From contig NC_091230.1 of the NCBI RefSeq assembly GCF_040958095.1, positions 13,700,395 through 13,764,394 of the forward strand: a stretch of 64,000 nt of DNA. Reading direction: 5' to 3'. Of this stretch, positions 1-64,000 are shown piece by piece (within the stretch, counting starts at the first letter, position 1; every line of letters starts with the position of its first letter). The translations under genes and the position numbers were made by a program. The notes under the pieces were generated by a model, which saw nothing but the letters and a program-made list of their open reading frames with translations, did not search any database and was not told the origin of the DNA. This DNA is from Procambarus clarkii (Eukaryota > Arthropoda > Malacostraca > Decapoda > Cambaridae).

Positions 1-1303
1 AGAAGAGACGCATGGTTTGGGACATTTTCTTCGACGCAGAGCAACATTTTAGCTGGAAAGGATAATGGGAACGACGAGAGACGTTCTCAAGGTGGAAGGA
101 GTTGAATGATGTCATCATAGACCAATGAGGAGGAAGCAAGGACATGATGCGTCACGTAAAAGACGGTCTGTGATTGGCGAAGACGTCACTTTAACTGTAA
201 CCAATCTATACATCTCAACTATCCCTCCATCAACCTAACCTACCTTCGCTATGTTTCTTTACTCTTTACCTCCACCTTCCAACACCTTCCTTCCCTCCTT
301 CCATCCTCCACTATCCCTCCCACCTCAACCTTCCCTCACATGCATCAACATCGATAACTGCTGGTGTGTGAAGCACACGGAGATGCAGAAGAGTTCTGAG
401 ATATTCCGTCAGAGATCTGAATTACGAATGTTGCCAGCCTCCGGCGGTGAGTCCCAGGGAGCACAAGCGCTACCATTTTATTATTCAGTTATACCAGAGG
501 TTGTTTTACTAGGACTTGTTTTAAAATGATTCATGGATAAAGTATGTCGTTCGGTTCAGAGGAGAACAGGATTCCATTATATTTTGCTGCTCAACTTCTT
601 TAAAGCTCGATGTACTTCGCACGATGTTCTTGTGATAGATTTGGAGAAGAAGAAGAATTACAGTAATGCGGCAAGAGCCTCGGGGACTGCAGGAGTCATT
701 ATCTGAACGGATTTTATGCGTCTGGGGACTTGGCTCCTCAATAGGTATCGTATCATCTCTTCCGGGTGCTGTGTAGCGTGAGGGAGTCGAGTGCTCCTGT
801 TATTATGTTGCGTATCTCATTCCACGACGAGGAGGCTTGGCTCAGTGGGGATTGGGCTCATACAAGCTAACAGTCAATCAGGGCTTCTTTCACACTGCTT
901 CTCCCAGGAACACAGCAAATCGCTTGCTGACAAACATTCTTGTTGTTTATAATTAAGGAATATAAGATCGAAGGAGGCAAAGATAGCAACCAATGACAAT
1001 TTATAACCACTATATAGTAGTAAATGGAGACATGACAAGGATGAAACCGCCAGAGTCTTTCACTGAGGTAATCCACAGGACTACAACAGCAGTGCGTCCA
1101 TTAGAAGCTCGACTTTTAAACAAGGAAGAAGTATATTGTTACCAGAGGAAAATAAGCTGAATATCGAGGGAACCTGAAGATGTGACATGGGAACACAAAA
1201 CTCTTGAGGCTTAAATAAAGGAGCATAACAACAGAGCCTGTCAGAGAGGAAACGAGGTGATCGACCTGTCTTGCAAATTAAGACATGATATTCACTGCAA
1301 CCT
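1..1303. other. No gene recognised
   Basis: Mixed-composition sequence with a pyrimidine-rich patch near 255-335. The short open frames here resemble no protein I know and lack codon structure. Nothing repetitive was matched to the rest of the window. Confidence 0.5.
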
Positions 1304-1655
1304 GTCCTCTTACAAATTATGTCTGAATTTGGCCGTTTGTCCATATGCCTGTAAATAGACGTAATTTGAAAATTAAACATAATTTAAAATAAATTTTTAA
1401 TTTCTTTTTTTCTCCAAACAGCAAGTTAGGGGTACTCTGGTAGGTTAGGAGGGCAGGAAGTTCTCCTAAGATTTTAAAACGTCATGAAAACCATTAATTG
1501 AAAGTTTCTTATCTTAACCTAACCGAGTAAGCCGGAGGACTCCAAACAGAAAACGGGACAGAACGTCACTTTCGTAAGCCGATTTCATTTCAAATTACGT
1601 CCATTTCTGGCCGTACGGGCAAACGAGCGAATAGCGACGTAATTTTAAGAGGAGC
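1304..1655 (+). mobile_element. MITE copy 1 (non-autonomous DNA transposon)
   Basis: This is a 352-bp element with imperfect terminal inverted repeats of about 65 bp. The left end starts gtcctcttacaaatta and the reverse complement of the right end starts gctcctcttaaaattac. Both ends also contain 'ggacgtaatttgaaa'-like sequence. A second copy in reverse orientation lies at 41674-42017 with the same interior (the 'ttcatgacgttttgacac'-type block and a 'gagtcctctggcttactcgg'-type block). It has no coding capacity, and the target duplication is not clear. Confidence 0.75.
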
Positions 1656-1786
1656 GGTTGTATGCTGGCAGACATAGGAACACACAGAACGAACTATCGC
1701 TAGACACTAATGACCAATGTTAGAACATAATGGTCTGGGTGAGAACTGGAAAGGGAGGGCATAAACCTGTTGAGATTCCTGAAACT

Positions 1787-1962
1787 GGGGCCTGACGGCT
1801 GAGTGGACAGCGCTCGTGGTTCGTAGTCCTAAGGGTCTGGGTTCGATCCCCATGGGAGGCAGAAATACATGGACAGAGTTTCTCTCACCCTGATGCACGT
1901 GTTCACCTAGCAGTAAATAGGTCTTCTGGAGTTACGACAGCTGCTACGGATTGCTTCCTGGG
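1787..1962 (+). mobile_element. SINE-1 copy with tRNA-like head (head type a)
   Basis: The head (1787-1861) is tRNA-like. It has a B box 'ggttcgatccc' at 1840-1850 and an A-box-like 'ggctgagtgga' near 1796-1806. The body that follows ('cacctagcagtaaatag' and 'gctgctacggattgcttcctggg') is shared with the copies at 22375, 42780, 45568 and 53139. The 3' end is cut off by, or runs into, a LINE-A 3' end in the opposite orientation at 1971. Such heads are relics of Pol III promoters, not working tRNA genes. Confidence 0.75.
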
Positions 1963-1970
1963 TGTGTATG

Positions 1971-2265
1971 TACTCACCTAATTGTGCTTGCGGGGGTTAA
2001 GCTCTGGCTCTTTGGTCCAGCCTCTCAACCGTCAATCAATTGATGTACAGATTCCTGAGCCTACTGGGCTCTATCATATCTACATTTGAAACTGTGTATG
2101 GAGTCAGCCTCTACCACATCACTTCCTAGTGCATTCCATTTACTAACTACTCTGACACTGAAAACGTTCTCTCTAATTTCTCTGTGGCTCATTTGGGAAC
2201 TCAGCTTCCACCTGTGTCCTCTTATGCGTGTATCACCCGTGTTAAATAGTCCATCCTTGTCTACG
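1971..2265 (-). mobile_element. LINE-A fragment, 5'-truncated
   Basis: On the minus strand this reads as the C-terminus of the LINE-A reverse transcriptase plus the 3' UTR ending in 'aggtgagtac'. It sits head-to-tail with the larger copy at 2281-6084. Its truncated 5' edge abuts the (GT)n tail of that copy (2266-2280), so it probably inserted into that tail. Confidence 0.85.
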
Positions 2266-2384
2266 CTGTGTGTGTGTGTGTACTCACCTAGTTGTACTCA
2301 CCTAGTTGTGTTTGCGGGGGTTGAGCTCTGGCTCTTTGGTCCCGCCTCTCAACCGTCAATCAACAGGTGTACAGATCCCTGAGC

Positions 2385-3236
2385 CTATCGGGCTCTATCA
2401 TATCTACACTTGAAACTGTGTATGGAGTCAGCCTCCACCACATCACTTCCTAATGCATTCCATTTGTCAACCACTCTGACGCTAAGAAAGTTCTTTCTAA
2501 TATCTCTGTGGCTCATTTGGGCACTCATTTTCCACCTGTGTCCCCTTGTACGTGTTCCCCTTGTGTTAAATAAACTGTCTTTATCTACCCTATCAATTCC
2601 CTTCAGAATCTTGAATGTGGTGATCATGTCCCCCCTAACTCTTCTGTCTTCCAGCGAAGTGAGGTTTAATTCCAGTAGTCTCTCCTCGTAGCTCATACCT
2701 CTCAGCTCGGGTACTAGTCTGGTGGCAAACCTTTGAATCTTTTCCAGTTTAGTCTTATCCTTGACTAGATATGGACTCCATGTTGGGGCTGCATACTTCA
2801 GGATTGGCCTGACATATGTGGTATACAAAGTTCTGAATGATTCTTTACACAAGTTTCTGAATGCCGTTCGTATGTTGGCCAGCCTGGCATATGCCGCTGA
2901 TGTTATCCGCTTGATATGTGCTGCCGGAGACAGGTCTGGCGTGATATCAACCCCCAAGTCTTTTTCCTTCTCTGACTTCTGAAGAATTTCCTCTCCCAGA
3001 TGATACCTTGTATCTGGCCTCCTGCTCCCTACACCTATCTTCATTACATTACATTTGGTTGGGTTAAACTCTAACAACCATTTGTTCGACCATTCCTTCA
3101 GCTTGTCTAGGTCTTCTTGAAGCCTCAAACAGTCCTCTTCTGTTTTAATCCTTCTCATAATTTTAGCATCGTCCGCAAACATTGAGAGAAATGAATCGAT
3201 ACCCTCTGAGAGATCATTTACATATATCAGAAACAA
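2385..3236 (-). pseudogene. LINE-A reverse transcriptase, palm to C-terminus
   Basis: A 283-codon frame begins in the palm just after the 'SGVPQGS' region. It has 'YVNDL', then the catalytic FADD box ('SMFADDAKI', 3159-3184), then the thumb and C-terminal part with 'TTYVRPILKYAAPTWSPY', 'LEKIQRFATRLVPELRGM' and 'EADSIHSFKCRYDRAR'. It is the continuation of the 3227-5818 frame, separated from it by a single-base shift near 3280. This C-terminal stretch is the segment that survives in most of the truncated LINE-A copies in the window. Confidence 0.88.
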
Positions 3237-5818
3237 GATAGGACCGAGTACAGAGCCCTGTGGGACTCCACTGGTGACTTCACGCCAGTCTCACCCCTCA
3301 CCGTAATTCTCTGCTTCCTATTGCTTAGATACTCCCTTATCCACTGGAGCACCTTACCAGCTACACCTGCCTGTCTCTCCAGCTTATGTACCAGCCTCTT
3401 ATGCGGTACTGTGTCAAAGGCTTTCCAACAATCCAAGAAAATGCAGTCTGCCCAGCCCTCTCTTTCTTGCTTAATCTTTGTCACCTGATCATAGAATTCT
3501 ATCAAGCTTGCAAGGCAAGATTTACCCTCCCTGAACCCATGTTGGCAATTTGTTACGAAGTCCCTTCTCTCCAGATGTGTTACCAGGTTTTTTCTCTCGA
3601 TCTTCTCCATCACCTTGCATGGTATACAAGTCAAGGACACTGGCCTGTAGTTTAGTGCCTCTTGCCTGTCGCCCTTTTTGTATATTGGGACCACATTCGC
3701 CGTCTTCCATATTTCTGGTAGGTCTCCCATCTCCAGTGACTTACTATACACTATGGAGAGTGGCAAGCAAAGTGCCTCTGCACACTCTTTCAGTATCCAT
3801 GGTGAGATCCCATCTGGACCAACAGCCTTTCTAACATCCAGATCCAGCAGGTGTCTCTTGACCTCCTCTCTCGTAATTTCGAACTCTTCCAAGGCCGCCT
3901 GGTTTACCTCCCTTTCTCCTAGCACAGTGACCTCACCTTGTTCTATTGTGAAGACCTCCTGGAACCTCTTGTTGAGTTTTTCACACACCTCTCTGTCATT
4001 CTCTGTATACCTGTCCTCGCCTGTTCGAAGTTTCAATACCTGTTCTTTCACTGTTGTTTTCCTTCTGATGTGACTGTGGAGTAGCTTTGGTTCGGTCTTG
4101 GCTTTGTTTGCTATATCATTTTCAAAACTTTTCTCTGCTTCTCTTCTCACCCTGACGTACTCATTCCTGGTTCTCTGGTATCTCTCTCTGCTTTCTGGTG
4201 TTCTGTTATTCCGGAAGTTCCTCCACGCCCTTTTGTTCAGTTTCTTCGCTTCCATACATGCCCTATTATACCATGGATTCTTCTGTTGCTTCTCGGATTT
4301 TTCCCTTTGGGCCGGGATGAACCTGTTAACTGCCTCCTGACACTTTTGGGTAACATAGTCCATCATACCCTGTACGGACTTATCTCTGAGGTCTGTGTCC
4401 CAAGGTATTTCACTTAGGAAACTTCTCATCTGTTCATAATTTCCCTTTCGGTATGCCAGCCTTTTGATTCCTAGTTCTTTTTTGGGGGAGATAAGTCCTA
4501 GCTCTACCAGGTACTCGAAGTTCAATACACTGTGGTCACTCATTCCCAAGGGCGCTTCCATCTTAACTTCTCTTATATCCCACTCATTTAGGGTAAATAT
4601 CAAATCAAGCATTGCTGGTTCATCTTCTCCTCTCATTCTTGTTGGTTCTTTGATGTGCTGGCTAAGAAAGTTTCTTGTTGCCACGTCCAGCAGCTTAGCC
4701 CTCCATGTTTCTGGTTCTCCATACGGGTCTCTGTTCTTCCAATCTATCTTCCCATGGTTGAAGTCTCCCATAATTAGTAGTCCAGATCCATTCCTGCTAG
4801 CAACAGAAGCTGCTCTTTCTATTATGTTAATGGTGGCCATGTTGTTTCTATCATATTCCTGTCTAGGTCTTCTGTCATTTGGTGGTGGATTATATATGAC
4901 TACGACTATAATTTTTTTCCCTCCATTTGTTACGGTACCTGTTATGTAGTCACTGAAACCTTCACAGATCTGAATATCCATCTCCTCAAAATCCCAGCCT
5001 TTTCTTACCAGCAGAGCTACACCACCCCCACCTCTTCCTTCCCTCTCTTTCCTCATAACATAATAGTCCTGTGGGAACACTGCGTTTGTTATCGTTTTCG
5101 TGATCTTTGTTTCTGTGAGGGCTATTATGTCTGGGTTTTCCTCTAGTACCCGTTCTCCAAGCTCATTTGCTTTATTTGTAATTCCATCTATGTTAGTGTA
5201 CATCGCTTTGAGGCTCACTTTCTTCTGTCCCTTCTCAAATCGCCTCCTTGGTGAGTGTTCTGCTGGTGGGTGAGGCTGTTCCATGGGTGTGAGGACCTGT
5301 GAGGTGGATAACAGGGTCTCAGAGGATACTGGGATGAGGGGCGGGGGATCCAGTGAAGGGGGAGGGACAGAGAGGGTATGGGGTGAAAGGGGAGGGAGGA
5401 CGGGAAGGAAAGGGGGGAGGGAGGACTCGGGAGGAGGGGAGGGGTAGAAGGGTGGGGATTGGGTGTGGGGGGAGGGAGATTTGGCTGAACATTTGAGTGG
5501 GTGCAGGGAGGGTTTGGGGTAGGGGGGGTTTTCTATGCAGAGGGGGGAGGCGGGGTTATCCTCCCTTCTGGTGTTACTGGGTAGCTGGTTGTGGGTTCCC
5601 CCCCTCGCTTCTAGGGGTGTTGTGTTGGGGCCTGTGACTTCCTGGTTTTCCCCTCTCGCCCTGCGCCTCTTCTTTGCTTCTGCCGCCACGGCTCTCTCCT
5701 CCCTTGTCATGTCTCTCTGGAGGAATACATTATATAATTTTCCCACGTTTTTCAGGGAGCTCTTCCTTGATAGGATCTTCTCCTTTGTGCTCTCGTTTGC
5801 AAACACTATCTTTATCAT
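3227..5818 (-). pseudogene. LINE-A polyprotein: ORF1 tail, endonuclease, RT fingers/palm
   Basis: An 863-codon frame. Residues 1-60 look like the end of an ORF1 RNA-binding domain followed by a basic stretch (AKKRRR). Residues 70-200 are proline-rich. An AP-type endonuclease runs from about 205 to 440, with 'LTETK' (catalytic Glu), 'MGDFNHG' near 353 and 'SDHS' near 428. RT then begins ('AVGPDGISPWILKE', 'LNYRPVSLT', 'GFREGKSC'), with the motif-A aspartates in 'FLDCWKAFDTVPH' near 796. The frame is lost just before the SGVPQGS motif. The frame is open upstream of the first Met to about 5880. Its activity is broken in this copy, although the domains themselves are well preserved, which suggests a fairly young insertion. 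Confidence 0.88.
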
Positions 5819-5873
5819 TCGGTCTCGGTCTTTGTTGTACCAACCTAGCCTGAAAACCTTCTCAATGCTATGC

Positions 5874-6084
5874 TCAACACCCTTCCATGTCTAGTGCCTT
5901 TAGTACTTCATTCACTGATGTTTTGTCCTTGTCATTCCACTCTGTCCTATTTGAGCCTTCCTGCTCTTTAATACCCACAGCAACCACTGATCTGTTCCTT
6001 TCCAGCAGTTGGCTAGTGGAGCGTGCCGCCTCTTGTGAGGTGGCTGCTTTCATGGCCACCTCCATCACTGCAGTCATTACTTCA
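5874..6084 (-). pseudogene. LINE-A ORF1-like fragment
   Basis: About 70 codons are open to the 5' truncation point ('NNSEVMTAVMEV...'). They join the downstream polyprotein after a one-base shift near 5874. The downstream sequence 'EHSIEKVFRLGWYNKDRDR' continues the same domain in the other frame. The likely role is the RNA-binding part of the LINE ribonucleoprotein. It is too short to classify. Confidence 0.65.
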
Positions 6085-6090
6085 GAGTTA

Positions 6091-6127
6091 TTTTTGTGTG
6101 TGTGTGTGCGTGTGTGTGTGTGTGTGT

Positions 6128-6202
<75 letters not shown>

Positions 6203-6212
6203 TGTGTGTGTG
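6091..6212. repeat. (TG)n microsatellite
   Basis: About 120 bp of nearly pure TG with rare interruptions. It lies between the truncated 5' edge of LINE-A and a SINE-1/LINE-A 3' tail. At 22545-22566 the same order (TG)n, A-run, tail occurs inside a SINE, so this tract may be the expanded interior of a SINE remnant. Confidence 0.9.
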
Positions 6213-6301
6213 TGTAAAAAAAAATATTAGTTGATTGACAGTTGAGAGGCGGGCTCAAAGAGTCAAAGCTCAATCCCCGCAAGCACAACTATGTGAGTAC
6301 T
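6213..6301 (+). mobile_element. SINE-1 / LINE-A shared 3' tail
   Basis: An A-run is followed by 'gttgattgacagttgagagg', then 'ctcaatccccgcaagcacaa', then the 'gtgagtac' terminus. The arrangement matches the tail of the SINE at 22375-22680 rather than LINE-A proper, because the A-run and preceding TG tract are part of that SINE's layout. Confidence 0.7.
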
Positions 6302-6327
6302 TACACACACACACACATACACACACA

Positions 6328-6366
<39 letters not shown>

Positions 6367-6380
6367 ACACACACACACAC

Positions 6381-6450
<70 letters not shown>
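6302..6450. repeat. (CA)n microsatellite grown from a retroposon tail
   Basis: About 150 bp of CA repeats begin exactly at the 'gtgagtac' terminus of the preceding tail and are followed directly by the next LINE-A copy. Confidence 0.9.
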
Positions 6451-6451
<1 letters not shown>

Positions 6452-7050
6452 TGATGGCGTTCCTGAACGCCATCAGAACGGCGTTCAGGAACCTGTGTAA
6501 GGAATCATTCAGAATCTTGTACACCACATATGTAAGACCAATCCTGGAGTATGCGGCCCCAGCATGGAGCCCGTACCTTGTCAAGCACAAGACGAAGCTG
6601 GAAAAAGTCCAAAGGTATGCTACTAGACTAGTCCCAGAACTAAGAGGCATGAGTTATGAGGAAAGGCTGCGGGAAATGCACCTCACGACACTGGAAGACA
6701 GAAGAGTAAGGGGGGACATGATCACAACCTACAAAATCCTCAGGGGAATCGACCGGGTAAACAAGGACGAACTTTTCAACACTGGTGGGACGCGAACAAG
6801 GGGACACAGGTGGAAGCTGAGTACCCAAATGAGCCACAGAGACGTTAGAAAGAACTTTTTCAGTGTCAGAGTAGTTAGCAAATGGAATGCATTAGGAAGT
6901 GATGTGGTGGAGGCTGACTCCATTCACAGTTTCAAATGTAGATATGATAGAGCCCAATAGGCTCAGGAATCTGTACACCAGTTGATTGACGGTTGAGAGG
7001 CGGGACCAAAGAGCCAGAGCTCAACCCCCGCAAGCACAATTAGGTGAGTA
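6451..7050 (+). mobile_element. LINE-A copy, 5'-truncated, RT C-terminus intact
   Basis: An open frame from the junction to 6960 encodes the RT C-terminal part ('TTYVRPILEYAAPAWSPY' through 'SFKCRYDRAQ' stop), followed by the complete 3' UTR and a short CA tail. The 5' junction carries small perfect palindromes: 6453-6462 against 6465-6474, and 6462-6471 against 6480-6489. These look like a snap-back event at the end of reverse transcription. Confidence 0.9.
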
Positions 7051-7061
7051 CACACACACGC

Positions 7062-8245
7062 TGAAATTACAGTAACATGATATATTTTTTTGAACAAGCC
7101 TTGAACCAGAACAAGGTAATTCCAGGAGACTAGGGGTATCCAGGACGAAATTAAAGCATTGTTTAATTTTTTCACTCAACTCTTGAAGCACTTGAAGCTC
7201 TGTGCTGAAAATTCATGAGTAATGAAGTTTTGTGAATTGCTCTTTGACCTACTTCCTCCACAGCCTGGGTTATGTCATGGGCTCTGGCACGAGGCAGGTA
7301 AAAACACCCACCATACAGGGAGTCCTGACATAAAACTCCACCAGTTATCCATTCATCATTTAATCACCTTTCAACACGTGTCAAAGTGAAAGACTTCTTT
7401 GTTCATATTTAAAAGAGGAAACCTATTGTCAATTTCGACATGACAGACATTAACTTTGTCATATTCACTGTGTTTCACGCTAGATGAAATTCGGTATTTT
7501 CATGTGATGAATAAATGTCTTCAATGACTTTATACTCGGTAAAATTAGAGTACATTGCCTCATTTTGCAATACATCGATTTGTTATTACCATTAATATTT
7601 GTCAACTTTCATGTACATTGCTTTTTCAAGCGGGGACAAAATAGAAAATTTTTCTCTTCAATCTGAACATTCATGGTCAACATTCATCCAAAAGAAAAAT
7701 GTTTTCAGATTTATACAATATCGTTTTCAAGGGTAAAATCTTTCTCGAAAAAAAAATTTCCCAGCTCCAATTTATTAGCTACCAACTGGTTCGAGGAATA
7801 TACCTGCATTCAGAATTGTTTAAATATATCATCCCATAAACCTTTCACGACTCGTGTCACACATGGGGAAGCTGGCAGGGAATTATTTATCTGAGAACCA
7901 TTGCATCCTGTGCTTAATTATTTTTTAGTTTGCGAAAATGATATCGCTGAGGTTAATGGGGTAATTTTATTTTATTAACTCTGCTAATTAAAACATATAA
8001 CAATCAAAATCTCTCACTCTCTCTCGACTGATTTTATTTGCTGAGATTATAACACGTGGAAGAACAAAAGGATATATAATGCGCTGTCTAGCGGCCTTTT
8101 GTTTTCTCTGACCAGATCTCAGGGTAAGTTTCCAAGGCTTACCGTTACGGTGTGTGGGTGGACGGTGTAATGATAGGTGTAGGCTGTTTAGTGGTGGAGT
8201 GTGTGTGTGTGTGTGTTGCTGTGGTTGGTGCGGTGTGTTTGTCCC
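7062..8245. other. AT-rich sequence, no gene recognised
   Basis: AT-rich unique-looking sequence with homopolymer runs. I see no conserved frame, tRNA-like box or repeat shared with other parts of the window. Confidence 0.5.
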
Positions 8246-9772
8246 CCACAAACACAGCACCCTACTCCCTCCACAATTACAGCACTCTACACCCCCACAA
8301 ACACAGCACCCTACACCCCCACAAACACAGCACCCGACACCCCCACAAACACAGCACCCTACACCCCCACAAACACAGCACCCGACACCCCCACAAACAC
8401 AGCACCCTACACCCCCACAAACACAGCACCCTACACCCCCACAAACACAGCACCCTACACCCTACACAAACACAGCACCCTACACCTCTACAAACACAGC
8501 ACCCTACACCACAAACACAGCACCCTACACCCCCACAAACACAGCACCCTACACCCCCACAAACACAGCACCCTACACCCCCACAAACACAGCACCCTAC
8601 ACCCTACACAAACACAGCACCCTACACCTCTACAAACACAGCACCCTACACCACAAACACAGCACCCTACACCCCCACAAACACAGCACCCTTACACCCC
8701 TACAAACACAGCACCCTACACCTCCACAAACACAGCGCCCTACACCACAAACACAGCACCCTACACCTCTACAAACACAGCACCCTACACCCCCACAAAC
8801 ACAGCACCCTACACCCTACACAAACACAGCACCCTACACCTCTACAAACACAGCACCCTACACTACAAACACAGCACCCTACACCCCCACAAACAGAGCA
8901 CCCTTACACCTCTACAAACACAGCACCCTACACCCCCACAAACACAGCACCCTACACCCCCACAAACACAGCACCCTACACCCACACAAACACAGCACCC
9001 TACACCCCCACAAACAGAGCACCCTTACACCTCTACAAACACAACACCCTACACCCCCACAAACACAGCACCCTACACCCCCCACAAACACAGCACCCTA
9101 CACCCCCACACAAACACAGCACCCTACACCCCCACAAACACAGCACCCTACACCTCCACAAACACAGCACCCGACACCCCCACAAACACAGCACCCTACA
9201 CCCCCACAAACACAGCACCCTACACCTCCACAAACACAGCACCCTACACCACAAACACAGCACCCTACACCCCCACAAACACAGCACCCTTACACCCCTG
9301 CAAACACAGCACCCTACACCTCCACAAACACAGCACCCTACACCCCCACAAACACAGCACCCTACACCCCCACAAACACAGCACCCTACACCCCCACACA
9401 AACACAGCACCCTACACCCCCACAAACACAGCACCCTACACCTCCACAAACACAGCACCCTACACCCCCACAAACACAGCGCCCGACACCCCCCACAAAC
9501 ACAGCACCCTACACCCCCCCCCCCACACACACACAAACACAGCACCCTACACCCCCCCCCCCCACACACAAACACAGCACCCTACACCCCCCCCCCCCCC
9601 CACACACAAACACAGCACCCTACACCCCCCCCCACACACAAACACAGCACCCTACACCCCCCCACACACAAACACAGCACCCTACACCCCCCCCCCACAC
9701 ACAAACACAGCACCCTACACCCCCCCCCCACACACAAACACAGCACCCTACACCCCCCCCCCCCACCAACAC
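8246..9772. repeat. 24-bp minisatellite, about 63 units
   Basis: The unit length is 24 bp (for example 8297-8320, core 'acaaacacagcaccctaca' plus a C run). Because 24 is a multiple of 3 and the unit has no stop in any plus frame, three overlapping frames stay open for about 550-577 codons. These are artefacts of composition. Variants with shortened or lengthened C runs mark the right end (9510-9770). Confidence 0.93.
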
Positions 9773-10440
9773 AACGCACCACACTACATTCGTCGAATTC
9801 CCGGGAAACGCCATTTCCGGGTCATTTCCCTCTTTGTCACAAAGAATTAAGATAGATGATCGAGTATTAACACGAAAAGAAAAATAGTTTTGATACGATA
9901 AGACGAGGATAAAGCCACAAGAGCGACATAGAAGCCAGATGATTGGGAGGAAGATTGCACAATTGTTTACGATTCAGGAGACAAGAAGAACGATTTGGAC
10001 AATTTATTTTACGAGTGAAAAGAAGAACTATTGGATTTTTGTTTCTGTTTTTATCTATGACACGACGTTAACAACAACATTTTGAGAAAAGATAGATAGC
10101 ACGACAATTGCATCATGGTGCTGAACCACAGAACGACTCATTCAGCAGTAGTCATCAAGGTCTTAATTACTTGTCTTTTAGTGAAATGCAGAATTGTATT
10201 ATATCAAATTCTTATTAATGTTATTATACATTAAGGTTTTGTGCATTGGCATCGGGTTAAGATAGGTCTGATGTTTTGGCTCTGTTGTACAAATAAATCA
10301 TTATTTGTATTTATATATCCTATTCTTCACATTATCTAAAGGCTCGTTAATTTATCAGCCGTCTCCTGTTGCTTAACGACAAATACTTTATAAGTGAAAG
10401 GATGGGAAAGGAATTTTTAGAGGAAAGCGCCAAGATATTA
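9773..10440. other. Unique sequence, no gene recognised
   Basis: AT-rich sequence between the minisatellite and a SINE. Short frames only, with no recognisable motif. Confidence 0.5.
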
Positions 10441-10590
10441 CGACTATATAGCACTGGGAAGGATGTCAGGATAAGGATTTGGGATGGGACGGGGGGAGGA
10501 ATGGTGCCCAACCATTTGGACGGTCGGGGATTGAACGCTGACCTGCATGAAGTGAGACCTTCGCTCTACCCTCAAGCCCAAGTGGTTGGT
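10441..10590 (-). mobile_element. SINE-2 copy, tRNA-like head
   Basis: On the minus strand the head (about 10588-10510) has an A-box-like 'gggtagagcga' and a B box 'gcgttcaatcccc'. The body follows ('cccaaatccttatcctga', 'gtgctatatagtcgtaat'). The plus-strand copy at 15721-15925 aligns along its whole length. Confidence 0.75.
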
Positions 10591-11019
10591 CTCCACTTAA
10601 CAAGTGAGTGTATGCTGCTCACAACTGATTACCTTCAAGTTTTTCTCGAACAATGCTTCACTTGTTTCTTATGTTCCAGTACACGTTTCCAAATGATTAT
10701 CCTAGCACTGTAAATTAAAATAATTATCAGTAGAATCAAAGACTCCTACCGTAACCTACCTTAGGCTTACGGAACCACAAACAACAAATTGTTTTATTCG
10801 ATTATGAATGAAAATATTTTGAGTGACAAGAGATGAATACTTTTTAAACGCATTCTTCGGGAATACCGCAGCCTGGAGGACCATAGCCTGTGGATGAGCT
10901 AATTTTCTAACCGTTCCTCACGCTGTGTTCGCTTAAAAACACATTCAATAATTTTGAAGGACTCTGAAATGAAATACTGTATCACAATTTAACACAAATA
11001 TTGTTACGTTATTAATTGA

Positions 11020-11197
11020 TGCATAGTGGAACCACCATAACGTGATCGATCAATGGGAAAATATTGAGGCAATGCGATGGGATCGAACTATTGTCCCATG
11101 ACACACTACGGAATGACAGAACACGAGTTTTCTCCCATTACATTGCTTCAATATTTTCTCATTAATCGACCACATTATAGTGATTCCACTGTGCATA
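11020..11197. mobile_element. Fold-back MITE-like element
   Basis: The two arms are inverted repeats of about 62 bp: 11021-11084 ('gcatagtggaaccaccataa' onward) and the reverse complement of 11135-11196 ('gcacagtggaatcactataa' onward). They are roughly 80% identical by eye and enclose a short loop. There is no coding content. The family and target duplication are not resolved. Confidence 0.6.
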
Positions 11198-12154
11198 AAT
11201 AATGACACATATTATAATTTTGTGTAAAGCTAGACCTAGGAGAGGCAAGGTTAGGTGCTTTGATTGTGTTGGCAATTAGTTGTATCTGCAGTTCTTGTGG
11301 TGAAACAATTAGAGAAGTGCGATTTAAACATAAGAAACGGGTTACGTGACAAATAGATTGTTTTTCATTCATTATCAGGAGACGAGGAGCACAACTCTTA
11401 GACTAATGAGCATTTGGTAATGTAAATAAATTCACATTAGCTTAGCAATTTACCTTGATAATTACGTCCATGGCCAATGTCTCGTGGATGAGCTTCAGTT
11501 ATCAGACAATGCTCGTCAAAGCTCCTGCTGTCCCCATTAAAGCATCCTCAATTTTGCTCTTGGCAATCACAACACAATATTTATTTAAAATGCATGTAAA
11601 TATTATTATGTAATAAACTTCTGGGTGTACTTAGGTCTAGGGTAGATTAGGTAACTACATGTTGTGGTTCTGTTCGATAGTATATGTTTAAAAGCAAAGC
11701 ACCTTGAGTTCGAACGTAGTTAGTTGTAAGTCAATTTTATAAAAAAATAAATTGTCCATATGTAAGGAAGCTAATGTTGAGTTAATGAGCACTGGCCAAT
11801 TCTCACGAGGATGAGATGTTTAGAAAGGTGATATTCGAGCATAACTAATGAGTGAATCACTTTCCGCTAACAATCGTGATCGAATTCAGCGAAAGTCAGC
11901 TAAAGCTTGACACATCTGTCTGTCTGTCTGTCTGTCTGTGTCTACCACACACACAGACAGACATACACATACACACAGATACACGAAAAACCTCCACAAC
12001 CTTACCACCCTCTCCTTTCTCTGTGGTTGTTCTGGAAAACAATAATTATGCCCTGTGAAGATCGGAGCTTCACCTTACTTTCCTTAATTACACCTTACTT
12101 TCCTCCTCAGCTCTCTCTTGCCTATTTATTGCCTGTCTCGACCTCCTCATCACA

Positions 12155-12235
12155 ATCGACTTGAGAATGGTCCAGGACGGACCGAAACGTCGTCGTCCCT
12201 TCACCTTCTAGTGTGTGGTCTGGTCAACATCAGAG
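12155..12235 (+). mobile_element. Hammerhead-like mini-element, copy 1
   Basis: It contains a perfect 5-bp stem GGTCC (12169-12173) / GGACC (12179-12183), immediately followed by GAAAC and GTC (12184-12191). This is the layout of hammerhead stem II plus the 3' core. The 5' core is 'ttgagaa' where an active hammerhead would have CTGANGA. It ends in 'gtgtgtggtctggtcaac', as the other copies do. Confidence 0.5.
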
Positions 12236-12237
12236 CT

Positions 12238-12640
12238 TCCTTATCCTGTAAAGAAGGGAGCGTCCTTATCCTGTGAAGAAGGGAGCGTCCTTATCCTGTG
12301 AAGAAGGGAGCGTCCTTATCCTGTAAGGAAGGGAGCGTCCTTAACCTGTGAAGAAGGGAGCGTCCTTAACCTGTGAAGAAGGGAGCGTCCTTATCCTGTG
12401 AAGAAGGGAGCGTCCTTATCCTGTGAAGAAGGGAGCGTCCTTATCCTGTGAAGAAGGGAGCGTCCTTATCCTGTGAAGAAGGGAGCGTCCTTATTCTTTG
12501 AAGAAGGGAGCGTCCTTATCCTGTGAAGAAGGGAGCGTCCTTATCCTGTGAAGAAGGGAGCGTCCTTATCCTGTGAAGAAGGGAGCGTCCTTATTCTTTG
12601 AAGAAGGGAGCGTCCTTATTCTTTGAAGGAGCGAGCGACC
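12238..12640. repeat. 25-bp minisatellite, about 15 units
   Basis: The unit is 25 bp (for example 12245-12269, core 'gaagaagggagcgtccttat'). Units are very similar, with a few carrying 'tattctttg'. It starts directly downstream of the hammerhead-like element. Confidence 0.92.
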
Positions 12641-13644
12641 TTATCTCCCGCTAAGGTAACAGGGCCTTGAGAGATCCCGAAGCCAGATCTGAGAAGCTTG
12701 TCATTTTTAGCCATGTATTCAAGACCTTTCTTGGTGTTCCTCCCATTCACTTTTATAGTTGTTTGTTCAGACAGGATAGTACCGGGTGCTCGTCTTGGAG
12801 GCAGAGTAGGCAACAGGACTCTGGTATGTTAATGGTAACGGTGTTGTGGGATGACTATGGAAACAGGGTTGTGGTATTATTATTATGGTAACGGAAATGG
12901 GTTATTACCATAGTAACGGAAACCCGGTTAATATATCAAATGGAATGGGTACAGTGCCAATTCTCGCATTAGATGACCTATGGGATTCTATGGGCAGCAC
13001 CATCGTAGGTAATAGTTGCAAAATAGCGGCTTGTAAGGCAAAATTTGGCGGTGTTAGGTGTGTGTGTGACTAGACCTGTGCACGTCCCCCTGTGCATGTC
13101 CCCCTGTCCTCGTCCCCCTGTGCACGTCTCCCCTGTGCACGTCCCCCTGTGCCCGTACCTTTGTTGTGTAAGAGTTGGTTGTTCAGTGGAGAAGCCACAG
13201 TAAAATATTTGTGTCACATATCTTGACCAAACTGTGTCAAATTCTGCCTGTTGCGTTTTGAAACTTTGAAAGTCGGGTACATTTTTTTCTTCTGCTCTTG
13301 GATGTTTCATAATGGTTCAAAGTCATATATGTGCGACCTGCATTGTTCAGGATGATTGTATCATTGCTATCATTGTGTTCGCATGTAATCCCATTATTGT
13401 TCTGTATGACCTTCGTATTTTAAGGCAAAATACTATTTGAAATCAAGTTTTCATTATCTGTGATATATATTTTTTCATTGTCAAACATTACGAGTGTTGG
13501 AGAAGTCCGTTCGCGAGTCGTATACAAGTCGAATGTTGTCATCGGGAGAAATAAAAGTAGAAAAATATGCTATAGATCATGGTTAGAGTTATTAGACTCG
13601 AGGGCCATTGGTTCATCAATGCATCAAGTATTAAGCAAGAGTTG
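12641..13644. other. No gene recognised; short tandem patches
   Basis: Includes GTAACGG-type repeats near 12830-12930 and a short 'gtccccctgtgcacg'-type tandem at 13080-13155. No protein or RNA gene was recognised. Confidence 0.5.
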
Positions 13645-14863
13645 TATTAGGGTGGGCAGACTGCATTGTCTTGGACTGTCAGAAAGCTTTTGACACAGTA
13701 CGCTATAAGAGACTACTACATAATTTGGAGAAACAAGCTGGAGTTAGTGGTAAGGTGTTCCAATAGATGAAGGAGTACCTAAACAACAGGAAGCAGAGAC
13801 TTACTGTGGTAAGGTGATCCAATAGATAAAGGAGTACCTAAACAACAGGAAGCAGAGACTTACTGTTGAGACTTTCTGAGGCGAGACCTCAGAATGGCGT
13901 GGTCACCAGCGCAGTCCCACAGGTTTCTGTACTTGGACCTATTTTGATTCCGATAAACGTGAATGATCTTCCAGGAGGATTAGACTCATTCCTCTCAATG
14001 TTTGCTGATGATGTTAAAAATTATGAGAAGGATTAGGACAGAGGAGGACAGCAAAAGGCTACAGGATGACCTAAACAGACTGAAGGAATGGTTCAACAAA
14101 TGGCTACTAGAGTTTAACTCGAGCAAGCAAAGTGATGGGTGTAGGGAGCAGGTCCCCAAACACAAGGTTCCAGATGGGAGAGGATTTTCTTCAGGAGTCA
14201 GAGAAATATCTAGGAGTTGGTATCACACCAGACCTGTCCGCTAAATCCCACATCAGAAGGATAACATTTGCGGTGTATGCAAGGCTGGCAAACTCAAGAG
14301 CTGCCTTTAGAAACTTGTGTAAGGATCATTGAGAACCTTGCACACCACATATGTCAGACCAATACTGGAATATGCGGCTCCAGCGTGGAGTACCCATCTA
14401 GTCAAATACAATACGAAGTTAGAGAAGATTTGGAGGTATGCCACTAGGCATACCTCCAAACTGAGGGGCGATGATTTACGAATAAAAGATTACTGGAATT
14501 ACACCTCACGACACTGGAAGACAAGAGTTAGGGGAGACATGATCACTACCTATAAAATTCTCAGAGGGATTGACAGAGATAAACTGTTTAACACGGGTGA
14601 AACGCGAACAAGGGGGATACAGGTGGACACTGAGTACCCAAATGAGCCACAGAGACGTTAGCAAAAACTTTTTCAGTGTCAGAGTAGTTAACATATGAAA
14701 TGCATTAGGCAGTGATGTGCTGGAGGCTGACTCTATACACAGTTTCAAATGTAGATATGATAGAGGACAGTAGGCTCAGGAATCTGTACACCAGTTGATT
14801 GACAGTTGAGAGGCGGGACCAAAGAGTCAGAGCTCAACCTCCATGAGTACAACTAGGTGAGTA
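13645..14863 (+). mobile_element. LINE-A copy, old, RT to 3' end
   Basis: It starts inside RT motif A ('ADCIVLDCQKAFDTV') and runs through the SGVPQGS-like, FADD-like and thumb regions to the 3' UTR, with many frame breaks. A 59-bp segment is tandemly duplicated (units from 13749 and 13808). The copy ends with 'aactaggtgagtac' and a long (CA)n. Confidence 0.85.
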
Positions 14864-14877
14864 CACACACCCACACA

Positions 14878-14935
<58 letters not shown>
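14864..14935. repeat. (CA)n microsatellite at LINE-A 3' end
   Basis: A CA tract of about 70 bp between the 3' end of one LINE-A copy and the truncated 5' edge of the next. Confidence 0.9.
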
Positions 14936-14936
<1 letters not shown>

Positions 14937-14938
<2 letters not shown>

Positions 14939-15312
14939 CTCACTTCGCTGGAAGACAGAAGAATTAGGGGGGACATGATCACCACATTCAAGATTCTGAA
15001 GGGAATTGATAGGGTAGATTAAGACAGTCTATTTAACACAAGGGGAACACGCACAAGGGGACACAGGTGGAAACTGAGTGCCCAAATGAGCCACAGAGAT
15101 ATTAGAAAGAACTTTTTTAGTGTCAGAGTGGTTGACAAATGGAATGCATTAGGGGGTGATTTGGTGGAGGCTGACTCCATACACAGTTTCAAATGTAGAT
15201 ATGACAGAGCCCGATAGGCTCAGGAATCTGTACACCTGTTGATTGACGGTTGAGAGGCGGGACCAAAGAGCCAGAGCTCAACCCCCGCAAACACAACTAG
15301 GTGAGTACACAC
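14937..15312 (+). mobile_element. LINE-A copy, 5'-truncated
   Basis: RT C-terminal coding region (from the 'LTSLEDRR' area) plus 3' UTR. It lies in tandem after the previous copy, separated only by CA repeats. Confidence 0.88.
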
Positions 15313-15720
15313 CTGGATGTCTGACTCTCCGTGCAAGTGAGGCGACGCGCCCAGAGAACCTTCCGTCTACCAACAACACTGGGCAATTTGCTGATAAATT
15401 TGCCAATAACGATAAGATCAGCCTGTCAGTGACGTCACCCAATTGTTGCATTTATCACAAACAGTCGAATGGTTGCGTTCGATGGTCGAGTTTTGCTGGC
15501 TTCTGCTAACAGTTCGGGTATCGTTCAGATTTTGTAATGTCGCTCAATGAGGATTGTGTGGAAATGTGGGTGCTTGAGTGGGTGAGTTTGGCGTGTGCGT
15601 ATGTGGCTGTGCGTGCGAAGGTAGCTATGCGTGCGTATGTGGCTGTTGCGTGCATAGGTATTGGTGAGAACATGCACGTGTATCTATTTGCAAGGGTAAA
15701 TTATAAAGTTCCCCTTTCTT

Positions 15721-15925
15721 GTGTCCAACCACTTGGGATGACGGTCTCATTTCATTCAATTCTGCGTTCAATCCCCAACCGTCCAAGTGGTTGGGTATCA
15801 ATCCTTAACCAGCCCCGTCCACTGTCCTGTCCCAAATCCTAATCCTGATCTGCCCTTCCAAGTGCTATATAGTCATAATGGCTTGGCGCTTTCTGTTGAT
15901 AATTCCCTCCCTCCCTCCCCGTTCT
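15721..15925 (+). mobile_element. SINE-2 copy
   Basis: A degraded tRNA-like head ('gcgttcaatccccaacc' B box near 15763-15779) is followed by the body 'agtgctatatagtcataatg' and 'gcttggcgctttc', and a CCCT-rich tail. It matches the minus-strand copy at 10441-10590. Confidence 0.78.
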
Positions 15926-16039
15926 TGTTAAAATAGAATTATCTGTCAAAATAACATAGAAGTCGATGAATTCTATCACAGGCGAGTTACCAGACTGATC
16001 TGTGTTACCTCTGATGAGCTCTTAAGAGTGAGATCTGAT

Positions 16040-16145
16040 GGGGTGGTATTGGGAGGGAGGAGGAGGTAGCGTGGACACGGAGGGGGGGAGGACACGGAGG
16101 GGGAGAGAGGGTGGACACGGAGGGGGGGAGGACACGGAGGGAGAG
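16040..16145. repeat. G-rich short tandem repeat
   Basis: Repeats of 'gacacggaggggg' with variable G runs. The G runs could support G-quadruplex formation on the plus strand. Confidence 0.7.
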
Positions 16146-16224
16146 AAAAGAAGGTGGCATAACGAGCTAAAAAGTATGTTCAAGTGAAGAAATAATTGTT
16201 TTAGAAATTATTTGGCTGGTCGTG

Positions 16225-16690
16225 GTGATGAAGGGAGGGAATGTGGTGGTGGTGATGGAGGGTAGTGGTGGTGGTGGTGATAGAGGGTAGTGGTGGTGGT
16301 GGTGATGATGGAGGGTAGTGGTGGTGGTGATGGAGGGTAGTGGTGGTGGTGGTGATGGAGGGTAGTGGTGGTGGTGATGATGGAGGGTAGTGGTGGTGGT
16401 GATGGAGGGTAGTGGTGGTGGTGGTGATGGAGGGTAGTGGTGGTGGTGATGATGGAGGGTAGTGGTGGTGGTGATGGAGGGTAGTGGTGGTGGTGGTGAT
16501 GGAGGGTAGTGGTGGTGGTGGTGATGGAGGGTAGTGGTGGTGGTGATGATGGAGGGTAGTGGTGGTGGTGATGATGGAGGGTAGTGGTGGTGGTGATGAT
16601 GGAGGGTAGTGGTGGTGGTGATGGTGATGGAGGGTAGTGGTGGTGGTGATGGAGGATAGTGGTGGTGGTAGTGGTGATAGAAGGAGAGAG
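16225..16690. repeat. GGT/GAT-rich minisatellite
   Basis: Units of about 24-27 bp built from 'ggagggtagtggtggtggt' with one or two GAT triplets. The minus strand gives His/Pro/Thr-rich frames that are translation artefacts. Confidence 0.9.
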
Positions 16691-16739
16691 GGTAGTGGTC
16701 GTGGCGATGAAGAAGAAAGAGAAAGTAATTATAATACCA

Positions 16740-17262
16740 CATGCCAATGATTATACTTATACTCATTGTTTCATCACGGTCATATGTAATTGAACCTTTC
16801 TCACCCTCCTACTGTATCTTACAGCAGGAAGTTCATGTTTTCATCATGTTCTTTCTGCACTCTTCCCATGTGAGTCAAAAGATTTTTGCAATTTATATTT
16901 TGTTTCCCCCTGGGATTAATTTAATTAGAAACATATATCAAATTTGCCACGTAAATTTTGTATACATTTTTATAACAAACTTTTATTTAACCTTAGTGAA
17001 TTTGAGCACGAGGTTTTTCGTACATTAAATTTTCAAGGACATTTTCCCCGGCAATATTTCTTCCTCATCCGTCGATGAAATTTTTAGGGAGCCGTATTGA
17101 CACATTCGCTTTTATCCGTTGTTAATCCATTAGTTTCTGCCTCGGCTCCGACACGTATTGGTGGTGTTCTCTTAGCACTGAAGCTGGCTACACGAACTCC
17201 GTCATATATTATGTAACGTTTGCTTCCTGCTTAATGCACTCGTCGAGAGAGATGGGATGGAG
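16740..17262. other. AT-rich unique sequence, no gene recognised
   Basis: No conserved frame or repeat seen between the two minisatellites. Confidence 0.5.
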
Positions 17263-17272
17263 TGTGTGTATT

Positions 17273-18512
17273 GGTGGGCGTAAATGTGGGTGGGGTGGTT
17301 TTAGTGGGCGTACATGTGGGTGGGGGTGGTCTTGGTGGGCGTACATGTGGGTGGGGTGGTCTTAGTGGGCGTACATGTGGGTGGGGGTGGTCTTGTTGGG
17401 CGTACATGTGGGTGGGGTGGTCTTGGTGGACGTACATGTGGGTGGGGTGGTCTTGATGGGCGTACATGTGGGTGGGGTGGTCTTGGTGGGCGTACATGTG
17501 GGTGGGGTGGTCTTGGTGGGCGTACATGTGGGTGGGGTGGTCTTGGTGGGCGTACATGTGAGTGGGGGTGGTCTTGTTGGGCGTACATGTGGGTGGGGTG
17601 GTCTTGGTGGGCGTACATGTGGGTGGGGTGGTCTTGATGGGCGTACATGTGGGTGGGGTGGTCTTGGTGGGCGTACATGTGGGTGGGGTGGTCTTGGTGG
17701 GCGTACATGTGAGTGGGGGTGGTCTTGTTGGGCGTACATGTGGGTGGGGGTGGTCTTGGTGGGCGTACATGTGGGTGGGGTGGTCTTGGTGGGCGTACAT
17801 GTGGGTGGGGTGGTCTTGGTGGGCGTACATGTGGGTGGGGTGGTCTTGGTGGGCGTACATGTGAGTGGGGTGGTCTTGTTGGGCGTACATGTGGGTGGGG
17901 GTGGTCTTGGTGGGCGTACATGTGGGTGGGGTGGTCTTGGTGGGCGTACATGTGGGTGGGGTGGTCTTGGTGGGTGTACATGTGAGTGGGGGTGGTCTTG
18001 TTGGGCGTACATGTGGGTGGGGATGGTCTTGGTGGGTGTACATGTGAGTGGGGGTGGTCTTGTTGGGCGTACATGTGGGTGGGGTGGTCTTGGTGGGCGT
18101 ACATGTGAGTGGGGGTGGTCTTGGTGGGTGTACATGTGGGTGGGGTGGTCTTGGTGGGCGTACATGTGGGTGGGGTGGTCTTGGTGGGCGTACATGTGGG
18201 TGGGGGTGGTCTTGTTGGGCGTACATGTGGGTGGGGGTGGTCTTGTTGGGCGTACATGTGGGTGGGGGTGGTCTTGGTGGGTGTACATGTGGGTGGGGGT
18301 GGTCTTGGTGGGCGTACATGTGGGTGGGGTGGTCTTGTTGGGCGTACATGTGGGTGGGGGTGGTCTTGGTGGGCGTACATGTGGGTGGAGTGGTCTTGGT
18401 GGGCGTACATGTGAGTGGGGGTGGTCTTGGTGGGTGTACATGTGGGTGGGGTGGTCTTGGTGGGCGTACATGTGGGTGGGGTGGTCTTGGTGGGCGTACA
18501 TGTGGGTGGGGA
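17273..18512. repeat. 30-bp minisatellite, about 41 units
   Basis: The unit is 30 bp (core 'gggcgtacatgtgggtgggg'), with 31-bp variants that have one more G. Open frames on both strands (up to about 430 codons) follow from the unit length and are not genes. Confidence 0.93.
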
Positions 18513-18791
18513 GGTGTTGATGTGCAGTACATGTTTCAATGTTTTGCTTATGGATAATTGGAAATACTTAAACTAAACTAATTGTCATCGCTTGTAGATA
18601 TATTGACGGAGATGAATTTAAGGAAACTGAAGGTTATGAATTCATAGTTTTCTTGACGATGCTGGACATCACAAGGGAGTCGTTATTAGTAAGATCTTAT
18701 AAGGAAGATTTATATACTCCAGGACGGCGCAGTGTTACGGGTGATATGATGGAAATGTGACAAAAAAGGTACAAGGTAACATGAGAGACTT

Positions 18792-18866
18792 GGAATCGCT
18801 GGATTGTTTCAAGCGATTCCAAGACAGCTCTTAATACCCCCCGATAGTGGGTATTAGGAGCTGTCT
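18792..18866. other. Two adjacent hairpins
   Basis: Hairpin 1 pairs 18792-18800 with 18812-18820 (ggaatcgct/agcgattcc, perfect). Hairpin 2 pairs 18822-18839 with 18849-18866 (18 bp with one G-T) around an 8-9-nt loop. They are separated by a single base. The function and strand are unknown. Confidence 0.6.
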
Positions 18867-18982
18867 GGTATGGCACGGAAATCTATGCAAATTCAAATGT
18901 TCGTAAGTGCTTACATTGATGACCCAATGTTTAAGGACTCGCTTTGATGACTGGTTGCTTAAGGATATAAGTCAGTAGTAAT

Positions 18983-20657
18983 GATGCAACATTTCAGCAG
19001 GTATTGATGCAACATTACAGCAGGTACTGATGCAACATTACAGCAGATATTGATGCAACATTACAGCAGGTACTGATGCAACATTACAGCAGGTATTGAT
19101 GCAACATTACAGCAGGTACTGATGCAACATTACAGCAGGTATTGATGCAACATTACAGCAGGTACTGATGCAACATTACAACAGGTATTGATGCAACATT
19201 ACAGCAGGTATTGATGCAACATTACAGCAGGTACTGATGCAACATTACAGCAGGTATTGATGCAACATTACAGCAGGTACTGATGCAACATTACAGCAGG
19301 TATTGATGCAACATTACAGCAGGTACTGATGCAACATTACAACAGGTATTGATGCAACATTACAGCAGGTATTGATGCAACATTACAGCAGGTATTGATG
19401 CAACATTACAGCAGGTATTGATGCAACATTACAGCAGGTATTGATGCAACATTACAGCAGGTATTGATGCAACATTACAGCAGGTATTGATGCAACATTA
19501 AAGCAGGTATTGATGCAACATTACAGCAGGTATTGATGCAACATTACAGCAGGTATTGATGCAACATTACAGCAGGTACTGATGCAACATTACAGCAGGT
19601 ATTGATGCAACATTACAGCAGGTATTGATGCAACATTACAGCAGGTATTGATGCAATATTACAGCAGGTATATATGCAACATTAGAGCAGGTATTGATGC
19701 AACATTACAGCAGGTATTGATGCAACATTACAGCAGGTATTGATGCAACATTACAGCAGGTATTGATGCAACATTACAGCAGGTATTGATGCAACATTAC
19801 AGCAGGTATTGATGCAACATTACAGCAGGTATTGATGCAACATTACAGCAGGTATTGATGCAACATTACAGCAGGTATTGATGCAACATTACAGCAGGTA
19901 TTGATGCAACATTACAGCAGGTATTGATGCAACATTAAAGCAGGTATTGATGCAACATTACAGCAGGTATTGATGCAACATTACAGCAGGTATTGATGCA
20001 ACATTACAGCAGGTACTGATGCAACATTACAGCAGGTATTGATGCAACATTACAGCAGGTATTGATGCAACATTACAGCAGGTATTGATGCAATATTACA
20101 GCAGGTATATATGCAACATTACAGCAGGTATTGATGCAACATTACAGCAGGTATTGATGCAACATTACAGCAGGTATTGATGCAACATTACAGCAGGTAT
20201 TGATGCAATATTACAGCAGGTATTGATGCAACATTACAGCAGGTATTGATGCAACATTACAGCAGGTATATATGCAACATTACAGCAGGTATTGATGCAA
20301 CATTACAGCAGGTATTGATGCAACATTACATCAGGTATTGATGCAACATTACAGCAGGTATTGATGCAACATTACAGCAGGTATTGATGCAACATTACAG
20401 CAGGTATTGATGCAACATTACAGCAGGTATTGATGCAACATTACATCAGGTATTGATGCAACATTACAGCAGGTATTGATGTAACATTACAGCAGGTATT
20501 GATGTAACATTACAGCAGGTATTGATGCAACATTACAGCAGGTATTGATGCAACATTACAGCAGGTATTGATGCAACATTACAGCAGGTATTGATGCAAC
20601 ATTACAGCAGGTATTGATGCAACATTACAGCAGGTATTGATGCAACATTACAGCAGG
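18983..20657. repeat. 23-bp minisatellite, about 72 units
   Basis: The unit is 23 bp with core 'attgatgcaacattacagca'. A tattgatg/tactgatg alternation in the left third gives way to a uniform middle and right part. That fits unit-pair amplification followed by homogenisation. Confidence 0.94.
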
Positions 20658-20679
20658 TTCACAGACCCAAGCAAGAAAG

Positions 20680-22311
20680 GTACTATTTTTAGCATTGCCA
20701 TTTTAACTCAATCATTTTTTAACGTATTAAATATGGTATGTGTGCGTCTCATTAACCCTGCAAGGCACACAGTTCCACCCCATCTATCGCTAAACTGTTC
20801 TTGAAATCATATGTTTTCAAAAGCTCAAATGATATTCAGTTTATTATATCCCACATGAAAATGGTCTTTATTTGTATATATGAGCTTCAATCGTATTTCC
20901 TGCGGCTCTGAGACACTCAAAGCAGTCTAATCCCAGAGCTCTCTGAATATTTAATGATGTTGTACAGAAGACTTAACAATGCTTCTCTGTTTGTTTTACC
21001 GAAACTAGTCATGGTTTCGAATGGCTACTTAATCGTTCGAATTAGTAACGTTTTATGATATGACACACACAACCCTACTTGTCTTATTGAGTCTAGTTAT
21101 TAATTTTACATCATATAGAGGTTGTAATGATTATTAACATCTTTATTAGAGTTAATGGCGTCGGCTTCGATGTCTTCCTCCCTACCCTGCTCTCTCCTCC
21201 TCTTCCACCCCTCCTGTCTATCTCCTGATCCTTCTTCCCCTCTCTTCTTATCCCACTCTCCACCTTTCTCCATATCTATCCTTCTCTCTCCCACAACATC
21301 ACCTCTTTCTTCCCCTCTCTCTTTTCCTCTGCTCCCTGTCACCCCATCTCCTCCTCTCTCCCCCTCTCTCAGAACACATAATCCCGGTAAACACTCTCCA
21401 TAACCATCACGTTCTTTTTACAGTTGTTACTTTGATGCAGTGTTGTAACAACAATTAATAAAGGTTGTAGCTACATTGTATAAGTTGGGATAATATGAAC
21501 AGCTGAGAAACTCTATGTAAAGCAAGAACCCAATTTCACAACGTATAGGAGTGGCTGGGATTCGGAATAGGAGCTCATCCTTATTAAAGCAGGGCAATGG
21601 AGCCGACCCAGATCGCCTTTGACATCCCCATACCATCCATGTGTAAACATTAAGAGTTGCGTGAGTCTAGTTTCAAGTGTCTATTCTAACACCTTGGACA
21701 AACAAACCGATCGACCGACAGATATTCTCTACTAAAGATCTGTATGTATTTCATTTTTGTAGCTGGTGAGAATAATGATTCCTTCTGTTATCCATTTATG
21801 ATAGTTTCTCATCTGTGTCTAATTTCTGGAGACTCGCGTCTAATTCATCCCCTTCAACAATATAAATGATTTCTGTCTGCTAGGATTAAGTCTTGAACTC
21901 TCGTCCCAATGGAAGAAGTGGCGAGGGTGGGGGGGGGGTAGGGGAATTCAGTGATAAAGTGCTTAAAAGGTCACATGCAATTAATTTAGTTTATTAGAAA
22001 GTGGCACATGTTACAGGAATTCATGTTTTATAAGGTAATAAATGGGAGACCCGGCGATTCCCGGGTTGATTCGGTAGCCAGGTCTTCCCCATACACCCTC
22101 CGCGTCTCTCTTCACACTCCCTCCCTCCCCGTCTTCCCAAATCGCTGAAGCAATTTTCAATACACACTTTCTTTATGACGGTAATTATCTTCACTTCATT
22201 TACATAACCCCACAACAATCTCTCCCCATCTCCCACCTACACACCCTCCCCATATCGCCCACAAACCCTCCACATATCCTCACTGGTACACCTCCCCGTT
22301 TCCTCCCTCCC

Positions 22312-22316
<5 letters not shown>
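20680..22316. other. No gene recognised; pyrimidine-rich patch
   Basis: 21155-21390 is C/T-rich on the plus strand. The remainder is AT-rich and unremarkable. Confidence 0.5.

Positions 22317-22371
<55 letters not shown>
22317..22371. repeat. (AC)n microsatellite
   Basis: About 55 bp of AC directly upstream of a SINE-1 head, which probably inserted into or next to it. Confidence 0.9.
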
Positions 22372-22373
<2 letters not shown>

Positions 22374-22374
22374 G

Positions 22375-22673
22375 TGGGGCCTCGTAGCCTGGTGGATAGG
22401 GTGCAGGACTCGTAATTCTGTGGCGCGGGTTCGATTCCCGCACGAGGCAGAAACAAATGGGCAAAGTTTCTTTCACCTTGAATGCCCCTGTTACCTAGCA
22501 GTAAATAGGTACCTGGGAGTTAGTCAGCTGTCACGGGCTGCTTCATGGTGTGTGTGTGTGTGTGTGGTGTGAAAAAAAAGTAGTTAGTAAACAGTTGATT
22601 GACAGTTGAGAGGCGGGCCGAAAGAGCAAAGCTCAACCCCCGCAAACACAACTAGGTGAATACAACTAGGTGA

Positions 22674-22706
<33 letters not shown>
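22375..22706 (+). mobile_element. SINE-1 copy with LINE-A-type 3' tail (head type b)
   Basis: The tRNA-like head (22375-22449) has B box 'gggttcgattcccgc' and an A-box-like 'tagcctggtgga'. The shared SINE-1 body follows ('tgttacctagcagtaaatag'), then (TG)n, an A-run, and the LINE-A terminus from 22590 ('gttgattgacagttgagagg' to 'actaggtgaatac'), ending in CA repeats. A LINE-type 3' end suggests that the LINE-A machinery moved it. Confidence 0.85.
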
Positions 22707-22707
<1 letters not shown>

Positions 22708-23039
22708 CACTGGTTGAATCAACACAACCAAAAGGCTGCACCGAAAATGCAAATCTGTTGTATGAGCAAATACAAATCTGAATTCACTATTATTTACAAT
22801 AATGCAAACGTTTAGAGACTTGGAGCTGAACACTTCACATACACAAACTTCGTGAAGAAGAAGCATTGGAGCTGTTTCCTCTTTCAGGAGGGCAATGGGC
22901 CGACCCCGATCCCAGATGACACTCCCGATAAAATCACAATAATGCAAAGTTTAATGAGGCTAGCAGCCCCGGGCGTCTGGCCTCCAACCTTAAACATAGG
23001 TTCTCTGTTATAAATGTAGACTACATAGGGTACCCAGCT

Positions 23040-23360
23040 GAGCCTGGATTTAACCCACCTGTCCCTCTCTCCCACCCTTTATCTTTCTTCTCCTTTTCCT
23101 TCTCCTCACACTAAACACCTTTCTCTCTCTCTCTTATCTCACAATTTATCCCTCTATCTCTCCCTTCTCCCCATTCTCAGTCCCTGTCCCTCTTCTCCAT
23201 CTTTCTTGCACTCTTCACCCTGCTTTTCCTTTCTTCTCCCATCAAACATACAAATATTCTCTCTCCCTCTGTCACTCCCTCTTCTCTTTTCTCCCATTCT
23301 CCCTACCTCTCTCTCTGCCTCCCCTTCTCTCGTTCTTTATCCCTTTATTTTTTTCCCATT
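23040..23360. repeat. Pyrimidine-rich tract
   Basis: About 300 bp of C/T-rich sequence with no clear period. No coding support. Confidence 0.7.
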
Positions 23361-23593
23361 ACACTTACATTGGGCAAAATATGCTCGAAAAACGTTTTAT
23401 CAACATTATTTATGTGGAATCTACATTGAATCAACCTTATCAACATTGAATTACTTTTCTTAGCTATTCAAATTTGTACTGGTTATAACGATTTCTTCCT
23501 TAATGCAACATTTTAAATTAGCTACAAAAGCTGCTTTTTCCTTTAACTTTTGTGTTGTGATGTATTACAAATATTTTAAAATTAATCTTCAGA

Positions 23594-23685
23594 TGAACAA
23601 CTCCACAAGGGCCGGGACGAGGATTCGAACCTACGTCCGAGAGCATCCCAGACGCTGCCTTAATCGACTGAGCTACGACATGGTA
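23594..23685 (-). mobile_element. SINE-3 partial copy, tRNA-like
   Basis: On the minus strand the A-box-like 'cgtagctcagtcga' and B box 'aggttcgaatcctcg' are in tRNA-like spacing. The sequence is close to the full element at 44469-44640. Neither flank keeps a full tRNA acceptor stem, so I treat it as a retroposon head. Confidence 0.65.
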
Positions 23686-24084
23686 TAAGAATTACAACCA
23701 GAAATTCTACTGAATTTACTTGGATCTTGTAGCCTCTCCGAGACACAGACCAGGATTTTACACAATTCCTTAATGAACTCGAGCTATGTCAATAGGCCAC
23801 TCTACCTCTTCGCCCTTACTTCAATCTTCAGATAATCTTCAGATATTTTCAGACAGGATTAATCTTCAGATAGGGTTAATCTTCAGATATTTCAATAATT
23901 GCCGTGCACACAAGCACATTTAGCTCATCCACTTTATTGTTTAAGGTTGTTTAGTCGTTTCCATCTTTTGGTATTTCTGTGCCTATACGCATTGTTTTAT
24001 GCCTTAATATCTATTTACAACCTGAATATATCTTGCATATTTTCAATTTTTCCACTTAAGCTACTATAGTTTCTCTGATAAATT

Positions 24085-24300
24085 TAGCTGAAGCCATGAA
24101 GAGGATTCGGACCTGCATCCAGGGTACTCCCAATATAACCTTAAATCCCTAGAGGATTCCGTTGAATCCCTGGTTACATTACTTTTGCGTATAGTGGTCC
24201 ACTGGTTTAAGGCGTATGCTTGGGAATACCCAGGGGTGCAGTTTCGAGTCGTCCTCATGGCTCCAACTGAATTTGTAACTGATGCATCACGTTGATGCAA
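24085..24300 (+). mobile_element. SINE-3 copy with fold-back layout
   Basis: A minus-oriented B-box half (about 24092-24130) and a plus-oriented tRNA-like module (about 24190-24272) flank a spacer. The arms are roughly 80% complementary by eye. It ends in the family's 'actgatgcatcacgttgatg' tail. The layout matches 44469-44640. Confidence 0.6.
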
Positions 24301-24643
24301 TTTCTTTGTGCATAGTCTCAGGTGATATTATCTTTCTAAATCCTTGTTTTTCACAAAGTACACCAAGACTGGTGATATACAACGTATATATTTGGATATG
24401 TCCAAGCATGTGCTCCATTATCTAAGCTGGCAAATAATCCTCCTCTATCATAAAAAAATACACCGCCATTCTGTGTAAACGCCCCCAACGACCAAGAGAA
24501 ATGTCTTGGAAGGGGGACACAAGATGCTATTAGTATTTCTATGCCTCAGAAGGCAGCTTAACATGGGTTATACAGTTCCTCAGCTGACCGACGGAGCAGA
24601 ACAAGACAAAGCTGTCACTTCATGGCACCCGTGTGCCTGCCGG

Positions 24644-25143
24644 NNNNNNNNNNNNNNNNNNNNNNNNNNNNNNNNNNNNNNNNNNNNNNNNNNNNNNNNN
24701 NNNNNNNNNNNNNNNNNNNNNNNNNNNNNNNNNNNNNNNNNNNNNNNNNNNNNNNNNNNNNNNNNNNNNNNNNNNNNNNNNNNNNNNNNNNNNNNNNNNN
24801 NNNNNNNNNNNNNNNNNNNNNNNNNNNNNNNNNNNNNNNNNNNNNNNNNNNNNNNNNNNNNNNNNNNNNNNNNNNNNNNNNNNNNNNNNNNNNNNNNNNN
24901 NNNNNNNNNNNNNNNNNNNNNNNNNNNNNNNNNNNNNNNNNNNNNNNNNNNNNNNNNNNNNNNNNNNNNNNNNNNNNNNNNNNNNNNNNNNNNNNNNNNN
25001 NNNNNNNNNNNNNNNNNNNNNNNNNNNNNNNNNNNNNNNNNNNNNNNNNNNNNNNNNNNNNNNNNNNNNNNNNNNNNNNNNNNNNNNNNNNNNNNNNNNN
25101 NNNNNNNNNNNNNNNNNNNNNNNNNNNNNNNNNNNNNNNNNNN
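24644..25143. other. Assembly gap (500 N)
   Basis: A run of exactly 500 undetermined bases, a conventional scaffold gap size. The real distance is unknown. Confidence 0.99.
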
Positions 25144-25935
25144 ACATATTGAAAAAGCAAGGAACTTTTAATATGAAAAAGGTGACCCAATATTTTCACC
25201 AGTTTTGCCTTTATGACGGCTAAGGACAATTTATAATGTTACTAAATATCACTTCTCTTGTTTCTGGGGGACCTCATCCCTTTTTAATGTCTGAGTGTTC
25301 AAGAAATTTTGTTTATCGATTCTGTGATTTGTCTAACACCCTAAAATGATAATGATCATTGCAGCAAATGGAAATTACTTTAAACAAAAGTTATCTTTTG
25401 CACTTGCATTGAATATACATTCCATTTGCATTAAGACCAAATATAAATACTGTAATGAAAACTAACACATTGATATGAGACACAATAACAAGGTCACAGG
25501 ACATTAAGAATTCTATGAACTTACAATGGTTGTACCCAATTTTATTTATCAGGTAGGGATGTTCAGCATCTTCTATTACAATGCATATGGTTAATAGATC
25601 AGTAACATGATTTTGTGGAAAATATAAATAATATCTCACACTAAAGCAAAAAATAAAAGCATTATGACTAGTCCTCAAAACAGTTTGATAAAAAAAACCA
25701 AAGATGTGAAACAGTAGAGCATAGAGATGCACCCACAGTCAAGTACCAGTACTCAGATAGTCCAGCTTCTCTACTAACACACAGACTGTGACAAGATAGT
25801 GTGCCACGTATGGACTTTATCTTCATGAAATTATAACATAAACTGAAATATCTATGTAATTATTAATCACATCAGAGACACCACTATAAACAAATGTTTT
25901 AGCAGCAAACTTTATATATACAGTAATGAAAATTA
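25144..25935. other. AT-rich sequence, no gene recognised
   Basis: Unique-looking AT-rich sequence. A 113-codon minus frame at 25391-25732 has no recognisable domain and low-complexity composition. Confidence 0.5.
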
Positions 25936-25954
25936 ATGTTACATTTTCTAACAC

Positions 25955-26052
25955 TGCATGACAGTATATGGTCACTGCATGACAGTGTATGGTCACTGCA
26001 TGACAGTGTATGGTCACTGCATGACAGTGTATGGTCACTGCATGACAGTGTA
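25955..26052. repeat. 21-bp minisatellite, about 4.5 units
   Basis: Unit 'atgacagtgtatggtcactg' plus c. The units are nearly identical. It leads into the related 23-bp array. Confidence 0.9.
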
Positions 26053-26858
26053 TGGGTATTGAATGATAGTATACAGACACTGCATGACACAATATATGTA
26101 TACTGCAAGGCACAGCATACAGGCACTATATGACAGTATACAAATAATGCATGATAGTATACAGATATTGTAAGACACAGTATGCAGATACTGTATGACA
26201 AAGTATGCGGATACTTTAAGACACAGTATGTGGATATTGTATGACACAGTATGTGGATACAGTATGACACAGTATGTGGATACAGTATGACACAGTATGC
26301 AGATACTGTATGACACAGTATATGGATACTGTATGACACTATGCAGATATTGTATGACAATATACAGATACTGTATGACACAGTATGCAAATACTGTATG
26401 ACACAGTATGTGGATACTGTATGACACAGTATGCAGATATTGTATGACACAATATACAGATAGTGTATGACACAATATACATATACTGTATGGCACAGTC
26501 TGCAGATATTGTATGACAGTATGTGGATACTGTATGACACAGTATGCAGATATTGTATGACACAGTATACAGATACTGTATGACAATATACATATACTGT
26601 ATGACACAGTATGCAGATATTGTATGACAGCATGTGGATACTGTATGACACAGTATGCAGATATTGTATGACTCAGTATACAGATACTGTATGACAATAT
26701 ACATATACTGTATGACACAGTATGCAGATATTGTATAACAGCATGTGGATACTGTATGACACAGTATGCAGATATTGTATGACAGTATGCAGATACTGTA
26801 TGACAATATATAGATATTGTATGACACACTATGCAGATACTATATGACACAGTTCAGC
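26053..26858. repeat. 23-bp satellite, diverged left block
   Basis: Units of about 18-23 bp related to 'tatgacacagtatgcagata' plus ctg. Units are diverse, with some shortened (missing 'cac'). The same ancestral unit forms the uniform array at 29440-30028 on the far side of a LINE. Confidence 0.9.
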
Positions 26859-27307
26859 AGCACCAGGAGGCAGAAGTCATTGCAGTAGGCTCCAGGAATA
26901 TCGAATTGCCTAAGTATTGGGAACAGGGTGAGGGCTGTAAGTGGTGTCCCAGGTTACATGAAGGTATTGGGAAGTTTAAAAGTAAATAAGATACAAGTAA
27001 TAAGTGAAAGTGAGTGAAAATTCTGTGTTGGTCATGATCGTCAATAACAAAGATGGCCACCACCATGGGGAAGGTAAACACACCCGCAAATGATTTCTTC
27101 AAAGGATTCTCACAAGATGAAAGGAGGTTTTCTTGGCAAGTTAGAGATAATTGATAATATGCTAAAGATGTATAAAGAAAAAGTACTTGAATTTGAGTTC
27201 TCAGGAGTGAGTTTCACATTTTAAAATGAAGTATTCTTCAGCATGGTAAGAAAATTTGTGCCGTAACGGACAAGGTAAAGACACAAGAAGAACAAATCAA
27301 GGAACTA

Positions 27308-27619
27308 GTGAAAGATAATGAGGCATGGAAAATGAAGAGTGGTGAATTTGAGGAGATTAACAAGAAAATAGACTCATATGGTAAACAAGTCCAAGGAACC
27401 CTGAGGGCTAACATAGAGTTAGGCAAGGAGATGCAAGAAATTTCATTGACAACTCACATAGAGGAGGTTAATAGAGAACTAGAAAAGTATAAAGAAGAAG
27501 AAATAAATAAGATGAATGCAGAAGTTGTAAAAGAGAGAGAGACAATCATGAGTGTGTGTGTTTGGAGGTCTAAACCAGAAATAACCAACAAGAAGCAGAA
27601 ATTAGGAAAGCAATTTTGA
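27308..27619 (+). pseudogene. LINE-A2 ORF1-like coiled-coil fragment
   Basis: A 103-codon frame, highly charged (Glu/Lys-rich) with heptad-like spacing ('EEINKKIDSYGKQVQGTL', 'EVNRELEKYKEEEINKMN'). It probably corresponds to the oligomerising part of the LINE ORF1 protein. It is broken on both sides by frame shifts. Confidence 0.6.
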
Positions 27620-28494
27620 AAGAATTGTTCACCAACAGCAAATTAGTATAAAACAATGCAGACAGAAGTTCATAATAATTTTAGGGTGTTTAGAAAAGGA
27701 AATATCATCTATGGTGGACACAGCAGCAGAAGAGATGAAAATCATTGAGAAAATAGTTGGTTTAGGACAAGGTCTAAATTCAAAGGAAAATGTCTGTGAT
27801 TTTAGGAGGATAGGAAAATATGTGAAAGCCAAGAACTGCCCCTAATTCTCCCAAAATTCCAGAACATGTCATAGAATACATAGAGGTATCTCAAGACAAA
27901 GTGGACAAATTACTCAAGGGGCTAGAAAGAAATTAAGCGGCTGGACCTGATTGAAGTTTCACCTTGGGTGCTGCAAGAATGTGCAACTGAGATGAGTATT
28001 CCACTCCAACTAATATTCCAGACATCCTTGTGCACAGAAAACTTAGCAGATATATGGGAAAAGGCAAACATAGTTCCAATTTATAAAAATGGTAGTCGAG
28101 AAGTACCTCTTAAATTATAGATGCATGTCATTAACAAGCGTGATAGTCAAAACACTAGAAAAATAGTTAAAGCCAAATGGGTTGAACACCTAGAGAGTAA
28201 TGTTATAATAATGGACAGACAGTATGGTTTTCAAACAGAAAGATCCTGTGTAACAAATCTACTTTTATGATAGAGCCACAGAGATAATACAGGAAAGAGG
28301 TGGTTGGGTTGACTGTGTCTATCTGAATTTAAAAAGAGGCTTTTGATAGGGTTGCATACAAGAGGCTGTTCTGGAAATTGGAACATGCTGGAGAGGTGAC
28401 AGGAAGACGTCTGACATGGATGAAATATTTTCTAACTGACAGACAAGTGAGGAGCAATAATCAGAGACAATGTATCCTACTGGAGGAGTGTTAC

Positions 28495-28798
28495 TAGTGG
28501 AGTACCACAAGGTTCAGTTCTTGCACCAGTAATATTCATCATCTATGTAAACGATCTACCAGAAGGAACACAGAATTATATGAACATCTTTGCAAATGAT
28601 GCTAAGATACTGGGGAAAATAGGAGACGCAGACAACTGTAATGCCCTTCAAATTGATCTAAATAAAATAAGTGCTTGGAGCATCAAGTGGCAAACGGAAT
28701 TCAACGTAAATAAATGCCATGTTATGGAATGTGGAATTAGAGAAAATACACCACACACAACTTACAAATTATGTGGAAAGGAATTCCAGAACTATTAA
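28495..28798 (+). pseudogene. LINE-A2 reverse transcriptase palm fragment
   Basis: An open stretch from 'SGVPQGSVLAPVIFIIYVND' through the FADD-equivalent 'IFANDAKI' (second position changed to N) and 'WQTEFNVNKCHVME'. The changed catalytic box means this copy could not be active even without its frame shifts. Confidence 0.8.
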
Positions 28799-29421
28799 AG
28801 AACGAGACCAAGAGGTGGCTTTGGATAGTAAGCTGTTGCCACAGCTTAACACATAAAGAACATTGTGAGAGGAGCGTATGCATTGCTTTCCAACTTCAGA
28901 CTTGCTTTTAATTAATGTATATGGATGGTGAAATACTAAATAAACTGTTCATGACTTCTGTGAGACCAAAATTGGAATTATGAAGTAGTTGAATGATGCC
29001 CAAATCTCAAGAACAAACTGGAAAAGGTGCAAGAGTATGCTATAAAATGGCTTCTGGAACCAAAAAACAAGTGTTACAAGGTGAGACTAGAGTTGTCAAA
29101 CATGCCAAAATTAGAAGATAGAAGAGAAGTGATATGATCACTACTTAGAATATACTAACAGGAATAGATCAAATTGACAAATTAGAATTCATGAAACCGG
29201 CAACTTCACAAACAATAGGACACAGATTCAAGCTAACAAAGGCACCGAAAAAAATTGAAAATTTTCTTTTACAGAGTGGTAGATAATTGGAACAAGCCAA
29301 GTGAGAAGGTGGTGGAGGCCAAATCCGTCAGTAGTTTTAAAGCGTTATACAACAAAGAGTATTGGGAAAACGGGACACCACGAGCGTAGCTCTCATCCTG
29401 TAACTACACTTAGGTAATTAC

Positions 29422-30030
29422 AGTATACAGATACTGTATGATATGATACAGTATCCATATACAGTACCCATATACTGTATGACACAATATACACATACTG
29501 TATGACACAATATACACATACTGTATGACACAATATACACATACTGTATGACACAATATACACATACTGTATGACACAATATACACATACTGTATGACAC
29601 AATATACACATACTGTATGACACAATATACACATACTGTATGACACAATATACACATACTGTATGACACAATATACACATACTGTATGACACAATATACA
29701 CATACTGTATGACACAATATACACATACTGTATGACACAATATACACATACTGTATGACACAATATACACATACTGTATGACACAATATACACATACTGT
29801 GTGACACAATATACACATACTGTATGACACAATATACACATACTGTATGACACAATATACACATACTGTATGACACAATATACACATACTGTATGACACA
29901 ATATACACATTCTGTGACACAATATACACATTCTGTGACACAATATACACATACTGTATGACACAATATACACATACTGTATGACACAATATACACATAC
30001 TGTATGACACAATATACACATACTGCATGT
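29422..30030. repeat. 23-bp satellite, uniform right block
   Basis: About 26 nearly identical 23-bp units (core 'tatgacacaatatacacata' plus ctg), with two shortened units near 29910-29940. The left edge carries diverged units ('agtatacagatactgtatga') directly against the LINE 3' end. The minus frames of about 200 codons are artefacts. Confidence 0.93.
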
Positions 30031-30151
30031 TATAAACACTACAAACAATGACACACGAGTGTCACTGAACATCACTTAAGAACTGCTCCACTTTAAGACT
30101 AAAGTGTAAAGACTAAAGTATAAAATGAAGAACATACTTCATTATTATTCA

Positions 30152-30157
30152 TTTAAT
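30152..30157 (-). promoter_or_regulatory. Possible poly(A) signal ATTAAA
   Basis: An ATTAAA hexamer on the minus strand about 300 bp downstream of the zinc transporter stop codon. It is only a candidate. The satellite begins shortly beyond. Confidence 0.3.
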
Positions 30158-30451
30158 GAAAATAAATAAATAAATGACAATGAGGCTGACAAAGCATTAG
30201 AATGTAAAATTTTGTTAAATTTCCCCAAGGAAGAAAATATATGTAAATTAAAAGAATATTTACAAAATTATTAATGCCATCATAATTATACCATAAATTA
30301 GAAATCAAATTCTATACAGCAATAAATATTACATAGTTAAGTAAATGGCCGCACTATGAAAGCCTTTTGTGACAGATCAAACACCAATGACCATGGTATT
30401 CTACTGATAACATGATACAAATTCTCTATAAACTCAGTATTAAGGTCATTC

Positions 30452-31190
30452 TCAAGTAGGAATCTCTTCAGTTTCTGTATCAACAACTACTGCTATTGAC
30501 GCCATGTAACTACTCCCATGTCCTATTCCATTTATATTAAGAATGTTTTCTAGATTCTTTTGAAAACCATTCATATGTTGACTTTTATTTTGCGCATGAC
30601 AGGAATGTATAATTTGGTCGTCATTTACCCTGAGACACGTACAAGAAAAATCAACTGTGTCTCTGCTTGTAGAATCACCTGCAACTGGAGAGACCTCAAC
30701 ATAACTTTCCACTTCAGAAGCTGGGCTAATCTGAGTACGAGTAATATTTTGTAGATTTTGACTAAAAGCATTAGCATTTTCAAGAAAAGCATTAGCAGTT
30801 ACATCAGGGGAACTCCAATGGGTGGAACATGCAGAACAAGAAGCTTGCGAGACATTTGGTAGACTGCAGGACATTTTCAGCTGAAGCGATAACTCTGTTA
30901 AAGCAGGGGAAGTCACTTCATTTGGCTTGATGCTACTGAACTCAAACTCCTCCTTGGAAACACTCTTTACCTGTTTGGCGAGCCCACAGCAGGTGTTTGC
31001 CACACAGCCATCTTTATCCTTTGAAGGGCAATCTAGAATACAGTCTTCTGCAGAATCAATGGAAGCGGATGCACCATCATCCTCGAACTCAACAAATTCT
31101 GGCTGTATAGTTGTAGAATGAATGCCCTCTTCATGGAACATTTTCTTTATTTTTTCTGCTAGGACCATGTAGTCCTTCAAGTTGCGACAT
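30452..31190 (-). CDS. SLC30A1: ZnT1 exon 7: end of cytoplasmic domain and C-terminal tail
   Basis: Residues about 306-551. It starts after '...ttccccaag' (acceptor AG at 31191-31192) and ends with TGA at 30452-30454. It has 'EGIHSTTIQPEF', strongly conserved in ZnT1, then a Cys cluster and a long Ser-rich tail with no obvious fold, ending 'VVVDTETEEIPT'. Confidence 0.93.
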
Positions 31191-34100
31191 CTTGGGGAAA
31201 AAAAATCTTATTAGTGTATGAGTGTGGGTGTGTGTGTGTATGTGCATGTGGGTGTGCATGTGAGTATGATAATATATCCTTTATAGTTACTCAAAAACCA
31301 GAATTAGGTAAAATAATATTCACAAATGCATATACAAAAATTATAAAAGTTTCATCAAATTAACAACACATTCAAAATATAAACATACCTAATGTGAGCA
31401 GAGGCAATGATTCTCTCTCCTGCCAGTTGCCAAACATGGAATTCATGGACGGCTAGAACACCATCAACGTTCAACAGCTGTTTCTGTATGCCGTCAACCT
31501 GTAAGCAAAACAAAGCCACTCAATACATTACTTCTAGGTAAATAAGCTTTATTGATATGTGCCTTATATTACTTCCACGCAAACCTCCCCCCCCCCTCCC
31601 TCCCTTTCCAGCCTGTTGCCATTGTGAGGGGGCTTGGTGGGCAGCTGCCCATCATCCTCACAATAGCAACAGCCTGTCGGAGTGTGATCTCCATGGGACA
31701 GTCCTCTCCCCCCCCCCCCCCCACTCAATGCCTCCACATCCTCCAAAAGCCAGTCCAAGGACAGCTTGAGACCGAATAAGTGTAAGACAGAAGGCAAATG
31801 ACTATGAATTCGATAGTCATCCGCTGCCAAGGCAGCCGAAAGAGAGGGGACCCAGAGGAACCATGGAAGATTCAAAGAAAAATACCCACGGCTATAAAAG
31901 CACTAAATAAATGAAAACAGAAAAGACAGATAATAATCCTGTTAGTTAAAAAGACACGAGACAAATGACATGCACATTAGAAGTATTCACGAACAAAAAA
32001 ATATTCTTTAAGATAAATACCTAGTTACTCAAATGCAATTCATCTCTAACTGCCCAACAACCTGCACTAAGATGTTGAGATGACCGAGTCAGGTGACACT
32101 GTATTTATTTTTGGAAAGAGCTTTTTGGCAGTGTTTCCAGGCTCCCTGACACCAGTATAGCTGCATAGGAGCGCTATGAAATGATCACTGCTGTCTTGGT
32201 GATCATTGATCACTAAAAATCTGTCTATTGACACGTGTTTTCCTGAGTTTTAACACTTGTCTGTAGTGAGACATCATATTGTCATTAAAAAGGTTAATAC
32301 AATGGCCTTTGCACTTCTTCCCATACTGCACACATTTTCTTAATTAATGAAGAAGGGTCATCAATAACCTACACACCATTTTCATGTTTACGAATTTTAC
32401 CACTGACTTTCTTGGGATCCATGGAGTGATATATAATAAGAACTTTTATGTTCAGAAACCAAAAAAGCGCAAAAACAATTAAATTCTTTACAAAGAATTG
32501 AAGCATGGTCGTCACTGAGCAGGTAGGTGGGATACACTGGTAAACAATCGCCCCACGCCCTAGTACCACACGATCATTCGACCCAAACACGTATCAACAG
32601 ACATCGTATTCCAAGGAAAACGTCAAACACCAATTCAATTTTTACGACAAATTTGATGTCGTATACCAAAAAAATCTTACTCTAGGGCAGTCATACACTA
32701 CCACTGTATAACATCATTATATATGTACATACAGTACTTTCTTGAATTTTGGATTCTATGAACTTTTTTTTATATTGTGCTAACACATCCTGTATTTAAT
32801 ATCCTTATGAGATTTCTTTACACAAAACTCCCATTCTATCATTTTGAGTTCTAAAATAATTCATGTTTATAAAAATTGCTGAAACTCACCTGTATGTGAG
32901 TAGGAACTGTCTGTAGTAGAATAAGAGCAGACACTTTTAATAGAGGCCAAGTGCTGGCAGTGATTAAGGTTACTAAACATAAAGATAACGCTGGATCAAT
33001 GTACTTTGAGTATTCCCACTCTGTGAGCCAGACAACCAGCGCACTAATTATCACCACAACTGAGCCTGTAAATGGAAAAAAAATGTATAATAAACTGTAT
33101 AATTTCTTAAAAATATCATTTTTATTTAATACTGTGAAATTTTGATTGAGTAAATAATGCTAGTATATCCAATATTTCTGACATAAGGTACAGTTCAATA
33201 TTATATTCAGATTCCTTTTTCAGTATTTTTGTGAACAAATTTTCAGTACAATGTACATGTAAATACAGTATTATATACAGTAACTATATTCTATGGATAA
33301 TGTTTTATACATCATTCATACATTCAGCACCAAACCAACACAAACAAATTTCAAAGTAATGGCTGTCTCAGCAAACAACTACAGGTACAATGCTTAAAAA
33401 CAATGTGAACAAATATAATGAGAGGTAGCAAGATATCAGATACAGTCAATAAGAAAGAGAGTTACAATGAAGACCACTTTGAAGTACCAGTATAAGAATG
33501 AATGAAAGCCATTAAGCAATGCTGCTCAAGTATCATATTTGCCAGCACAGAGGATGCACACTCTTTGTCCTTTATCAATCAAATTTACTGTAGTGTGTTT
33601 ACATGCACAAAGTAATTTGTATTCCCCCAACAAAACTATTTGAACATCACTTTCAATAAATGTACGATGAAACTAAAAAAAAAACTTCCACAAAACATCC
33701 TAGTGAAATAGTGCATCTTAAGACACTAGCAATTATGACAAATTCTACCCCAAAAGAAAACTCTTTATGAGAGTTTTCTCAAATTAAAAGCAGAGCTTGT
33801 GTAATTAAATACATTATTAAATCTTCGTAAATAACATACCCATAGCATCTGAAAGAACATGAAGGAACACTCCTCTCATGTTCATTTGTGAGGCACTTTT
33901 GTTGCCCTCCTCCCCTGGCCTATCTTGGCTGGACAGGGAGGTGGGAGGTGTGAATCTTTCATCGTTTTCATTGTCGTCTGTGGCCACCAGAGCATTGATG
34001 GTAGACAACTTATTTTCCGGACTGCCATGACTGTGACCGTGGCCACCGTGGCTGTGACCATGTCCATGCTCTGTGAACAAGGTGCAGTTATGGTACACAA

Positions 34101-37100
34101 ATATACTGTTGAATGTTACAAAATACAACTGTGTGGAGCCCTTAACAGATCCACACATACATATATATCACATACCACACATATATAATACATGCCACAT
34201 ATTCAGAACTTTTAAAGTTTTAAATTTATCTGATTTTGCTAAATACAGATTATTTTTGGGTCAACTAATAGTCATTCAAAAAATATATGAACATGAAAAT
34301 TTGTCAGTCACTTTCACAATAAATATAGCCAATACTAACAGTGGGTAACGTTAGAATCTTATGTACATACCATGGAAAAGCCCGAGGCCTATTAAGTTAA
34401 TAATCAATCCAATTACACCAACAATCAAGATCATTTGGGGATTATGTAACTCTTCTGTTTCATATAATCTGAAAATAAAACAAACTTTCAAAATAATATT
34501 TGTTGAACATAATCACATTATGATCATTACTAATGCTAGACAAACAATCAGTGTGACTATGAATATACAGTAGTATTACAATTTGTAAACCTTACAACTA
34601 CAGATAATCAAATCATTGTACATGACTAGTACATAAATCTTGTAAGAGTATGTTTGAGCAATTAATTATTCCATGGGATATGGATAACTTATATTCTATA
34701 TTCTTCATCATTTGAGGTCCAGACAGTCAACCATGACCCAGTTAATGATATCCAATTGCAAACAAATTTTCATTCCGATCCACTAACCAACTTTCTCGCT
34801 TTACCAGACAAATAACATTAACGTAACCCTGCATTAATGACAGGCAAGGGGAGGGGGGAGTATTTTCCACAGTACATATTTTCCTCACCTTTTCAAGGAT
34901 TCCACAAATATAGAGAAACAAAGAGCTAGAAGAAAGACGCTGTTCACCAGGGCACCCAACACCTCCGCTCGTGCCCACCCAAATGTGTTTTTACTCCATT
35001 TCTTAGGCGACATCTGGAAAATTAAATATTTAAGACTGAATGGAAAAGGGAAAGTGTAAAAAGTAAAATTGCAAACATTAGAAAAAATGAATTACAGATG
35101 TGTAGTGTATAAAAAAAATGACAATCAGTAATGTCCGGTATTTTTTGGCATTATGTACTGTATTATACATTTGCAAAAGGCAAAATTTTCATTATGTACA
35201 ATAATATACTTTACTAGTGATGGTGAACTCCTTTTGTTTGTTAATTTACACCAAGTTGTGCAGTAGTGAAATTGTTAACATGTTTACAAAATGAGAAACT
35301 TATTAAAACCTGAACAAGAGAACTGTTAAAATATTTTCAGAAAACCTTCACATAAATATGATCATCCATCCAAATTGGAAATTAATGTAGTTGATTAAAT
35401 TAATTAATGTAATTAATTAATCTTTACCATTTTTTAAACCCTAAAGGCAAATAAATTGATACACAGAACATATAATGCATCTTCAAATGTTTCTAACAAA
35501 AAAAAATACAAATCAAGAAAAATATATAATCACACAAGATGCAGTTGAAGACAGTCAATGTAATATACAATTCAGGAAGCTTAAGCTAAATTATTAAATG
35601 CTACAGCATCACAAATAATTTACAATAATACCTCATAAAAATTTAACACCAAATTAGAACACATTCTTACAGTGTGCACCCAATTCAGAAACCTGGCAAA
35701 TAAACCAGATAATGCGAGATATAATTAATGTGTATTGGTGTTCATAGTCTAGGTCCAGTGTTGATAACCTCCTCTGTTACGGGACATGTCAATTCCATTA
35801 GGCTAAGCTGTATTATTATGTGAAAAGTCTTTCCCTTTGTTATGCTTATTACAGCTAGCTTACTGAGCAAGTTGTATTGTTGTAATATTTCATGACTGTG
35901 CTGTAACCTTGTGCCTCCAGACTCCAGACTGTGCTTACTGTGGCACTCTTGTGTCTAGACTCCAGGCTGTGTTCACTGTGCTATTGCCTTGTACCACTAA
36001 ACTCCAGGCTGTGTTCATTGTGCTACCATTCTTCTGGTGACTGACATGCATTGTTACCCTGCATTGCATGCATAATGTATGGAAGTATTTTACATAAAGT
36101 GTGTCAGTTGATACCCACTTGTTGTTTTCTGTATAAGTATACGAACCTACGTGTGGCAAACCTACGTGAGATGATTGACATGGAAGGGTTGGTCAACTGT
36201 TGGCAGCCGTGGAGTGAGGACGTTTCTCGACCCTCCGTGGCTGTTGGAGTTGTTTGCTGTTTTGGTCGCCAGGTGGTGTGGGCGTCATTGCCCTACCAGT
36301 TTTGTTGCCTGCCTGGCTGCGTTGACGTGGCAGTTCTGTCATGGGGGGCCATCTTCCTCCTGTTCAGTGTGTGAACTCCGTGGGCCTGGAGTTCACTTGT
36401 AAGGCTGATTATCCGACCATCGAGATGGTGATGTGTGACATGCTTCGTGTCCCGGTGGAAGCTGTTTACGGTGTGGAGCTAGTTACGGCCCATCGGGTTG
36501 TTATTAAGTTCGTGGGGGAGGACGAATCTCCGCCGGGGGATTTCCCGCCGCTCCCTCTGGAGGCAGTCTCCGGTGATGTTGATGAGGTGGTGCGCGTCCT
36601 GTCTGCTGCTGCGTCTTCCCCGGCGACGCCTGCCGTTCCTCCGGTTGTTGCCGTCCCTCCTCCGGTTCTTGAGGTACCGTCGGTTGGTCTGCCTGATCCT
36701 GTCGCTGTTCCAGCTGCTCCCGTGGGCCTTCCTGGAGCTCCCTGTGTGACGTCGCTGTCTTCTCCCTCGTCTTCTGATGCTGCGCCTGGCCCTGTGTCCG
36801 TGACTCGGGTCCCGGATGTGCTTGGTGCTGGGGTGACTGCGGAGCCTCCTGCTGTGTGTGGCCCGGTTCCCCCTGTGGTAGAGGCTGCTGCCGTCCTGGC
36901 GTCGGTTCCTTCGGCTCGTGGTACCCGTGTTTCTGGGTCACTTACCGGCTCGGACGATATCCGGCCGGTGCCCAAACGTTCCCAGCGTTCGTCTTCTTCC
37001 TGGGCCGACGTTGGTGACTTCAGTGGCTGTGGGGCTTCGGATGTTGACAGTGTGGATACGGATGCGTCGATGTCTCCGCGGTGGCGGAGGTCCATGTGCC

Positions 37101-38077
37101 TGCCGGTGCTGGTGCCTGTGTCTCGGACGTGCCTTCGGTTCTTTCTCCGTCGGGGGACTCTCCACAGTGGGGGGTGGTGGCTTCCACTGCCAGGGATGGT
37201 GTGGACTCTGGTGCTGGGTGTGGCCTGGTGGTGACGTTACGGAAGGATGCGCGCCGTCCGGGTTCCCTGCTGTCGTCTGGTGGTGTGCCCGGGGCCGCGG
37301 GTACCCCTGTGGTGCGGGTGCGCGTTGGGACCCTGGGGGACGTGTTGCCGGCGTCTGTGATGCCACCAGGTCACTGGTCGAAGATTGCCGAGTTACTGCT
37401 GTCTGACGGACCGGAGTGCTTTCGTGGGGGGCAAGTTCCCTTCCTGTGGGGGCGAGTGGCGACTTCTCGCCTCATGAGTTCTACCATCTGGGTCCCCAGT
37501 TTGCAGGTGTTTGTTGCCCCGGTTCCGGATGTTATGGCGTCCCCGGTGGATGGACGAGACCCTTGGCAATGGGTGCTCTGGGAGGCGTTCAATGTAAGAT
37601 TCCCGCGGGCCAAGTTCCCGGGCAAGTATGTGCTCTGATTTCTTGTGTATTTGCTCTAAGACATGCTGTGTGCCCTGTTCTATTATGTGCTTCTGCCTCT
37701 CCCTTTGTGCGTAGCTTTGCCGTGTGGCATATTAGTTTCTAGTGCTTGGCGTCACTCGTTTCGCGTTTTGGCTTAGCATTTCGCCTTTCCTGGCTTTGCG
37801 ATTCACCCTTCACGGGTACGCCGGGGCGCATCCGATCCCACGATCGTCGTCGCCCCTAACTCAACAACAACAACATGGAAGGGTTAAAACTTGTACATAC
37901 CTTGACACTTAAGAATGCAATGATGAGTGCCAATACATCGCTGAGCATGTGAAAACTATCGGCCACTAGTGCCATAGAATTTGTGATGTAGCCAACAATG
38001 AGCTCCACCAAGAAGAAGGTAGCTGTCAGACCAAACATGGTCAACAACCGGCACTTCTTCCCTGTGTATCGACCCAT
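30452..38077 (-). CDS. SLC30A1: Zinc transporter ZnT1-like (SLC30A1 family), 7 coding exons
   Basis: A cation diffusion facilitator that exports zinc from the cytosol, normally at the plasma membrane, working as a dimer and proton-coupled. Coding exons: 38077-37901, 35013-34889, 34468-34371, 34070-33840, 33065-32890, 31498-31389 and 31190-30452. All junctions are GT-AG and the total is 1656 nt (551 codons plus stop). Zinc-site residues are visible in TM2 (H43 and D47 in 'ADSFHMLSD') and TM5 (H204 and D208 in 'HVLSDAMG'). A His-rich loop 'HGHGHSHGGHGHSHG' lies near 135-150. The cytoplasmic domain includes 'VHEFHVWQLAGERI'. H43/D47 match the numbering of human ZnT1 as I remember it. The C-terminus is longer than in human (507 aa) and contains a Cys cluster ('CILDC', 'CVANTCCG'). 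The start is the only Met before TM1, seven bases after a splice acceptor, so an upstream non-coding exon is likely. No frame damage seen. Confidence 0.95.
31389..31498 (-). CDS. SLC30A1: ZnT1 exon 6: cytoplasmic domain
   Basis: Encodes 'VDGIQKQLLNVDGVLAVHEF' and 'HVWQLAGERIIASAHI', the ferredoxin-like cytoplasmic domain of the CDF family. Acceptor at 31499-31500, donor GT at 31387-31388. Confidence 0.95.
31570..31900. other. Intron 6 sequence with C-runs and a hairpin
   Basis: 31613-31629 pairs with 31656-31672 (16 of 17, cctcacaat/attgtgagg type). The loop contains the palindrome gggcagctgccc (31639-31650). A 15-C run lies at about 31709. It falls within the intron between exons 5 and 6. 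Role unknown. Confidence 0.45.
32890..33065 (-). CDS. SLC30A1: ZnT1 exon 5: TM5 end and TM6
   Basis: Residues 211-269: 'SVVVIISALVVWL', then 'YIDPALSLCLVTLI' and 'PLLKVSALILLQTVPTHIQ', the conserved TM6 exit. Acceptor AG at 33066-33067, donor GT at 32888-32889. It ends on a complete codon. Confidence 0.95.
33840..34070 (-). CDS. SLC30A1: ZnT1 exon 4: His-rich loop and start of TM5
   Basis: Residues 134-211. The His/Gly loop (HGHGHSHG twice) between TM4 and TM5 is thought to handle cytosolic zinc in this family. An acidic, Ser/Thr-rich linker follows, then 'MNMRGVFLHVLSDAMG' with zinc-site H204 and D208. Acceptor at 34071-34072, donor at 33838-33839. Confidence 0.95.
34371..34468 (-). CDS. 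SLC30A1: ZnT1 exon 3: TM4
   Basis: Encodes 'LYETEELHNPQMILIVGVIG' then 'LIINLIGLGLFH'. Acceptor at 34469-34470, donor at 34369-34370. Confidence 0.94.
34889..35013 (-). CDS. SLC30A1: ZnT1 exon 2: TM3
   Basis: Encodes 'KNTFGWARAEVLGALVNSVF' and 'LLALCFSIFVESLKR', the CDF signature region after TM2. Acceptor at 35014-35015, donor at 34887-34888. Confidence 0.95.
36341..37234 (+). pseudogene. ORF1-like protein of intronic retroposon, first frame
   Basis: A 297-codon frame. Residues 8-65 look like a small folded domain ('NSVGLEFTCKADYPTIEMVM', 'VELVTAHRVVIKFVGEDE'). A long Pro/Val/Ala/Ser-rich low-complexity stretch and a Ser/Asp-rich segment follow. The meaningful frame appears to switch near 37081, where codon character passes to the frame of the next entry. 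I do not recognise the family. The beginning is loosely like nucleic-acid-binding gag/ORF1 N-termini. Confidence 0.5.
37081..37638 (+). pseudogene. ORF1-like protein of intronic retroposon, second frame
   Basis: A 185-codon frame overlapping the end of the previous one. The last 90 residues look globular ('GHWSKIAELLLSDGPECF', 'STIWVPSLQVFVAPVPDV', 'DPWQWVLWEAFNVRFPRAKF'). They are rich in Trp and end shortly before the 3' UTR. No zinc knuckle seen. Function not assigned. Confidence 0.5.
37901..38077 (-). CDS. SLC30A1: ZnT1 exon 1 (first coding): TM1 and TM2
   Basis: 59 codons, from MGRYTGKKCRLLTMFGLT to LIIAFLSVK. Donor GT at 37899-37900. The acceptor of this exon is at 38085-38086, so seven bases of 5' UTR precede the ATG. 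Confidence 0.94.
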
Positions 38078-38086
38078 CTTGATCCT

Positions 38087-38605
38087 AAAACAAATAAGAC
38101 AAAAGGCATATTAGAATTACAGTAATTACTGTAATAGAATTACAGTAATGTTTCAACTATAACACTAACTACTGTATTATAAATGTACAGACAAGACCTA
38201 AGCTGAAGAATAAAATGGTCTTTCAACATACTGTAGTGTACACTGATGATACATAACTATATACACACGATGAACAAGAAGAGAGAATACAACAGGATAT
38301 ACAGTATGTATATACTGTTGTATTGTAGTATGTAGCAATTATTGACTTACTGTAACCACCTGACCCTGTTTCAAGTGTAGCTCAACTTGCTATGTATTAT
38401 TATAATACAGAGGTTTGTTAATACTATACTAAGTACAATATTAATAAACATCTTAGTGAATAATATCATATACAGTATCTATATATATATACAACAGGAA
38501 ATGTCTGCACCTCTCCAAGTTTGGAGGTCAGATGCTTGGGGATAGCCTCACTCAATGCTGCAAACATGTTATCTTTATCATTGTATTAAGAAATTTGACC
38601 AAATC
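38087..38605. other. Upstream intron/flank of ZnT1, no feature recognised
   Basis: AT-rich. It should contain the intron leading to a non-coding first exon, but I cannot place that exon or a promoter. Confidence 0.4.
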
Positions 38606-38609
38606 ATAG

Positions 38610-38902
38610 ACCAAATCGAAGTCGGATTGCGAAAGGCATCTGGGAGTTATGATTAGTAAGAATTTAAAATAAAAGGATCAATGCATGAATGTTCGTAATA
38701 AGGCAAATAGGACACTGGGATTTATTAATCAAAGCGTTACAAGACACCTGGTGTGGCTCTTCAGCTATATCTTGCTCTGGTTAGGCCCCATTTAGATTAT
38801 GCAGTTCAGTTTTGGTCGCCGTACTATAGAATGGATATAAATTCAATTGAATGTGTCCAGCGTAGGATGACTAAGTTAATTCCCCAAATTAGAAATCTTT
38901 CA
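38610..38902 (+). mobile_element. LINE-C fragment, RT thumb region
   Basis: Plus-strand RT C-terminal sequence ('LGVMISKNL', '[13 protein letters not shown]', then the [20 protein letters not shown] region in shifted frames). It is the inverted counterpart of 39285-39459. Confidence 0.75.
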
Positions 38903-39459
38903 TAAGAACATAAGAACAAAGGTAACTGCAGAAGGCCTATTGGCCCATTCGAGGCAGCTCCTATCTATAACCACCCAATCCCACTCATATACATGTCCAA
39001 CCCGCGCTTGAAACAATCGAGGGACCCCACCTCCACCACGTTACGTGGTAATTGGTTCCATAAATCAACAACCCTGTTACCGAACCAGTATTTACCCAAG
39101 TCTTTCCTAAATCTAAACATATCCAATTTATACCCCATTGCTTCGTGTTCTGTCTTGAGTTGATACTTTTAATACCCTATTAATATCCCCTTTGTTATGT
39201 ACATTCATCCACTTGTAAACTTCTATCATGTCACCCATAACTCTTCGCCTTTCCAGTGAATGCAATTTAAGCTTTATTAATCTTTCTTCATATGAAAGAC
39301 TTCTAATTTGAGGAATTAACTTTGTCATCCTACGCTGGACACGTTCAAGTGAATTTATATCCATTCTATAGTACGGCGACCAAAACTGAACTGCATAATC
39401 TAAATGGGGCCTAACCAGAGCAAGATATAGCTGTAGAACCACACCAGGTGTCTTGTTAC
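38903..39459 (-). mobile_element. LINE-C copy, 5'-truncated
   Basis: On the minus strand an open 113-codon frame (39469-39128) reads '[20 protein letters not shown]' to 'RVLKVSTQDRTRSNG', the RT C-terminus of a CR1-like LINE. The 3' UTR contains 'caataggccttctgcagtta' and ends 'tgttcttatgttctt'. It meets an inverted fragment of the same family at 38902. Confidence 0.85.
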
Positions 39460-39847
39460 ATAAGAACAAAGGTAACTGCAGAAGGCCTATTGGCCCATAC
39501 GAGGCAGCTCCTATCTATATCCACCCAATCCCACTCATATACATGTCCAACCCGCGCTTGAAACAACCGAGGGACCCCATCTCAACCACGTTACGCGGCA
39601 CTTGGTTCCACAAATCAACAACCCTGTTACTGAACCAGTATTTACCCAAGTCTTTCCTAAATCTAAACTTATCCAATTTATACCCATTGTTTGGTGTTCT
39701 GTCTTGTGTTGATAATTTTAATACCCTATTAATATCCCCTTTGTTATATCCATTCATCCACTTGTAAACCTCTATCATGTCACCCCTAACTCTTCGCCTT
39801 TCCAGTGAATGCAACTTAAGCTTTGTTAATCTTTCTTCATATGAAAG
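39460..39847 (-). mobile_element. LINE-C copy, 5'-truncated
   Basis: RT C-terminus on the minus strand ('MHSLERRRVRGDMIEVYKWM' to 'GCFKRGLDMYMSGIGWI') with the family 3' end. It is in tandem with the previous copy. Confidence 0.87.
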
Positions 39848-40210
39848 ATAGTTGTTAGTGGAGTACCTCAGGGCTCTGTCATAAGAACAAAGGCAACTGC
39901 AGAAGGCCTATTGGCCCATACGAGGCAGCTCCTATTTATAACCACCCAATCCCACTCATATACATGTCCAACCCATGCTTGAAACAATCGAGGGACCCCA
40001 CCTCCACAATGTTACGCGGCAATTGGTTCCACAAATCAACAACCCTGTTACTGAACCAGTATTTACCCAAGTCTTTCCTAAATCTAAACTTATCCAATTT
40101 ATACCCATTGTTTCGTGTTCTGTCTTGTGTTGATACTTTTAATACCCTATTAATATCCCCTTTGTTATGTCCTGGGACCTCTGTTGTTTATAATATATAT
40201 AAATGATTAT
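39848..40210 (+). mobile_element. LINE-C plus-strand fragment split by another LINE-C
   Basis: 39848-39880 ('VVSGVPQGSV') continues at 40172-40210 ('LGPLLFIIYIND'), as seen uninterrupted at 46370-46436. The split is caused by the insertion listed next. Confidence 0.8.
39881..40167 (-). mobile_element. LINE-C copy inserted in LINE-C
   Basis: A 287-bp 5'-truncated minus copy. It interrupts the RT palm coding of a plus-strand LINE-C and is flanked by a 4-bp duplication 'tgtc' (39877-39880 and 40168-40171). Confidence 0.82.
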
Positions 40211-40214
40211 ATAT

Positions 40215-40663
40215 AAATGAGTAAAAACTACATCTTGTATTGGGCCCCTGCGAAAGGGAGGTGGAACTTTCACTGATGATAACAAAGAAATGAGCGAAAT
40301 ACTGAGGAATCAGTACGACTGTTTTCAGCAAGCCACTAAACATTGATAATCCAAATGAATTTTTCATGAATGTGACACCAACATGAAATTATATATCAGA
40401 TGTCACCCTATCCCCACTGACCATTTGGTCCGGGAGACATCTCCTGTCACGCAGGGTGCAGTTGCGCCTCCACAGATCTCCAGTATCATCTTTTGATACT
40501 GGTGATGGCTCAAAAGGGCCACCACTTACGGGCTATTCATGCCCGTGCCACCTCTTGGGTGGCTTAATCTTCATCAATCAATCTATCCTCACTGGATTTT
40601 AAAGAAGCCATATAAAGTATGCCTATGCACTGTGCACCGTGTCCTGCTTCTTGGAACTCTATG
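40215..40663 (+). mobile_element. LINE-D fragment carrying a six-hairpin retroposon
   Basis: Plus-strand pre-RT coding ('GPLRKGGGTFTDDNKEMSEI', 'NPNEFFMN') matches the minus-strand element at 57657-58885 ('MKVEDPDNFFM'). The fragment is interrupted by 40420-40582. Confidence 0.65.
40420..40582 (+). mobile_element. HT-CAAT retroposon, full copy
   Basis: A 163-bp body flanked by a 12-bp duplication, ctatccccactg/ctatcctcactg (40408-40419 and 40583-40594, 11 of 12). Six hairpins follow in series: GACC/GGTC (40419-40430), GGGAGA/TCTCCT (40432-40445), GGTGC/GCGCC (40455-40468), CCAGTATCA/TGATACTGG (40480-40502), ACGGGC/GCCCGT (40528-40546), GCCACC/GGTGGC (40547-40563). The tail is ATCAATCAAT. I see no tRNA-like A or B box and no coding content. 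Confidence 0.82.
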
Positions 40664-40778
40664 AAGAACAAAGGTAACTGCAGAAGGCCTATTGGCCCAT
40701 ACGAGGCAGCTCCTATTTATAACCACTCAATCCCACTCATATACATGTCCAACCCGCGCTTGAAACAATCGAGGGCAG
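40664..40778 (-). mobile_element. LINE-C 3' end fragment
   Basis: 3' UTR and the last codons of LINE-C. Its truncated 5' edge at about 40775 runs into a perfect 13-bp hairpin (40779-40791 with 40795-40807). Confidence 0.8.
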
Positions 40779-40878
40779 AGTGCCCGCTGCCGAGGGCAGC
40801 GGGCACTCACTAAGATGAGCTTGATATTAAGACTAACTACGGCCATTGATGACGCACTTAAATGGGGTATATATAAAG

Positions 40879-40947
40879 TTCTGTAGCAGAGTGGTTACGT
40901 TCTCGACTCGCGATAGAGTCCCGGGTTGGATCCCAGGACGGGACTCA
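40879..40947 (+). mobile_element. tRNA-like SINE head
   Basis: 'tagcagagtgg' (A-box-like) and 'gggttggatccc' (B box with C to G) in tRNA-like spacing, followed by 'aggacgggactcaatt'. It is probably a degraded SINE promoter region. Confidence 0.45.
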
Positions 40948-41124
40948 ATTAACTGATATGGTTTACAGCCTGGAGAAATTTAAAAAAATTGACTGAAAAT
41001 ATTATTTCGAAAAATATTCTCCAAAATATTTTGGAGAATATTTACAACCTGGTTCAATATTTCGAGCTATGGAGAGGGGGAGGGGGGGGGGACCTTGATA
41101 TAGGCTTCCTACACCTTATAACTG

Positions 41125-41296
41125 CACCAACCATTTGGTCCGGGAGACATCTCCCGTCACGCAGGGTGCAGTCACACCTCCACAGATCTCCAGTATCATC
41201 TATAGATACTGGTGATGGCTCAAAAGGGCCACCACTTACGGGCTATTCATGCCCGTGCCACCTTTAGGGTGGCTTAATCTTCATCAATCAATCAAT
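41125..41296 (+). mobile_element. HT-CAAT retroposon, full copy
   Basis: The same six-hairpin body. Flanking duplication cttataactg at 41115-41124 and 41297-41306 (exact). Hairpin 4 reads CCAGTATC...GATACTGG with an altered loop. The tail is CAATCAATCAAT. Confidence 0.85.
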
Positions 41297-41413
41297 CTTA
41301 TAACTGAAATTGTCTGTAAATTTAACTATGTCGGCATTTATTATTTTGCTTCATATACTATATTAAATTTTGGTGAGGTCATGGGCACTCTTGACATGAC
41401 GCGGTAAATATTG

Positions 41414-41582
41414 GGACCAACCTGATCAACCAGGCTGTGACTCATACGTCAGGCTGCGAGCAGCCGCGTCCAACAGCCTGGTTTGATCAGTCCAGCAACC
41501 AGGAGGCCTGGTCGACGACCGGGCCGCGGGGACGCTAAGCCCCGGACGCACCTCAAGATAACTTCAAGGTAAGGTAACCGTG
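41414..41582 (+). mobile_element. LINE-B 3' end
   Basis: 5'-truncated LINE-B terminus ('caggctgcgagcagccgcgt', 'gaggcctggtcga', 'ggccgcggggacgctaagcc', 'ctcaagataac'). The same sequence follows the LINE-B coding region at 50778-50940. Confidence 0.8.
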
Positions 41583-41673
41583 GACATGGACATTATACCC
41601 AAATGAGACAGACAAAACAAAGTTTTAATGTACAAGACGAGAGAGGCGCCTGGCCACACACCACAGGCAGCCC

Positions 41674-42017
41674 GTCCTCTTACAAATAACGTCGCTTTTG
41701 GCTAGTATGCTCTATTGCCAAAATGGACGTAATTCAAAATCTGCTTACTTAAGTGATGTACTGTCCCGTTTTCTATTTGAGTCCTCTGGCTTACTCGGAA
41801 AGGTTAGGAGAGGAAACTTTCAATTAATGTTTTTCATGACGTTTTGACACTTTAGGAGAATTTCCTGCCCTCCTTACATACCAGAGGACCCTTAACTTAC
41901 TGTTTTGAAAAAAAAAAATCATTTAATTTTCAAATTACGTCCATTTTCGGCCATACGGAGAACTGACAAGTGTCATACGGACAAACGGCCAAATTCCGAC
42001 GTAATTTGTATGAGGAC
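41674..42017 (-). mobile_element. MITE copy 2
   Basis: Reverse-oriented relative of 1304-1655. Its terminal repeats begin gtcctcttacaaataacgtc and, on the other strand, gtcctcatacaaattacgtc. The interiors of the two copies align throughout. Confidence 0.75.
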
Positions 42018-42267
42018 AGTTTGACAGGAGCCTTGTCACTACACCTGCCGGGCCACCGGACGCGCCCACCTGGTCCCCAGTAACACCGGTATGACCAAGA
42101 CCAACCCCGCCCCCCACTACTTTCCAGTTCTGGGTAATTTTTTTTTTTTTTTTTTGTATTTCAAAGTCAGTTCTTCAAGCACTTAAACCCCAATATGTAA
42201 AACAGATTCGAGGAATGTTGTAACAGTAATTATGGACAATATAACTGAACAAGAGCTTTACACAAAT

Positions 42268-42335
42268 CCACAAGGGCCGTGACGAGGATTCGAACTTGAT
42301 GCATCACGCTATTGTGATTTCTGTGTGTAAGAGCG
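42268..42335 (-). mobile_element. SINE-3 remnant
   Basis: A minus-oriented B-box half ('gacgaggattcgaac') is joined directly to the family tail 'ttgatgcatcacgctattgt'. The plus-oriented tRNA-like module seen at 44523-44596 is missing, as if lost between the arms. Confidence 0.55.
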
Positions 42336-42375
42336 TTAAAACCTGTCGTGTGGACAGAGACAAGCTGCGTGCAGT

Positions 42376-42418
42376 GAACCTGCCATTGAACCAGACCTGG
42401 TGCTTCAATGGCAGGTTC
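42376..42418. other. Perfect 15-bp hairpin
   Basis: gaacctgccattgaa (42376-42390) and its exact complement (42404-42418) around a 13-nt loop. Too short for a typical microRNA precursor. Confidence 0.55.
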
Positions 42419-42504
42419 TGAACCCTATTGTCACAAGCACACTACTTCAAGAAACTGACACAAAAGGGTAGAAAGCACTAGTCCAAAGACACCCTGGCTA
42501 TAAA

Positions 42505-42560
42505 TCTGATAATAAACAAATGACGTTTCGGTCCGTTCTAGAGCATTATCAAGTGTATAT
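42505..42560 (-). mobile_element. Hammerhead-like mini-element fragment
   Basis: On the minus strand 'cttgataatgctctagaa' is followed by 'cggaccgaaacgtcat'. The GGACC-GAAAC-GTC part is kept, but its stem partner is degraded. Confidence 0.4.
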
Positions 42561-42779
42561 ATTCCCGTTTACGGCTTGGGCGTCTAATTTTCAGCCACGT
42601 TATTGTTACTTACCGGCTAATATAAAGTTATGTTTACAAATAAGAACTATTGTGTAGAGAGCACAAAACATCCAACTTGACAGTGACATTGTAACTGCCA
42701 GAATTAGTCTGGGATATTGTTACTTACAGCGGAGGTAAGCACTCCAACTGTGACCTTTGAACAAGAACTACGATCTTCA

Positions 42780-43032
42780 TGAGGTTATCTTGAGATGATT
42801 TCGGGGCTTAGCGTCTGCGTGGCCCGGTCCTCGATCAGGTCTTCTTTTTGTTACACACCCTCAGGAAACAGCCCGTAGCAGCTGTCTAACACCCAGGTAC
42901 CTATTTGTTGCTAGGTGAACAGTAGGTGAAAGAAACATTTTGCCCATTTGTCTCCGCCTCCACCGGGGATCGAACGTGGAACCTCATGACTACGAATCCG
43001 AAGTGCTGCTCACCCAGCTGTTAGGCGCCCTT
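42780..43032 (-). mobile_element. SINE-1 copy (head type c) with LINE-B-type tail
   Basis: On the minus strand a tRNA-like head with B box 'acgttcgatccccgg' is followed by the SINE-1 body ('cacctagcaacaaataggta') and a tail ending 'gccccgaaatcatctcaaga', the LINE-B type terminus. Confidence 0.75.
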
Positions 43033-43125
43033 GCTATGCTGTTAGGCACAGGATACTTACTATAATATTCTAGAGTGTGCTAATGCACGCTAGCAGATTT
43101 GTTTATTGTTGTCGCCGGAGCCCGC

Positions 43126-43166
43126 TAGTTTATTGTGCACCCCATACTCATCCTGTGAGCGGTAGC
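43126..43166 (+). repeat. Single dispersed unit of the 37-bp satellite
   Basis: One unit ('agtttattgtgcaccccata' to 'tgtgagcggtagcgcaa') identical in type to the array at 53468-54128, sharing its right-hand 'ggtagcgcaa' edge. The satellite unit is therefore also a piece of a dispersed repeat. Confidence 0.75.
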
Positions 43167-43207
43167 GCAATTCTGAATTCCCTCACAGAATGGGGAAGTT
43201 CACTGAA

Positions 43208-43275
43208 CATAAGAACAAAGGTAACTGCAGAAGGCCTATTGGCCTATACAAGGCAGCTCCTATCTATAACCACAT
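43208..43275 (-). mobile_element. LINE-C 3' end, very short
   Basis: About 68 bp of the LINE-C terminus ('aactgcagaaggcctattgg'). Confidence 0.75.
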
Positions 43276-43802
43276 GGGCAAGCACTATACCTAAGCTTGG
43301 CTACTAATAACAGTTACTTCCCCAGGGGGAACACTCCTGAGATAATCTCACCTCAATTTGCTGACGGGAAGAGGACGCTGGATTGGTCAAAGGCTTCTCA
43401 TAGCACAGCAAAAGTCACGTTTTCGGTGGCGTGAGAAGCGAATGAGAGCCGGGGGTGGAGAGGTCCTTTAAGGCAGGTGATGGCAGTAGTAGTGTGGGTG
43501 CGAGGGCTCGCTGGCGGTATATATATGTAGAGGCCTCGGGCAGGAGGCCATCCGGCAACCCACCACCGTGCCCGCCACCATAGACGCCTGCACGCGCGCG
43601 CGCACACCTACACCGCATATCAACACCCCCCCCCCCCCACTTGAGATTAATGAGGAAGTAGCGTGCAACTGATATTCAATTTTGTCAGGTACAATCATTG
43701 AATAACTTAAAAGTTTTTCGCTACGTTTTAAAGGACTGACGCAATACACAGACTGAGTTTGCCGTACAGAATGGGTATGGGGTCCACTGGGGTTCACAGG
43801 CA

Positions 43803-44035
43803 GTGACGTCCTACATAATCAAAGCATTTGAGAGAGTAATCAGGAGTCAGGTCACCAGCTTTATGGAGACTAATGACCTCCACAACCCAGGCCAACATGG
43901 GTTTAGAGCTGGAAGATCATGCCTCTCACAGCTACTGGAACACTACGACAAAATCACTAAGGCATTAGAAGAAAAAACGGAACGCAGATGTGGTATACAC
44001 TAACTTCTCAAAGGCATTCCATAAATGTGACCATG
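43803..44035 (+). mobile_element. LINE RT fingers/palm fragment
   Basis: A frame at 43803-44003 reads 'IIKAFERVIRSQVTSFMETN' and 'NPGQHGFRAGRSCLSQLLEH', then breaks before the motif-A area ('NFSKAFHKCD' in another frame). It could belong to LINE-B, whose other copies here lack this region. Confidence 0.75.
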
Positions 44036-44039
44036 GAGC

Positions 44040-44460
44040 ACATGAATAACAGGTAAAGTAAGACGGTGGATATTCATTTTTGGGTGAGGTTGGGGATGGA
44101 GGGGGAGGGGGATTACCCGTCAAGTGGCTCTCAGGTGAAGATGATCCCTAGGAAGTGTAGACGGGAGTTAGGAGCGGAGGACAGAGGTGGCTGGGTCTCC
44201 GTCCTACCCCCCACTGTCCGCTAGATAACACACACTCACACTACCTCCCATACATTCCCTCTCACATCAAACACACTACCTAATGGCGGGACTTACGCTT
44301 CCTACTTCCCACTGCCACAACCCATGTCCGGGTCCGCGTCCACACAATATGGCAGAAACATTTAGCTTACGAAGAGGCAGCCATCAGACACCACGCCAGC
44401 TGACTTAAGAGTTTCCGGGTCGTCTTATCAGTGGACCGACACATCTCGCAAGTTATGCTC
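44040..44460. other. No gene recognised
   Basis: G-rich then C-rich unique sequence. No conserved frame. Confidence 0.45.
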
Positions 44461-44468
44461 ATGTTCAT

Positions 44469-44640
44469 AACAAGGCCCGTGACGAGGATTCGAACCTACG
44501 GCCAAGAGCATCCCAGAAATATTCATGTCGTAGCTCAGTCGATTAAGGCAGCGTCTGGGATGCTCTCGGACGTAGGTTCGAATCCTCGTCACGGCCCTTG
44601 TGGATTTGTTCATTTGATGCATCACGCTATTGTGATAGCG
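44469..44640 (+). mobile_element. SINE-3 full copy with inverted arms
   Basis: The minus-oriented B-box arm 44469-44517 is complementary to 44561-44607 (about 43 of 48). The spacer and right arm together form a tRNA-like module (44523-44596: A-box-like 'cgtagctcagtcga', B box 'aggttcgaatcctcg'). It ends 'tttgatgcatcacgctattg'. A transcript would fold back on itself over the B box. Confidence 0.7.
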
Positions 44641-44848
44641 TGTGTTATGCTCTATGTACTTGTCCAAATCAACATTAATAACTACTGTTAACAATAATTC
44701 TCAAGTTGTTGCCGACGGTTACACTACTTTTGCTGTTGTTGATCTTACTGATATAATTACAGTACTACTGAGGGAGGCGTTGCTTACTACTAATGATTAC
44801 ACACCTGCTGTTGTTACGGTGCTGATGCTTCGCCCAACACTACCACCA

Positions 44849-45020
44849 CCACCACATTACTTGACCACAACCATAACCACCACATTACTTGACCACAACC
44901 ATAACCACCACATTACTTGACCACAACCATAACCACCACATTACTTGACCACAACCATAACCACCACATTACTTGACCACAACCATAACCACCACATTAC
45001 TTGACCACAACCATAACCAT
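44849..45020. repeat. 28-bp minisatellite, about 6 units
   Basis: Unit of 28 bp (for example 44881-44908, 'cacattacttgaccacaacc' plus ataaccac), nearly identical copies. Confidence 0.92.
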
Positions 45021-45104
45021 CACACAACCACTTCTACAATGTAACCACACTTCTATAATGTATTCCTAATTTATAGTTAATAGTTCTATTAATTATTCCC
45101 TGTT

Positions 45105-46566
45105 AATGGAACAGAGAATAATGAAGCAGATTTTGTAGAATTAATTGACGATTACTTTATTTAACAACACATTAAGGAACCAACGCGGAAAAATAATATT
45201 TTAGACTTCGTGTTAACTAACAGTGAAACTAACAAATTAACTAACACATTAATTAAATCGAAATAGGGAGTGAATTAGAGAACAGTGATCACAAAGAAAT
45301 CAGATTTAATATAGAATGGAATAGATCTGTAGGCGAAAATTATGTTAATGTGCCAGATTTTCGAAAAGCAGATTTTAATGGTACAAGAATTTTTTGGGTG
45401 AAATAGATTGGAAAGTCCCGGGCATGGGGGGGAGGGGGGGGGGTCTGGGAGCGAGACTCTGACCCAGCGATAGGTGATGTAAAAAGGAATAAAGATGTGG
45501 ATTCAAAATATAACTTATTTCAAAATATTCTAAGCAAAGCCCAGGAACGCAGTATACCATACAAATTGGAGCCGGTCGGCCGAGCGGAAAGCACGCTGGT
45601 CTTGTGATCCTGTGGTCCTGGGTTCGATCCCAGGCGCCGGCGAGAAACAATGGGCAGAGTTTCTTTCACCCTATGCCCCTGTTACCTAGCAGTAAAATAG
45701 GTACCTGGATGTTAGTCAGCTGTCACGGGTTGCTTCCTGGGGGTGGAAGCCTGGTCGAGGACCGGGCCGCGGGGACACTAAAGCCCCGAAATCATCTCAA
45801 GATAACCTCAAGAAGATGGACAGATCTAATAATAAAGACCCTAAATGGATAACAAAGGATCTGGAGAACCTTATAGGTAGAAAAAGAGCTTGGTACAAAA
45901 GGATTAGGAATGGGGAAGTCAGTTTAGAACAAGAATTCACTGGTTAGAAATGTTAAAAAATCGATAAGAAGGGCAAAAAGAAACTATGAAGTTCGCATCG
46001 CAGGCCAAGCCAAGACAAGTCCTTTTACAGTTAGTTATACCGGACAAAGATTAGGGAAAGGATAGGTCCATTAAAAACTGAGACAGGTCAGATAACTGAT
46101 AATGACGAAGAGATGTGTAGTATTTTTAATAGATATTTTATCTCTGTATTTACTCAAGAACTGAACATTATGCCTTCAGCCAAACAAGTCTATGTGTATC
46201 TTGTTGTGTACCTTGACTTTAGCAAAGCTTTTGATACAGTGCCACATGAAAGACTGATTAAAAAGATAGAGGCTCATGGTATTGGGGGTGCTATATTAAG
46301 CTGGATAAGGGCATGGCTATACCAAAGGAAACAGAGTTAGTATAAATGAAGTCAAGTCAGAGTGGGATAATGTTGTTAGTGGAGTACCTCAAGGCTCTGT
46401 CCTGGGACCTCTGTTGTTTATAATATATATAAATGATTCAGATTCAGGTTTGAGTAGCAACATCTGCAAATTTGCCAATGATACAAAAATCGGTAGGGAA
46501 ATTAACACGGAAGAAGACTCACTATCACTTCAAGTTGATCTAAATACGGGTTTGAAATGGTCAAAG
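45105..46566 (+). mobile_element. LINE-C copy, endonuclease end to RT palm
   Basis: It starts in the endonuclease C-terminal region (frame-broken 'NNILDFVLTNSET', 'SDHKEIRFNIEW' near 45205-45325). After a SINE insertion it continues with 'KKMDRSNNKDPKWITKDLEN', the RT motif A 'YLDFSKAFDTVPHERL' (46113-46340) and 'VSGVPQGSVLGPL', then 'CKFANDTKI' (FADD changed to FAND, 46464-46490). It is ended by an inverted LINE-C at 46567. Several frame breaks. Confidence 0.85.
45568..45812 (+). mobile_element. SINE-1 copy (head type d) with LINE-B-type tail
   Basis: The tRNA-like head (45568-45642) has paired ends (gccgg/ccggc) and B box 'gggttcgatcccagg'. The SINE-1 body ('tgttacctagcagtaaaata') follows, then a LINE-B terminus ('gaccgggccgcggggacact' to 'tctcaagataacctcaag'). 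It cleanly interrupts the LINE-C coding sequence, so it is younger than that LINE. Confidence 0.88.
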
Positions 46567-47245
46567 GATAAGAACATAAGAACAAAGGTAACTGCAGAAG
46601 GCCTATTGGCCCATACGAGGCAGCTCCTATCTATAACGACCCAATCCCACTCATATACATGTCCAACCCACGCTTGAAACAATCGAGGGACCCCACCTCC
46701 ACAGTGTTACGCGGCAATTGGTTTCACAAATCAACAACCCTGTTACTGAACCAGTATTTACCCAAGTCTTTCCTAAATCTAAACTTATCCAATTTATACC
46801 CATTGTTATACACCAAGTGTCTTATTACTAACGCTTCGATAAATAAATTTCAGTGTCCTATTTGCCTAATTACGAACATTCATGCATTGAATTTTTTGGT
46901 TTTAAATTCTTACAAATCATGACTCCCAGATCCCATTCGCAATCCGACTTTGCAACACCATACAACTCACATCTTGTAACTGTCATCATTACCGAGCCTC
47001 AAAACCTTACATTTGTCAGCATTAAACAGCATCTGCCAATCTCTTGACCAGTTCAAGACTATTAAGATTGTCTTGAAGTGATAATGAGTCTTTTTCATTG
47101 TTTATTTTTCACTAGATTTTTGTATCATCGGCAAATTTGCAAATATTGCTGCTCAAACCTTCATCTAAAGCATTTATATATACTGTATTATGATTAACAG
47201 AGGCGCCAGGACAGAGCCTTGAGACACTCCACTGACACCAGGTAC
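46567..47245 (-). mobile_element. LINE-C copy, inverted, internally shortened
   Basis: 3' end at 46567 ('aagaacataagaacaaaggt'). The RT C-terminal region reads to 46807, then jumps to palm-thumb sequence (46810-47220, 'FADDTK'-type on the minus strand) and ends at the SVPG-type motif. An internal segment is missing. Confidence 0.8.
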
Positions 47246-47655
47246 AGAGGCGCCACTATTACACTATGTACTAGAATGTTCAGCAACAGAAGCCTAGCGC
47301 ATCAAGCTCAACATTCAAGCAACAAGAGCAGCGCTGCATTACATGCAACATCCACAGCGAGTACAATGGTTAGGAAAGCAGTTGAAGAATGGGACACACT
47401 GGTGAAGACTGTACACCTATATCCGCCACAAGGTAATGATGCTATTTAAACAAGACTAGAAACATTGCGTTACAACAGAAGCGGAAAAGAAACGATGGGA
47501 AAAGGAGGCAACCCCACCTCCATTTAAAACTTTGATCCAAATATCACCGTCACAAAGTTATCGCGAATAACACAACTCAATTACGGGCTCACCATAGCCC
47601 GTGCTACATGGACATTTCATTCTGAGTAGCTAAATCTTTACAACTATTACCGAAA
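47246..47655 (+). mobile_element. LINE-F C-terminus with two-hairpin AAC-type tail
   Basis: Frame-broken coding includes 'APLLHYVLECSATEA', the CCHC-like C-terminal motif of RNase H-bearing LINEs, and ends near 47450. The 3' UTR runs to a terminal module at 47584-47655: ACGGGCT/AGCCCGT hairpin, GCTAC...GTAGC hairpin, then 'taaatctttacaac'. This copy suggests that the HT-AAC mini-elements are extreme 5'-truncations of LINE-F. Confidence 0.6.
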
Positions 47656-47944
47656 GTGGAAGCGAATACGATGAAAGCCGCATGTCCCCCCCACCGTCCT
47701 AGGACACTCACCATTAAGTCCCACAACTCTTCCTGGAGAGTGGGGACGCCTCACTACACCCTACACACACCACAAAATACACTAACCACTCACTATTACT
47801 CAACACGGACGTCCTCTCAAAATGTCAAAGTCCAAAATAGGTGAAGGCGGGAGGTGGAGGGCGTCCTACACTGAGGGTCGGCGAGTACTGTGTCACGTGC
47901 TTGCTGGCGGCCTGGCGTGTCCTCCCACACAACCCCCATCCCCC

Positions 47945-48080
47945 GCCTCCACTCCCCTATCCCATACCTCACTCTCATCCCCCCCCCCTCCGTCCCTTCT
48001 ACCCCCCTCCCCTATCCCATACCTCACTCTCATCCCCCCCTCCGTCCCTTCTACCCCCCTCCCCTCCCCCCCCCCCCGGT
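47945..48080. repeat. C-rich direct duplication
   Basis: Two copies of a segment of about 57 bp ('cccctatcccatacctcact' onward), with C runs up to 12 long. Confidence 0.8.
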
Positions 48081-48163
48081 CAACAGGCGCCGATGACACC
48101 TCTAATATTGGCAACTCGTCATCCAGTGATACATAAAACAATCCAATTCAGCCTAGAGTCGAC

Positions 48164-48330
48164 CATTTGGTCCGGGAGACATCTCCCGTCACGCAGGGTG
48201 CAGTTGCACCTCCACAGATCTCCAGTATCAGCTCTTGATACTGGTAATGGCTCAAAAGGTCCACCACTTACGGGCTATTCATGCCCGTGCTACCTCTTGG
48301 CTGGCTTAATCTTCATCAATCAATCAGTTC
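48164..48330 (+). mobile_element. HT-CAAT retroposon, full-length copy
   Basis: Starts gaccatttggtc and contains all six hairpin positions. Hairpin 6 is weakened (gctacc...gctggc). Tail ATCAATCAATCA. No clear target duplication. Confidence 0.8.
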
Positions 48331-48359
48331 TTATAACTGGCGTCGCAGCATGACAGTGT

Positions 48360-48530
48360 GAAATTGAAATCAGTTTATTGAGGTAAAATACACACAAAGG
48401 GATGAGGCAGCTATTCTCACCCTGTTCAGTACCTCGTGTTAATACATACATAGACACACATCACAAACAATAAACATATTACCGAACATTCTGAGAGATA
48501 AACATATACATTTCCTCCTTTACACATGAC
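48360..48530. repeat. Probable dispersed repeat
   Basis: 'cagtttattgaggtaaaata' through 'aaacatatacatttcctcct'. I associate this with a decapod repeat family from memory only. There is one copy here. Confidence 0.35.
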
Positions 48531-48599
48531 AGTGTGTATTGTGTGTATTATAGTGTATACCCAAGTAATCCACCAGTACAAAGTGGTGGATTAGTGGAT

Positions 48600-49060
48600 T
48601 ACCAAGTAATCCACTACGACAAAGTTCGCAGGTTTGCATCTAGATTAGTACCAGCATTGAGAGGGTTCACGTATGAGGAAACTCAACCTCGCACCCTTAC
48701 AAAAGATATGATCACTACATACAAGATCCTGAAGAGAATAGACAAAGTGAACAAAAGGAAGCCTGTTTAAAATAAATGGTAATACAAGGGAGCATCAGTG
48801 GAAGCTGGACATGCAAGGAGCGATGTTAGAAGTTCTTGTTCCATATGCAGGCGATGAGTCACAATAACGTGGCTGAAGTATGTATGGTCCAGGACGGACC
48901 GAAACGTCGTCGTCTCTTCAATTTCTAGTGTGTGGTCTGGTCAACAAGTTCTTGTTCTTTGTGCTTGTGTTGGCAAGTGGAGTGCATTGAAGGATGAGCT
49001 TGTTGAAGTAATTCCATTCACAACGTTAAGAAAAAAGTCTGAATAGTTTCCATTCACCTG
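48600..49060 (+). mobile_element. LINE-A-like old fragment, interrupted
   Basis: RT C-terminal coding ('RRFASRLVPALRGFTYEE', 'DMITTYKILKRIDKVNKRK'), then 'DVRSSCSLCLCWQVECIE' across the insertion at 48842-48945. The copy is degraded. Confidence 0.75.
48842..48945 (+). mobile_element. 104-bp hammerhead-like mini-element with exact TSD
   Basis: Flanked by aagttcttgttc at 48830-48841 and 48946-48957 (12 of 12), inside a LINE-A reading frame that continues cleanly on both sides. It has two modules: 'gcaggcgatgagtcacaata...gaagtatg', and the hammerhead-like GGTCC-aggac-GGACC-GAAAC-GTC (about 48886-48908) ending 'tgtggtctggtcaac'. In the copy at 58911-59025 the second module is in the opposite orientation relative to the first. 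Confidence 0.75.
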
Positions 49061-49134
49061 AGCTGTATATTTTAGTGTGAAAACGTTAGTGATGGGACAT
49101 ACACAGCCCCGCTCCTGTGCCAGGTAAGTCCACT

Positions 49135-49201
49135 ACGGGCTCACCATAGCCCGTGCTACTTGGAACTTTTGTTCTGAGTAGCTGAATCTAAAACAACAAC
49201 A
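49135..49201 (+). mobile_element. HT-AAC mini-element (two-hairpin tail only)
   Basis: Hairpin acgggctcaccatagcccgt, then a 12-bp stem GCTACTTGGAAC/GTTCTGAGTAGC (two G-T pairs) with a TTTT loop, then 'tgaatctaaaacaacaaca'. It starts exactly at the first hairpin. Confidence 0.75.
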
Positions 49202-49212
49202 GTTAATGATGA

Positions 49213-49370
49213 GCGGGAAACATCTCCCGTCACGCAGGGTGCAGTCGCACCTCCACAGATCTCCAGTATCATCTATTGGTACTGGTAATGGCTCAAAAGG
49301 GCCACCACTTACGGGCTATTCATGCCCGTGCCACCTTTTGGGTGGCTTAATCTTCATCAATCAATCAATC
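49213..49370 (+). mobile_element. HT-CAAT retroposon, near-full copy
   Basis: Lacks the first hairpin. Flanking duplication ttaatgatga/ttaatgttga (49203-49212 and 49371-49380, 9 of 10). It inserted right after the AAC tail of the previous element. Confidence 0.82.
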
Positions 49371-49647
49371 TTAATGTTGAGGTAATTAGCAAGCAAGGTA
49401 AAAAGAGCTAAATCTCACTTGCCCCGTAGGCAGTGATATAGGTAAGTACTATTAGTACAGTGAAGAGTGGATAGCCTACGGTGCTTCAGCTGGTAAGCTG
49501 GATAGATCTGGTTACCCCCCCCCCCACCACCACCCTGAGGGGATGTTTTGACCAATCCTCGACCGCACTTGGTCAGGTGACTTAGGGCCACGCCCAGGTA
49601 CCTGGGCTGGTCTCTGGTACGCTACAAGGCCTGGTGTTATTGTTGGC

Positions 49648-49709
49648 TTACGGGCTATTCATGCCCGTGCCACCTTTTGGATGGCTTAATCTTCATCAAT
49701 CAATTAATC
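49648..49709 (+). mobile_element. HT-CAAT mini-copy: last two hairpins plus tail
   Basis: 62 bp beginning at the ACGGGC/GCCCGT hairpin. Flanked by an exact 10-bp duplication tattgttggc (49638-49647 and 49710-49719). Confidence 0.85.
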
Positions 49710-49904
49710 TATTGTTGGCGTACAGGTAACCCCCGGTGACCACAACCTCACCACCCACAAATGACCTACAATCATCACACGTTTCTACAATCAATTCTCA
49801 GCAATTCTCCAAATTTTCATTTTATTTGTGAAGAGATTGGAGAATTTATGGAGGAAGCCATAATGTTGTGTGCATGATGAGGTGGCCAGAGGGTGACTTG
49901 GCGG

Positions 49905-50090
49905 AACCAAAGTTGTCAACCGGAACCAAAGTTGTCAACCAGAACCAAAGTTGTCAACCAGAACCAAAGTTGTCAACCAGAACCAAAGTTGTCAACCAGA
50001 ACCAAAGTTGTCAACCAGAATCAAAGTTGTCAACCGGAACCAAAGTTGTCAACCGGAACCAAAGTTGTCAACCGGAACCAAAGTCGGGCT
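49905..50090. repeat. 19-bp minisatellite, about 10 units
   Basis: Unit ccagaaccaaagttgtcaa with ccgg variants at both ends. It abuts the 5' edge of a LINE-B copy. Confidence 0.93.
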
Positions 50091-50103
50091 ACTGAAAATA
50101 ATA

Positions 50104-50945
50104 TGGTGTTAACGAAAATAAGTTCCAGCTCATGAGTTACCGAAAAATTCAAAATATAAAAACGGAAACCACGTACAAAACTCAGGCAAATCATAACATA
50201 GAACGAAGAGGCAATGTAAAGGATCTGGGTGTACTCATGTAGGAAGACCTTACATTTAAAGAACACAATAAAGTAGCCGTCACAACTGCAAGAAAAATGA
50301 CAGGTTGGATAACAAGAACCTTTCACACTAGAGATGCTATACCGATGATAATACTCTTCAAGACGCTAGTGCTCTCTAGAGTGGAGTACTGCTGCACAAT
50401 GACAGCCCCTTTCAAAACTGGAAATTGCAGAGATCTTTTACTGCTAGAATCCACTCAGTAAAACATCTAAACTATTGGGACCGACTGAACTGCCTATATC
50501 TATATTCTCTTGAGCGCAGGCGGGAGAGATACATAATAATTTACACGTGGCAAATATTAGAAGGGCTGGTCCCAAACCTGCACACAGAAATAACATCACA
50601 TGAGACCAGAAGACATGGCAGGATGTGCAGAATACCCCCGTTGAAGAGCAGAGGTGCAACTGGTACTCTGAGAGAGAACTCTATCAACATCAGAGGCCCG
50701 AGACTGTTCAACTGCCAGTTATGTCCACATAAGGGGCATAACTGGCCGACCCCTCACAGTGTTCAAGAGAGAACATGACAAACACCTCCAAAGGATACCT
50801 GATCAACCAGCTGTGACTCATACGACAGGCTGCGAGCAGCCGCGTCCAACAGCCTGGTTGACCAGTCCAGCAACGAGGAGGCCTGGTCGAGGACCAGGCC
50901 GCGGGGACGCTAATCCCCGAAATCCTCTCAAGATAACCTTCACCT
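50104..50945 (+). mobile_element. LINE-B copy, RT thumb to 3' end
   Basis: Frame-broken RT C-terminus: 'VNENKFQLMSYRKIQN', 'VKDLGVLM', 'TARKMTGWITRTF', then an open stretch 50425-50778 ('YSLERRRERYIIIYTWQILE', 'NIRGPRLFN'). The 3' UTR follows with 'ggccgcggggacgctaatcc' and 'tctcaagataacc'. That terminus is shared with SINE-1 copies at 42780, 45568 and 53139. Confidence 0.85.
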
Positions 50946-51221
50946 GTATACTTTATTATCTGTCGTGTAGTAGTGTTGAGGGGCGACCATACCACAAGCT
51001 GGTGTGAGGTGTAAGCCTTTACCCTCCTTTACCTTACTGGTTTAGAGTCCACTCATTAACTACAACCCTCGCTAAGTGCCTCGGACACCAGTCATCAACC
51101 CTTTACGTAATACCTACGAAACCTTTACATCTTTCTTTAAACATAGAGGCTTTGTTCACAGTTATTAAACACTTTGAGGGATGACCATACAAATGGTTTA
51201 CTCACTCCCGACATGTCTATA
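50946..51221. other. No gene recognised
   Basis: Short unique stretch between LINE-B and the 20-bp array. Confidence 0.45.
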
Positions 51222-52816
51222 CACCCATATACACCCAGGGTCACCCACATACACCCAGGGTCACCCACATACACCCAGGGTCACCCACATACACCCAGGG
51301 TCACCCACATACACCCAGGGTCACCCACATACACCCAGGGACACCCACATACAATCAGGGTCACCCACATACACCCATGGTCACCCACATACACCCCAGG
51401 GTCACCCACATACACCCAGGGTCACCCACATACACCCAGGGTCACCCACATACACCCAGGGTCACCCACATACACCCAGGGTTACCCACATACAATCAGG
51501 GTCACCCACATACACCCCAGGGTCACCCACATACACCCAGGGTCACCCACATACACCCAGGGTCACCCACATACACCCAGGGTCACCCACATACAATCAG
51601 GGTCACCCACATACACCCAGGGTCACCCACTTACACCCAGGGTCACCCACATACACCCCAGGGTCACCCACATACACCCAGGGTCACCCATATACACCCA
51701 GGGGTCACCCATATACACCCAAGGTCACCCACATACACCGAGGGGTCACCCATATACACCCAAGGTCACCCACATACACCCAGGGGTCACCCACATACAC
51801 CCAGGGTCACCCACATACACCCAGGGTCACCCACATACACCCAGGGTCACCCACATACACCCAGGGTCACCCACATACACCCAGGAGTCACCCACATACA
51901 CCCAGGGTCACCCACATACACCCAGGGGTCACCCACATACACCCAGGGTCACCCACATACACCCAGGGTCACCCACATACACCCAGGGTCACCCACATAC
52001 ACCCAGGAGTCACCCACATACACCCAGGGTCACCCACTTACACCCAGGGGTCACCCACATACACCCAGGGGTCACCCACATACACCCAGGGTCACCCATA
52101 TACACCCAAGGTCACCCACATACACCCAGGAGTCACCCATATACACCCAAGGTCACCCACATACACCCAGGGGTCACCCACATACACCCAGGGTCACCCA
52201 CATACACCCAGGGTCACCCACATACACCCAGGAGTCACCCACATACACCCAGGAGTCACCCACATACACCCAGGAGTCACCCACATACACACAGAGTCAC
52301 CCAGGGTCACCCACATACACCCAGGGTCACCCACATACACACAGAGTCACCCAGAGTCACCCACATACACCCAGGGTCACCCACATACACCCAGGGGTCA
52401 CCCACATACACCCAGGGTCACCCACTTACACCCAGGGGTCACCCACATACACCCAGGGGTCACCCACATACACCCAGGGTCACCCATATACACCCAAGGT
52501 CACCCACATACACCCAGGAGTCACCCATATACACCCAAGGTCACCCACATACACCCAGGGGTCACCCACATACACCCAGGGTCACCCACATACACCCAGG
52601 AGTCACCCACATACACCCAGGAGTCACCCACATACACCCAGGAGTCACCCACATACACCCAGGAGTCACCCAGGGTCACCCACATACACCCAGGGTCACC
52701 CACATACACACAGAGTCACCCAGAGTCACCCACATACACCCAGGGTCACCCACATACACCCAGGGGTCACCCACATACACCCAGGGGTCACCCACATACA
52801 CCCAGGGTCACCCACA
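51222..52816. repeat. 20/21-bp minisatellite, about 79 units, with higher-order structure
   Basis: Unit cacccacatacacccagggt, with 21-bp variants ('aggggt', 'aggagt'). Blocks of variant units recur at about 370-410 bp (for example 'cacttac' units near 51628, 52035 and 52423, and paired 'cagagt' units near 52340 and 52710). Frames up to 614 codons run through it and are artefacts. Confidence 0.93.
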
Positions 52817-52978
52817 TAAAGAAGAAGAAGTCTCACGTTATCACCAAACATGACGCTCTCTCACCAGACAACACTATGCTAAACAATCATGCTAAACAAT
52901 TTAAGCCAAATGCGCTTGGTACATCAATAATGGAGCAGCGAGCATCAGGCCGTACAGTCCTGGCGACTGGAGGACCCC

Positions 52979-53048
52979 GATTACGGGCTCACCATAGCCC
53001 GTGCTACATGGACACTTCGTTCTGAGTAGCTAAATCTAAAACAACAGT
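52979..53048 (+). mobile_element. HT-AAC mini-element
   Basis: Hairpin acgggctcaccatagcccgt, then GCTAC...GTAGC, then 'taaatctaaaacaaca'. It starts at the first hairpin, like 47584 and 49135. Confidence 0.72.
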
Positions 53049-53137
53049 ACCTGGTCAGTATCTGGCCTAGTAGGAAGCGAAGGACCAGATACATGAGCAG
53101 GTAGCGTACATGTAGAGGCTCTACAAGCACCTCGTAA

Positions 53138-53391
53138 GAGGCCTCGTAGCCTGGTGGATAGCGCGCAGGACTCGTAATTCTGTGGCGCGGGTTCGATTCC
53201 CGCACGAGGCAGAAACAAATGGGCAAAGTTTCTTTCACCCTGAATGCCCCTGTTACCTAGCAGTAAATAGGTACTTGGGTGTTAGTCAGCTGTCACGGGC
53301 TGCTTCCTGGGGGTGGAGGCCTGGTCGAGGACCGGGCCGCGGGGACACTAAAAGCCCCGAAATCATCTCAAGATAACCTCAAGATAACCTC
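53138..53391 (+). mobile_element. SINE-1 copy (head type b) with LINE-B-type tail
   Basis: The head matches 22375-22449 almost exactly (B box 'gggttcgattcccgc'), but the tail is the LINE-B terminus ('gaccgggccgcggggacact', 'caagataacct' twice). The same head and body therefore occur with two different LINE tails. Confidence 0.9.
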
Positions 53392-53467
53392 TCTTATTAT
53401 ACTACCAAGCAAGAGATGCCATGTGTCACAACTAGATACATATTTCCTGTCTACCAATACAATAATG

Positions 53468-54128
53468 TCACCCCATACTCCTCCTGTGAGTGGTAGTTTA
53501 TTGTGCACCCCATACTCATCCTGTGAGTGGTAGTTTATTGTGCACCCCATACTCATCCTGTGAGCGGTAGTTTATTGTGCACCCCATACTCATCCTGTGA
53601 GTGGTAGTTTATTGTGCACCCCATACTCATCCTGTGAGCGGTAGTTTATTGTGCACCCCATACTCATCCTGTGAGTGGTAGTTTATTGTGCACCTCATAC
53701 TCATCCTGTGAGCGGTAGTTTATTGTGCACCCCATACTCATCCTGTGAGCGGTAGTTTATTGTGCACCCCATACTCATCCTGTGAGCGGTAGTTTATTGT
53801 GCACCCCATACTCATCCTGTGAGCGGTAGTTTATTGTGCACCCCATACTCATCCTGTGAGCGGTAGTTTATTGTGCACCCCATACTCATCCTGTGAGCGG
53901 TAGTTTATTGTGCACCCCATACTCCTCCTGTGAGCGGTAGTTTATTGTGCACCCCATACTCCTCCTGTGAGTGGTAGTTTATTGTGCACCCCATACTCAT
54001 CCTGTGAGCGGTAGTTTATTGTGCACCCCATACTCATCCTGTGAGTGGTAGTTTATTGTGCACCCCATACTCATCCTGTGAGTGGTAGTTTATTGTGCAC
54101 CCCATACTCATCATGTGAGCGGTAGCGC
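53468..54128. repeat. 37-bp satellite, about 18 units
   Basis: Unit of 37 bp ('agtttattgtgcaccccata' plus 'ctcatcctgtgagcggt'), with gcgg/gtgg and ctcatcc/ctcctcc variants. A lone unit with the same right edge lies at 43126-43166. Confidence 0.94.
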
Positions 54129-54504
54129 AAAAAAGCATTACAGAGGGCACAAAAGGTCTTTATCAGACCTCATCTTAGATTATTACATAAACAATTTCAT
54201 CTATCCTTCACACCTTATAGACACAATGTCAGCTAGTTACAGAGAAAGTGCTATTACAAGAGGTATATAGTTACAGTAAGTCATTATACATTAATGGTAG
54301 GTCTTATCGCTAATACATAATAGTTTGACCAATGGAGATATTACAGAGTCATAGGGGAGCTTCTGTCTATTATTAGTCTTCACAATACACTACTTGTTTC
54401 TTAATCTCATATGTCGTTCATCTACTGGGAGCGAAATATGGATACAGTGCAAGGATTTCAGGTAATTTATCCATGGTAATAAGATGGTTTGTCATTTCAA
54501 ACAA

Positions 54505-55250
54505 CGTGAGTTTAGCATGTAAAGGATCTGGGAATAATAATGTCTGACGGCCTAACGTTTAGGGAGCATAACCAAGCAAATATTGCGTCAGCCAGAAAAA
54601 TGATAGGATGGATTACGAGAACTTTCAAATCCAGGGATCCCATCACAATGGTTGTACTCTTCAAGTCACTTGTGTTGTCCCATCTTGAGTACTGCTCAGT
54701 ACTCACTTCCCCCTTCAGAGCAGGAGAGATTGCTGAAATAAGAGGGAATACAGAGAACATATACGGCACGCATAGACGCGATAAAACACCTAAATTATTG
54801 GGATCGTCTCAAAACTCTCCAAATGTACCCACTAGAAAGGAGACGAGAGAGATATCAAATAATATACACATGGAAAATACTGGAGGGACAGGTCCCAAAT
54901 CTGCACAGTAAAATAACAACGTACTGGAGTGAACGACATGGAAGAAAATGCAGAATAGAACCAGTGAAGAGCAGAGGTGCCATAGGCACAATCAGAGAAC
55001 ACTGTATAAACATCAGAGGTCCGCGGTTGTTCAACGTCCTCCCAGCGACTATAAGAAATATTGCCGGAACAACCGTGGACATCTTCAAGAGGAAACTAGA
55101 TAGTTTTGTCCAAGGAGTGCCGGACCAACCGGGCTGTGGTGGGTATGTGGGCCTGCGGGCCGCTCCAAGCAACAGCCTAGTGGACCAAACTCTCACAAGT
55201 CAAGCCTGGCCTCGGGCCGGGCTTGAGGAGTAGAAGAACTCCCACAACCC
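54505..55250 (+). mobile_element. LINE-B relative, RT thumb to 3' end
   Basis: Frames 54540-54756 ('ARKMIGWITRTFKSRDPITM', 'VLSHLEYCS') and 54823-55233 ('YPLERRRERYQIIYTWKILE', 'INIRGPRLFNVLPATIRNI', 'FKRKLDSFVQGVPDQPGCGG'). One frame break near 54770. The 3' UTR differs from that of LINE-B ('cctggcctcgggccgggctt'). Confidence 0.83.
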
Positions 55251-55559
55251 CATCAACCAGGTATAGAACTCCAGCATTGTTTCAGATGCTGTAACAATGT
55301 TGAAGTGTACATGAAAAGTGCGGGTCTAAGTAGCAAAGCAGCAAACAGCAGAGTACACTTTAACCTGTAAGGTGCAACAAAACAAGAGGTGCCATAACCT
55401 CGCGTGAGTGTGAGGTGGGAGAGAGGTCACACACGGTCAGCCAGGTTATCGTCCGTGTGCCCTCCTCACCTCGGGAGTCACTTCACTACTCACAGCGCCG
55501 GAGTACTAACACAACCACACACCTTCAAGAAACACGGAGACGAGGGGGGCCCGGAAGGC

Positions 55560-56320
55560 CACACTGCCACGACCACACAAGGGTGGACGACCCCGCTACT
55601 CTTCCCATTACACAACTTGATGGCACTGAACGCACATAGTAGTAACACCCAGAAAATAGTCAGTGATAGTCGAATGAATGTTTTAGCTGCTAAAGAAAAC
55701 AGATTTGAAATTAAGTTCCTATGGATACCATCACATGTTGGCATCTCAAGGCATGACACTGTTGATATGCTTGCTAAGTCAGCCTGCAGAAAACCAGTGG
55801 TAGAAATTGATATGGGTGTTTCATTAGCAGTGACAAAGAGAATACTTAAACAAATATCTAATGAAGATCTCACCGACCTAACAAATTCTCAAAGACCTGA
55901 AAGTTGTAGCATTAAATATTATGATAGATATCGTGAGGAGACATTCACATATGGGACTAATAGAACAAGAACTCGGCAATGTGATGTTATAGTGGCCAGA
56001 ATACGCCTGGGATATAGACGTATCTGGCAGCTTTCTCAAAACCCAAATGTCGAGTACACAATGTGTCAACTTTGTGAAAGAGAAAACATGCACTCTCTTG
56101 AACATTATATTGTAGAATGTCCCATACTGACTGACTTTCGCCCTCCTGGGCTAAGGTATGCTGAACTCTGTAGTTACTATATGAGTACTGGAACACTTGA
56201 TGATATATTGGACATGTACCCAAGATTGACCATGTAATGTATCAATTATACAATGTATGTGATGTAACTAAATAACCTGAGCTTGTAAAAGCATCTTAAT
56301 CACTTTCAGTGGTTAAGTGA
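55560..56320 (+). mobile_element. LINE-E C-terminus: RNase H and zinc-knuckle end
   Basis: The end of a non-LTR retrotransposon that carries RNase H (I/Jockey-type group). The copy is 5'-truncated within RNase H. Its 3' UTR ends with hairpin cttaatcac/gtggttaag (56294-56302 with 56309-56317). Confidence 0.8.
55620..56237 (+). pseudogene. RNase H / C-terminal domain of LINE-E
   Basis: About 205 codons remain open to the stop. They have the RNase H signature 'WIPSHVGISRHDTVDMLAK' and a C-terminal C-x2-C-x9-H-x4-C motif (CQLCERENMHSLEHYIVEC) typical of the group. The frame is open upstream to 55404, but that part does not resemble LINE protein and is probably flank. The front half of RNase H and all of RT are absent. 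Confidence 0.82.
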
Positions 56321-56324
56321 AGAA

Positions 56325-56368
56325 GGAAGAATTGAAACAGGAATTTCCAATTCTGTTTCAATTCTTCC
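56325..56368. other. Perfect 16-bp inverted repeat after the LINE-E 3' end
   Basis: ggaagaattgaaacag (56325-56340) and its exact complement (56353-56368) with a 12-nt loop, immediately downstream of the LINE-E terminal hairpin. Confidence 0.6.
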
Positions 56369-56447
56369 TCCGTGGTCTGACACTGTCACATTTTTCATCA
56401 CGTGTTAATTTTTGTGATTTACACACACACACACATAATGTGTGTGT

Positions 56448-57655
56448 ACTCACCTATTTGTGCTTGCGGGGGTTGAGCTCTGGCTCTTTGGTCCCACCTC
56501 TCAACTGTCAATCAACTGATGTACAGATTCCTGAGCCTACTGGGCTCTTATCATATCTACATTTGAAACTGTGTATGGAGTCAGTCTCCACCACATCACT
56601 GCCTAATGCATTCCATCTGTTAACTACTCTGACACTGAAAAAGTTCTTTCTAACGTCCCTGTGGCTCATTTGGGTACTCAGTCTCCACCTCTGTCCCCTT
56701 GTTCGCGTACCACCAGTGTTAAACAGTTTATCTTTATCTACCCTGTCAATTCATGAGGATTTTGTAGGTAGTGATCATGTCTCCCCTTACTCTTCTATCT
56801 TCTAGTGTCGTGAGGTGCATTTCTCGCAGCCTTTCCTCATAATTCATGCCTCTTAGTTCTGGGACTAGCCTAGTGGCATATCTCTGAACTTTTTCCAGCT
56901 TCGTCTTGTGCTTGACAAGGTACGAGCTCCATGCTGGGGCCGCATACTCCAGGATTGGTCTTACATATGTGGTGTACAAGATTCTGAATGATTCCTTACA
57001 CAGGTTCCTGAAGGCTGTTCTGATGTTAGCCAGCCTCGCATATGCCGCAGATGTTATTCTTTTTATGTGGGCTTCAGGAGACAGGTTTGGTGTGATTTCA
57101 ACTCTTAGATCTTTCTCTCTGTCTGTTTCATGAAGTACTTCATCTCCCATTCTATATCCTGTGTCTGGGAAGGACGGAAGGGAGAGTAATGGCAGAAGAA
57201 GCAAGGAGGAAGCGAAGGAGGAGAGGAGAAAACCAGGGAGCCACAGCTTCCAACTCAACAGCCCGGGAGGGGAGTGGGGAACTCCCAACCAGCACCTTAT
57301 CACCCCCAGAGAGGACAACACTGCCATCGTCCTCCCTCATAGAACCCCCCCCCCCTACACTGAACCTTCCCTGTCCCCATTCAAATGCTCATTCAACCCT
57401 CCTTGTACCCGCTTCCCTCTCACCAATTACCCTCCCTGTCCCCTTTCCCCCTCTCACCCTGTTCCTTTCCCCCTATCACCCCATACCTTCCCAGTCTCCC
57501 CTTCCCCCTCACCCCATACCCTCCTTTGCCCCCCTCCCCACTCACATAATATACTCCCTGTCCCCCCTCCCCCCATCCCCTCCTTTCCTTGGCCCCCCAC
57601 CTATAATTCCTTGTCAATGCATGGCTCCCTTCCTTGTGTAGAGGGGCTATGTCTG
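56448..57655 (-). mobile_element. LINE-A copy with 5' inversion (twin priming)
   Basis: 3' part 56448-57172 on the minus strand (RT C-terminus 'PDTGYRMGDEVLHETDREKD' to the 3' UTR and GT tail). It is joined at about 57173 to a plus-strand segment, 57173-57655, that encodes the ORF1 end and proline-rich linker ('MAEEARRKRRRRGENQGATA' onward). This corresponds to the start of the 3227-5818 polyprotein. The arrangement is that expected from twin-primed reverse transcription. It sits within LINE-D. Confidence 0.8.
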
Positions 57656-58885
57656 CTGACTTAAGCTATCTGGTATCTCCCCCGTGTCCAAGCTCTTCCT
57701 CCACACCATACTGAGTGCCTGTGCTACCGACACTTTGCACTGCTTTATAAATATTGAATTCCACGAGTCTGGCCCCGGGGCTGAGTGCATGGGCTTGTCA
57801 ATTTCCCTTTCAAAATCTGCCACGCTCGTGTTGATATCAGTTATATTTACAGGGGTTTGGATATCACGCATAAAGAAATTGTCCGGATCTTCCACCTTCA
57901 TGTTGTTTATTGGAGTGCTAAACATGTCCTCATACTGCTTTTTTAGGATTTCACTAATTTCTTTGGCATCCTCCGTGTATGAACCTCACCTTGTACGAAT
58001 AGGTCCAATACTGGCAGTGGATTTTGCTTTTGATTTTGCATATGTGAAGAAATATTTTGGTTTTTTTTTATTTCTTGAATTACTTTCTGTTGCCTTTCTT
58101 CAATCTGTTATGAATGCTTCACTCCGTTCGATTTCTTCAATCTCCCTGTTTAAATTATTCCTTCTTTGTATGGAAAGTCGTGTCTGCTTAAGCATTTCAG
58201 TTATTTTTTTCTTCTTTTGTCGTGTCGTCTGCGTTCTCTTTCTGGCTTTCCTCAAAGGAACATGTTTCAGACAGACTTCTTATGCTTCAAAAGTTAGTTT
58301 TTCTATTCCTTGTGTAGGATTTTTATTACTTAGAACATTTTCCCATTGAATGTTTGTAAGTTCCCTCCCAGTCTATCCATTTTTTATTAAAAATTGAATT
58401 CACTGAATAACCCTTCTCGCTTGTTGTTTCTCTTGGGGCCTACTACCGTTATTAATGTTAGTTTGCACTTCAATGAGCTTGAAGCATGAAACAGTAATGT
58501 CTCTGACTAGCACATCATTGTTTGTGAATATCAGGTCCAGCGTGTTTTCGTTCCTAGTTAGTTGTGTAATCTGCTGATTGAGAGAGAACTTGTCACAGAA
58601 TCTCAGTAGTTCTCTGACCTGTGGTTGGTTATTTCCAGGTTGATTTCCCGCTATAATATTATTGTCTACTATTCTCTATTTAAACTGGGTAGACTGAAGT
58701 CTCCAAGAGATATAACATCTGGTACTGGGTTTGCTAGGTTATCAAGAACAGTCTCTATTTTGTGTATCTGCTCAGTTAATTAATTCCTCAACTATTGCAT
58801 CTGGCAGTTTGTATATTAGAATAATAATTAAATATAGATTTTCTACCTTGATTCCAAATACGTCTACCACCTCATTGGTCGAGTT
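57656..58885 (-). mobile_element. LINE-D copy, endonuclease to RT start
   Basis: Minus-strand coding with many breaks: endonuclease end near 58690 ('ISLGDFSLPSL'), the linker region, then an open 92-codon frame 57925-57647 ('VEDPDNFFMRDIQTPVNITD', 'SAPGPDSWNSIFIKQ', 'SLDTGEIPDS'), which is the entry to RT. It is cut at about 57660 by the LINE-A copy. Confidence 0.72.
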
Positions 58886-58910
58886 TAGGAGCTCTGTGCA
58901 TGCCTGTTCT

Positions 58911-59025
58911 TGCAGGCGAGGAGTCACAATGACGTGGATGAAATATGTTGACCAGACCACACACTAGAAGGTGAAGGGACGACGACGTTTCGGTCCGTCC
59001 TGGACCATTCTCAAGTCGATTGTGA
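58911..59025 (-). mobile_element. Hammerhead-like mini-element, copy in LINE-D flank
   Basis: 'gcaggcgaggagtcacaatg' then 'gttgaccagaccacacacta', then on the minus strand GGTCC-aggac-GGACC-GAAAC-GTC (about 59007-58983). The 5' core reads ttgagaa, as in the 12155 copy. Confidence 0.6.
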
Positions 59026-59042
59026 GAATGGTCACAATCAAC

Positions 59043-59048
<6 letters not shown>

Positions 59049-59110
<62 letters not shown>
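59049..59110. repeat. (TA)n microsatellite
   Basis: About 60 bp of pure TA. Confidence 0.95.
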
Positions 59111-59117
<7 letters not shown>

Positions 59118-59372
59118 AAATATGACCGAAAAAGTAAGATTAATAATTCTAACACGAATTTTCTCAATATTTTTTATGTTTCTTTTTACTGTCGATGGTA
59201 ATTGAAAAATCAATTCTCTAAAATTCATTTTTATTTAATAAAAATAAAAATGAATTTTGGAGAATTGATTTTTCAATTACCATCGACAGTAAAAATAAAC
59301 ATAAGAAATATTGAGAGAATTCGTGTTAGAATTATTAATCTTACTTTTTCGGTCATATTTAACAACATATGT
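59111..59372. repeat. Large near-perfect fold-back, arms about 125 bp
   Basis: 59111-59237 ('gttgttaaatatgaccgaaa' onward) is the reverse complement of 59247-59372 apart from a few mismatches, around 'tttaataaaa'. The arm sequence looks like part of a dispersed decapod repeat, here duplicated head-to-head. Confidence 0.85.
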
Positions 59373-60435
59373 TTACAAGAAAGACTGCTACCAAAATATA
59401 CTAATATATATTTCTTCTTTATATATTTCTTATATAAAACTAATAAAACAAAACTAAATTCTTTCAATAAATTATACAGTAACTCAGGATATTTTCAAAT
59501 GTTGTATAAAATCTCTATTGTTTAATAAAACTGAAAAAGAATTTCCTTATATTTAAAAATTGTGTATATAGAATTGAACACGAAAACTTCTACCTAATTA
59601 TTTTCAGTATATTAACACAAAATTAGGAGAATATATGGGGAGGTAAATGTAAGGGCACAAATAAGTGTATTTATGTACTATGCAGACAGCCAGGAATGTA
59701 CTTATTACATTTCTCATGCCCGAAACGCTTTGCATAATAGTGGCTTTAGGCATTGTATGTACTAACTCTATCTATAAATCCATCAATCTTTATAAAATCT
59801 CTTGTATGTACCTTACCTAAATAAACATTTATTTATTTATTAGTATTAAAACGTGCTATCTATTTGGAGGAGTGAGCCGCGAGGGCTTCCCGCCACCCGT
59901 GTTGGGTCGTGTGCAACACCCACCAGGCTTACTCCTCTCTCCTCTCCTCTTATAATACACTTATACTAGAGTCGAAAAAGATTACATTGTGTGTTGCTGT
60001 TTATGAAAGGGAAGGGGGAAGCGGACGTGAGATTTCACGGATAATACAACTAGCCCGGAGGTGGGGAGAGGTGGTGGTGGTGGAGGTCCGTGTGCAGAGG
60101 TGACGTGTGGTGGTGGCGTTAGTGACGTGGTGGTGACGTCAGGCGGCCGGCGCCATCTCTACTGACATCACACCCACTCTACACCCCCAGTGTTGGGGGG
60201 GAGGGGGGCTGGGGCCGCCTCCCACCACCGCTCTATACCTGCACATCCCCCCCCCCCCCACACAAACACACACGTCACACGACGGGACAAGCCTCCAGAA
60301 ATATGGGAGACAACTGCGCCGTCTAACATGCAGCATAGATCAGATCAGCATAGATCTGCCTTCTAAAGAACGTCAGTTCTAAGTTTGTGGGTTTGTTAAA
60401 GGCTGCCTTATACCCTCTACACCAAATGAGGCTCA
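59373..60435. other. No gene recognised
   Basis: AT-rich to about 59850, then GC-richer with GGTGG and CCCC runs (60060-60260). Confidence 0.5.
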
Positions 60436-60543
60436 CACGTGTAGATATGATACACACAGGAACCTGTACACCAGTTGTATGACGGTTGAGAGGCGGGACC
60501 AAAGAGCCAGAGCTCAACCCCCGCAAGTACAACTAGGTGAGTA
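60436..60543 (+). mobile_element. LINE-A 3' UTR fragment
   Basis: 'gtagatatgat' then 'gacggttgagaggcgggacc' to 'aactaggtgagta'. A heavily 5'-truncated copy without a CA tail. Confidence 0.8.
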
Positions 60544-60760
60544 GGCAGCCACCACCTGCTGCTGGTATATAGCGACAATAAGAGCAACCTGTACCCACTA
60601 TCTGTACGTGTCGTACCCAGTAACCATACAAGGGATGTACCGTACACATACACTGTACCCCGCCTGGTGGGTGTACAGTGTACTCTAGGTACACTGACAG
60701 TTTACCTATCACCGTAATTATGTTCAGAGGTAAAGTACACCTAGAGGTTGGCGGGTAAGG

Positions 60761-60818
60761 ATTGATTGATAAAGATTAAGCCACCCAAGAGGTGGTACGG
60801 GCATGAATAGCCCGTAAG
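60761..60818 (-). mobile_element. HT-CAAT mini-copy: last two hairpins plus tail
   Basis: 58 bp on the minus strand beginning 'cttacgggctattcatgccc' and ending in the CAAT tail. Exact 10-bp duplication gcgggtaagg at 60751-60760 and 60819-60828. Confidence 0.87.
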
Positions 60819-61253
60819 CGGGTAAGGTATTGTGGTGGCCTTAATAACCCCTTCGTGATTGATAGGTGGTAACCCCAAGACCAAACCTTAAGGTGGAGTA
60901 GTGACCAGGTGAGTGACAACCTTCTGGGAAGGTGTAGAGCAGGTACACCCCTGCCCCGAGGGGTACCAGTGACTCACCGGGGTACCGAGTATTCTCTCCC
61001 AGGAAGTGTTGATAACGGTCCAGTAAACTGTTGTCACTGGTGTATTATAAACTTGGTGGTGGGAAATGTCACGGTCCCTAACACTCGGGATACTGAGGTA
61101 TACTGGTATACCGGGTACACTTCCCAGTGTATATATAGCCCAAATTGCCTTGTGTATAGCTTCTAAAGCCTCTTAGTCTTATATTGGTGTACACATCAAG
61201 CTGTGTGTGGAGTGTTTGTGTACACGTGTGGAAGTGTGTAGACTTGAGGGTGG

Positions 61254-63180
61254 TGTGGCGCAGCATTATGTGGTGGAGTGTGGCGCAGCATTATGTGGTG
61301 GAGTGTGGCGCAGCATTATGTGGTGGAGTGTGGCGCAGCATTATGTGGTGGAGTGTGGCGCAGCATCCTGTGGTGGAGTGTGGCGCAGCGTTATGTGGTG
61401 GAGTGTGGCGCAGCATTATGTGGTGGAGTGTGGCGCAGCATTATGTGGTGGAGTGTGGCGCAGCATCATGTGGTGGAGTGTGGCGCAGCATTATGTGGAG
61501 TGTGGCGCAGCATTATGTGGTGGAGTGTGGCGCAGCATTATGTGGTGGAGTGTGGCACAGCACCATGTGGTGGAGTGTGGCGCAGCATTATGTGGTGGAG
61601 TGTGGCACAGCACCATGTGGTGGAGTGTGGTACAGCACCATGTGGTGGAGTGTGGCACAGCACCATGTGGTGGAGTGTGGCACAGCACCATGTGGTGGAG
61701 TGTGGCACAGCACCAAGTGGTGGAGTGTGGCACAGCACCATGTGGTGGAGTGTGGCACAGCACCATGTGGTGGAGTGTGGCACAGCACCATGTGGTGGAG
61801 TGTGGCACAGCACCATGTGGTGGAGTGTGGCACAGCACCATGTGGTGGAGTGTGGCACAGCACCATGTGGTGGAGTGTGGCACAGCACCATGTGGTGGAG
61901 TGTGGCACAGCACCATGTGGTGGAGTGTGGCACAGCACCATGTGGTGGAGTGTGGCACAGCACCATGTGGTGGAGTGTGGCACAGCACCATGTGGTGGAG
62001 TGTGGCACAGCACCATGTGGTGGAGTGTGGCACAGCACCATGTGGTGGAGTGTGGCACAGCACCATGTGGTGGAGTGTGGCACAGCACCATGTGGTGGAG
62101 TGTGGCACAGCACCATGTGGTGGAGTGTGGCGCAGCATCATGTGGAGTGTGGCACAGCACCATGTGGTGGAGTGTGGCACAGCACCATGTGGTGGAGTGT
62201 GGCACAGCACCATGTGGTGGAGTGTGGCACAGCACCATGTGGTGGAGTGTGGCACAGCACCATGTGGTGGAGTGTGGCACAACACCATGTGGTGGAGTGT
62301 GGCACAGCACCATGTGGTGGAGTGTGGCGCAGCATTATGTGGTGGAGTGTGGCACAGCACCATGTGGTGGAGTGTGGCACAGCACCATGTGGTGGAGTGT
62401 GGCGCAGCATCATGTGGTGGAGTGTGGCACAGCACCATGTGGTGGAGTGTGGCACAGCACCATGTGGTGGAGTGTGGCACAGCACCATGTGGTGGAGTGT
62501 GGCACAGCACCATGTGGTGGAGTGTGGCGCAGCATTATGTGGTGGAGTGTGGCACAGCATTATGTGGTGGAGTGTGGCGCAGCATTATGTGGTGGAGTGT
62601 GGCGCAGCATTATGTGGTGGAGTGTGGCACAGCACCATGTGGTGGAGTGTGGCGCAGCATTATGTGGTGGAGTGTGGCGCAGCATCATGTGGTGGAGTGT
62701 GGCACAGCACAATGTGGTGGAGTGTGGCACAGCACCATGTGGTGGAGTGTGGCACAGCACCATGTGGTGGAGTGTGGCGCAGCATTATGTGGTGGAGTGT
62801 GGCGCAGCACCATGTGGTGGAGTGTGGCACAGCACCATGTGGTGGAGTGTGGCGCAGCATTATGTGGTGGAGTGTTGCACAGCACCATGTGGTGGAGTGT
62901 GGCGCAGCATTATGTGGTGGAGTGTGGCACAGCATTATGTGGTGGAGTGTGGCGCAGCATTATGTGGTGGAGTGTGGCGCAACGTCATGTGGTGGAGTGT
63001 GGCGCAGCATCATGTGGTGGAGTGTGGCGCAGCATCATGTGGTGGAGTGTGGCGCAGCATCATGTGGTGGAGTGTGGCGCAGCATCATGTGGTGGAGTGT
63101 GGCGCAGCATCATGTGGTGGAGTGTGGCGCAGCATCATGTGGTGGAGAGTGGCGCAGCATCATGTGGTGGAGTGTGGCGC
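61254..63180. repeat. 25-bp minisatellite, about 77 units
   Basis: Unit of 25 bp ('gtggcgcagcattatgtggt' plus ggagt). Two main unit types, gcgcagcattatg and gcacagcaccatg, are arranged in blocks. The left edge is type 1, a uniform type-2 core runs from about 61720 to 62110, the part after that is mixed, and the right edge is gcgcagcatcatg. All three plus frames are open for 650-688 codons because three units make 75 bp without stops. They are not genes. Confidence 0.93.
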
Positions 63181-63352
63181 ACCTCACACTATGGCTCATA
63201 TCAACACTCTCCGCATATACAGCAAGATGATCCGCGCAGGATTTAAATGAGGTAATCCTTTTGCGTTAAGTGGCGGGGTGAGATGTGACGTCACGAGCCC
63301 GTACAAGGGTGTTGGGGGCGGCGTGCACCCGTCTCTCCCTCCGGGGGGGGGG

Positions 63353-63708
63353 GTGTACTCACCTAGTTGTGTCTGCAGGATCGAGCATTGACTCTTGGAT
63401 CCCGCCTATCGAGCCATCGGTTGTTTACAGCAATGACTATGGTCCTATTTCCCTATCACACCTATTAAAATTATGAATAGTATTTGCTTCCACAACCTGT
63501 TCCTTAAGTGCATTCCATTTTCCCACTACTCTCACGCTAAAAGAAAACTTCCTAACATCTCTGTGACTCATCTGAGTTTCCAGCTTCCATCCATGTCCCC
63601 TCGTTCTGTTACTATTCCGTGTGAACATTTCGTCTATGTCCACTCTGTCAATCCCCCTGAGTATTTTATACGTTCCTATCATGTCCCCCCTCTACCTTCT
63701 TCTTTCTA
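63353..63708 (-). mobile_element. LINE-A relative, 5'-truncated
   Basis: Minus-strand RT C-terminus ('MIGTYKILRGIDRVDIDEMF', 'KLETQMSHRDVRKFSFSVRV') with a diverged 3' UTR ending 'ctaggtgagtac'. A distinct subfamily from 2281-6084. Confidence 0.8.
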
Positions 63709-63721
63709 TTGTCTATCAATT

Positions 63722-64000
63722 TCTATTGTCTATCAATTCCCTTGAGAATCTTGAATGTAGTGATCATGTCCCCCCTAACTCTTCTGTCTTCCAGCGAAGT
63801 GAGGTTTAATTCCCGTAGTCTCTCCTCGTAGCTCATACCTCTCAGCTCGGGTACTAGTCTGGTGGCAAACCTTTGAACCTTTTCCAGTTTAGTCTTATCC
63901 TTGACTAGATATGGACTCCATGCTGGGGCTGCATACTCCAGGATTGGTCTGACATATGTGGTATACAAAGTTCTGAACGATTCCTTACACACGTTTCTGA
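63722..64000 (-). mobile_element. LINE-A copy running off the window
   Basis: Minus-strand RT C-terminal coding ('MCKESFRTLYTTYVRPILEY' to 'GDMITTFKILKGID'), open to the right edge. It lacks a 3' end here. A 17-bp direct repeat (ttctattgtctatcaat twice, about 63703-63737) marks the junction with the preceding copy. Confidence 0.82.

Follow-up and report, generated by a model that had tools for sequence, protein, structure and literature searches.

The small repeat at positions 40420 to 40582 of the window, by which we mean the whole 64-kb stretch of DNA analyzed here, belongs to a family (family A) that is very probably a non-autonomous, LINE-dependent, SINE-like retroposon. Its elements would consist of one to several six-hairpin units of ~155-165 nt, with a trimer of ~500 nt as a recurrent full-length form, and the probable helper is a LINE of the same genome that carries an APE-type endonuclease, a reverse transcriptase (RT), and RNase H. 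The two meet at the 3' end: the last two hairpins of A, the string CTTAATCTT(C/T)ATC, and the (CAAT)n tail match the 3' end of the LINE. The 165-nt copy is one unit of an element that also occurs as trimers.

Searches of the window with blastn and nhmmer found four near-complete units (c1 to c4) and two short copies (s5 and s6), with 92%-97% identity among them. A first-pass annotation of this DNA had reported three full-length, one near-full, and two short copies, with six consecutive stem-loops and a CAAT tail; the copies lie where it had placed them, and all 40 consensus pairs of the stem-loops are standard. The copies and one adjoining fragment are as follows:

40420..40582, + strand: A copy c1, a single unit with six hairpins and a (CAAT)n tail; flanks CTATCCCCACTG and CTATCCTCACTG
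41125..41296, + strand: A copy c2, with five extra 5' bases ahead of ACCATTTGG; flanked by CTTATAACTG twice; blastn/nhmmer bounds 41130-41296
48108..48161, + strand: partner-LINE-like fragment adjoining c3; residues 459-476 of the 620-aa frame of that LINE, 16 of 18 identical, E = 7e-4
48162..48324, + strand: A copy c3, without a duplication; its 5' flank is the LINE coding-sequence fragment
49213..49370, + strand: A copy c4, 5'-truncated by ~11 nt, inserted beside the end of family B copy b2
49647..49709, + strand: short A copy s5, only the 3' module and tail
60760..60821, - strand: short A copy s6, only the 3' module and tail

Flanking duplications, which had been claimed for four of the six copies at 10-12 bp, are indeed present, but in five of the six (c1, c2, c4, s5, and s6) and at ~10-13 bp, some with a mismatch; random flanks were as good in 0, 3, 2, 0, and 0 of 400 trials, respectively. 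The flanks of c3 hold no duplication (194 of 400 random flanks are equally good), perhaps because the LINE fragment at 48108-48161 abuts this copy, an arrangement that would fit a chimaeric or rearranged insertion. The (CAAT)n tail varies in length among the copies and 5' truncation is present; together with the flanking duplications, these features are typical of target-primed reverse transcription. Many genomic copies extend ~10 nt further at the 5' end (CCATYTGGTCACCAYTTGGTCC) than c1 and c3 do.

The longest ATG-started frame in c1 to c4 is only 20-23 aa, so the unit holds no ORF and the description of it as noncoding is borne out. Family A is short, noncoding, and interspersed, with target duplications in five of the six window copies and eight of 16 trimers, and its 3' end is common to a LINE of the same genome, as in stringent-type SINEs. 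It appears to work like a SINE but without the usual head, because the unit consensus has no B box and Rfam offers no credible relative. The comparison with Rfam, proposed in the first-pass annotation and run at E values up to 1, gave no credible family for the unit (c1/c2), one trimer (locus L046), or one B copy (locus L048, with no match of any kind), and no head from tRNA, 7SL, or 5S RNA in these sequences; nor did ARAGORN find a tRNA at the window copies. Two Rfam matches, both below threshold, were rejected: mir-3167, which lies outside the copies (E = 0.82), and sR58, found on the trimer's minus strand with 15.6 bits where the gathering score is 55 (E = 0.89). The further claim that both A and B boxes are missing holds for the B box only, as hairpin 4 of the unit consensus contains TGGCTCAAAAGG, which matches an A-box-like pattern exactly (such a match occurs in 22 of 1000 shuffles). 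Exact patterns had no match in viral contigs and prokaryote genomes, and strings from the element were absent from the paper texts searched. The literature consulted, PMC10454600 included, does not describe family A, which may be listed in Repbase or Dfam.

The window also holds tRNA-headed repeats that are short like A; Rfam and ARAGORN find the tRNA in these and none in the window copies of A and B. Matches resembling tRNA-Thr(CGT) lie at 22379-22449 and 53141-53211, the second of which resembles a tRNA-derived SINE head.

The assembly to which the window belongs (4.03 Gb in 2308 contigs) was searched for further copies. The A unit as query gave 496 first-look candidates, and the 40 that were scored had main matches at 94%-100% identity; the trimer gave 3415, the 40 scored matching at 95%-100% over 480-541 nt. 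The ~500-nt trimer, with flanking duplications of its own, occurs in at least 40 places in the assembly. Two or more near-complete A units stand head to tail in 16 of 38 fetched loci, or 12 once near-duplicates are merged, and the largest rows comprise 11 (L015) and 12 (L016) units or part-units on one strand, contiguous or nearly so. Because several loci are near-duplicates of one another (L015, L016, and L020, which form a cluster on contig C8; L021 and L023; L029 and L038; L010 to L012), such counts overstate the number of independent insertion events. Three kinds of unit can be told apart in the four loci read: a first unit with the leader CCATYTGGTCACCAYTTGGTCC, a middle unit with linkers, and a last unit with a TTAATC end and the tail. 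In some trimers (L009, L014, and L046), the first unit ends in CAATCAATT.

Sixteen trimers were picked from the best trimer matches, a choice that makes them silent on the frequency of trimers relative to single units. All but one begin with CCATYTGGTCACCA, which is also where the query starts, and their printed upstream flanks differ. Eight (L069, L070, L072, L074, L076, L078, L080, and L083) show a clear flanking duplication at both ends, and two (L073 and L082) show none, with 39 and 62 of 200 shuffles equally good. As for the rest, the match consists only of tail-like sequence in L068, L075, L077, and L079 and only of a CATC-rich stretch in L071, and in L081 it lies 17 nt from the start. 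Separately, the flanks of L017, L059, L062, and L070 share a near-identical target, CCTC[AT]TCACA or a variant of it, beside CGACTTGAGAATGG, which suggests that this repeat is an insertion hot spot.

A second family, B, has an (AAC)n tail and a two-hairpin 3' module homologous to that of A, composed of the hairpins ACGGGCT..AGCCCGT and GCTAC..GTAGC and then CTNAATCT ahead of the tail. In the window it is represented by three features, with LINE remains upstream of one of them:

47244..47428, + strand: decayed LINE C-terminus; two blocks (24 and 29 aa) with 58% and 52% identity to the C-terminus of the partner LINE, E = 7e-8
47580..47646, + strand: B module b1, with decayed LINE coding sequence upstream of it; duplication not clear (45 of 400)
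49097..49205, + strand: B copy b2, a ~105-nt retroposon with an (AAC)n tail; duplication marginal (17 of 400); many genomic copies of the same length
52980..53046, + strand: B module b3, whose start almost coincides with that of b1 within the module; duplication not clear (228 of 400)

A profile built from B alone matches four of the six A copies (E = 1.3e-4 to 0.01); thus, the A and B modules are homologous. A covariance model (R1) of the nine A and B modules recovers those nine in the window and no tenth. Of ten pairs compared between the A and B modules, one has a two-sided change (C-G to T-A, in hairpin 6); 26 of 500 shuffles reach its three cells, and 443 of 500 reach the count of one such pair. 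The decayed LINE C-terminus upstream of b1 makes the 3' end of a decayed B-lineage LINE the best reading of this module.

Genome-wide, the B query gave 1812 first-look candidates, and the 40 scored had main matches at 98%-100%. Twenty B loci were cut and 16 printed (plus-strand matches only). Matches begin at query base 1 in 12 of the 16 and at base 3 or 6 in the others, the flanks look unrelated, and flanking duplications can be seen by eye in eight (L048, L049, L050, L051, L052, L054, L065, and L066). On these common starts, differing flanks, and duplications, B is best read as a young retroposon of ~105 nt. As part of the joint explanation that we favor, we are also largely confident that it is a sister retroposon of A, with a related module and an AAC tail. 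B elements (L048:1501-1606 and window 49097-49205) contain CAGGTAAGT, which resembles a 5' splice site and may reflect chance or a role of B as exon donor.

Elements of the two families can be stacked at a single target. The sequence TTARTGWTGRG has three occurrences in the window, before b2, at the junction of b2 and c4, and after c4:

49086..49096, + strand: target copy 1 (TTAGTGATGGG), before b2
49203..49213, + strand: target copy 2 (TTAATGATGAG), between b2 and c4
49371..49381, + strand: target copy 3 (TTAATGTTGAG), after c4

Similar arrangements occur elsewhere in the genome. In L015, GTCGGCACC appears four times, preceding and separating consecutive A elements and preceding a B element, with one junction lacking it; GAATAGCAC appears three times in L030; and two A elements next to the LINE in L033 are each followed by TTCCTCATCA. 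L014 has GTCATGCAG at three junctions (by eye) and three matches to GTCATGCAGGG, one of them inside a unit. Simple tandem duplication does not account in full for these stacks, since both L015 and the window show an alternation of families and of unit numbers. Either re-nicking of a regenerated target or coupled integration of multiple templates would explain them, and the data favor neither. A bolder extension, to which we give rather low odds, is that the LINE integrates several templates in a coupled manner, either in a single event or because its own target copy is preferentially re-nicked, so that A multimers, B, and LINE sequences are strung at one site with the target regenerated between them. 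The two-hairpin module would then be their shared ticket, and the up to 18 hairpins of a trimer would be repeated protein-binding or packaging sites.

Rows of this kind also raise the question of whether A is a tandem, satellite-like repeat spread by unequal exchange, its single copies being remnants. The rows of up to 11 (L015) and 12 (L016) units on one strand and the near-duplicate clusters of contig C8 (L015, L016, and L020) agree with such an origin, but the scattered single units and the trimers have their own, differing flanking duplications, and on these we reject it. Further, the clusters mix family B with A elements of unequal unit number, and most elements of the L015 cluster end in a tail that is followed by target sequence. 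We therefore regard a satellite as an improbable source of family A.

Retroposition with a helper is supported by the partner LINE. Its module is identical to that of c1 at 63 of 66 bases and to that of c2 at 62, and a tail of the same kind follows. What stands ahead of the A module in L033 (at two places), in L018, and in the near-duplicate loci L029 and L038 is a LINE C-terminus with a short 3' UTR in place of the A body. The LINE frame of L033 is open for 620 aa, with Pfam matches to RVT_1 (7.8e-17) and RNase_H (7.6e-12), and its stop codon is followed by ~50 nt of 3' UTR and then by the module and tail. L067, which adjoins L033, has an APE-type endonuclease frame (Exo_endo_phos, 6.7e-17) upstream of the L033 frame; endonuclease, RT, and RNase H thus stand together in one element (L067 plus L033, contig C19). 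In the LINE copy read, endonuclease and RT are in different frames, so this copy is not intact. The LINE probably belongs to the I superfamily and presumably lies outside the L2 clade. Because this genome holds a LINE that ends in the module and tail seen in A, the first-pass proposal that the repeat is mobilized in trans by a LINE is well supported.

By the R1 model search, LINE frames in the window that have RT or endonuclease matches in Pfam carry no module. One LINE, at 2385-5890 on the minus strand, has endonuclease and RT in two overlapping frames and a 3' end of another type; we take it to be CR1-like. Another LINE fragment (55689-56198) has RNase H and a C-terminal region resembling a zinc knuckle, with 31% identity to the partner LINE over 177 aa, and its frame matches no Pfam family at E up to 0.001. 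Long repetitive open frames at 8112-9887, 16167-18572, 51147-53025, and 61160-63250 apparently arose by chance in tandem arrays.

Given a module common to both, A might be merely a truncated or internally deleted part of the coding LINE, without an independent origin. The last 65 nt of A are LINE-like, and the starts of s5, s6, b1, and b3 fall within ~2 nt of one point in the module, so that shared starts are possible without a transcription start. A module copy also sits immediately ahead of the endonuclease frame (L067 1571-1627). As TTCCTCATCA flanks this copy on either side (by eye), we read it as an independent short insertion, although it could be part of the LINE. Against a LINE part, the A body (L046 1990-2432) has no BLAST match to the LINE sequence examined except at module copies, the ~50 nt directly ahead of the LINE module are an unrelated 3' UTR, and 15 of 16 trimers start with CCATYTGGTCACCA behind differing upstream flanks (the query, too, starts there). 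The 5' part of B matches the LINE sequence only weakly, over 17 nt (E = 0.023). The unmatched body and the unrelated 3' UTR rule out, for the LINE sequence examined, the simplest version, that A is just the 3' UTR of this LINE; the 3' UTR of a coding LINE is what the first-pass annotation had named as the alternative to its proposal. An origin as a truncated or deleted LINE part is in our view very unlikely.

The first-pass annotation also held that the fold of the unit matters. The four near-complete copies fold stably (z = -5.6, -5.8, -4.4, and -6.6 for c1 to c4, with 0 of 200 shuffles equally stable for each), but when 163-nt stretches are drawn at random from the window, which is rich in repeats, 7, 7, 11, and 10 of 300 reach the same z, so strong folding by itself is not unusual here. 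Among the window copies, none of the 40 pairs changes on both sides, 4 of 40 show one-sided (wobble) variation, and 7 of 186 cells are broken. The change GGTGC/GCGCC, which had been offered as one that keeps pairing, is a one-sided G-U wobble and not covariation. Stems (10 of 80 sites variable) and loops (7 of 83) vary to a similar degree (p = 0.45).

A larger set comprised 152 distinct units, drawn from the 176 of 222 genomic matches that have at least 135 letters. In this set, the share of pairing cells is 97.24%, compared with 96.96% on average in shuffles (0 of 500 reach the observed share), double changes occur in 4 of 40 pairs (equaled by 36 of 500), and there are 19 double-change cells (0 of 500), 14 of which are one inherited change in hairpin 1, G-C to A-T, carried by 14 of the 152 units. 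Reduced at 3% divergence to 62 units, the set retains 96.51% pairing cells against 96.33% (4 of 500), three double-change pairs (44 of 500), and five double-change cells (2 of 500); pair types are no more numerous than in shuffles (295 of 500). Related sequences inflate double-change counts; we therefore read these statistics as suggestive only. Selection on the six-hairpin fold is only weakly supported. The reading of A as a functional gene for a structured ncRNA, with retrocopies scattered through the genome, fits the stable fold of c1 to c4 and the double change in hairpin 1, but, with no credible Rfam relative and with window stems that vary like loops, it is highly improbable.

For a LINE-dependent retroposon, the following course can be proposed. 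RNA of family A would be transcribed, and the LINE protein would bind its two-hairpin 3' module, as suggested by the common module and by how stringent-type LINEs work. The endonuclease would then nick a target and the RNA would be reverse-transcribed from the tail inwards, a direction to which the duplications that differ from copy to copy, the 5' truncation, and the variable tails all point. Copies of A, B, and the LINE are seen to pile up head to tail, probably because a used target is often re-used. Single units may come from template switching or from loss between repeated units.

The literature describes a stringent type of relation in which a short element and a LINE are paired through a common 3' stem-loop (PMC4176376, PMC3747384), the stem-loop being recognized by the cognate LINE protein (PMC4176376). 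The eel UnaL2 and zebrafish ZfL2 LINEs and their partner SINEs resemble family A in that a 3' stem-loop and tail are shared with a LINE of the same genome. Unlike those pairs, A has two adjacent hairpins, a partner with RNase H that presumably lies outside the L2 clade, and no tRNA-like head that we could find. Dimeric and multimeric SINEs are likewise on record, among them Alu and the Dip/B1 multimers of a jerboa, with tandems of up to eight (PMC10702118). These resemble A in having several units per mobile element; A differs as a ~500-nt trimer of one six-hairpin unit for which no tRNA or 7SL origin was found, and in stacks that mix two families and LINE sequence. Family A thus differs from the known kinds of SINE/LINE pair in its repeated six-hairpin head, for which no small-RNA origin was found, in its sister family, and in its stacking at one target.

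Taken together, one genome holds a SINE-like family of repeated hairpins, for which no head from tRNA, 7SL, or 5S RNA was found, along with its sister family and a LINE that is a candidate helper. This makes testable what a LINE protein needs at the 3' end of its template and why insertions stack at one target, and recognition of families A and B would aid the naming of repeats in this genome, probably that of a decapod.
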